From Sulfurimonas sp. (GTDB lineage Bacteria; Campylobacterota; Campylobacteria; Campylobacterales; Sulfurimonadaceae): a stretch of DNA of 33,338 bases. Numbering within the stretch: position 1 is the stretch's first letter; the number at the start of each line of letters is the position of its first letter. The notes under the pieces are model-generated. The model had not been told where the DNA came from. It worked only from the letters and a program-made list of their open reading frames with translations, and did no database searches. Positions 1 to 33,338 of the stretch are shown one piece after another. The stretch lies in NCBI GenBank assembly GCA_026988315.1, contig JALSLJ010000103.1, positions 1 to 33,338 of the forward strand. Reading direction: 5' to 3'. A program made the translations under genes and the position numbers.

Positions 1-117
1 CTTTTGATTGTGATATTTACTTAGTATTTACTTATAACTAATATAATTTTACATCTCAGTTATGTTTATCCCTTTCATAATTTAGATTATATAACCTCCT
101 TCTCAAATAAACTTTAG

Positions 118-162
118 ACATACCAAGTGCTTCTCCTTCTCCCGTTGATAACTTTGGTATGT
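118..162. repeat. Inverted repeat upstream of the radical SAM gene
   Basis: Nine bases at 118-126 (ACATACCAA) are the exact reverse complement of 154-162, with a 27-base spacer rich in C and T. The right arm ends 18 bases before the ATG of the radical SAM gene and lies between a TTGATA (145-150) and a weak TTAAAC (168-173) that could be -35 and -10 elements. It could be an operator, or a hairpin ending a transcript that enters from the left. No T-run follows, so a simple terminator is unlikely. The rest of 1-180 shows nothing I can call. Confidence 0.3.
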
Positions 163-180
163 TTGTGTTAAACTTACACT

Positions 181-1683
181 ATGCAAAAAATAATTCTCAC
201 AACTTTAAATGCCAGATATACCCACAGCTCAATTGCTCTTCGTTGCCTCTATGCAAACTTACAAGAGCTTCAAGATACAAGTGAAATACTGGAATTTAGC
301 ATCAATGACGCAGTCCAAACTATCGCTGAGGATATACTCTCTGAGCAGCCGAGTATTATTGGTATAGGTGTTTATATCTGGAATGCTCTTGAGTGTGCGG
401 AACTGGTTCACATTTTAAAGAAAGTCTCTCCTGCCACAAAAATTGTTCTTGGTGGTCCAGAGGTAAGCCATCTCCCATTCCGTGTCAACTTTGACGAGGC
501 AGATTTTATCATCCAAGGGGAGGGGGATATTAGTTTCTATAAACTATGCAAAGATATTTTAAACAAGAGTGAGCCAGCAGAAAAAATAATCAAAATGGAT
601 CTCCCTTCACTTAAAGATATTAAAACTCCTTATAAATACTACACAGACGATGATATAAAAAACCGCTACATCTATGTTGAAGTATCAAGAGGGTGCCCGT
701 TTGAATGTGAATTTTGTTTATCATCAATGGATGAGAGAGTCAGAGCATTTGATTTAGAACATATTTTAGATGAGTTTGAAACTCTTTGGCAGCGTGGCGC
801 TAGAAACTTTAAGTTTATAGATAGAACATTCAACCTTAATATGAAAACAGCCAATAAAATTCTAGATTTCTTTTTAAGCAAACAACCTCCCTATTTCACC
901 CATTTTGAAGTGATACCAGACCACTTTCCATCCTCCATAAAAGAGAAAATCGCTTTATTCCCTTGTGGTGCCCTGCAACTAGAGATTGGGATACAAACAC
1001 TCAATCCTGATATTGCCAACAATATTTCAAGACCATTAAAGCTTAACAAAATTCGAGAAAACATAAGGTTTTTAGAAAATGAAACAGAGGCTCACATCCA
1101 TCTTGATTTAATAGTTGGTCTTCCAGGTGAAACTCTTAAAAGTTTTGGGGAAAACTTAGATGAACTTGTTAATCTGAGTAGCTGTGAGATTCAAATAGGA
1201 ATACTCAAAAAGCTTTCAGGTACTTATATTAACCGACATGATTTAGAGTACGGCATGGTCTATAGTGACATTCCCCCCTATGATATTTTACAAAACAATC
1301 AACTCTCCTTTAAAGATATTCAGATTATGAAAAGATTTGCAAGATTTTGGGATCTAACATATAATAGTGGCAATTTTAAAGAGAGTCTCCCTTTAATCTG
1401 GCAAGATAAAAGTGTATTTGAAAGTTTTTATGTTTTTAGTATGTGGATGTATAATCAAACTAATGCAACATGGAAAATTTCACTTCAACGATTAGGTGAA
1501 CTACTTTTTAACTACCTGTGCGAGATTAAAAATATACCGCCCCAAACAATTGCCTCAAAAATGTTAAACGATATGATGAAACTAAAAGGGAGGGCAATTC
1601 CTAGTTATTTAAAACCCTATGCAACTGATTTTATTGCCAAAGCAAAGATAGGAAGTTCCCGATTTAATAAAAGACAGCTATAA
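181..1683 (+). CDS. B12-binding domain radical SAM protein (DUF4080-type)
   Basis: Predicted cytoplasmic radical SAM enzyme with a cobalamin-binding fold. Residues 1-130 look like a B12-binding domain, starting in the usual way for this family (MQKIILTTLNARYTHSS) and carrying GIGVYIWNALE and a GGPEVS loop. The radical SAM core follows, with the 4Fe-4S motif CPFECEFC (C172, C176, C179) and a GLPGET segment. The C-terminal 200 residues resemble the DUF4080 extension of this family. Substrate is unknown; relatives are mostly annotated only by domain. The start fits the family but has no visible Shine-Dalgarno site. lapG begins 19 bases downstream on the same strand, so co-transcription is possible, with no obvious functional link. 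No frame damage is seen. Confidence 0.85.
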   Translation: MQKIILTTLNARYTHSSIALRCLYANLQELQDTSEILEFSINDAVQTIAEDILSEQPSIIGIGVYIWNALECAELVHILKKVSPATKIVLGGPEVSHLPFRVNFDEADFIIQGEGDISFYKLCKDILNKSEPAEKIIKMDLPSLKDIKTPYKYYTDDDIKNRYIYVEVSRGCPFECEFCLSSMDERVRAFDLEHILDEFETLWQRGARNFKFIDRTFNLNMKTANKILDFFLSKQPPYFTHFEVIPDHFPSSIKEKIALFPCGALQLEIGIQTLNPDIANNISRPLKLNKIRENIRFLENETEAHIHLDLIVGLPGETLKSFGENLDELVNLSSCEIQIGILKKLSGTYINRHDLEYGMVYSDIPPYDILQNNQLSFKDIQIMKRFARFWDLTYNSGNFKESLPLIWQDKSVFESFYVFSMWMYNQTNATWKISLQRLGELLFNYLCEIKNIPPQTIASKMLNDMMKLKGRAIPSYLKPYATDFIAKAKIGSSRFNKRQL

Positions 1684-1702
1684 TAGGGGTAAAAAGAAAC
1701 CG

Positions 1703-2344
1703 ATGAACATGCTTAAAATGATATTATTAATTTTTTTATTTGTTAATTATGCTCATGCAGACAAGCCCTATGTGGATGATAAACTCCTCAACAAAATCAC
1801 TAAAAAGTATAAACTATTTGCAAAAAAAAGGTTTCTCTCTCTTCAAAATATACTCGATATTAACAAAAACTCTCAAGATACTGAAAAACTTGAAGCAGTC
1901 AACGATTTTTTCAATGAAGTTAGATACTCATCAGATATAAAACTGTACAAAAAAAACGATTACTGGGCTACGCCTTGGGAATTTTTAGGGAAAGACAAGG
2001 GTGATTGTGAAGATTATGTGATTAGCAAATATTTCGCTCTACTTTATTTGGGGATGGACTCCAAAAAACTATTTTTCACCTATGTTCGCTCAACTAAATT
2101 TAAAGCACCGCATATGGTTTTAACTTACTTTAAAACACCCCGCTCCGAACCACTTATTTTAGATAACAATAACCGTAAAATTTTTCCAGCATCCAAAAGA
2201 AAAGACCTCCTTCCAATTTATAATTTCAATGGAGATTCCCTCTATAAAGCCTCAAAAACTGGAACAGGAAAGAAACTTAAGCAAATAAAATCTCATAAAA
2301 AATGGGATGAACTTAAATTCAATATGAAAAGGAAAAAAATATGA
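1703..2344 (+). CDS. lapG: LapG-like periplasmic transglutaminase-like cysteine protease
   Basis: Bacterial transglutaminase-like cysteine protease of the LapG family. Known members cut the N-terminal retention module of large LapA-type adhesins and so release biofilm cells. A signal peptide is visible (hydrophobic residues 4-17, likely cleavage after AHA at 17-19), which places the protein in the periplasm. The Cys-His-Asp triad is readable as C102 (in KGDCEDY), H137 (in APHMVL) and D154 (in LILDNN), and the typical TPWEFLG precedes the cysteine. The length of 213 residues is normal. The stop codon overlaps the lapD start in an ATGA, which supports translational coupling and functional pairing. 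An ATG at 1709 is an alternative start; neither has a strong ribosome site. No adhesin substrate is encoded in this window. Confidence 0.87.
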   Translation: MNMLKMILLIFLFVNYAHADKPYVDDKLLNKITKKYKLFAKKRFLSLQNILDINKNSQDTEKLEAVNDFFNEVRYSSDIKLYKKNDYWATPWEFLGKDKGDCEDYVISKYFALLYLGMDSKKLFFTYVRSTKFKAPHMVLTYFKTPRSEPLILDNNNRKIFPASKRKDLLPIYNFNGDSLYKASKTGTGKKLKQIKSHKKWDELKFNMKRKKI

Positions 2345-4263
2345 CTCTCTTTAAACAAATCGCCCTACTACTCTCTCTGTTTTTACTAATAATTTTAGCA
2401 ACTGTTTTAGCCCTAAACTTCAAAAGTGCAAATAAATCTGTACAAGAGAGGCTTTATGAGGATGCTAAAAATACTGCAAGCTCTTTGAGCCTTTCACTTG
2501 GCAGTGCTAATGGTGACATCTCAATGATGTCAACCATGATAAATGCTAACTTTGATAGTGGAACATACAGCTACATCTCTCTTAAAGACATAGATGATGC
2601 ACTGGTATATGAACGCAGAAGTGAAAGCACTATAGCAGATGTACCTGAATGGTTTTTGGATATTGTTAACATTGAAGCACCTTTTGCATCTGCTCAAGTC
2701 TCTGCTGGATGGAATCCCATAGGAATTTTATATGTTCAAAGTGATGATACCTACGCATACAACCAACTCTATACAATTCTAAAAGATCTTTTAATATCAT
2801 TTAGCATTCTTGCAGCATCTGGATTAATTATACTCAACCTCCTTTTACACACCATATTAAAACCGCTCAAAAGGGTTCAACTTCAAGCTGAGGCACTCAT
2901 AAGAAATGAGTTTATAACGCAAGATAAAATTCCTTACACAAAAGAGTTTAAAGATGTAGTTATCGGGATGAATTCCATGGTTTCAAAAGTAAAAACTATG
3001 TTTGACAAAGGAAATGAAGAGCTAAAAAAGCAAAAAGAGTTAGACTACATCGACCAAACAACAAAATTAAAAAATCGCAAATATTTAGTCCATAAACTGC
3101 CAGAGTATTTAAAAATTGATGCATCTTCTAAGGGTGGCATAAATATGATGATTGCATTTAGTGGAGTAGTAGAAGCAAATACAAAATTAGGGCATCAAAA
3201 TGTTGATAAACTTTTCGTTGAGATGGCAAATATCTTTAAAGCTTATGCAAGCAACTACAAAAACTCCATTGTAGCTAGAATGAATGGAACTGAATTCATA
3301 ATACTCTTGCCAGATTGTTCAGATATAGATGGCTTAGAACTTGCACATGGGATTCATGATTCAGTAAAAAATATTTTTACAGAGTATGGACTTGATACAA
3401 AAAAAACATTTATCTCCATAGGACTTTATGAGTATAACTATATGCAAAGGATAGGGGAGCTTTTATCACTAACGGATTATGCTTTGGCACAAGCAAAATT
3501 TTCTTCAGAAAACATTCACCTTGATAAAGCCGATGAGGTTCTTGAAGTTATGGGGAAAGAGGCTTGGAGAAAGACAATAAACAAGGCACTAGAACTCAAT
3601 AGATTCTCCTTTACATCATGGACTGCAATAGATATAAAAAAGAAAAAAATAGCACACAATGTTTTAAGTATCTCTATGAAATCTGACGATGATATTGTAT
3701 ATTCTTATGGTCAGTTTATGGCACCTGCCAACCAAGCAGGATTAAGCTCAGCTATATATAGTAACATCATAAATAGCATGTTTAAAATTCCAGATATGAG
3801 ACTTGCAGGCTCAACATCCTCCTTAAGACTCTCTTATGAATACTTAGACCAAAGAGACACATATGATGAGCTATTTTCTCTCTTTAAAGAGTATGCCTCA
3901 AAACTACCTTTTAAATTAATAATCGAGGTACCAGATAAGCTTATGCGTCAAAACTCTAAACAAATTAAGCTATACAAAGCCCTCTTTGAAAAATATAACA
4001 TTGAGATGGGAGTTTTCGAGTTTATTGGAGAGAGTCAAGATTATCAGTATCTCCAAGACCTAAGACCTGTATATATTCAAGGGGAATCAAGCTACTTTTT
4101 AAGTCTTAGTGAGCAGTCTTTGTCCGCACTCAGGCTCATTACAGATACTCTTGATATCTCTTTAATAGCAGGTGGTGTTATGGATATGCAAACACTAGGC
4201 AAACTTAAAGAAAAAGATATAACTATCATCCAAGGAAAAGCAACCGAAATGGTAGAGCTTTAA
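2341..4263 (+). CDS. lapD: LapD-like inner-membrane c-di-GMP receptor (degenerate GGDEF-EAL)
   Basis: Inside-out signalling receptor that in known systems binds c-di-GMP through a dead EAL domain and sequesters LapG in the periplasm. Order: TM helix 5-25; periplasmic LapD/MoxY-type domain about 26-145; TM helix about 150-172; HAMP to about 225; GGDEF-like domain about 235-385; EAL-like domain about 400-640. The periplasmic domain has SAGWNPIG with W124, matching the tryptophan loop LapD uses to bind LapG. The GGDEF signature reads NGTEF. The EAL motif and the DDFGTG loop are lost (HNVLS and EFIGES lie at those places), so neither enzyme activity is expected. ATGA overlap with lapG. The stop codon overlaps the stop of the convergent gene at 4260. 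Confidence 0.87.
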   Translation: MTLFKQIALLLSLFLLIILATVLALNFKSANKSVQERLYEDAKNTASSLSLSLGSANGDISMMSTMINANFDSGTYSYISLKDIDDALVYERRSESTIADVPEWFLDIVNIEAPFASAQVSAGWNPIGILYVQSDDTYAYNQLYTILKDLLISFSILAASGLIILNLLLHTILKPLKRVQLQAEALIRNEFITQDKIPYTKEFKDVVIGMNSMVSKVKTMFDKGNEELKKQKELDYIDQTTKLKNRKYLVHKLPEYLKIDASSKGGINMMIAFSGVVEANTKLGHQNVDKLFVEMANIFKAYASNYKNSIVARMNGTEFIILLPDCSDIDGLELAHGIHDSVKNIFTEYGLDTKKTFISIGLYEYNYMQRIGELLSLTDYALAQAKFSSENIHLDKADEVLEVMGKEAWRKTINKALELNRFSFTSWTAIDIKKKKIAHNVLSISMKSDDDIVYSYGQFMAPANQAGLSSAIYSNIINSMFKIPDMRLAGSTSSLRLSYEYLDQRDTYDELFSLFKEYASKLPFKLIIEVPDKLMRQNSKQIKLYKALFEKYNIEMGVFEFIGESQDYQYLQDLRPVYIQGESSYFLSLSEQSLSALRLITDTLDISLIAGGVMDMQTLGKLKEKDITIIQGKATEMVEL

Positions 4264-4706
4264 ATTCCACGAGAGTTTAAACCTTTTGTTATTGAGTCAT
4301 TTATCTCTTTTTTATACTCAGGGTTTAATCTTACTAACTCTTTGTCGAAGTTAACAATAATATTTTTATTGACATTTGGATGTCGGCAAATTGTAAAAAG
4401 TATATCCATGTATATATCAAAATCTGGGTGTGCTCGAAGTCCCAGCTTTTTATGAACACGACCATGGTGCTTAATGATTAAATCAAGCGCACTTTGTAAC
4501 TCTTTTGCGGTTGATTTTTTTCTTTTTATAATTGCAACAAGTGTTTTTAAATCGCTACTTTGAGCCCCTTTTTCAACCACTATTTTCTTTTTATCTGCAA
4601 TTTTTTCTACAGTTTTCTTTTTTGATTGCAACAAGAAAATAAAGATTAAAATTACCAAAATTGCTAAAAAACCAAAGACTGATTTTACTAATAAAGTTAT
4701 CTCCAT
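4260..4706 (-). CDS. Hypothetical membrane-anchored protein
   Basis: Function not recognised. The 148-residue product begins with one hydrophobic helix (about 8-27), followed by a lysine-rich stretch (28-46) that should stay in the cytoplasm, and a mainly helical soluble domain of about 100 residues with the segment HHGRVHKKLGLRAHPDFDIYMD. No catalytic motif or cysteine pattern was identified. It converges on lapD with overlapping stop codons (4260-4263), so the two ends have evolved together. A TATAAT box lies about 20 bases upstream of the ATG on the minus strand. Reading frame and composition look like a real gene rather than a shadow, because nothing else occupies the region. Confidence 0.7.
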   Translation of the reverse strand: MEITLLVKSVFGFLAILVILIFIFLLQSKKKTVEKIADKKKIVVEKGAQSSDLKTLVAIIKRKKSTAKELQSALDLIIKHHGRVHKKLGLRAHPDFDIYMDILFTICRHPNVNKNIIVNFDKELVRLNPEYKKEINDSITKGLNSRGI

Positions 4707-4725
4707 ATCACCACTTTTTTACAAG

Positions 4726-4731
4726 ATTATA
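4726..4731 (-). promoter_or_regulatory. Putative -10 box for the 4260-4706 gene
   Basis: The minus strand reads GGTATAATC here, a perfect TATAAT about 20 bases before the ATG at 4706. No clear -35 element is present, which is common for housekeeping promoters in Campylobacterota. Confidence 0.45.
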
Positions 4732-4806
4732 CCTAATTATATGTAAAATTTTAAATTTAAAGAAACTATAAATAAAAAAAATGAATAATTATGATAGACT
4801 AAGAGT

Positions 4807-4812
4807 TATAAT
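4807..4812 (+). promoter_or_regulatory. Putative -10 box for the cytochrome-cyclase operon
   Basis: A perfect TATAAT lies 21 bases before the ATG at 4834, within an A/T-rich divergent intergenic region (4707-4833). The predicted transcript would start near 4819 and have a leader of about 15 bases containing the AGGG ribosome site at 4821-4824. No -35 match is seen. Confidence 0.5.
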
Positions 4813-4833
4813 TATTTAAAAGGGTTAAGAGGT

Positions 4834-5499
4834 ATGATAGATATTCAAAAAAATATTCTCTTTGTAATCATAAAAAATATTTTCATCCTATCTTCTTTTG
4901 TAGCTCTTTTAGGTGCAGGTGAAAATCTCGAAATAACTCCAGCTACAAAGCAGTGTATGGATGAAACTCTTGCATCTCAGGTAGTAGTTAACCCACTAAA
5001 AGAATCTATGGGAGGTGAAGCGTACAATGATGCTATCGGCTCTGGAAAATATAGATATGTCGGAAATTCTAAATGTCGCTTATGTCATAGAAAATTTTTT
5101 ATTGGTCGTAAAAAAGACCCTCATGATCATGCAATGAAAAACTTAATTGCAATTGGTCATGAAAAAACACCTCAATGTCTCGCTTGTCACTCTACGGGTT
5201 ACGGCGTACCAACAGGTTTTGTAAGTATAGAAACAACTCCTAGACTCTCAAATGTTCAATGCGAAGGTTGCCATGGTCCAGGGAATGTTCATATAAAATT
5301 AACTAAAAAAAGACTTAAAGGTGGATTTCTTGCTGGTCAAGATAGTCCTAAAATACTTAAAAATATGTGTGTTGAGTGTCATACTGATCGCTGGAATAAA
5401 TCTTATCATGATTTAGATACAGCATATAATAAATATAAAAAAGCTGATCCTCGCTCTTATTCAAAAGGTAAACACAATAATGCCAAAGAAAAACTATAA
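4834..5499 (+). CDS. Tetrahaem cytochrome c (c554 family-like)
   Basis: Exported c-type cytochrome with four CXXCH haem sites at C81, C115, C143 and C179. The block CLACHSTGYG followed by CEGCHGPG is the hallmark of the cytochrome c554 family; the best-known member accepts electrons from hydroxylamine oxidoreductase, but many relatives have unknown partners. A hydrophobic N-terminal helix (about 8-27, ending ALLGAG) should act as signal peptide or membrane anchor. The C-terminal 40 residues are charged and lack haem sites. AGGG at 4821-4824 gives a 9-base spacing to the ATG. The last 20 bases overlap the start of the membrane diguanylate cyclase gene, so the two are almost certainly co-translated. 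No hao gene is nearby, so hydroxylamine oxidation is not implied. Confidence 0.82.
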   Translation: MIDIQKNILFVIIKNIFILSSFVALLGAGENLEITPATKQCMDETLASQVVVNPLKESMGGEAYNDAIGSGKYRYVGNSKCRLCHRKFFIGRKKDPHDHAMKNLIAIGHEKTPQCLACHSTGYGVPTGFVSIETTPRLSNVQCEGCHGPGNVHIKLTKKRLKGGFLAGQDSPKILKNMCVECHTDRWNKSYHDLDTAYNKYKKADPRSYSKGKHNNAKEKL

Positions 5500-6997
5500 T
5501 ATTCCTGCTATTTTATTCTTGCTTGTTTTGGGCATAGCATATCTATCTTACTACAACTACAAAACACAAAAAAATCTTCTGCTTATGCAGATGCAAAACA
5601 ACTCATCAAATATAGTAAGCTCTGTATCTGCTGCAATCGGGCGCTTTAATGATATTAAATCAACAATAAGCCTTCAAAAACTTCTCGATGATATATCCTT
5701 TGAACTTGATATATTTGAGTTTAGATATCTTGAGCCTGATGGTACTATTAAAAATTCAATGTTTAAAGACGAAATAGGAAATATCTATAGCAGTGAAATT
5801 TTCACAAAAATCATGCAGGGTGATTATGACTTAAAAAAGTTTTTCTTTGAGGTTCGCGATTATGTCAATGTAATGGCAATCTACTACCCTATATATAAAG
5901 ATAATGACCTCATAGGGATCATTGATCTAGCGGTTAACATAGATGGGTACAAAATGTTCAAGAACTCTAAAGAGAGCTTCTCTATGCTTCGTCGTCAGGA
6001 AGATATCATGAACCTTTTAAAATCTATAGAGGGTTCTATATCCAACTCTATTGCCATCTCAAAAAAAATAGATATTCATGATTTTTTACAATCGTATGCT
6101 AACTCAACTCAAAATATTGAGCAAATTTCACTTATTAACTCAAATGGGGAAATATTTGCAAGTAGCGACAACAAAGAAGTTGGGAGAAAATTTAACATTG
6201 AGAAGAGCACCGCTTCAAGTTTAGTGCAAAAAGATGGACATCTTCTCCACCGCACTATAGTTAGAGATAAAGCGTATAACAATAAGTCAGATGTTAGCCT
6301 TCTATTTTTAATAGATGCCTCCAATTATGCAAGCCACGAGGAAAAGCTTCTACAAACTGCTATTTTAACCTCAATATCAGCCCTATTTTTTGCTCTTTTT
6401 ACCTCATGGGCTATCTACCGTTCAACGCTTCAAAGCTCACGCAAAGAGAAAGAGCGCTTGGAGCTTTTAGTAAAAGAGAGAACAAGAGAGATAGAGATAC
6501 TCAGTAAAACTGATGTGCTAACAGGGCTTTGGAACAGAGGTTACCTTGAAGAGATGCTTGAGATGGAATTTAAACGGGCAAAACGCAACAAAGAAGATAT
6601 CTCCATCATTCTAATCGACCTTGATCATTTTAAAAATGTTAATGATACATATGGTCACCAAGCAGGGGATGAGATACTAAGAAAGGCAAGTCAAAGAATA
6701 AAAGAATCTGTTAGAGAAACAGACTTTGTAGGGCGTTATGGTGGAGAGGAGATAGTAGTTATCCTCCCTGAGGCCAACACTGAGGTAGCAACAAAAATCG
6801 CTGAACAAATAAGAGTAAAACTTGCACAAGAGCCTGTTGTATTTCAAGAACACTCTATACCTGTAACAGCAAGTTTTGGGGTGAGTCACTTACGCAATGA
6901 GCACGAAAATCATCTCATGGTATTTTCAGAAGCTGATGAAGCCTTATATAGAGCAAAAGAACTTGGACGCAACAGAGTAGAAATTTTCAAAGGTTAA
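5480..6997 (+). CDS. Membrane diguanylate cyclase with periplasmic sensor domain
   Basis: Makes c-di-GMP from two GTP. TM helix about 8-25; a large extracytoplasmic region 26-290 that looks like a Cache-type double sensor (two stretches, FRYLEPDGTIKNS and ISLINSNGEIFASS, match the strand pattern of such domains); TM helix about 292-312; a short coiled linker (ERLELLVKERTREIEIL); GGDEF domain 340-505. The active site is GGEEI (421-425) and an inhibitory RxxD site is present five residues before it (R412-D415), so the enzyme should be active and product-inhibited. The ATG lies inside the end of the tetrahaem cytochrome gene, and the next gene starts 3 bases after the stop. The overlap suggests a redox- or haem-linked input, which is inference. 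Confidence 0.88.
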   Translation: MPKKNYNIPAILFLLVLGIAYLSYYNYKTQKNLLLMQMQNNSSNIVSSVSAAIGRFNDIKSTISLQKLLDDISFELDIFEFRYLEPDGTIKNSMFKDEIGNIYSSEIFTKIMQGDYDLKKFFFEVRDYVNVMAIYYPIYKDNDLIGIIDLAVNIDGYKMFKNSKESFSMLRRQEDIMNLLKSIEGSISNSIAISKKIDIHDFLQSYANSTQNIEQISLINSNGEIFASSDNKEVGRKFNIEKSTASSLVQKDGHLLHRTIVRDKAYNNKSDVSLLFLIDASNYASHEEKLLQTAILTSISALFFALFTSWAIYRSTLQSSRKEKERLELLVKERTREIEILSKTDVLTGLWNRGYLEEMLEMEFKRAKRNKEDISIILIDLDHFKNVNDTYGHQAGDEILRKASQRIKESVRETDFVGRYGGEEIVVILPEANTEVATKIAEQIRVKLAQEPVVFQEHSIPVTASFGVSHLRNEHENHLMVFSEADEALYRAKELGRNRVEIFKG

Positions 6998-7000
6998 GGT

Positions 7001-8263
7001 ATGCAAAAAATACTTCTCATTCATCCCGACATCACTATTTTAGATAGATTAAAAAAAGAGCTTGAAAAGAGGATTCTTAATGTTGCAGTTTTAACAGCAC
7101 AAACACTTTTTGAATCAAATCAAGCTCTTAGGCATAATCAAAAAAACATCTCTATTGCAATTGTCGATATAGATCTGCAAGATTCTAGCCCAGGCAAAGC
7201 AGTAATGCTCACAAGCACACACAACATCCCAACCATTGTAATATCATCTGCCCAAGACAAAAGCTTACAAGAACTTCTTCGCAAAAAGAATGTTTTAGAT
7301 TATATAGATAAAGATAGTAAAAATAGTATCTCCTCCACTGTAGATTTAGTGGCACAAACACTTCGAAACTATAATAAAACTATCCTCGTTGTTGATGATT
7401 CGAAGCTATTTAGAAATACCTTTCAAGAAGATTTGAAAAAGCTACACATAAATGTTATCACTGCTTGTGATGGTGCTGAAGCTTTTGATATAGTAGATTC
7501 GCTTGAAGGTGAAAACATCTCTATAGTATTGACAGACTACAACATGCCAAACATGGATGGGATAGAACTAACTATGAAGCTAAGGGAAAAATATCAAAAG
7601 GATAGACTGAGTATAATTGCCATTAGTGCTACAGACGATGAGGAAGCCTTAACCAAATTTATAAAAGCTGGTGCAAATGACTTTTTAAGCAAGCCCTATA
7701 AGTTTACAGAATTAAAAGTACGGATTGGAGCAAATTTAGATTTACTAGAACTTTTTCAAAAAGCAACGGATTTAGCAAATAAAGATTTTCTTACAGGTGC
7801 GTATAATAGACGCTATTTTTTTGAGGCCAGCAAAGCAATTATAGATAAAAATTATAGAAAAAATGCAAGTATTGCGGTTGCAACAATAGATATAGATAAA
7901 TTTAAAAACATCAACGATACCTATGGGCATGACATTGGTGACATCGCATTAAAAGAATCTCTTGTTGTTCTCAATAAAAGGCTAAGACAATCTGATCTAT
8001 TGTCCCGATTTGGCGGGGAAGAGTTTTGCATACTTCTTGAAGATATATCCCTAGAGGATACAAAAGATTTATTTGAAGATATGCGGGAAAAATTTGAGAA
8101 CAATGAAATATCAATTGATGGCATCATTATAAAATATACCGTTTCTATAGGTGTAGCATACAAAAAAAGTTTTGATATAGATGAGATGTTAAAAATTTCT
8201 GATAATGCTTTGTATGAGGCTAAAAACACAGGAAGAAATAAAGTCATAATTCACACAGCCTAA
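7001..8263 (+). CDS. Response regulator with REC-REC-GGDEF architecture
   Basis: Cytoplasmic response regulator whose output is c-di-GMP synthesis (PleD-like order). The first receiver (1-120) is degenerate: it keeps D56 but lacks the paired N-terminal acidic residues and a clear conserved lysine. The second receiver (126-245) has the full set, D132/D133, phosphoacceptor D179 (in LTDYNMPNMDG) and K231 in KPY. The GGDEF domain (about 260-420) carries GGEEF at 338-342 with an intact inhibitory RxxD (R329-D332), so cyclase activity is expected. It begins 3 bases after the membrane cyclase, with a TAAGG-type ribosome site overlapping that stop codon. A cognate kinase is not assigned; the two hybrid kinases further right are candidates only by proximity. 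Confidence 0.88.
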   Translation: MQKILLIHPDITILDRLKKELEKRILNVAVLTAQTLFESNQALRHNQKNISIAIVDIDLQDSSPGKAVMLTSTHNIPTIVISSAQDKSLQELLRKKNVLDYIDKDSKNSISSTVDLVAQTLRNYNKTILVVDDSKLFRNTFQEDLKKLHINVITACDGAEAFDIVDSLEGENISIVLTDYNMPNMDGIELTMKLREKYQKDRLSIIAISATDDEEALTKFIKAGANDFLSKPYKFTELKVRIGANLDLLELFQKATDLANKDFLTGAYNRRYFFEASKAIIDKNYRKNASIAVATIDIDKFKNINDTYGHDIGDIALKESLVVLNKRLRQSDLLSRFGGEEFCILLEDISLEDTKDLFEDMREKFENNEISIDGIIIKYTVSIGVAYKKSFDIDEMLKISDNALYEAKNTGRNKVIIHTA

Positions 8264-8285
8264 GACGATACAAAAAACTTATAAA

Positions 8286-9281
8286 CTACTCAAAAATAAT
8301 TAAGGTGTCGGCTGCGAAGTGTGCAGCTCCGAGCAGTGCTGTCTCGGGGTTAAGTGCAATTTTCACATCCATACTAAGAAGCAACTCCTCAAAACGACCT
8401 TTTCTTACAAAACTGTTCATAAAATTTCCATTTTTCATCACTGATAAAATTTTAGGAGCAATACCACCACCAATATAAACTCCCCCTAACGACATACTTT
8501 TCAAAGCAAGATTTCCAGCCTCAGCTCCATAAATCTCTACGAATAGTCTTAGAGCTTCCATACATAATGGGTCGTTATCATCCAAAGCACATCGACTAAC
8601 CATAGCACTTTTATCTTCATCTTCTGAAATCTCCATCATCGACTTTGGTTGTGAGGCAAAGCCACTCTCATGCAAAAACTCATACAGGGCATAAATACCA
8701 GGACCAGATAAAATTCGCTCATAACTCACATGCTTAGGGTATCTCTTTCGCATCCATTGTAAAAGTTCATCTTGTTGCTGTGAGAGTGGTGCAAAATCAC
8801 AATGCCCACCCTCTGAACCCACGGGATAGTAAGTTTTGCCATCATACAACAGCATAGCTTCCCCAAGCCCTGTTCCAGCAGCTATTACGGCACGGTTTCC
8901 ATCCACTTGCTGAGATGTTGGATTGAGATGGAAAAACTCCTCTTCTTTTAAATAGAGCATCCCATATGCGGTAGCTTCCAAATCATTTAACAAACGAATA
9001 GTATCTATCCCTAAGTGCTTAGATAAAGCAGAGGTAGTGATCTCCCATGGCAGATTAGTTGTGCGACAGCATCCATCAATCACAGGACCTGCAATTCCAA
9101 AACAAGCCGCATGAATTTCTGGCATAGATGCCATTTTTTCAAACTCTATAATCACATCAAGAAGAGATATAAACTCAGCACTAACAAACTGATGTTGTGT
9201 GAGTGTTATAAGTTTGTTATCTACTAATTCATAAAGTGCAAGATTAGTTTTTGTTCCACCTATGTCACCTGCAAGAATCAT
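8286..9281 (-). CDS. glk: Glucokinase
   Basis: ATP-dependent glucokinase of the proteobacterial Glk type, converting glucose to glucose 6-phosphate. The N-terminal phosphate-binding motif AGDIGGTKTN starts at residue 4. The catalytic aspartate is D100 in LLNDLEATAYG, and the GTGLGEAML and GSEGGHCDF segments that line the sugar and nucleotide pocket are present. I place the start at the ATG at 9281 rather than the in-frame ATG at 9305 because GGAGGAG lies just upstream at good spacing and the extra eight residues are unlike the family. That start is one base after the stop of the phosphorylase-kinase-like gene, so the two form a coupled operon. The length of 331 residues is normal. Confidence 0.9.
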   Translation of the reverse strand: MILAGDIGGTKTNLALYELVDNKLITLTQHQFVSAEFISLLDVIIEFEKMASMPEIHAACFGIAGPVIDGCCRTTNLPWEITTSALSKHLGIDTIRLLNDLEATAYGMLYLKEEEFFHLNPTSQQVDGNRAVIAAGTGLGEAMLLYDGKTYYPVGSEGGHCDFAPLSQQQDELLQWMRKRYPKHVSYERILSGPGIYALYEFLHESGFASQPKSMMEISEDEDKSAMVSRCALDDNDPLCMEALRLFVEIYGAEAGNLALKSMSLGGVYIGGGIAPKILSVMKNGNFMNSFVRKGRFEELLLSMDVKIALNPETALLGAAHFAADTLIIFE

Positions 9282-9282
9282 C

Positions 9283-12200
9283 TTAATACTCCTCCTGTTC
9301 GACATTTTCTGATCTAAGTAGATAGATAAATGCCTCTATAAATGCTTTATCAACTTCATTTGGAGAGAGCTTGTAGATTGCTTTCCAAGCTTGTCCTCTT
9401 TGTTCATCATAATTTTCAGAGGGATTATACCCTTCCCATGCAATTCTTACAGCATGCCCAATTAAAACATCCATTATTAAATCATTCTCAACACGAAGTT
9501 CAGGACTCTGCCTAAAGAGTCTTCCCATGCTTTGAATTGCTTCAATATTTAACTGACGATAATCTGGCGCACTAATACTCTGCAAGAGGGTATCAACCTT
9601 TAACTCAAAACTTCTTTCCCCTGCTGTTGACTCAAGTGTTAGTTCTGAACCTATACGGTTGTTAAGGCTGTATTTTTCACCAATTATCAACCCCTTACAT
9701 TGCTGGAGTAGATACCATATATCTTTATAAAAGCTCGAAGAGAGATTACCAATCATCCCTATATCTTGTCGCCATTGAGCCCAATCATCAACTTTGTATA
9801 GTTTATTAGTTACAGAGGTTGTTTCTATAGAGTCAAATCGTGGCACTATTGAAGCGTGTAAGTTTTCCTGATTGACTAACTCTATAGCTTCTTGAGAAAA
9901 AGATTTCAATATGGTACGAATATTATCATAAATATCATGTGGAGCTAAGCCTAAAAGCAACTCGTAAGCATCGCCTATCTGTAAGTTTTTTTCTCTTGAA
10001 ATTTGCCCTACTAGCAACTGCACTATATACCAAGTGCGGAGTGTTAAAATATTTTTAAATAATTCAGGTTCTATCCTAATTAAATGTCCAAGATGTAGCA
10101 TCACCTCTTGTGTTAATACCCTCTCAGCATCATTGTTTCCACAAAAATTAGCTATTGTTGAAACAATTGCTTTATTCTCTAAGGGCTTAGAAAAAGTGGC
10201 CTCTTCACTATAAGCACGGCCAACTGCCAAACGCTTTTGTCTGATGACAATATCGAGTAAAATATCTTCAAGACGCTCATCATATTTTCCCATAATATCT
10301 GCAATTCGTCGAACTACCGCCCAATCATGACAAACAGAGGCAGAGCTGTAAAGCTGATCAGCAATAAAAGACAAGCTATAAGTTCCTTTTTGCGTCATTA
10401 TTTCATACTCAGCACTATTTCTATGCCATAGCAAAGCAAGAGCATTCACTTTTACTCTGCGATTAGCATTGTTTACAAGCGTATCAACCAAAGAGCTATC
10501 ATCCTCAGCTTCAAATCTTTGTAGTTCCTCCGTTGTCAAAGGGTGGGTTATCTTTTGCTCCTCTAAAGAGCTACAAGTGCATCCATTTTCAGATTTTAAT
10601 TCCAATTCTTGAGGTACAAAACCGTGCAAATCATCTATCCGTTCAATATCTGCTGTTGTGAGCAAAACCCCAAGTGCTCCATTTACGATCTTTATAGAAT
10701 CACACTCGCCTGATTGTATCTCGTATAGCAACGCAGGTATTACACCATTTTCGCTTTCTAAGAGCATATCTTCACGAACAAGAAAAGGAACGATTGGCTG
10801 GCCTGTCTGATCCCAATAGCTAGAGAGAAACTTTAAAGATGCACGAAAATGTTCGCTAAGCAATTTGTTATCATAACTTACATAAAACCCTTTTGGGTCA
10901 AAATAATATGGAAGAAAAACAATCTCTTCACCTGTCAAAATATGTAAACGCGCAGTTGTGATTGTGCGTGTCACCAGTAATGGTCTGCCACTCAAAGAGA
11001 GTTTTTCATTTTTACCCAAAAGAGTATGTACTTTGGAGAGCTCATAAGCATGCATAATCCTAATGGGACTCACCTCCTTAAGTGTTTCACTCACAATTCC
11101 AAGCTCTTGTAAATGGTATTTTACTTTTTCATTTTCAGCCAATACAGCGACCATTGGGTGGGTAATACGCGTATGCCCTATTCTCTCACGACGGCGCAAA
11201 GGGTCAATATCATTAGGATGTAATATCCCATCAAGTATCATGTCACAGAGCATATAAAGGCTTTGAGCCCAAACTAACGGCAGGTTTTCATTTGCTACTC
11301 GTGTTTGAGTTCCAGGATTGAGCTTTTCAGCCTCAATCAACTCATGTGGAACAACGAAAAGCTCCGGCAACAACTGGATTCCATCTTCTTCAATAAAGAG
11401 AGGCTGCAATTTTTTTTGCCAATGCTCAATATCTTTTGTATCTTCACGCATTAAAGCATCCAGTAGCAAGTAAGTAAAAAACAAAGGCCATTCAGACTCA
11501 ATATCTTCAAATTTACGCAATTCTGATGGTTCATAATGTAGCCTTGAAGCATCCTCGATACTACTCTGGTGCCCATCAAGTAAAAAACGCTTACATCCAT
11601 AGTTTCCGCTAAGTTTTTTAATAATTTTTTCTCTTGTACAAGAAAGCAATTGTTCATTTTCCACTGCATATGCAGGGTAGCCTATGATGCTAAGAAGTGC
11701 TGCATCTGTCTCTTTAGAGTTAGATTCGCGTGGTAATAAGCCATGGAGAGTAAAACGGGAGCGGGACACATCACTTGCAACAACATGGATTACAGCATCT
11801 TGACCCGCTACATTTCCAAACAAGTTTAAGCCATCCATGGCTTCAAGTGCCGCCTTTGCCATACCAACTGAACTACAATTTATCTCTGTAGTTCCATGAT
11901 TTATTTTATTGCCACGCTCCCAAATACCAAAATCAGGAGTGCAATAGGTATGGCTTATATAATGAACAAGGTTTTGAACAAAATTTACCTCATCCATTGT
12001 GTAGATAAGTCGGAGTCCCGAAGCTGTCATCTGAGCAATCATTAAGAGATACAATGAACTCGCATCGAGCTGTAAATGTCCCCACTCATCATCTCCAACC
12101 ACAGCTAAACCAGTGTTAGTGCCATATTTTGCATGAAGTGCATCTATTGGATTTAAACTGTTTTTAAATTTCTCAACTCTGTCAGATTGTCTCATCATTG

Positions 12201-12477
12201 CAATAAGCAAACCTCGCATCAATTTAACAACACTCTGAGAGAGGAGATAGCTACGATGGTGATCTGGAGAGTGCTTTTTATATGCCTGTGCTAATCCCCA
12301 AACACTCAAAATACTATAAACATTATCTCGAACCCAAGCATCCGTATAATCACCATGAGCATTTACAGCGGTACTTGCAGGTAACAATCCTGTAACAGGG
12401 TCTTGACGAGATAAAATAATCTTATTCACAGAGAGAAAATGCTTTTCAAGAGAAGAGTTGATTGCAGTTGCATTCAT
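9283..12477 (-). CDS. Phosphorylase kinase alpha/beta-like protein (GH15-like)
   Basis: A 1064-residue cytoplasmic protein with no signal peptide. From memory of the animal regulatory subunits of phosphorylase kinase, it is similar along most of its length: AWVRDNVYSIL (47-57), QSVVKLMRGLL (81-91), DEWGHLQLDASSLYLL (130-145), DFGIWERG (182-189), SSVGMAKAALEAMD (202-215), then YGCKRFLLDG and ESEWPLFFTY. This part is a glucoamylase-like (GH15) alpha/alpha-barrel to about residue 430; the rest matches the PHK-type C-terminal region. E187 in WERG sits where GH15 enzymes have their general acid; I could not place the catalytic base. Bacterial relatives are usually named GH15 family protein, and their activity is not established. 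No protein kinase catalytic subunit is nearby, and there is no C-terminal CaaX box. Glucokinase follows one base downstream, pointing to glucan or glucose metabolism. AAAGG lies 9 bases before the ATG. Confidence 0.82.
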   Translation of the reverse strand: MNATAINSSLEKHFLSVNKIILSRQDPVTGLLPASTAVNAHGDYTDAWVRDNVYSILSVWGLAQAYKKHSPDHHRSYLLSQSVVKLMRGLLIAMMRQSDRVEKFKNSLNPIDALHAKYGTNTGLAVVGDDEWGHLQLDASSLYLLMIAQMTASGLRLIYTMDEVNFVQNLVHYISHTYCTPDFGIWERGNKINHGTTEINCSSVGMAKAALEAMDGLNLFGNVAGQDAVIHVVASDVSRSRFTLHGLLPRESNSKETDAALLSIIGYPAYAVENEQLLSCTREKIIKKLSGNYGCKRFLLDGHQSSIEDASRLHYEPSELRKFEDIESEWPLFFTYLLLDALMREDTKDIEHWQKKLQPLFIEEDGIQLLPELFVVPHELIEAEKLNPGTQTRVANENLPLVWAQSLYMLCDMILDGILHPNDIDPLRRRERIGHTRITHPMVAVLAENEKVKYHLQELGIVSETLKEVSPIRIMHAYELSKVHTLLGKNEKLSLSGRPLLVTRTITTARLHILTGEEIVFLPYYFDPKGFYVSYDNKLLSEHFRASLKFLSSYWDQTGQPIVPFLVREDMLLESENGVIPALLYEIQSGECDSIKIVNGALGVLLTTADIERIDDLHGFVPQELELKSENGCTCSSLEEQKITHPLTTEELQRFEAEDDSSLVDTLVNNANRRVKVNALALLWHRNSAEYEIMTQKGTYSLSFIADQLYSSASVCHDWAVVRRIADIMGKYDERLEDILLDIVIRQKRLAVGRAYSEEATFSKPLENKAIVSTIANFCGNNDAERVLTQEVMLHLGHLIRIEPELFKNILTLRTWYIVQLLVGQISREKNLQIGDAYELLLGLAPHDIYDNIRTILKSFSQEAIELVNQENLHASIVPRFDSIETTSVTNKLYKVDDWAQWRQDIGMIGNLSSSFYKDIWYLLQQCKGLIIGEKYSLNNRIGSELTLESTAGERSFELKVDTLLQSISAPDYRQLNIEAIQSMGRLFRQSPELRVENDLIMDVLIGHAVRIAWEGYNPSENYDEQRGQAWKAIYKLSPNEVDKAFIEAFIYLLRSENVEQEEY

Positions 12478-12522
12478 ATAGATTTGCCTTTAACAATTAT
12501 TTTAAAATAAAATGTAAAAATT

Positions 12523-12551
12523 ATTATATATTTAAAATGGATTGTACCAAA
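12523..12551 (-). promoter_or_regulatory. Putative promoter of the PHK-like/glk operon
   Basis: On the minus strand a perfect TATAAT (12528-12523) is preceded, at 17 bases, by TTTGGT (12551-12546), a weak -35. It lies about 45 bases before the ATG at 12477 and after the tRNA gene. Confidence 0.4.
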
Positions 12552-12587
12552 ATTATTATTTAAAACTGTATTTCTTAAGAAAGCAAA

Positions 12588-12675
12588 TGGTGGACAGCTA
12601 GGGATTCGAACCCTAGATAGGTTGCCCTATACCCGCGTTCCAGGCGAGCGCCTTCGACCACTCGGCCAGCTGTCC
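12588..12675 (-). tRNA. tRNA-Ser (anticodon GGA)
   Basis: On the minus strand a complete class II tRNA is readable: acceptor stem GGACAGC (12675-12669) pairing with GCTGTCC (12598-12592), D-arm with GGCCGAGTGG, anticodon stem CTCGC/GCGGG around loop CTGGAAC with anticodon GGA, a long variable arm (ATAGG-GCAA-CCTAT) as required for serine, and T-arm with GGTTCGAATCC. The encoded 3' end is ACCA, so CCA is templated and the discriminator base is A rather than the G typical of bacterial tRNA-Ser. It sits between cobC and the PHK-like gene on the same strand. Confidence 0.95.
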
Positions 12676-12715
12676 TTTTGTAGAATTCGAATTTTATCTA
12701 TACTCGGCTTAATTT

Positions 12716-13306
12716 TTAGCATGGTTCAATCAATTTTACATCACTAAAACTATTTGCTTTGGTATCATATACTATATATGAAGAATAAGGTATAGTGATA
12801 CTAAAAGCCTCTTCTAGTGTTATTTCGTTAATTATATATATTAAAATCCTTATAACGCCTGCATGTGTTACTACTAAAATATTTTCTTTTTGTAATGATG
12901 GTAAAAACTCTAAGAAAAACTCCCTTACTCTTTGAATATACTGCTCATATGGCTCTCCATCTAAAGCATTTATCCACTGAATGAAATTTTCATAACTTAT
13001 CTCATTTTGAGCAATAATTTCATCAAAGGTAAGCCCCTCATGTTTTCCCCACGATTTTTCCCTTAATTTATCTGTATAAACTGCATTTTTTTCTTGAGTA
13101 AATCCACATAAAGTATCTTTAGTACGCTTTAAGTCTGAACAAAAAACTCCATCGAAAGTATGCTTACTAAAATACTTTGCTAACTCTTTTGCCTGCTTGA
13201 AACCTGTTTTAGACAGCCCAATATCTATGTGCCCATTATAACATCTATGATAAGCCTCACTTACCTCAGTATGGCGAATAAGGGTTATTTTCACACATAG
13301 ATCCAT
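12716..13306 (-). CDS. cobC: Histidine phosphatase, probable alpha-ribazole phosphatase CobC
   Basis: Phosphoglycerate-mutase-like histidine phosphatase. The RHTE motif (R11, H12 as the phosphorylated histidine), SDLKRTKDT with the second arginine, and VVTHAG with H148 complete the phosphate pocket. The position directly behind cobU-cobS makes alpha-ribazole 5'-phosphate phosphatase (nucleotide loop assembly of cobalamin) the likely role; sequence alone would only give the superfamily. The coding frame overlaps the cobS stop. Two starts are possible: the ATG at 13306 used here, or a GTG at 13294 that forms a GTGA overlap with the cobS stop, has TGGA seven bases upstream and gives the more typical N-terminus VKITLIRHTE. 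I lean slightly to the GTG, but cannot decide. Confidence 0.8.
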   Translation of the reverse strand: MDLCVKITLIRHTEVSEAYHRCYNGHIDIGLSKTGFKQAKELAKYFSKHTFDGVFCSDLKRTKDTLCGFTQEKNAVYTDKLREKSWGKHEGLTFDEIIAQNEISYENFIQWINALDGEPYEQYIQRVREFFLEFLPSLQKENILVVTHAGVIRILIYIINEITLEEAFSITIPYSSYIVYDTKANSFSDVKLIEPC

Positions 13307-14031
13307 ACTAAAATAATATTTAGCAAAATCAGCTCTGTTACTTCAATGCTAAAGCCATAAATATCGCCAGTAAACCCACCATACCTTTTTATGAAAAATG
13401 TTTTTATGGCTAACATAGCTAATAAAGAACTCACAAGCAAAATAAGTGACTTGAAAAAACCTGTAACTATCAAACAAATAGCTACAACATAAACAAATGA
13501 AACTGCAACCTGAAAGCCTTTTAGCTCCTCTTTTGCTAAAGTACTCATCCCATTTGGAGATACATAAGGATAATAATATATTGCCAAAACAGCGTTAAAT
13601 CGCCCAAACATTAAAACTAAAGGAAGAAGATAAAAAGCATTATACACCACCAAAGTAGATGCTTTTAAGATTAAAAAACTTACACTAAATATCATCCCCA
13701 TCCCGCCAGTATGTGGGTCTTTCATAACCTCTAGTGCTTTTTCTTTTTTCACATATAAACCATCTATAGTATCGCTAAAACCATCAAGGTGAAGTGCTCC
13801 TGTTAGCAAAACCCACAGAACAAATATAATAACTCCAAGGTGAGTAGATGCAAAGTAGGGATCAAGCGCTGTATGCACCCCATACAAGATAACCCCAAGC
13901 AAAAAACCAACTAGAGGGTAAAACATAACTGCGTAACCATTAATACCATTGTAAAAATTATGAACTTTGAAAAAAGGGATAGTTGTAAGCATTGAAACAG
14001 CTAAGGCAAAACCTTTCAATATATTTTTCAT
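13291..14031 (-). CDS. cobS: Adenosylcobinamide-GDP ribazoletransferase (cobalamin synthase)
   Basis: Integral membrane enzyme that joins adenosylcobinamide-GDP and alpha-ribazole (or its phosphate) to give adenosylcobalamin (phosphate). The family signature LHLDGFSDTIDGLY with aspartates D83, D87 and D90 is present, along with the Mg/GTP-region segment KDPHTGGMGMIF and the C-terminal GGFTGDIYG. Several hydrophobic helices fill the rest. The length of 246 residues is usual. It shares one base with cobU (stop-start TAATG) and overlaps cobC, making a tightly coupled three-gene unit. No CobT (which supplies the activated lower ligand) is encoded in the window. Confidence 0.92.
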   Translation of the reverse strand: MKNILKGFALAVSMLTTIPFFKVHNFYNGINGYAVMFYPLVGFLLGVILYGVHTALDPYFASTHLGVIIFVLWVLLTGALHLDGFSDTIDGLYVKKEKALEVMKDPHTGGMGMIFSVSFLILKASTLVVYNAFYLLPLVLMFGRFNAVLAIYYYPYVSPNGMSTLAKEELKGFQVAVSFVYVVAICLIVTGFFKSLILLVSSLLAMLAIKTFFIKRYGGFTGDIYGFSIEVTELILLNIILVWIYV

Positions 14032-14525
14032 TATTTAATCTTTGTTGCGATTCCAGCGATGCAATGATATACCTCATCACATCCACTTGCAATAAGCTGA
14101 GAGAGCTTGCCACTTATATCTATAAATTCTCGTGCAAGTTTATTCTCAGGAATAATCCCACATCCAACATCATTGAAAACAAATACCACATCTTGCTTGA
14201 GCTTTAAAATTTTATCTATCTCCTCTTGCATATCCTCAAAACTGTTTTTATGATAAAGCATATTGTTTATCCACATACTTACACACTCAATTAAAACACA
14301 ATTTTGTGAATTTGAAACTTTCTCATAAAGGCTTATCGGCTCCTCTATCGTTATAAAATCATCGCTTCTTTGTTTTTTATGCAGATCTACTCTTTTTGTC
14401 ATCTCATCATCAAAAAACTCTGTTGTTGCTATGTAAAGAGGCTTCTGTAATGAATGTTTTAGTATATAGTTTTGGGCATTAACAGACTTTCCACTCTTAA
14501 TGCCACCAATAAAAAGAGTTTTCAT
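14031..14525 (-). CDS. cobU: Adenosylcobinamide kinase / guanylyltransferase
   Basis: Bifunctional cytoplasmic enzyme that phosphorylates adenosylcobinamide and then transfers GMP to it. The N-terminal P-loop GGIKSGKS (7-14) and H49 in DLHKKQR, matching the guanylylated histidine of CobU, are visible, as is the FVFNDVGCGIIPEN segment of the family. The start is set at the ATG at 14525: AAGGG at 14531-14535 lies five bases upstream, while the earlier in-frame GTG at 14531 overlaps that site. It is the first gene of cobU-cobS-cobC; a TATAAT lies at 14552-14557. The intergenic space is too short for a cobalamin riboswitch. Confidence 0.92.
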   Translation of the reverse strand: MKTLFIGGIKSGKSVNAQNYILKHSLQKPLYIATTEFFDDEMTKRVDLHKKQRSDDFITIEEPISLYEKVSNSQNCVLIECVSMWINNMLYHKNSFEDMQEEIDKILKLKQDVVFVFNDVGCGIIPENKLAREFIDISGKLSQLIASGCDEVYHCIAGIATKIK

Positions 14526-14551
14526 ATACACCCTTAGATATAATTTAACTG

Positions 14552-14557
14552 ATTATA
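14552..14557 (-). promoter_or_regulatory. Putative -10 box for cobU-cobS-cobC
   Basis: Minus-strand TATAAT, 26 bases before the cobU ATG and upstream of its AAGGG ribosome site, in a 99-base divergent spacer (14526-14624). No -35 consensus is seen. Confidence 0.45.
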
Positions 14558-14601
14558 TCAAAAATTCAGCTTTACTTTTATCCAATAAGGATAAAATTCA
14601 T

Positions 14602-14607
14602 TATAAT
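14602..14607 (+). promoter_or_regulatory. Putative -10 box for the DUF1538 gene
   Basis: Plus-strand TATAAT, 17 bases before the ATG at 14625. The AAGG at 14614-14617 would lie at the very start of the transcript, giving a leader of only about 11 bases. It may instead belong to a different start point. Confidence 0.4.
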
Positions 14608-14624
14608 TAATATAAGGTATATAT

Positions 14625-16550
14625 ATGTTAAACTTTACATCATTCTTGAAGCTCCTAAGAGAGTCATTTCGAGATCTTTTGCCAATTGTTCTTGTGATAA
14701 TGTTTTTCCAACTCGCTATCATTCAGACAGTTCCTGAGAATTGGTTAAGCACTACAATCGGTCTAGCTATTGTAGGTGTTGGTCTCGCTGTATTTCTTTT
14801 AGGTCTTGAAGTTGGTATCTTTCCTGTTGGAGAGGGTCTTGCCAGTGATTTCGCCCACAAGGGCTCAACCTTTTGGATAGTGATATTTGCCTTTATGATT
14901 GGTTTTGGTACTACGGTAGCAGAACCCGCCCTTATCGTTATAGCTGATAAAGCAGCTGGGATAAGTGCAGGTAGAATTGATGCCACAGTACTTAGAATGG
15001 TTGTTGCTTTCTCTGTTGGTTTTGCCATAGTTTTAGGTGTTTGGAGAATAATTAAAGGCCATCCAATCCACTACTACATAATCACTGGCTACATTATGGT
15101 TGTTGCTGCTACTGCTTTTGCACCTAAAGAGATAGTTGGTCTTGCCTATGACTTGGGTGGAGTAACAACTTCAACTGTAACAGTTCCTCTTGTAGCTGCT
15201 CTTGGTATTGGTTTAGCATCAACTATTAAAGGTCGCAATCCTGTTTTAGATGGCTTTGGACTTATCGCTTTTGCATCCCTCACGCCTATGATATTTGTTC
15301 AATTTTACGGAATCTTTGTATATCAATTCATAGACGCATCTCAAATTGTTGTCCCCGCTCTTGTTGACAACGCCGAAGCAGTTGCAGTAGCTAATTTTGA
15401 CCTCTTGGGTATTCTAAAAGGTCTTGCAAATGTTGTCATAGATGTCGTGCCTATTTTAGCTGTTATCCTATTTTTTCAATATATAATACTTAAAAAACCT
15501 ATACAAAATCTTAAGGAGGTTATGATTGGTTTTGGGCTTGTAATTCTTGGTCTTGATGCTTTTATAGTTGGCTTAGAGATGGGGCTTTTCTCTGTTGGTG
15601 AGACCATGGCATTTGAATTGACTCAGTACGACAATAACTTTATTATTTATTCTTTTGGATTTTTGATAGGCTTCTCAACCACTATGGCTGAGCCTTCTTT
15701 AACAGCAATAGCTAGAAAAGCTAAAGAGATTAGTGATGGCAAAATAAACGATTTTGTTCTTAGACTTTTTGTTGCTCTTGGTGTTGCCATTGGTATCTCT
15801 CTTGGTTCTTACCGTATAGTTGTTGGAGGAGAGATTGTTTACTACATCATCGCTGGATATATGTTTGTTATAGTCTTGACATTTATCGCCCCAAAATATA
15901 TCATCCCCATCGCTTATGACAGTGGAGGAGTTACCACTTCAACTGTAACAGTTCCCTTAGTTGCGGCACTTGGTTTAGGACTTGCTACAAATATAGAGGG
16001 GAGAGATCCCCTTATAGATGGTTTTGGTCTTATCGCTTTTGCATCTTTGTTCCCTATGCTAACAGTGATGATATATGGAGTGATAACCGAAAAGATGGGC
16101 ATCAAAGGGCAACATGAACTTGAGGAGATCCACCTTGATGAACTTCGCCACGCTATGGAAGATGCCAACAATATGAACCTCTCTACTGTTCATGTACATG
16201 GAACAGAAAAAAGGCACTCTTATCAAATGGCATTTTCAGCGGTGCATATCATTGTGCCACAAGAGAGAAAAGATAAAGCTCTTTTAGCTGCTAAAGAGTC
16301 TGGAGCAACAGGCGTTACAATTATGGAAGCGCACGGTATGGGTCTCAGTGAGATGGATAACTTCTACAACAGACTTGAGAGTCAAGCAACGGATGCAAAC
16401 CTGATGCTTATTGTTCCAACAAAACAGGTGGATGATATTATATACAATGTGATGCATAAACTCGACATTGTCGGCGATGGGGATGGTATCGCTTACTCCT
16501 ATCCAATTTCGCATCTCAAAGGCTTGACTATGAAAAGTTGTGATATTTAA
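14625..16550 (+). CDS. Duplicated DUF1538 membrane protein with PII-like C-terminus
   Basis: Large inner-membrane protein made of two homologous DUF1538 halves and a soluble tail. [11 protein letters not shown] (93-103) recurs as [11 protein letters not shown] (349-359); [17 protein letters not shown] occurs unchanged at 178-194 and 434-450; [11 protein letters not shown] occurs unchanged at 209-219 and 465-475. Each half is rich in hydrophobic helices, which suggests a two-fold pseudo-symmetric transporter. Residues from about 535 to 641 resemble a PII-like regulatory fold ([21 protein letters not shown], then [12 protein letters not shown]). As I recall, a two-gene DUF1538 pair (UmpAB) from a halophile was reported as a Na+/H+ antiporter; here both halves are in one chain. 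Ion specificity cannot be read from the sequence. It is divergent from cobU and not in an operon. Confidence 0.8.
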
Positions 16551-16657
16551 TCATCACTTTTCTTGCCATTTTACGCCCAATTTTTCTTATCAAACAATAA
16601 ACTTTGCTTTTTTTATAATTATTTATAGTATTATTCTAAGACTATTGAAGGAATACT

Positions 16658-17722
16658 ATGAGACATCCACTATTAAAACTATTTTTTATATTTATACTAA
16701 CAAGTTGCTCTTTATATGCGAAGGCTCTTTACGAGCATTCTAAGGCTGAGGCGAATACAGATTGTGCATCGTGTCACGATATGCAAGAGGGGAAAGAGTT
16801 TTTTCATGCACCAGTTAAAGCTGGTTCATGTAGTTCATGTCATAATGTTTTTTCCAAAAAGAAAAACTTGTTAAGAGTTGATAATATTATGGATATTTGT
16901 ATCATGTGTCACTCCGATAAAAGAAGAGTTGTGGAGGCAGATATTAATGTACATCCACCTGTGAAGCAAAACTGTATTAACTGCCATGATCCTCATGCTG
17001 GCGAACACAAATTTAGACTAAAAGCAGATAGAAAAAAAGATATTTGCTTAGGTTGTCATACAGAGAAAAAAGCTTGGATAGAAAGTGTTTCAAACAAACA
17101 TGGTGCAATAAACCTAGAAAATGGTGGTTGTATCGCTTGTCACGACCCCCATGGAACATCAAGACCAAAGATGATAAAAGCAGACGGCACAAAAGATCTA
17201 TGCCTCAAGTGTCATAATAAATCTTTAAAAAGAGATGAAGATGGCGTCAGACTTCAAAATATTGGGAAACATCTTGAAAAAAATAAAAAATGGCATGGTC
17301 CTATCATTGTAGGCGAGTGTACGGGATGTCATAATCCACATGGATCCAATAATCACAGAATGCTAAAGGCTCCCTATCCAAAAACTACAGGGAAAGAGAA
17401 ATTTTCTCGAGATAAGTATGTTTGTTTCAAATGCCATCAAGTAGAAAAATTTACAGATGTCAAAACAACAACACAAACAAATTTTAGAAAAGGGACAAAA
17501 AACTTACATACAGTACATGTAAAAACATCTTCTATCACTTGTGGAACTTGTCACGATTTTCATGGAATAAAAAAACAGCTACCACTCATAAAAGACAAGG
17601 GTGTATTTTTTGGAACAAAATTTCCTTTAAGGTTTATCAAAAACCCAACAGGTGGCTCATGCAATCCAATCTGTCATGCAAAAAGAAGTTACGATAGAGG
17701 TAGCACTGCACCTACGCAGTAA
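16658..17722 (+). CDS. Multihaem c-type cytochrome (10 CXXCH plus one CX3CH)
   Basis: Exported multihaem cytochrome of 354 residues. CXXCH sites lie at C36, C58, C81, C106, C130, C158, C182, C221, C256 and C295, and an eleventh candidate, CNPICH, with three residues between the cysteines, at 335-340. Repeats of the form CxxCHDPH(A/G) place it with doubled-CXXCH cytochromes that move electrons across the periplasm or outer membrane. The N-terminus is a signal sequence; LTSC at 14-17 could be a lipobox, giving a lipoprotein, or cleavage may fall near YAKA. Regular spacing suggests a nanowire-like haem chain. GAAGGA precedes the ATG at good spacing. It appears to be monocistronic: the next gene converges on it. 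Electron donor and acceptor are unknown. Confidence 0.88.
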   Translation: MRHPLLKLFFIFILTSCSLYAKALYEHSKAEANTDCASCHDMQEGKEFFHAPVKAGSCSSCHNVFSKKKNLLRVDNIMDICIMCHSDKRRVVEADINVHPPVKQNCINCHDPHAGEHKFRLKADRKKDICLGCHTEKKAWIESVSNKHGAINLENGGCIACHDPHGTSRPKMIKADGTKDLCLKCHNKSLKRDEDGVRLQNIGKHLEKNKKWHGPIIVGECTGCHNPHGSNNHRMLKAPYPKTTGKEKFSRDKYVCFKCHQVEKFTDVKTTTQTNFRKGTKNLHTVHVKTSSITCGTCHDFHGIKKQLPLIKDKGVFFGTKFPLRFIKNPTGGSCNPICHAKRSYDRGSTAPTQ

Positions 17723-17746
17723 AGTGGTTCTCCTACTACCACTTTA
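17720..17746. terminator. Hairpin spanning two convergent stop codons
   Basis: TAAAGTGGT (17720-17728) pairs perfectly with ACCACTTTA (17738-17746) around a 9-base loop. The left arm contains the cytochrome stop codon and the right arm contains the stop of the minus-strand helix-turn-helix gene. There is no T-run on either side, so it is at best a weak bidirectional terminator or 3'-end stabiliser. Confidence 0.45.
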
Positions 17747-18379
17747 TAGCAAGTCACTATAGTCATGTTTAGATAAATTCATATAGTACTTTTTCCCAAT
17801 TACGATAATCCTATTATCTTTTTTAGCAATTTTTTTAAATTTAGTTTTTATCTTCTCTTGCCGTTTTTGGGAAAAATCACTCTGTTTTAAAAATTTATTT
17901 AAGGAGATAACTTTGTCATCAGGTTTCCTCTCTTTTAACTCTATCTCTGCTTCTAGATGCTCCTCTTCAATAACTTCTGCACGAGGAGCATCTAACATAA
18001 ACTTTGACGATATAGCGTTGAGTATATTTTTAAGCTGTTCATCTTTTTGTTTATATATCTCCTCAATCTTCTCTCTTTCTTTTACTAGCATCAACTCTTT
18101 TTGATCTCTTAAAGATTTGGTTTCATTCTCTAGCTTTTCAACTTTTGCTTGGAGTGCAGAATTTTGCTCCTCCAAGAGCTTATAGTACCTGTCATCCATA
18201 GATGTGTTTGTTCTTCTTGTATGTGTTTTAGCACTCACTTGTGCTGTTTTATCAACCACTACTAACTTGACTCCATCTTCAATTATACTACTTAAAGAAC
18301 CCCGCCTTATTCTATTGTGAATCGCTTCTTTAGAGACTCCAAAATACTCAGCAGCTTCTAATATGCTCATTCTTGACAT
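17744..18379 (-). CDS. Helix-turn-helix and coiled-coil DNA-binding protein
   Basis: Likely DNA-binding protein of unknown target. Residues 4-28 (ILEAAEYFGVSKEAIHNRIR) form a helix-turn-helix like those of excisionase/MerR-type domains. Residues about 64-122 are a strong heptad coiled coil rich in Glu and Lys, implying dimers. An acidic stretch (134-153) leads to a basic C-terminal region (168-190) ending in a short strand-like segment. AGAGGAG eight bases before the ATG overlaps the end of yajQ; the genes are 14 bases apart and surely co-transcribed. There are no phage or integrase genes nearby, so excisionase function is not supported. It could be a regulator or a nucleoid or structural protein. 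Confidence 0.65.
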   Translation of the reverse strand: MSRMSILEAAEYFGVSKEAIHNRIRRGSLSSIIEDGVKLVVVDKTAQVSAKTHTRRTNTSMDDRYYKLLEEQNSALQAKVEKLENETKSLRDQKELMLVKEREKIEEIYKQKDEQLKNILNAISSKFMLDAPRAEVIEEEHLEAEIELKERKPDDKVISLNKFLKQSDFSQKRQEKIKTKFKKIAKKDNRIIVIGKKYYMNLSKHDYSDLL

Positions 18380-18393
18380 TGTGAAAACTCCTC

Positions 18394-18891
18394 TTATCTC
18401 ATGTTTTCAAATACTAAAGGTGCATCCCATTCCATCTCTCGTACAGCAGAAATAACCTTTTGTAAATCATCAAGCTTTGCACCCTTTACTCTTATATAAT
18501 CACCCTCTATCTGTGCATTCACTTTTAGTTTCATCTTTTTTATCTCGGCTGTTATCTTCTTCGCCTCTTTTGTTTCTATATAATCAACCACTTTAAATGT
18601 TGCTTTTCTATTGCCTCCGCTAGAGTCTTCAACTTTTAGCTCATCTAAAACCTTAGAGGAGAGCCCCTGTTTTAAAAACTTTGTAACCACTATATCTTTA
18701 AGTGCGTCAAGCTTGTTGTCACTAGAAGCTATTAAAACAAGAAGTTTTTCTTTCTCTTTATAATTCACTTCATAGGTGGTTCCCTTGAAATCATAACGAT
18801 TTGAAACCTCTCTCTCCACAAGATTTATAGCATCTTTAAATTTTTGCAAACTAATCTTTGCACTAATATCAAACGAATGTTCTTTAGCCAT
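18394..18891 (-). CDS. yajQ: YajQ family nucleotide-binding protein
   Basis: YajQ/DUF520 protein, recognised by its N-terminus (SFDISAKISLQKFKDAINL, then RYDFKGT) and by GDYIRVKGAKLDDLQKVI and the terminal FENMR. Members bind nucleotides and RNA; at least one Xanthomonas homologue was reported as a c-di-GMP effector, which fits a window rich in c-di-GMP genes, but that role is not general. 165 residues is the usual length; the protein is cytoplasmic with no membrane segments. AAGGG lies eight bases upstream of the ATG. It is the first gene of a two-gene unit with the helix-turn-helix protein and is divergent from the PAS-GGDEF-EAL gene. Confidence 0.92.
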   Translation of the reverse strand: MAKEHSFDISAKISLQKFKDAINLVEREVSNRYDFKGTTYEVNYKEKEKLLVLIASSDNKLDALKDIVVTKFLKQGLSSKVLDELKVEDSSGGNRKATFKVVDYIETKEAKKITAEIKKMKLKVNAQIEGDYIRVKGAKLDDLQKVISAVREMEWDAPLVFENMR

Positions 18892-19052
18892 TTTAAAACC
18901 CTTTTATAACAATTACAAAAATTATAACATATTTATAACACTGTTATTATGTATACTAATTATTTTACATAAATCTATTTTTATATATTTCAGGGTATCA
19001 TAGTAAAATTTTATACTGTTGCATACTCACTATTTTATGGAAGGGAAAATTT

Positions 19053-20744
19053 ATGGATACTAAAAAAGTAGAAAATCAAACAATATTTTTAAATAGTGTT
19101 ATCAATACAATCCCTGATTTGGTATGGCTCAAAGATAAAGAGGGTAGATATCTCGTATGCAATACTATGTTTGAAAAATACTTCGGTGTTAAACAAGAAG
19201 ATATTATAGGTAAAACAAATTTTGATTTTTTAGATAAAAATTTGGCTCAAGTGTTTAAAGATCAAGATGAAAAAACCATTTATGCCGACACAGCTACAAC
19301 TGATGAAGAGTGTCTTACTTTTGCAGATGGGATACATAAAGGGGTTTTTGATACCACTAAGACACCTATGCATGACAGTGATGGTAATATTGTAGGTGTT
19401 TTGGGGATAGCACACGACATAACTGAAATGAAAAACAGAGAAGCTGAGCTTGAAAAACTAGCAAACTACGACTCACTTACAAACCTAACAAACAGAACAT
19501 TTTTAAAAGCATATCTCAATAAACTTTTATCAAAATGCTCAAGAAATCGAACTAATTTAGCGGTAATATTGATTGATTTAGACAGATTTAAAGATGTCAA
19601 TGATAGCTATGGTCATACAGTGGGTGATGAACTTTTAAAAGAGGTTGCTTCTCGCTTAACTGCTAGACTTAGAGATAGTGATATGGTAGCTAGACTAGGT
19701 GGTGATGAGTTCGCAATTGTCTTAGAAAATATCAATCACAACGAAGACATAGCACGCATAACAAAAGATATTTTCAAAAGTATCTCCTCTGTTTATAAGC
19801 TTCCAAACAAGATAGAAATTCATATTAACGCAAGTGCCGGAATCGTTATAGCTCCAAAAGACGGCAAAAATGTTGAAGAGATACTCCAACATGCAGATAG
19901 TGCTCTTTACCAAGCTAAAAGCGACGGTCGAGGTATGTATAGGTACTATACAGATGAGATGACAAAAAAAGCGCTTCTTCGTATCAATTGTGAAAACAGA
20001 CTAAGACTGGCTCTAAGAAACAATGAGCTTGAGCTCTACTACCAACCACAAGTTCACATCCAAACAGGAAGAATAGTGGGTGCAGAGGCACTCTTAAGAT
20101 GGAATGATCCAGATAAAGGCTTAATTCCACCAAATGACTTCATCCCTGTAGCTGAAGAATCAGGGTTAATCAATGAGATAGGGGAATGGGTAATTAACGA
20201 AGCATGTATTCAAGGGAAGCAATGGCTGGATGATGGCTACAGGTTAACTATCGCTGTAAATGTCTCTGCAAATCAAGTGAAATATCAAGATCTATCCACC
20301 GTTATCACAAAAGCCTTAGAAAAAAGCTCTTTTCGTGCCGATAGATTAGAATTAGAGATAACTGAAAGTGCCGTTATGCAAAGGGAGGAGGAGAGCGTTG
20401 CAATGTTACACTCCCTTAGAGCAAAAGGGATTCGTTTAGCGATTGATGATTTTGGAACGGGCTACTCTTCACTCTCTTATCTCAAAAGATTTCCGATAGA
20501 TGTACTAAAAATAGATAAAAGCTTTATAGATGATATCCCCTATGAAAATGATGGTGTCGCTATCGCTACTGCAATTATAGAGATGGGAAAAGCTTTGGGG
20601 TATCAGGTACTAGCAGAGGGAACTGAGCACAAAGAACAGATTGATTTTTTACAACAAAAAGGGTGTCATTTGTATCAGGGTTACTTTAAAAGTAAACCTG
20701 TCCCCGCTCCAGAGTTTAAAAAACTACTAGAAGCTCAGATGTAA
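19053..20744 (+). CDS. PAS-GGDEF-EAL c-di-GMP cyclase/phosphodiesterase
   Basis: Cytoplasmic sensor that could both make and degrade c-di-GMP. A PAS domain fills about 12-128 (NTIPDLVWLKDKEGRYL to GIAHDIT). The GGDEF domain (about 138-300) has an intact GGDEF at 216-220 and an inhibitory RxxD at 207-210. The EAL domain (about 310-560) keeps the catalytic and metal motifs EALLR (345-349), NVSANQ, EITES, DDFGTG (465-470), KIDKSF and AEGTE. Both activities are thus possible; one often dominates, which the sequence cannot show. No transmembrane helices are present. GAAGGGAAAA precedes the ATG. It is transcribed alone, with its stop 7 bases from the stop of the convergent iron-sulfur subunit gene. 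Confidence 0.92.
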   Translation: MDTKKVENQTIFLNSVINTIPDLVWLKDKEGRYLVCNTMFEKYFGVKQEDIIGKTNFDFLDKNLAQVFKDQDEKTIYADTATTDEECLTFADGIHKGVFDTTKTPMHDSDGNIVGVLGIAHDITEMKNREAELEKLANYDSLTNLTNRTFLKAYLNKLLSKCSRNRTNLAVILIDLDRFKDVNDSYGHTVGDELLKEVASRLTARLRDSDMVARLGGDEFAIVLENINHNEDIARITKDIFKSISSVYKLPNKIEIHINASAGIVIAPKDGKNVEEILQHADSALYQAKSDGRGMYRYYTDEMTKKALLRINCENRLRLALRNNELELYYQPQVHIQTGRIVGAEALLRWNDPDKGLIPPNDFIPVAEESGLINEIGEWVINEACIQGKQWLDDGYRLTIAVNVSANQVKYQDLSTVITKALEKSSFRADRLELEITESAVMQREEESVAMLHSLRAKGIRLAIDDFGTGYSSLSYLKRFPIDVLKIDKSFIDDIPYENDGVAIATAIIEMGKALGYQVLAEGTEHKEQIDFLQQKGCHLYQGYFKSKPVPAPEFKKLLEAQM

Positions 20745-20751
20745 ATACTCA

Positions 20752-21477
20752 TCAAAAGGATGGGGAACCATCAAAACCAAATCCACCACCAAAACTGCCA
20801 AAGCTTGGATCCATGTAGCCATGTTGAGCACTTTTAGCTCTTAATTTTTCTATATCAGATTTACTCGAGATTCCCTGTGGACACACAATAGCACACTCAT
20901 TACATAAAGTACAATCCCAAACACCGTTACTCTGGATATTATCTATTTTAGAAGCTAAATCACTCCCCCTTGCATCACTAACATACTTCCAAACTCTTGT
21001 CAGTGCAAATGGTCCTAAAAACTCTCCATTTACAGCGTAAACGGGGCAAGCACTATAACATGAACCACACAAGATACAATCACTTTGAAGCTCATTTATT
21101 TTTTCATCCTCTTGAGTTAAAAAGATACCCTTGCTTAATGAACTTTGCCAAGCTTTCGCTTTTTGATTAAACGCATACGCTTTATCCATATCTACAACTA
21201 AATCACGAATAACATCCACATTTTTTAAAGGTTCAACTAGATCACCATCTTGAACCTTATATGCACAGGCTAACACCTCTTTGTCATTCACACGCATAGA
21301 ACAACTACCACAAACACTACTTCTACACCCGCTTGCATAGGAAAGGGAAGGGTCTTGCTTCATTTTTATCTCATTAAGAACCTCTAAAAGCGTAGCATCT
21401 ACTAAATCAACTTCGTATTCTAATGTTGCCTCTTTGATTTCTGGCTCTCTTGTATATCTTTTTATTTTTATTTTCAT
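20752..21477 (-). CDS. Fumarate reductase/succinate dehydrogenase iron-sulfur subunit
   Basis: Electron-transfer subunit paired with the flavoprotein just upstream. The [2Fe-2S] cysteines are C51, C56, C59 and C71. The ferredoxin part has CILCGSCYSACP (C134, C137, C140, C144) and CTLCNECAIVCP (C189, C192, C195, C199). Ordinary enzymes have a non-cysteine where C192 lies (Val207 in E. coli FrdB) and hold a [3Fe-4S] cluster there; the extra cysteine suggests [4Fe-4S], as in archaeal-type and Mfr/Tfr-like enzymes. The C-terminus ends in a Gly/Phe-rich tail (FGSFGGGFGFDG). The start is the ATG at 21477; an in-frame TTG precedes it. Six bases separate it from the flavoprotein stop. No membrane anchor gene (SdhC/D/E or FrdC) follows, so the complex may be soluble or use subunits encoded elsewhere. 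Confidence 0.87.
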   Translation of the reverse strand: MKIKIKRYTREPEIKEATLEYEVDLVDATLLEVLNEIKMKQDPSLSYASGCRSSVCGSCSMRVNDKEVLACAYKVQDGDLVEPLKNVDVIRDLVVDMDKAYAFNQKAKAWQSSLSKGIFLTQEDEKINELQSDCILCGSCYSACPVYAVNGEFLGPFALTRVWKYVSDARGSDLASKIDNIQSNGVWDCTLCNECAIVCPQGISSKSDIEKLRAKSAQHGYMDPSFGSFGGGFGFDGSPSF

Positions 21478-21483
21478 CAAAAC

Positions 21484-23103
21484 CTACTCCATAAAGTCTG
21501 CACATAGTACAGCATCATCTTTCCAAGTTATTGTATGAGCTTTATATGCCATATCATTCTCAGTTGGGATGTCACTTCTATAGTGAGCACCGCGACTCTC
21601 ATTTCTACTAATAGCACACACAAGAATTATTTCACTCAACTCTACCATATTTCCAAACTCTATAAACTCAACAAGATTTGTGTTATAAATTTTTGATTTA
21701 TCACGAGGACCCATAAAGGGGATCTCTTTTTGAATTTGGCGGATAGCTCCGAGGACTGCTTTTAGACCCATATCATCACGGCTTATTCCTGCGTTATTAT
21801 AAAAAATATTCCCTATAAATTCACGCTTTTCGTAAAAATCTATCTGGTTTGTAAAGTGTTTTATCCCTGCTATAAAATTGTTAGCTTGTTGTGTTTGCTC
21901 TTGAACATCTATATTTTTATCAAAACTTTTAGCATATGCAGCAGCATTTACACCCGCTTGCATCCCAAACACTATAAGTTCCAACAAAGAGTTACCCCCA
22001 AGACGGTTCGCTCCGTGAACCTTATGGTTTGCACACTCACCAACAGCGTACAAACCTTTAAGTTTTGTTTGTGAGTTTTTATCTACCTCTATCCCACCCA
22101 TAGTGTAGTGAGCAACTGGTTTTATAGGAATTAGGTCATAAACTGGGTCTATGTTTTCATACAGTTTCGCAAGTTTTCTCTCTTGTGGCAACTCTGCATC
22201 TATAAAGTCTTCCCCTAAATGACGAATATCTAAAAAGACATCTTCACCATTTTGAATTTGATCATTGATAGCACGGGCAACCTCATCACGGGGGGCTAAC
22301 TCGTTAGTAAATCGCTCACCCTTAGAGTTTAAAAGATGCCCTCCTGCACCCCTAGCACTCTCAGAAATCAAAATAGATGAGCTTTTAAGAGCCGTTGGAT
22401 GGAACTGAATAAACTCCATATCACTTAATCTTGCCCCTGCTCGAATGGCAGCAGCTATCCCATCACCCGTTGAACCAACGGAGTTTGTTGAGTGTTTATC
22501 ATAGATTCTGCTATAGCCACCAGTCGCAACTATAACCGAAGCACTTTCATATGTCTCCACCTCACCCGTTCGGATGTTGAGTGTTGTTGCACCACAAACG
22601 AAAGGTTTGTTATACTCATCATCATTAGTTATAAGATTTAAAAGATACCTCTCGTTAAGTATCTCAATCCCCTCTGCCAAACATCTATCATAGAGTGTAT
22701 GCAAAATTTTTAGACCTGTATAATCCTGAGCATAACAAGCTCTAGGGGCTGAAGCACCCCCGAGAGTTCTTTGAGCAATTTTTGCATCTTTAGTTCTACT
22801 AAAACAAACCCCTATGCTATCCAACCACTCTACCGCTTTTGGAGCTTCCTCACATAGAAGTTTCACCGCATCTTCATCTGCTAACCCATGAGCAGATTTT
22901 AAAGTGTTTTGTATATGCGCTGCAATACTATCTTCACCAGCATTCCCTAAAGCGGCATTTATCCCACCCTGAGCCATGCATGTTTGAGATCTTGTTGGGT
23001 ACTCTTTTGTTAGTACCATCACCCTCGCACCACTTTTTTTTGCATGAAGTGCAGCAACTAAACCAGCGCCCCCTGCCCCTATTATTAAAACATCACTTTT
23101 CAT
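21484..23103 (-). CDS. Fumarate reductase/succinate dehydrogenase flavoprotein subunit
   Basis: FAD-containing catalytic subunit interconverting fumarate and succinate. The Rossmann motif IIGAGGAGL (7-15) and active-site residues H235 (QFHPT), R272 (LAPRDEVARAI), H332 (HYTMGGI) and the GANRLGGNSL arginine are present. The residue that covalently binds FAD in most relatives (RSHT in E. coli FrdA) is Gln40 here (RSQT), so FAD should be non-covalent, as reported for thiol:fumarate reductase and aspartate oxidase. Aspartate oxidase is less likely because an iron-sulfur subunit follows. There is no Tat signal, so the protein is cytoplasmic. AGAGG lies at good spacing. In autotrophic Campylobacterota the reductive TCA cycle needs fumarate reduction, a plausible role. 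It lies 15 bases behind a hybrid kinase gene. Confidence 0.87.
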   Translation of the reverse strand: MKSDVLIIGAGGAGLVAALHAKKSGARVMVLTKEYPTRSQTCMAQGGINAALGNAGEDSIAAHIQNTLKSAHGLADEDAVKLLCEEAPKAVEWLDSIGVCFSRTKDAKIAQRTLGGASAPRACYAQDYTGLKILHTLYDRCLAEGIEILNERYLLNLITNDDEYNKPFVCGATTLNIRTGEVETYESASVIVATGGYSRIYDKHSTNSVGSTGDGIAAAIRAGARLSDMEFIQFHPTALKSSSILISESARGAGGHLLNSKGERFTNELAPRDEVARAINDQIQNGEDVFLDIRHLGEDFIDAELPQERKLAKLYENIDPVYDLIPIKPVAHYTMGGIEVDKNSQTKLKGLYAVGECANHKVHGANRLGGNSLLELIVFGMQAGVNAAAYAKSFDKNIDVQEQTQQANNFIAGIKHFTNQIDFYEKREFIGNIFYNNAGISRDDMGLKAVLGAIRQIQKEIPFMGPRDKSKIYNTNLVEFIEFGNMVELSEIILVCAISRNESRGAHYRSDIPTENDMAYKAHTITWKDDAVLCADFME

Positions 23104-23118
23104 ATATTACCTCTACTT

Positions 23119-25176
23119 TTATGCTTTTGTATCTAAAAAAGATTTTAATACTCTGTATAATTCACTCTCATCAATTGGTTTTGCTACATAGGCATCCATA
23201 CCCGCTTTAAGAAACTTCTCCTTGTCTCCAGACATAACATTTGCTGTAAGAGCGATGATAGGTACATCAGAACCATAGAGAGCATGTATCTCTTTTGCAG
23301 CCTGTGTTCCATTCATATTTGGCATATTTTCATCCATCAAAACCAAGTCAAATTTTTCTCTGCCAAAGATAGTAACAGCTTCAACTCCATCATTTGCCAT
23401 CTTATAGCTGAGTCCGAACTCTTCCACTAAAATACTTATGAGCATCTGGTTTGTTTTATTATCTTCAGCGATTAGAAGATGCCCTTTTAGGAACTCTTTA
23501 TCAGCTATTTCTTCGTTTTCTAAGCTTTTGTTATTAACATCTAACACCTTTTCTAAAGGTAGAGTAATTATAAATTCACTCCCAACACCCTCTTGAGAGT
23601 TTAACTCAATTTCTCCACCCATCTGCTTAACTAAATTAATAACTATACTAAGCCCGAGCCCTGTACCACCATATTTTCTTGTTGTTGAGGTATCAGCTTG
23701 CTCAAAAGGTTGAAACACTTTAGCTTGAACCTCTTGACTCATCCCTATTCCAGTGTCAGCAACTAGAATTTTTATATTTGCATCTTCATATCTGCACCCT
23801 ATAGATATTTCACCTCCAGCAGGAGTGAATTTCAGTGCATTTGCAATTAAATTTGTAATAATTTGACTTATTCTCAACCAATCACCATGAAATATTGCAT
23901 CTATACTCTCATCTAACTCTATTTTCATTTGTAAATTTGATAGCTCTAATTGTGCACCAAAACGGTCGAGAAACTGCTTCATTTTTTCCTGCATATTAAA
24001 ATCATGATAATCGAGTGTAAATTTTCCACTTTGAAGTTTTGAGAGGTCTAAAATATCGCCTATAAGAACTATAAGATTATCAGAGGAGTCAAGTATATTT
24101 TGTATATACATAGAGTGCTTTTCATCTGTAATTTCTCTTTTTAAAATTCTTGAGAATCCGTTTATTGCATTTAATGGCGTTCTTAGTTCGTGCGACATAT
24201 TTGATAAAAATTCATCTTTAGCTTTTTCTGCCATAATTGCATCATCTCTTGCGTTTACAAGCTCACTCACATCATACCTTACAGCGAGATATTCTACAAC
24301 CTCATTATCAACATCCAACATCGGTAAAACTACACTATCGACATAGTAAGATTCACCTCTTTTATTGCGATTTTTAATTGTAGCTTTAAATGATTTTTTA
24401 TTTTTTATAGTATCCCATAACTCTTTAAAGACACCAGCAGGCGTATCTGGATGGCGAATAATATTATGATTTTTTCCAATAAGTTCCTCTTGTGCGTAAC
24501 CGCTAATTTCACAAAACTTTTTATTTGCATAGGTTATGTTTCCGTCTAAATCAGTTTTAGAAACTATAGCACTCTCATTAAGGGCACCTACAAATCTTTG
24601 CAACTCATTTTGTAAACTAGCGGCTCTTAGTGTCACCCTAATCTCTCGAATATAAGCAACCAAACCAAAGAAAACTAAAAAAGCCATACTTGCCAAAATT
24701 GCCCTGATAATGTCAAATGCTTCTAAGCGTAGGTTTGTCAACATAGTGTTTATATATTTGGTAATCTCCTCCAAATCTGGAGTTATGTCATTTTTAAAAA
24801 GCACCTCATCTAGCAATAAAAGTTGTGAAGAATTTTGAAGAACCTTATCTGTTTTTACCATTTTACGCTCTATGTTTTTTAGGTGTTTGAGTAAAATGGT
24901 ATCATGTGAATCTATAATCAGCGTATGCAGTTCACGAAACAAACCTTTTGATACATCATATTTTTCAACTGCCTTTTCGTAACTATTTTCTATTGGCAAA
25001 GAGCTTACGAGTAGTTTTTGTTTTTCATTTTCAATCTCTAGCTTATAGGAGATGTTTTGTATATCTGTATTTCTTTGTACGCTTGAGCTTATCTCTTTCC
25101 ATTTAACACCAAAATAGATAATAGAGGATATAGCTATAATCATTATCATAATAATTGCAAGATATTTTTTTATCAT
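23119..25176 (-). CDS. Hybrid sensor histidine kinase (TM-PAS-HisKA-HATPase-REC)
   Basis: Membrane sensor kinase with an attached receiver. TM helix about 5-23; periplasmic helical domain about 24-155 with no recognised ligand motif; TM helix about 157-176; PAS about 195-305 (VSKTDLDGNITYANKKF), close to redox/oxygen-type PAS sequences; HisKA with H329 in MSHELRTPLN; HATPase with DTGIGM and YGGTGLGLS; receiver with D615 in [11 protein letters not shown] and K666 in KPID. The start is the ATG at 25176 (AGGG six bases upstream); an in-frame TTG at 25200 would add eight residues but lacks such a site. It lies 15 bases before the flavoprotein gene on the same strand, so co-transcription is possible. 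It is closely similar in its kinase and receiver parts to the divergent split kinase. Confidence 0.9.
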   Translation of the reverse strand: MIKKYLAIIMIMIIAISSIIYFGVKWKEISSSVQRNTDIQNISYKLEIENEKQKLLVSSLPIENSYEKAVEKYDVSKGLFRELHTLIIDSHDTILLKHLKNIERKMVKTDKVLQNSSQLLLLDEVLFKNDITPDLEEITKYINTMLTNLRLEAFDIIRAILASMAFLVFFGLVAYIREIRVTLRAASLQNELQRFVGALNESAIVSKTDLDGNITYANKKFCEISGYAQEELIGKNHNIIRHPDTPAGVFKELWDTIKNKKSFKATIKNRNKRGESYYVDSVVLPMLDVDNEVVEYLAVRYDVSELVNARDDAIMAEKAKDEFLSNMSHELRTPLNAINGFSRILKREITDEKHSMYIQNILDSSDNLIVLIGDILDLSKLQSGKFTLDYHDFNMQEKMKQFLDRFGAQLELSNLQMKIELDESIDAIFHGDWLRISQIITNLIANALKFTPAGGEISIGCRYEDANIKILVADTGIGMSQEVQAKVFQPFEQADTSTTRKYGGTGLGLSIVINLVKQMGGEIELNSQEGVGSEFIITLPLEKVLDVNNKSLENEEIADKEFLKGHLLIAEDNKTNQMLISILVEEFGLSYKMANDGVEAVTIFGREKFDLVLMDENMPNMNGTQAAKEIHALYGSDVPIIALTANVMSGDKEKFLKAGMDAYVAKPIDESELYRVLKSFLDTKA

Positions 25177-25288
25177 CACAAGCCCTAAAATAAGATGCAA
25201 TGATTTTACTCTAATAAGTCTTTATAATATTTTAACTATTCTGTTATTTTGACTCAAGGCTTACTCTTCTAAGCATAAATAAATATTA

Positions 25289-25302
25289 TATTCTATAGAA
25301 TA
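25289..25302. promoter_or_regulatory. Perfect 14-base palindrome between divergent kinase genes
   Basis: TATTCTATAGAATA equals its own reverse complement. It sits in the 176-base spacer (25177-25352) between the two divergent hybrid kinase genes, a common place for an operator, but in A/T-rich DNA such palindromes also occur by chance. The rest of the spacer is A/T-rich with no convincing paired promoter elements; TTGACT at 25249-25254 lacks a good -10. Confidence 0.3.
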
Positions 25303-25352
25303 CTTATATTTGCATTGATTTTTCTAAAATACCTCTCTTTAAGGGATATGAA

Positions 25353-26786
25353 ATGATCCAACAGATTAATATTAAAACACTCTTTATTGCTGCTATGTCT
25401 GCTGTTATTATATTAATCTTGTCATATATGAACTTCTCCTCAGCCATAGAGACTAAAGCAAAGATGCTACAGCTCAAAAGCTCTTTAGAGCTCTCTATAA
25501 ATGTCGCTGAACTAGTGCATAGCCTACAAATTGAGAGAGGTCTCTCTGTTGGTTTTTTAGGCTCAAAAGCTCTTGATTTTTCAGATAAACTCAAACAACA
25601 AATAGAAATCACTAATAAAATATTTAAAAAACTAGAAGATACTCATGCAAAAAAAGATCACGACCATCATCTGCATAAGTTTTTAGATGATGGCTTATAT
25701 AAACTCCAAAAACTCAATATCATTAGAGAAAAAGTTTTTAATTTTACTATAAATAAAAATAATCTTATCCGATACTACACAAAAACAAATGACTATTTCT
25801 TATCAACTATCGCAGAGACAACAATTAACTTTCCACTCACAAATGTTACAAAAATGCTCGTCTCTTATACCAATCTTTTATACCTTGAAGAGCTCTTAGG
25901 TCAAGAGAGAGCCGTAGTAACATCTATTCTTCTCAATAATAAATGCAATGAGGAAAGTCGAATCACACTCAATAGGCTACTTGCCTCTGAAACTATTTAT
26001 AAAAAAAGTTTCTTATTATACGCTGATGAAGGTACTAAAAAATTTTATAACAAAGCTTTAAATTCCAACAACACAAGTAGAGTAAATACCATAAGAAGCC
26101 ATATCTTAGATGCTAAAAAAAATCTAGCTGCTAAGATAGACCCAAATGAATGGTTTGAAGTCATATCTAAAAAAATTGATATTCTCAAAGAGGTTGATAT
26201 TTACTTTATAAAAAAAATTTTAAATCTTGTTGATTCTAACTATCTAAAAATCACAACAAAATTTTACTTCAACATATTTATGGGCATTCTAGCACTCCTC
26301 TTAGGTATAGGAAGTTTTATATATTTTGTACTCAAAGAAAATAAGCGTTTAAAAGAGTTAAAACATAAAAATGAAGATTTAAAACTGTTGGTAGATGAAA
26401 AAACTAAAACCCTACAAAAGCAGAAGTACGAACTTGAAAGATTAGTAAACTCTTTTGACAAAAACATCATTTTTTCTAAAACTGACTTAAATGGAATTAT
26501 CACCCATGTAAGTGAAGCATTTTGTGAAGCTTGTGGCTACAGCTCCTTAGAGCTTATTGGCAAGGCACACAGTATATTAAGGCATGAAGATATGCCTCGT
26601 GAAGTTTTTGAAGATATATGGAGCACCATAAAGAGAGATGCTTGCTGGTTTGGTGAAATTAAAAACAGAAAAAAAGATGCCACTTCCTACTGGATATACG
26701 CTGGGATAGAACCTGATTATGAGCATAGTGGTAAGCATATTGGGTATTTTGCAATTAGCCATGATATAACAGCTAAAAAGCATTAG
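25353..26786 (+). CDS. Sensor part of a split hybrid kinase (NIT and PAS domains)
   Basis: N-terminal half of a kinase interrupted by a frameshift. TM helix about 8-25; an all-helical periplasmic domain (about 45-290) of the NIT type, known for nitrate/nitrite sensing, marked by LVHSLQIERGLSVGFLGS (55-72); TM helix about 302-325; coiled-coil linker (KELKHKNEDLKLLVDEKTK); PAS domain about 370-473 (FSKTDLNGIITHVSEAF). It ends at TAG right after the PAS exit motif ISHDITAKK, exactly where related proteins run into HisKA. AAGGGAT seven bases upstream supports the ATG. If only this part is made, it could still bind ligand but not phosphorylate. Nitrate sensing is inferred from the domain family and not tested. 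Confidence 0.85.
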   Translation: MIQQINIKTLFIAAMSAVIILILSYMNFSSAIETKAKMLQLKSSLELSINVAELVHSLQIERGLSVGFLGSKALDFSDKLKQQIEITNKIFKKLEDTHAKKDHDHHLHKFLDDGLYKLQKLNIIREKVFNFTINKNNLIRYYTKTNDYFLSTIAETTINFPLTNVTKMLVSYTNLLYLEELLGQERAVVTSILLNNKCNEESRITLNRLLASETIYKKSFLLYADEGTKKFYNKALNSNNTSRVNTIRSHILDAKKNLAAKIDPNEWFEVISKKIDILKEVDIYFIKKILNLVDSNYLKITTKFYFNIFMGILALLLGIGSFIYFVLKENKRLKELKHKNEDLKLLVDEKTKTLQKQKYELERLVNSFDKNIIFSKTDLNGIITHVSEAFCEACGYSSLELIGKAHSILRHEDMPREVFEDIWSTIKRDACWFGEIKNRKKDATSYWIYAGIEPDYEHSGKHIGYFAISHDITAKKH

Positions 26787-26795
26787 AAGTTGCGA
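26775..26795 (+). other. Frameshift site joining the two kinase halves
   Basis: After GCT the sequence has five A then G (26775-26780). The upstream frame reads AAA AAG CAT TAG. The downstream frame, which first opens right after a TAA at 26774-26776, reads AAA GCA TTA GAA GTT GCG ATG, that is KALEVAM, leading directly into [13 protein letters not shown]. One more A would restore the continuous protein with [15 protein letters not shown], the expected junction for this family. The cause may be a real deletion, a phase-variable or slippage-read site, or an assembly error in a homopolymer. Confidence 0.85.
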
Positions 26796-27919
26796 TGCAG
26801 GCTAAGTCTGATTTTTTAGCAAATATGTCCCATGAGATTAGAACACCCCTCAATGCGATTATGGGTTTTGTAGATATTTTACATAAAGATGAAAAAGATT
26901 TAACAAAAACTAAAAAACTAAAAATTATAAAAGACTCTGGGATCTCCTTACTTACTATAATCAATGATATTCTTGATTTTTCAAAAATTCAAAACAATAA
27001 ACTGCTGATAGAAAAAGTCCCTTATAATATAAAAGAGGCATTCCAACAAATAGCTGAACTATTTTATGAAAAAGCTCGAGAGCATGAGGTCAGCATCAAG
27101 CTGTTTTTTGATGAGAAATTACCTTGTGAAACCATAGGCGATGTGGTTAGGTTAAAACAGGTGGTTTCGAATCTAGTAAGCAATGCCATAAAATTTTCTA
27201 GTAAACACAGCGTTGTGTATATAAAAGTAATTTATTTTGAAAATACCAAAGAACTTTTTTGTGAAATTGTAGATACTGGGATAGGTATCTCTCAAGAAAA
27301 AACAGACACAATTTTTGAATCATTTACTCAAGAAGACAGCTCAACAACTAGAAAATACGGAGGAACAGGTCTTGGACTTTCTATATCTAAGGCTCTTGTA
27401 AAACTTATGGATGGGGAAATCGGTGTGAGAAGTGAATTGGGTGCAGGAAGCACTTTTTATTTTACATTGCCATTGTTTCATGTTAGGCATAACTCTTTGG
27501 AGCAGATAGGCGAAAAGGACGATATAGATGATACTTTTACGAAGATGGATGGGTATGTTCTGATAGTAGAGGACAACAAAGCAAACCAAATGTTAATGAA
27601 ACTGCTCCTTATTGATTTTGAACTTGAATATGCTATAGCAAATGATGGTTTAGAAGCTGTAATGGCTGTTGAAAAAGAGAAGTTCGACCTCATCCTTATG
27701 GATGAAAATATGCCAAATATGAACGGGATAGAAGCAACTAAAAAAATCAGGCAATTAGAGTCTTCAAAAGAGATACCAATCATTGCAGTCACCGCCAATG
27801 CACTCAAAGGTGATAAAGAGAAATTTCTTGAAGCGGGGATGAATGACTATCTATCTAAGCCAATAGATGCAGATAAGTTAAAACAGATTTTAAGAAAATA
27901 TTTGGGTAAGAAAACCTAG
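26795..27919 (+). CDS. Kinase-receiver part of a split hybrid kinase (HisKA-HATPase-REC)
   Basis: C-terminal half of the interrupted kinase, drawn from the first ATG; the frame is open from 26777. HisKA with phosphoacceptor H13 ([10 protein letters not shown]) begins immediately, with none of the usual linker, which shows it is not a natural full gene. HATPase motifs: DTGIGIS and YGGTGLGLS. The receiver (about 253-372) carries D303 in [11 protein letters not shown] and the lysine in SKPID. Only a weak AGAAG lies before the ATG, so independent translation would be poor, although coupling to the TAG nine bases upstream is possible. All catalytic residues are intact, suggesting the shift is recent, tolerated, or a sequencing error. 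Its stop lies two bases from the stop of the convergent YqaA-like gene. Confidence 0.85.
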
Positions 27920-27921
27920 AG

Positions 27922-28326
27922 CTAAAAAGCTTGTGCTATGAGCCAATATCTCAACACCCTCAAGCTCCCAGCGATGATAACAAACCAAACAAACTTAAGC
28001 CTAACAACTCCAGCGACTAGCGTTAGTGGGTCACCTATGATTGGCATCCACGAGAACAAAAGAGCGAAGTAGCCATACCTATGTCCATGCTCGTAAGCTT
28101 TTTTCCCTACTTTTGATGAAAGCAGTTTTGTTTTTGTTTTTTCATAAAGAAAAAGACCTAATAAGTAGTTTAGTATTATGGCTAGTATATTTCCACTTGA
28201 GGCAACCATAAGAGCTGTAGTTGAGTCCATGCCATTTGCTAAGGCAGCAACAAATGCCACCTCTGAAGAGAAAGGAAATATAGTTGCTGCTAAAAAAGCG
28301 GATAAAAAAAGTGCTAACTCCGTCAT
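27922..28326 (-). CDS. yqaA: YqaA-like small membrane protein (VTT/DedA-related)
   Basis: Small inner-membrane protein of the YqaA group, distantly related to DedA/SNARE-associated (VTT) proteins. Hydrophobic helices are visible near residues 3-20, 38-60, 86-106 and 110-130, with the FPFSSEVAFVAAL segment early and the family-type SWMPIIGDPLTLVAGVVRL in the second half. The role of YqaA is not settled; relatives are linked to membrane homeostasis and lipid movement. The ATG (28326-28324) lies inside a hairpin repeat that also holds the stop codon of the upstream hydroxyacid dehydrogenase gene, 11 bases away. There is no strong ribosome site, so translational coupling is likely. Confidence 0.8.
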   Translation of the reverse strand: MTELALFLSAFLAATIFPFSSEVAFVAALANGMDSTTALMVASSGNILAIILNYLLGLFLYEKTKTKLLSSKVGKKAYEHGHRYGYFALLFSWMPIIGDPLTLVAGVVRLKFVWFVIIAGSLRVLRYWLIAQAF

Positions 28327-28348
28327 TCTTAGCTTGACTAAGAATCTA
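28322..28348. repeat. Hairpin repeat copy 1 (stem with CTTGA loop)
   Basis: GTC-ATTCTTAG-CTTGA-CTAAGAAT-CTA: an 8-base-pair perfect stem (28325-28332 with 28338-28345) around the loop CTTGA. It shares the outer bases GTCATTCT and AGAATCTA and the loop with copies 2 and 3, while the inner three stem pairs differ and covary. On the minus strand it holds the last codons and TAG of the hydroxyacid dehydrogenase and the ATG of yqaA. Confidence 0.75.
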
Positions 28349-29264
28349 GTTGCTTAATGTTTTGTATAACAGAAGCTATCAAAGTATCTCTTGCCTCTAC
28401 AGATGTCCAAGCTATGTGTGGAGTTATATAGAGATTGTCTTTATTTTTCACACTAAGAAGTGGATGATTTTCAACCATAGGTTCCTTCGTTAATACATCC
28501 AAACCGAAGTAGATATTTTTCTCATCTACAATCTTTGCAATAGCATCTTCGTTGACAATACCACCACGCCCTAGGTTTAAAACGATAGCCCCATCTTTAG
28601 TGCTTAACAACTGTTCATAGTCTAAAAGATTATCCGTTTTCTCATTAAGGGGTGCATGAATTGAGATGATGTCACAATTTTTTAATAGTTCCTCCAAAGT
28701 AGTTCTTTGATAATCCTCAGTACGATTTACTCCGCTTGTCGAATAATAACATACATCCGCACCAAAAGCAGAAGCGATATTTGCAACACCGCGACCGATT
28801 GAACCAAGTCCAATAATCCCCCATCTTTTACCTTTTATCTCAAAAAATGGACGAGAGACATCTGTAAAAATTGGACTTCTTGAGTAGGAACCACTCTTTA
28901 CATATTCATCATAATAGCGTGAATGTCCCATTAGGTAAAAAAGAAGTGAAAAAGTATGTTGAATAACTGAGTCTGTAGAGTAACCTGCTACATTTTTAAC
29001 AGTAATATTTCTGTTTTTAGCAGACACTAAGTCAACATTATTCATCCCTGTCGCAGCTACACAGATAAGTTTTAGGCTAGGTGTGTTTGCCATATGTTCA
29101 TCGCTTATAACAACTTTGTTAGTAACAATAACATCTGCGTTAGTTATACGCTCTTGAACTTGTGAAGGGGAAGTTGTTTGAAAAATTGCAACATCCCCAA
29201 GATTATTAAAACCACTTAAATCAGTCTCTCCAAAAGTTAAGGCATCTAAAAGAACTATTTTCAT
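28338..29264 (-). CDS. D-isomer-specific 2-hydroxyacid dehydrogenase
   Basis: NAD(P)-dependent cytoplasmic oxidoreductase acting on a D-2-hydroxyacid/2-oxoacid pair. The Rossmann motif GLGSIG lies at 152-157, and the catalytic Arg-Glu-His set is readable as R233 (LGRGGIVNED), E261 (DVLTKEP) and H283 (TPHIAW). 308 residues is the normal size; substrate (glycerate, lactate or another) cannot be told. The start is the ATG at 29264, because GGAGA lies just upstream; the 23-residue in-frame extension beyond it runs through a hairpin repeat and is not protein-like for this family. The final residues and the stop codon lie within repeat copy 1. It is followed by yqaA and preceded by purT on the same strand. 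Confidence 0.88.
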   Translation of the reverse strand: MKIVLLDALTFGETDLSGFNNLGDVAIFQTTSPSQVQERITNADVIVTNKVVISDEHMANTPSLKLICVAATGMNNVDLVSAKNRNITVKNVAGYSTDSVIQHTFSLLFYLMGHSRYYDEYVKSGSYSRSPIFTDVSRPFFEIKGKRWGIIGLGSIGRGVANIASAFGADVCYYSTSGVNRTEDYQRTTLEELLKNCDIISIHAPLNEKTDNLLDYEQLLSTKDGAIVLNLGRGGIVNEDAIAKIVDEKNIYFGLDVLTKEPMVENHPLLSVKNKDNLYITPHIAWTSVEARDTLIASVIQNIKQLDS

Positions 29265-29282
29265 TTTATCTCCATTGTGAAC

Positions 29283-29309
29283 TAGATTCTGAATCAAGTT
29301 CAGAATGAC
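29283..29309. repeat. Hairpin repeat copy 2 (inverted)
   Basis: TAG-ATTCTGAA-TCAAG-TTCAGAAT-GAC, the same element in opposite orientation to copies 1 and 3. An 8-base-pair perfect stem (29286-29293 with 29299-29306). The inner pairs are GAA/TTC instead of TAG/CTA or GGG/CCC. It lies between purT and the hydroxyacid dehydrogenase start. Confidence 0.75.
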
Positions 29310-29328
29310 AAAATTATTTAATATTATC

Positions 29329-29355
29329 GTCATTCTGGGCTTGACCCAGAATCTA
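29329..29355. repeat. Hairpin repeat copy 3
   Basis: GTC-ATTCTGGG-CTTGA-CCCAGAAT-CTA, with the most stable stem of the three (29332-29339 with 29345-29352). It starts two bases beyond the purT stop and lies 19 bases from copy 2, facing it. It may act as a transcript-end hairpin for purT, though no T-run follows. Confidence 0.75.
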
Positions 29356-29357
29356 AT

Positions 29358-30521
29358 TTATATGTCTTTAATTTTCTTTATTAACTCACGCGATTGCTCT
29401 AATGCTTTTTCAACTGCATCAAAAACTAAAGCTACTGCGAGTCTTCTTCCCTTATGCGCTTCAGGTTTAGAAAACACTCTTACATAAGAGTTGTCCGAGA
29501 AAAGAGAATCATCTACATCTACAACAGGGGCATGACTCTCTACCTCTGATTTAAATGCAGCAGACGCTCCATCACCATAAAATGTAAATCCTAAAGGGAG
29601 ACCAAGAACAGCTCTAAGATGAAGAGCGAACTCACTCTGACTTTGAGTGATAAGAGTAACCATCCCTGTATCGTGTGGACGGGGGCTTACTTCTGAAAAA
29701 TAGACCTCATCACCTTTAATAAACAGCTCAACTCCAAAAAGACCTTGACCCCCAAGACCATCAGTGATGATTTTAGCCATCTCTTGTGAGCGTTTTTTCG
29801 CTAGTTCACTCATTTGAGCCGGTTGCCATGAGAATACATAATCACCATCTCTCTGCTCGTGACCTATAGGCTCACAAAAAACTGTCTCTTTGGCGTTTCT
29901 AGCCGTAAGCATAGTTATCTCATAATCAAAGTCAACAAATGCCTCAACAATCAACTCACTTGCATCACCACGAGCCTCTTTAGCCTCTAACCAAGATGCA
30001 GGAATATCTGCTTCACTTCTTGCAACTGACTGCCCATGACCAGATGAAGACATAACAGGTTTAATAACGCATGGGAAGCCTAATTCTCGAGCAGCTTCAA
30101 GCATCCCTTCTTCTGTAGTTACAAACCTGTAAGCACCAGTTTTTAGGTTTAAATCTTCTGCAGCAAAGGTGCGGATGTTTTTACGGTTCATAGTTTTTGA
30201 AACCGCATCAGCATTAGGGATGACATTAAACCCCTCTTTCTCTGCTTCAAAAAGTGCATCAATAGAGATAGCTTCAATTTCAGGAAGAATATAATCAGGT
30301 TTTTCATGACGAATAATCTCTAAAATTGCCTCTTTATCTTGCATATTTACAACATACGAGCGGTGTGCTACATGATGGGCAGGTGCGTTAGCGTATCTAT
30401 CAACAGCTATAGTCTCAATACCTAATCTTTGCGCTTCAATAATTACCTCTTTACCAAGTTCACCAGAACCTAGAAGCATAACTTTTTTTGAGTTTGATTT
30501 GAGTGGAGCAGAAAATTGCAT
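29358..30521 (-). CDS. purT: Formate-dependent phosphoribosylglycinamide formyltransferase
   Basis: ATP-grasp enzyme of de novo purine synthesis, converting GAR, formate and ATP to formyl-GAR without folate. Recognised by the N-terminal [19 protein letters not shown] (16-34), [10 protein letters not shown], the ATP-grasp loop [32 protein letters not shown] and the metal-site segment [16 protein letters not shown]. 387 residues matches known PurT. AGAGGA precedes the ATG at good spacing, with a TATAAT further upstream. It is the first gene of a likely purT-dehydrogenase-yqaA unit, though hairpin repeats between the genes may attenuate it. No other purine genes are in the window. Confidence 0.94.
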
Positions 30522-30548
30522 AAAAATTCCTCTTTAAATATTAGTGGA

Positions 30549-30554
30549 ATTATA
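30549..30554 (-). promoter_or_regulatory. Putative -10 box of purT
   Basis: The minus strand reads CGATATAATTCC, a perfect TATAAT 27 bases before the purT ATG. No good -35 is visible at the usual spacing. I see no purine operator. Confidence 0.5.
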
Positions 30555-30651
30555 TCGTAATTGATTTAAGGGGGTGTTTACAAAGTAAATTTCAAACGAC
30601 TGATATAATCTCTTTTTTTACAGAGATATAGTAAATATTTTTACTTATTTT

Positions 30652-30682
30652 GGAAAATAATGCCAACATCTGGATGTTAGCA
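30652..30682 (-). terminator. Probable terminator of flgE
   Basis: On the minus strand TGCTAACAT-CCAG-ATGTTGGCA forms nine pairs including one U-G, followed by TTATTTT. The plus-strand version has a C-A mismatch, so the structure favours the minus (flgE) transcript. It lies about 70 bases after the flgE stop. Confidence 0.6.
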
Positions 30683-30706
30683 CTTTTTATATAGGATTTT
30701 GGTCAC

Positions 30707-30723
30707 TTCGGGATTACCCCGAA
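30707..30723. repeat. Small GC-rich hairpin after flgE
   Basis: TTCGGG (30707-30712) pairs with CCCGAA (30718-30723) around a five-base loop. No T-run follows on either strand. It may stabilise the 3' end of the flgE message ahead of the terminator. Confidence 0.35.
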
Positions 30724-30750
30724 AACTAGCTTATAAAGGGGGTTTATTGC

Positions 30751-32874
30751 TTATCTTTTAAGACCAATGAGTGTCTCAAGAAGTGTATCTGAGGTGGTAA
30801 TTGTTTTACCATTTGCTTGATAACCCCTTTGGATGATGATTAGCTGAGTAAGAGCTAGAGAGAGGTCAACATTTGAAGACTCTAAGGCGGAGGACTGAAT
30901 CCCACCACGACCTGATGTTCCAGCAGTTCCGATGATTGGGTCACCAGAGTTGGCTGTTTGGATGTAGATGTTACCACCATTTGTTGAGAGACCCTCGTTA
31001 TTTGTAAATTTTGCCATACCGATTTGCGCTAAACCAAAAGAACGACCATTTGAGAATGAACCAATAACCGTACCACTTTGATCAACTCTAATACCAACTA
31101 AATCCCCACCAGTAAAACCATCTTGAGAGATACCCGAAGTTGAAGAGACAGAATCAAAACTTGTCATCCCATCAAAAGCACTCGCTGTACCAAAATTAAG
31201 ACTTATTTGTTGCTCTGGTGCTGAACCATTATTAGCAGAAAAAGAGATATTTGGAGGGTTGTATGTTGATAATGAACCATCACTATTAAATTTAATTGAA
31301 CCAGTTTTTTCATTAAATGGCGCTATTGTATCTATAGTAGCTGGTGTTGGAACGCTTACTTTCATATCCCATGTGCTTCCCTCTGTGTTGAGTGAAGTCT
31401 TTCTAAAATCAGTTCTTACAGTATGCTTAGAACCAAGAGAATCAAAAACATCTATAGAGCTAGAGTGCGTAGCAGCATTAAAACCTTGAGAAAAGCCTTT
31501 ACCACCGCCACCAACTGGTAACACAGAGTTCATTGCTGTCATCGCTGTAGCAAAACGGGTATTTTCTGTTATCCCCACACCTGTTAGTGCTGTTATTTGA
31601 AGGTTTAAGTCATAATCTTCAACACTTCCACCAGGATTTTTAATCTCTAGTTTCCCTTGTTCGTTAACTATTATCTCTATATTATTGTTTGTCCCATTTG
31701 CATCAGGGTCTTGCGCTTGTATCTCCATTGCTTCTCTTAAATCTGCTATGGTTGTAAAAGTTTTATCAGCATTGAGTGCTTTATTTGATGCTGTTGGATC
31801 ATACTGGTATCTATAAGCTGTTGTTATTGCAGTTGTTCCCGTACCTAAACCTGAAGCATCTGCACCACCAACTGTATAGTTGATATTGTGAGATGCTGAC
31901 GCATTTCCATTTGCATTTACTAGGTCTATTTTATTGTTTACTGCATCATAAGAAGCAGAGATTCCAGTGATACCTGTTTGAGCATTAATAGCTGCTACAT
32001 ATCTATTTCCATTAATAAGAGCACTATTTGCAGGATCACCACCTGCTGTAGTGATTTGAGTTGTTGAGCCATCATCAAGGGTAAAAGTTATGTCAAGTTC
32101 AGCTGCACCAGCGGTGACTGCTCCACCATCTGTTTTTTGCGAACTTACAAAAGAGATCCATACACCTTGATCTGCTTGGAGAGAAAAGGCCTCCCCTTGG
32201 TCGTTATATAAAACACCCATATCACCAGAAGCTATTGGATTTCCATTTTCATCTATTGCTGGTTTTAGTGGATCAGCTGGAGTACCAGTTCCTATCTGAT
32301 AAGCAGGGGAAAAATTCTCCACAAAAGGACCAGAATTGAGGTTTGCCTTCATAACAATCTCATTAGTCGCACTTGCTGGAGTTGTTAATCCTGGAGAGAT
32401 ACTAATGTTTGAGATTGGTGCTGTTGCATCAACTAAACCTGTTGCTTCATCTCTTAGCCAACCTTGAACGATAAATCCGTTATTATCAACAAAGTTTCCT
32501 ACTGCATCAAACTTAAAGTCACCAGCACGAGTGTATTTATAGCTATTGCCCCCATCTGAAGAGACAATAAAAAAGCCATCACCCTGAATAGCAACATCTG
32601 TATTTTTATCAGTATTTTGAATTGAGCCTTGAGAAAATATACGGGTTGTTGAATCAATTGTTGAACCTAGTCCAACCTGTACAGCATTTTTACCACCTAA
32701 AGCCCCTTGTGGAGCTGTAGCGATAGAACTTGTTTGAGCGAGTAGGTCTGAAAAATTTGCACGAGAATATTTATAACCTATAGTATTAACATTTGCGATA
32801 TTATTTGATTCTACATCCATCGCAACTTGATGCGACTGTAGTCCAGATATACCAGAGTATAATGATTTCAACAT
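30751..32874 (-). CDS. flgE: Flagellar hook protein FlgE
   Basis: Structural subunit of the flagellar hook, exported by the flagellar type III system. The N-terminal rod/hook motif (MLKSLYSGISGLQSHQVAMD, then NNIANVNTIGYK) and the C-terminal helical motif (SSNVDLSLALTQLIIIQRGYQ, then TTSDTLLETLIGLKR) that pack in the tube core are both intact. The middle (about 150-560) is the variable surface domain, rich in Asn, Gly, Ser and Thr. 707 residues is large compared with enteric FlgE (about 400) but usual for Campylobacterota hooks. AAAGGA lies six bases before the ATG. A sigma-54-type promoter sits just upstream, and another hook-type gene precedes it by 55 bases. Confidence 0.94.
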   Translation of the reverse strand: MLKSLYSGISGLQSHQVAMDVESNNIANVNTIGYKYSRANFSDLLAQTSSIATAPQGALGGKNAVQVGLGSTIDSTTRIFSQGSIQNTDKNTDVAIQGDGFFIVSSDGGNSYKYTRAGDFKFDAVGNFVDNNGFIVQGWLRDEATGLVDATAPISNISISPGLTTPASATNEIVMKANLNSGPFVENFSPAYQIGTGTPADPLKPAIDENGNPIASGDMGVLYNDQGEAFSLQADQGVWISFVSSQKTDGGAVTAGAAELDITFTLDDGSTTQITTAGGDPANSALINGNRYVAAINAQTGITGISASYDAVNNKIDLVNANGNASASHNINYTVGGADASGLGTGTTAITTAYRYQYDPTASNKALNADKTFTTIADLREAMEIQAQDPDANGTNNNIEIIVNEQGKLEIKNPGGSVEDYDLNLQITALTGVGITENTRFATAMTAMNSVLPVGGGGKGFSQGFNAATHSSSIDVFDSLGSKHTVRTDFRKTSLNTEGSTWDMKVSVPTPATIDTIAPFNEKTGSIKFNSDGSLSTYNPPNISFSANNGSAPEQQISLNFGTASAFDGMTSFDSVSSTSGISQDGFTGGDLVGIRVDQSGTVIGSFSNGRSFGLAQIGMAKFTNNEGLSTNGGNIYIQTANSGDPIIGTAGTSGRGGIQSSALESSNVDLSLALTQLIIIQRGYQANGKTITTSDTLLETLIGLKR

Positions 32875-32907
32875 TTTATATCCTTTATCTCTTAAGTATA
32901 TATATAA

Positions 32908-32923
32908 AGCATAAAGTGTTCCA
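32908..32923 (-). promoter_or_regulatory. Sigma-54-type promoter of flgE
   Basis: The minus strand reads TGGAACACTTTATGCT, matching the -24/-12 pattern with GG and GC ten bases apart and TGGNAC and TGCT conserved. The predicted start near 32897 gives a 22-24-base leader containing AAAGGA. In Campylobacter and Helicobacter flgE belongs to the RpoN class, which supports the call. Confidence 0.7.
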
Positions 32924-32929
32924 GTTTGG

Positions 32930-33338
32930 CTATGCTCCCATATCTATGGCTTTTTTAAGCATCTCATCAGCTGTAGAGATGATTTTAGAGCTAGAATCAA
33001 AAGATCTTTGGTAAATTATAAGTTCAGTAAGTGCTACTTCCATCTTAACATTTGAATTTTCAAGTCTATAGTTAGCCATCTCGGTACCTATAATATTGTT
33101 GCCATTTGCATCCTGAAAAAAAAGAGGGTCACCACTGTCAGAGCTTTGTGCAAAACTACTTGCACCAATTCGAGCAAGCCCTTGATCATTTTGAAAATGA
33201 TATACAGCAATCTTTCCAACACTGCTTTGCATCCCATTATCAAAAGTTGCTATAACATCTCCAAAGGTGTTTACATCATAACCAACTAGGTCACCTGCAG
33301 CGGTACCATCGCTTCTACTAGAACCACTTGTTGCCTCA
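32930..33338 (-). CDS. Flagellar hook-type protein, 3' end only
   Basis: C-terminal part (136 residues) of a flagellar hook or hook-basal-body protein; the frame is open to the right edge of the window, so the 5' part is cut off. Visible are the FlgE-like D1 segment GDVIATFDNGMQ, then FQNDQGLARIGASSFAQSSDSG, and the core-forming C-terminus NVKMEVALTELIIYQRSFDSSS ending in KAIDMGA. It is distinct from the full flgE downstream and probably a second FlgE-like protein; FlgG/FlgF are alternatives. It is 55 bases upstream of flgE on the same strand and likely part of a flagellar operon. The ATG at 33232 is internal, not the real start. Confidence 0.85.
   Translation of the reverse strand, partial: EATSGSSRSDGTAAGDLVGYDVNTFGDVIATFDNGMQSSVGKIAVYHFQNDQGLARIGASSFAQSSDSGDPLFFQDANGNNIIGTEMANYRLENSNVKMEVALTELIIYQRSFDSSSKIISTADEMLKKAIDMGA

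Follow-up and report, generated by a model that had tools for sequence, protein, structure and literature searches.

For the similarity of phosphorylase kinase (PhK) to the GH15 glycoside hydrolases, Pallen 2003 is reportedly the paper cited. A 2024 structure paper poses the question of why animal PhK alpha has a glucoamylase-like domain in which the catalytic Glu residues are apparently intact, yet shows no activity; the same paper names Glu185 and Glu371 of human alpha as the catalytic pair and identifies D5 of alpha as the part to which the animal gamma kinase is attached (PMC10978961). A literature search for bacterial homologues of PhK alpha and beta found no paper in the library covered, though bacterial members may have been mentioned earlier, and the family is already covered by Pfam. 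Here we describe a bacterial protein that is a free-standing co-orthologue of animal PhK alpha and beta.

The protein is encoded in a window of 33,338 nucleotides (the whole stretch of DNA analysed) from a Campylobacterota MAG of 2.19 Mb, in the genus containing Sulfurimonas. A single ORF of 1064 codons lies on the minus strand, at exactly the coordinates originally given (Table 1). The original prediction held that its product resembles PhK alpha/beta along its full length, and this is borne out. The two Pfam searches that it proposed, with GH15 (PF00723) and the PHK C-terminal family, both gave matches far above threshold: GH15 covers residues 16–815 (E 2.4e-77), and KPBB_C (PF19292) covers residues 828–1058 (E 4.9e-73; bit score 245.6, cut-off 27), so that the C-terminal 600 residues do match PhK. 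A GH15-like N-terminal domain followed by KPBB_C is the arrangement of the PhK alpha/beta family. Among PDB sequences, phmmer (E up to 1) retrieves human PhK alpha (3e-202) and beta (6e-162) and no others, and a profile of 39 bacterial relatives finds alpha (1057 bits), beta (878 bits) and otherwise nothing credible; at E up to 1 this profile retrieves none of the PDB sequences of GH15 enzymes. Identity to human alpha is 49.6% across 591 aligned residues and 56% inside D1, and the five motifs quoted in the prediction are all in the translation, in the same order in the alignment with human alpha. Chance motif matches are ruled out by the E-values. No signal sequence is obvious by eye at the protein start as translated, and scans for promoters and terminators returned sites no more numerous than in shuffled sequence.

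The AlphaFold2 model (mean pLDDT 82, pTM 0.80) has the D1–D5 fold of the human subunits, with residues 2–868 matched together and D5 matched separately. Its best structural match (Foldseek, VIA-align) is human PhK alpha (8jfk_A; Z 46.9, rmsd 2.9, 794 residues within 2–868), followed by beta, isomaltose glucohydrolase, glucoamylase, dextran dextrinase (Z 23.0) and fungal glucoamylases (Z about 20). Residues 896–1058 superpose on human alpha D5 (8xyb_A 1051–1217; Z 17.7, 157 aligned, rmsd 3.2). GH15 enzymes superpose well on the predicted D1 (Z 20–26), and two stretches that touch the active site, residues 40–42 and 187–195, are modelled with pLDDT under 50.

Table 1. Features of the PhK-like locus (positions in the window)
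Feature	Position	Strand	Basis
PhK alpha/beta-like protein, 1064 aa (GH15 + KPBB_C)	9283..12477	-	ORF, Pfam, PDB matches, AlphaFold2
KPBB_C domain (D4/D5 of PhK alpha/beta)	9304..9996	-	PF19292; residues 896-1058 vs human alpha 8xyb_A
glk, glucokinase	8286..9281	-	PF02685 3.6e-102; TIGR00749 over its cut-off; ATG at 9281
Shine-Dalgarno-like AGGAGG, 9 nt ahead of glk ATG at 9281	9291..9296	-	Read from sequence
Region matching GH15 enzymes	11218..12477	-	VIA-align: isomaltose glucohydrolase 5z3b Z 26.3 (340 aligned), bacterial glucoamylase 1lf6 Z 24.8
Y44-x3-W48-V-R50-D51, subsite -1 motif (~ TtGA Y337...R343-D344)	12325..12348	-	Y44, W48, R50, D51 invariant in 39
Glu187, general acid counterpart (human alpha Glu185; TtGA Glu438)	11917..11919	-	39/39 invariant; PMC10978961 numbering
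Glu372, general base counterpart (human alpha Glu371; TtGA Glu636)	11362..11364	-	39/39 invariant; Lys in human beta

Because comparing the family profile with that of one ordinary GH15 enzyme yielded a short, weak match only, the mapping of the active site leans on local motifs and on the human structure paper. In an alignment of 39 bacterial sequences from two phyla, Y44, W48, R50, D51, W186, E187, E372 and W403 are identical throughout. The counterparts in glucoamylase 1LF6 are Y337, D344, E438 and E636, and the spacing from Tyr to Asp is seven residues in both proteins. The general acid and base Glu and the subsite -1 Arg-Asp of a GH15 glucosidase are therefore all represented. What is missing is the Gln that GH15 hydrolases carry directly behind the general base (PMC12446779), a mark of the inverting enzymes: all 39 sequences have Leu, Ile or Val at that position (Leu in the protein described). 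In human alpha a six-residue deletion takes out the Tyr loop, so that Gln39 aligns with Y44, and N396 and N398, which are near the base and invariant in bacteria, are Met and Lys; in human beta Asp stands at the Y44 position, Gln replaces R50 and Lys replaces E372. That the GH15 active-site set is retained in all 39 aligned bacterial sequences is new; the set includes a Tyr that is unmatched at the aligned position in human alpha and beta. Tyr37 of human alpha, which lies nearby, could still fill the role of Y44, and we regard the loss of the Tyr loop as a lead and not as proof.

The gene immediately downstream encodes glucokinase, and its ATG at 9281 lies one base past the stop of the PhK-like gene, as had been predicted; this start is the one preceded by AGGAGG (9296–9291), and the longest glk ORF, from an upstream ATG at 9305, would overlap the PhK-like gene by 23 nt. 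Within the window glk is the sole glucan or glucose gene adjoining the PhK-like gene, and contig C56 of the same genome holds GT35, pgi, gap, a branching enzyme and two glycogen synthases. Among Campylobacterota loci having downstream sequence, glk is the next same-strand gene in 19 of 21, at a distance of −29 to +125 nt and typically within about 20; the exceptions (L006 and G284) lie together in the tree, and in them glk has been lost or moved. Several loci add further genes of alpha-glucan and glucose metabolism, an observation that is also new: a GT35 alpha-glucan phosphorylase directly upstream or one gene off (L002, L004, L008 and G239), together with pgk and phosphoglucomutase at some of these; the Entner-Doudoroff cluster zwf-pgl-edd-eda directly upstream (L005, L011 and G390); and GH57 with a sugar nucleotidyltransferase/phosphomutase fusion nearby (L005, L008 and L011). 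Neither a glk neighbour nor any other family-wide neighbour was seen in the cyanobacterial loci inspected.

Some other features of these loci deserve mention in their own right. On the plus strand of the window, a LapD-like receptor for c-di-GMP lies close to two GGDEF proteins at 2341–8263, with a cytochrome-like gene between them, and at 14625–16550 the UmpA/UmpB halves of a Na,Li,K/H antiporter are fused into a single protein of 641 aa, which has a P-II signalling domain at its C-terminus. The PhK-like copy in a Sulfuricurvum (L011, 8001–10988) has just 995 aa, about 70 fewer than its relatives, and a divergent cyanobacterial subgroup (L083–L086, about 39% identity) has its own conserved neighbourhood around the PhK-like gene.

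KPBB_C is present in 14 of 397 Campylobacterota genomes sampled, above cut-off in 45 of 194 cyanobacterial genomes sampled, and in one of 14 control genomes (Synechococcus elongatus); the family is thus established in at least two phyla. Contamination of the MAG is ruled out because the gene is beside glk in several single-contig Campylobacterota genomes. Carriage on plasmids was likewise rejected, as tblastn of plasmids gave two weak matches only (23% identity), both to E. coli records of chromosome size. One locus from E. coli records filed as plasmids (L117, 2620–4272) encodes a 550-aa GH15-like protein that shares the Y-x6-D and W-E motifs but is without the remaining PhK architecture.

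Glucokinase (PF02685) is found in 62 of the 397 Campylobacterota genomes, 46 of which belong to two kin groups without the PhK-like protein (f2 and f3), and two of which match only marginally, at about 19 bits. With f2 and f3 set aside, glk is present in 13 of the 14 genomes with the PhK-like protein (and is the next gene in all 13) versus one of 337 without it, the 337 being all sampled genomes minus these 14 and the 46 of f2 and f3, with the two marginal matches uncounted. The Fisher p of about 1e-21 ignores kinship and indicates no more than a strong association. This co-occurrence, with glk always the next gene, is a new observation. One genome (G284) has the PhK-like protein without Glk, and one (G327) is the lone glk genome without the protein outside f2 and f3. 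A run of N, an assembly gap, is located directly upstream of glk in G327 (L094, 4354–5540), in the expected place of the PhK-like gene. GT35 and glycogen synthase occur in 14/14 genomes with the protein versus 12/20 congeners without it, the PhK-like protein is the sole GH15 protein in each of the 14 Campylobacterota genomes, and the sole GH13 gene seen in the host genome is that for the branching enzyme.

We consider it most likely, with a probability of a little under 60%, that the protein is a cytoplasmic GH15-type exo-alpha-glucosidase that releases glucose from glycogen-derived glucan for Glk. This is the best account because the active site is invariant, there is no other GH15 protein, and the neighbours function in glucan and glucose catabolism. 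Glucokinase is required for free glucose only and not for the glucose-1-phosphate made by phosphorylase; since the latter product bypasses glucokinase, a gene that brings glk with it most simply makes free glucose. The D1 barrel would remove terminal glucose from the oligosaccharides or branch stubs left by alpha-glucan phosphorylase acting on glycogen, the bonds cut being presumably alpha-1,4, or alpha-1,6 in the stubs, while D2 and the helical D3–D5 may serve in arranging an oligomer and binding glucan. A co-transcribed glucokinase would then convert free glucose to glucose-6-phosphate, which would be pooled with the output of phosphorylase and phosphoglucomutase and probably flow into glycolysis or the Entner-Doudoroff pathway. 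Several points count against a hydrolase: the Gln after the base is replaced, the active-site loops are modelled with low confidence, the cyanobacterial loci inspected have no glk neighbour, G284 has no Glk, and human alpha, with both Glu present, showed no activity on maltose, isomaltose and glycogen (PMC10978961).

The main rival, which we think unlikely though it merits serious attention, is that the protein is a non-catalytic glucan-sensing scaffold: D1 would hold the ends of glucan chains, and the protein as a whole would adjust glucan phosphorylase or glucokinase through direct contact. This would mirror the animal subunits that tune the PhK gamma kinase, these relatives being regulators in which no activity was detected (PMC10978961), and it would suit both the loss of the Gln after the base and the presence of GT35 directly adjacent or one gene away at some loci; the retention of D2–D5 in bacteria is also beyond the needs of a simple glucosidase. 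However, a catalytic acid, base and water-binding Tyr that are invariant across two phyla are unexpected for a pure sensor, and the tight tracking of Glk points to free glucose. The original prediction offered both a hydrolase feeding Glk and a glucan-sensing regulator; the former fits better because of the invariant active site, the Glk tracking and the presence of a sole GH15 protein in the 14 genomes, with the regulator keeping the smaller share of our belief.

The residue after the base also bears on whether the protein is a retaining alpha-glucan transglucosidase of the dextran-dextrinase type and not a hydrolase, as dextran dextrinase too has a non-Gln residue there (Ser) and inverting and retaining GH15 members are not separable by sequence alone (PMC12446779). 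We find this improbable, given that the sequences lack the retaining cluster's Gly-Glu dyad, Pro precedes the base in 39/39 sequences as in the inverting KfIG and AgGD, and coupling to Glk implies free glucose. A GH15-type trehalase is just as improbable: set against a weak NCBIfam match to the archaeal TreH1 (2.5e-6, 26 bits versus a cut-off of 820) are neighbours of glucan and glucose metabolism and the lack of an OtsA-family trehalose-phosphate synthase in 11 of the 14 genomes, the host included. We give least credence to a regulatory subunit of a bacterial protein kinase that targets glucan phosphorylase, as in animals. D5, the gamma-holding part in animals, is present, and Pkinase-family matches above cut-off occur in 12 of the 14 genomes with the protein, but the CaaX motif is absent; moreover, no kinase gene was identified beside the PhK-like gene in the loci inspected (in agreement with the prediction that no kinase subunit gene is nearby, and itself a new observation), and in two of the 14 genomes (G307 and G396) no Pkinase match passes the cut-off, so that a PhK-like holoenzyme is unlikely.

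In our tree the two human subunits, alpha and beta, group in a single clade (support 99) on the cyanobacterial side, separate from all bacterial sequences sampled, and nesting of the human subunits inside the cyanobacteria has an AU p of 0.31. This placement is provisional because there are only two animal sequences, both long-branched; the L117 protein was unusable as a root, its branch being very long. Provisionally, the placement is consistent with duplication, in eukaryotes, of one gene of the bacterial type. A tentative scenario, for which we would claim some plausibility but not the balance of probability, is that the family originated in bacteria as a glucosidase that trimmed glycogen alongside glucan phosphorylase and glucokinase, perhaps supplying the alpha-1,6-glucosidase step of debranching. 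It would then have been taken over in animals as a glucan-sensing scaffold and have undergone duplication there, and human alpha would have been inactivated by deletion of the catalytic-Tyr loop. Whether the ancestor was an enzyme can be tested directly with a bacterial relative of 50% identity whose active site is more complete and which is partnered by glucokinase, and the same comparison could show the ancestral substrate and which change inactivated human alpha. For some Campylobacterota, the finding further points to a path by which free glucose derived from glycogen may be used.

In comparison with human muscle PhK alpha/beta (PDB 8jfk), the bacterial protein has the same D1–D5 order, and both of its catalytic Glu are matched by Glu185 and Glu371 of alpha. 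It differs in retaining the H41-G42-x-Y44 loop that human alpha is without, in having no match to stretches ~620–695 and 967–1041 of human alpha, and in the C-terminal CaaX farnesylation motif of PhK, which is absent from the C-termini of the aligned bacterial sequences. Human PhK has gamma and delta partners, none of which was found for the bacterial protein, and this is coupled instead to glucokinase, unlike the human subunits. Cyanobacterial GH15+KPBB_C proteins have the same two Pfam domains at 38–47% identity and, unlike those of Campylobacterota, no glk neighbour in the loci inspected. Relative to GH15 enzymes the bacterial protein has the additional D2–D5 with KPBB_C, and Leu replaces Gln after the base. 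The D1 fold is nonetheless held in common with isomaltose glucohydrolase (5Z3A), glucoamylase (1LF6) and glucodextranase (1UG9) at Z 22–26, and in 1LF6 the Tyr, Arg-Asp, Trp-Glu and base Glu follow one another in like order and with like local spacing.
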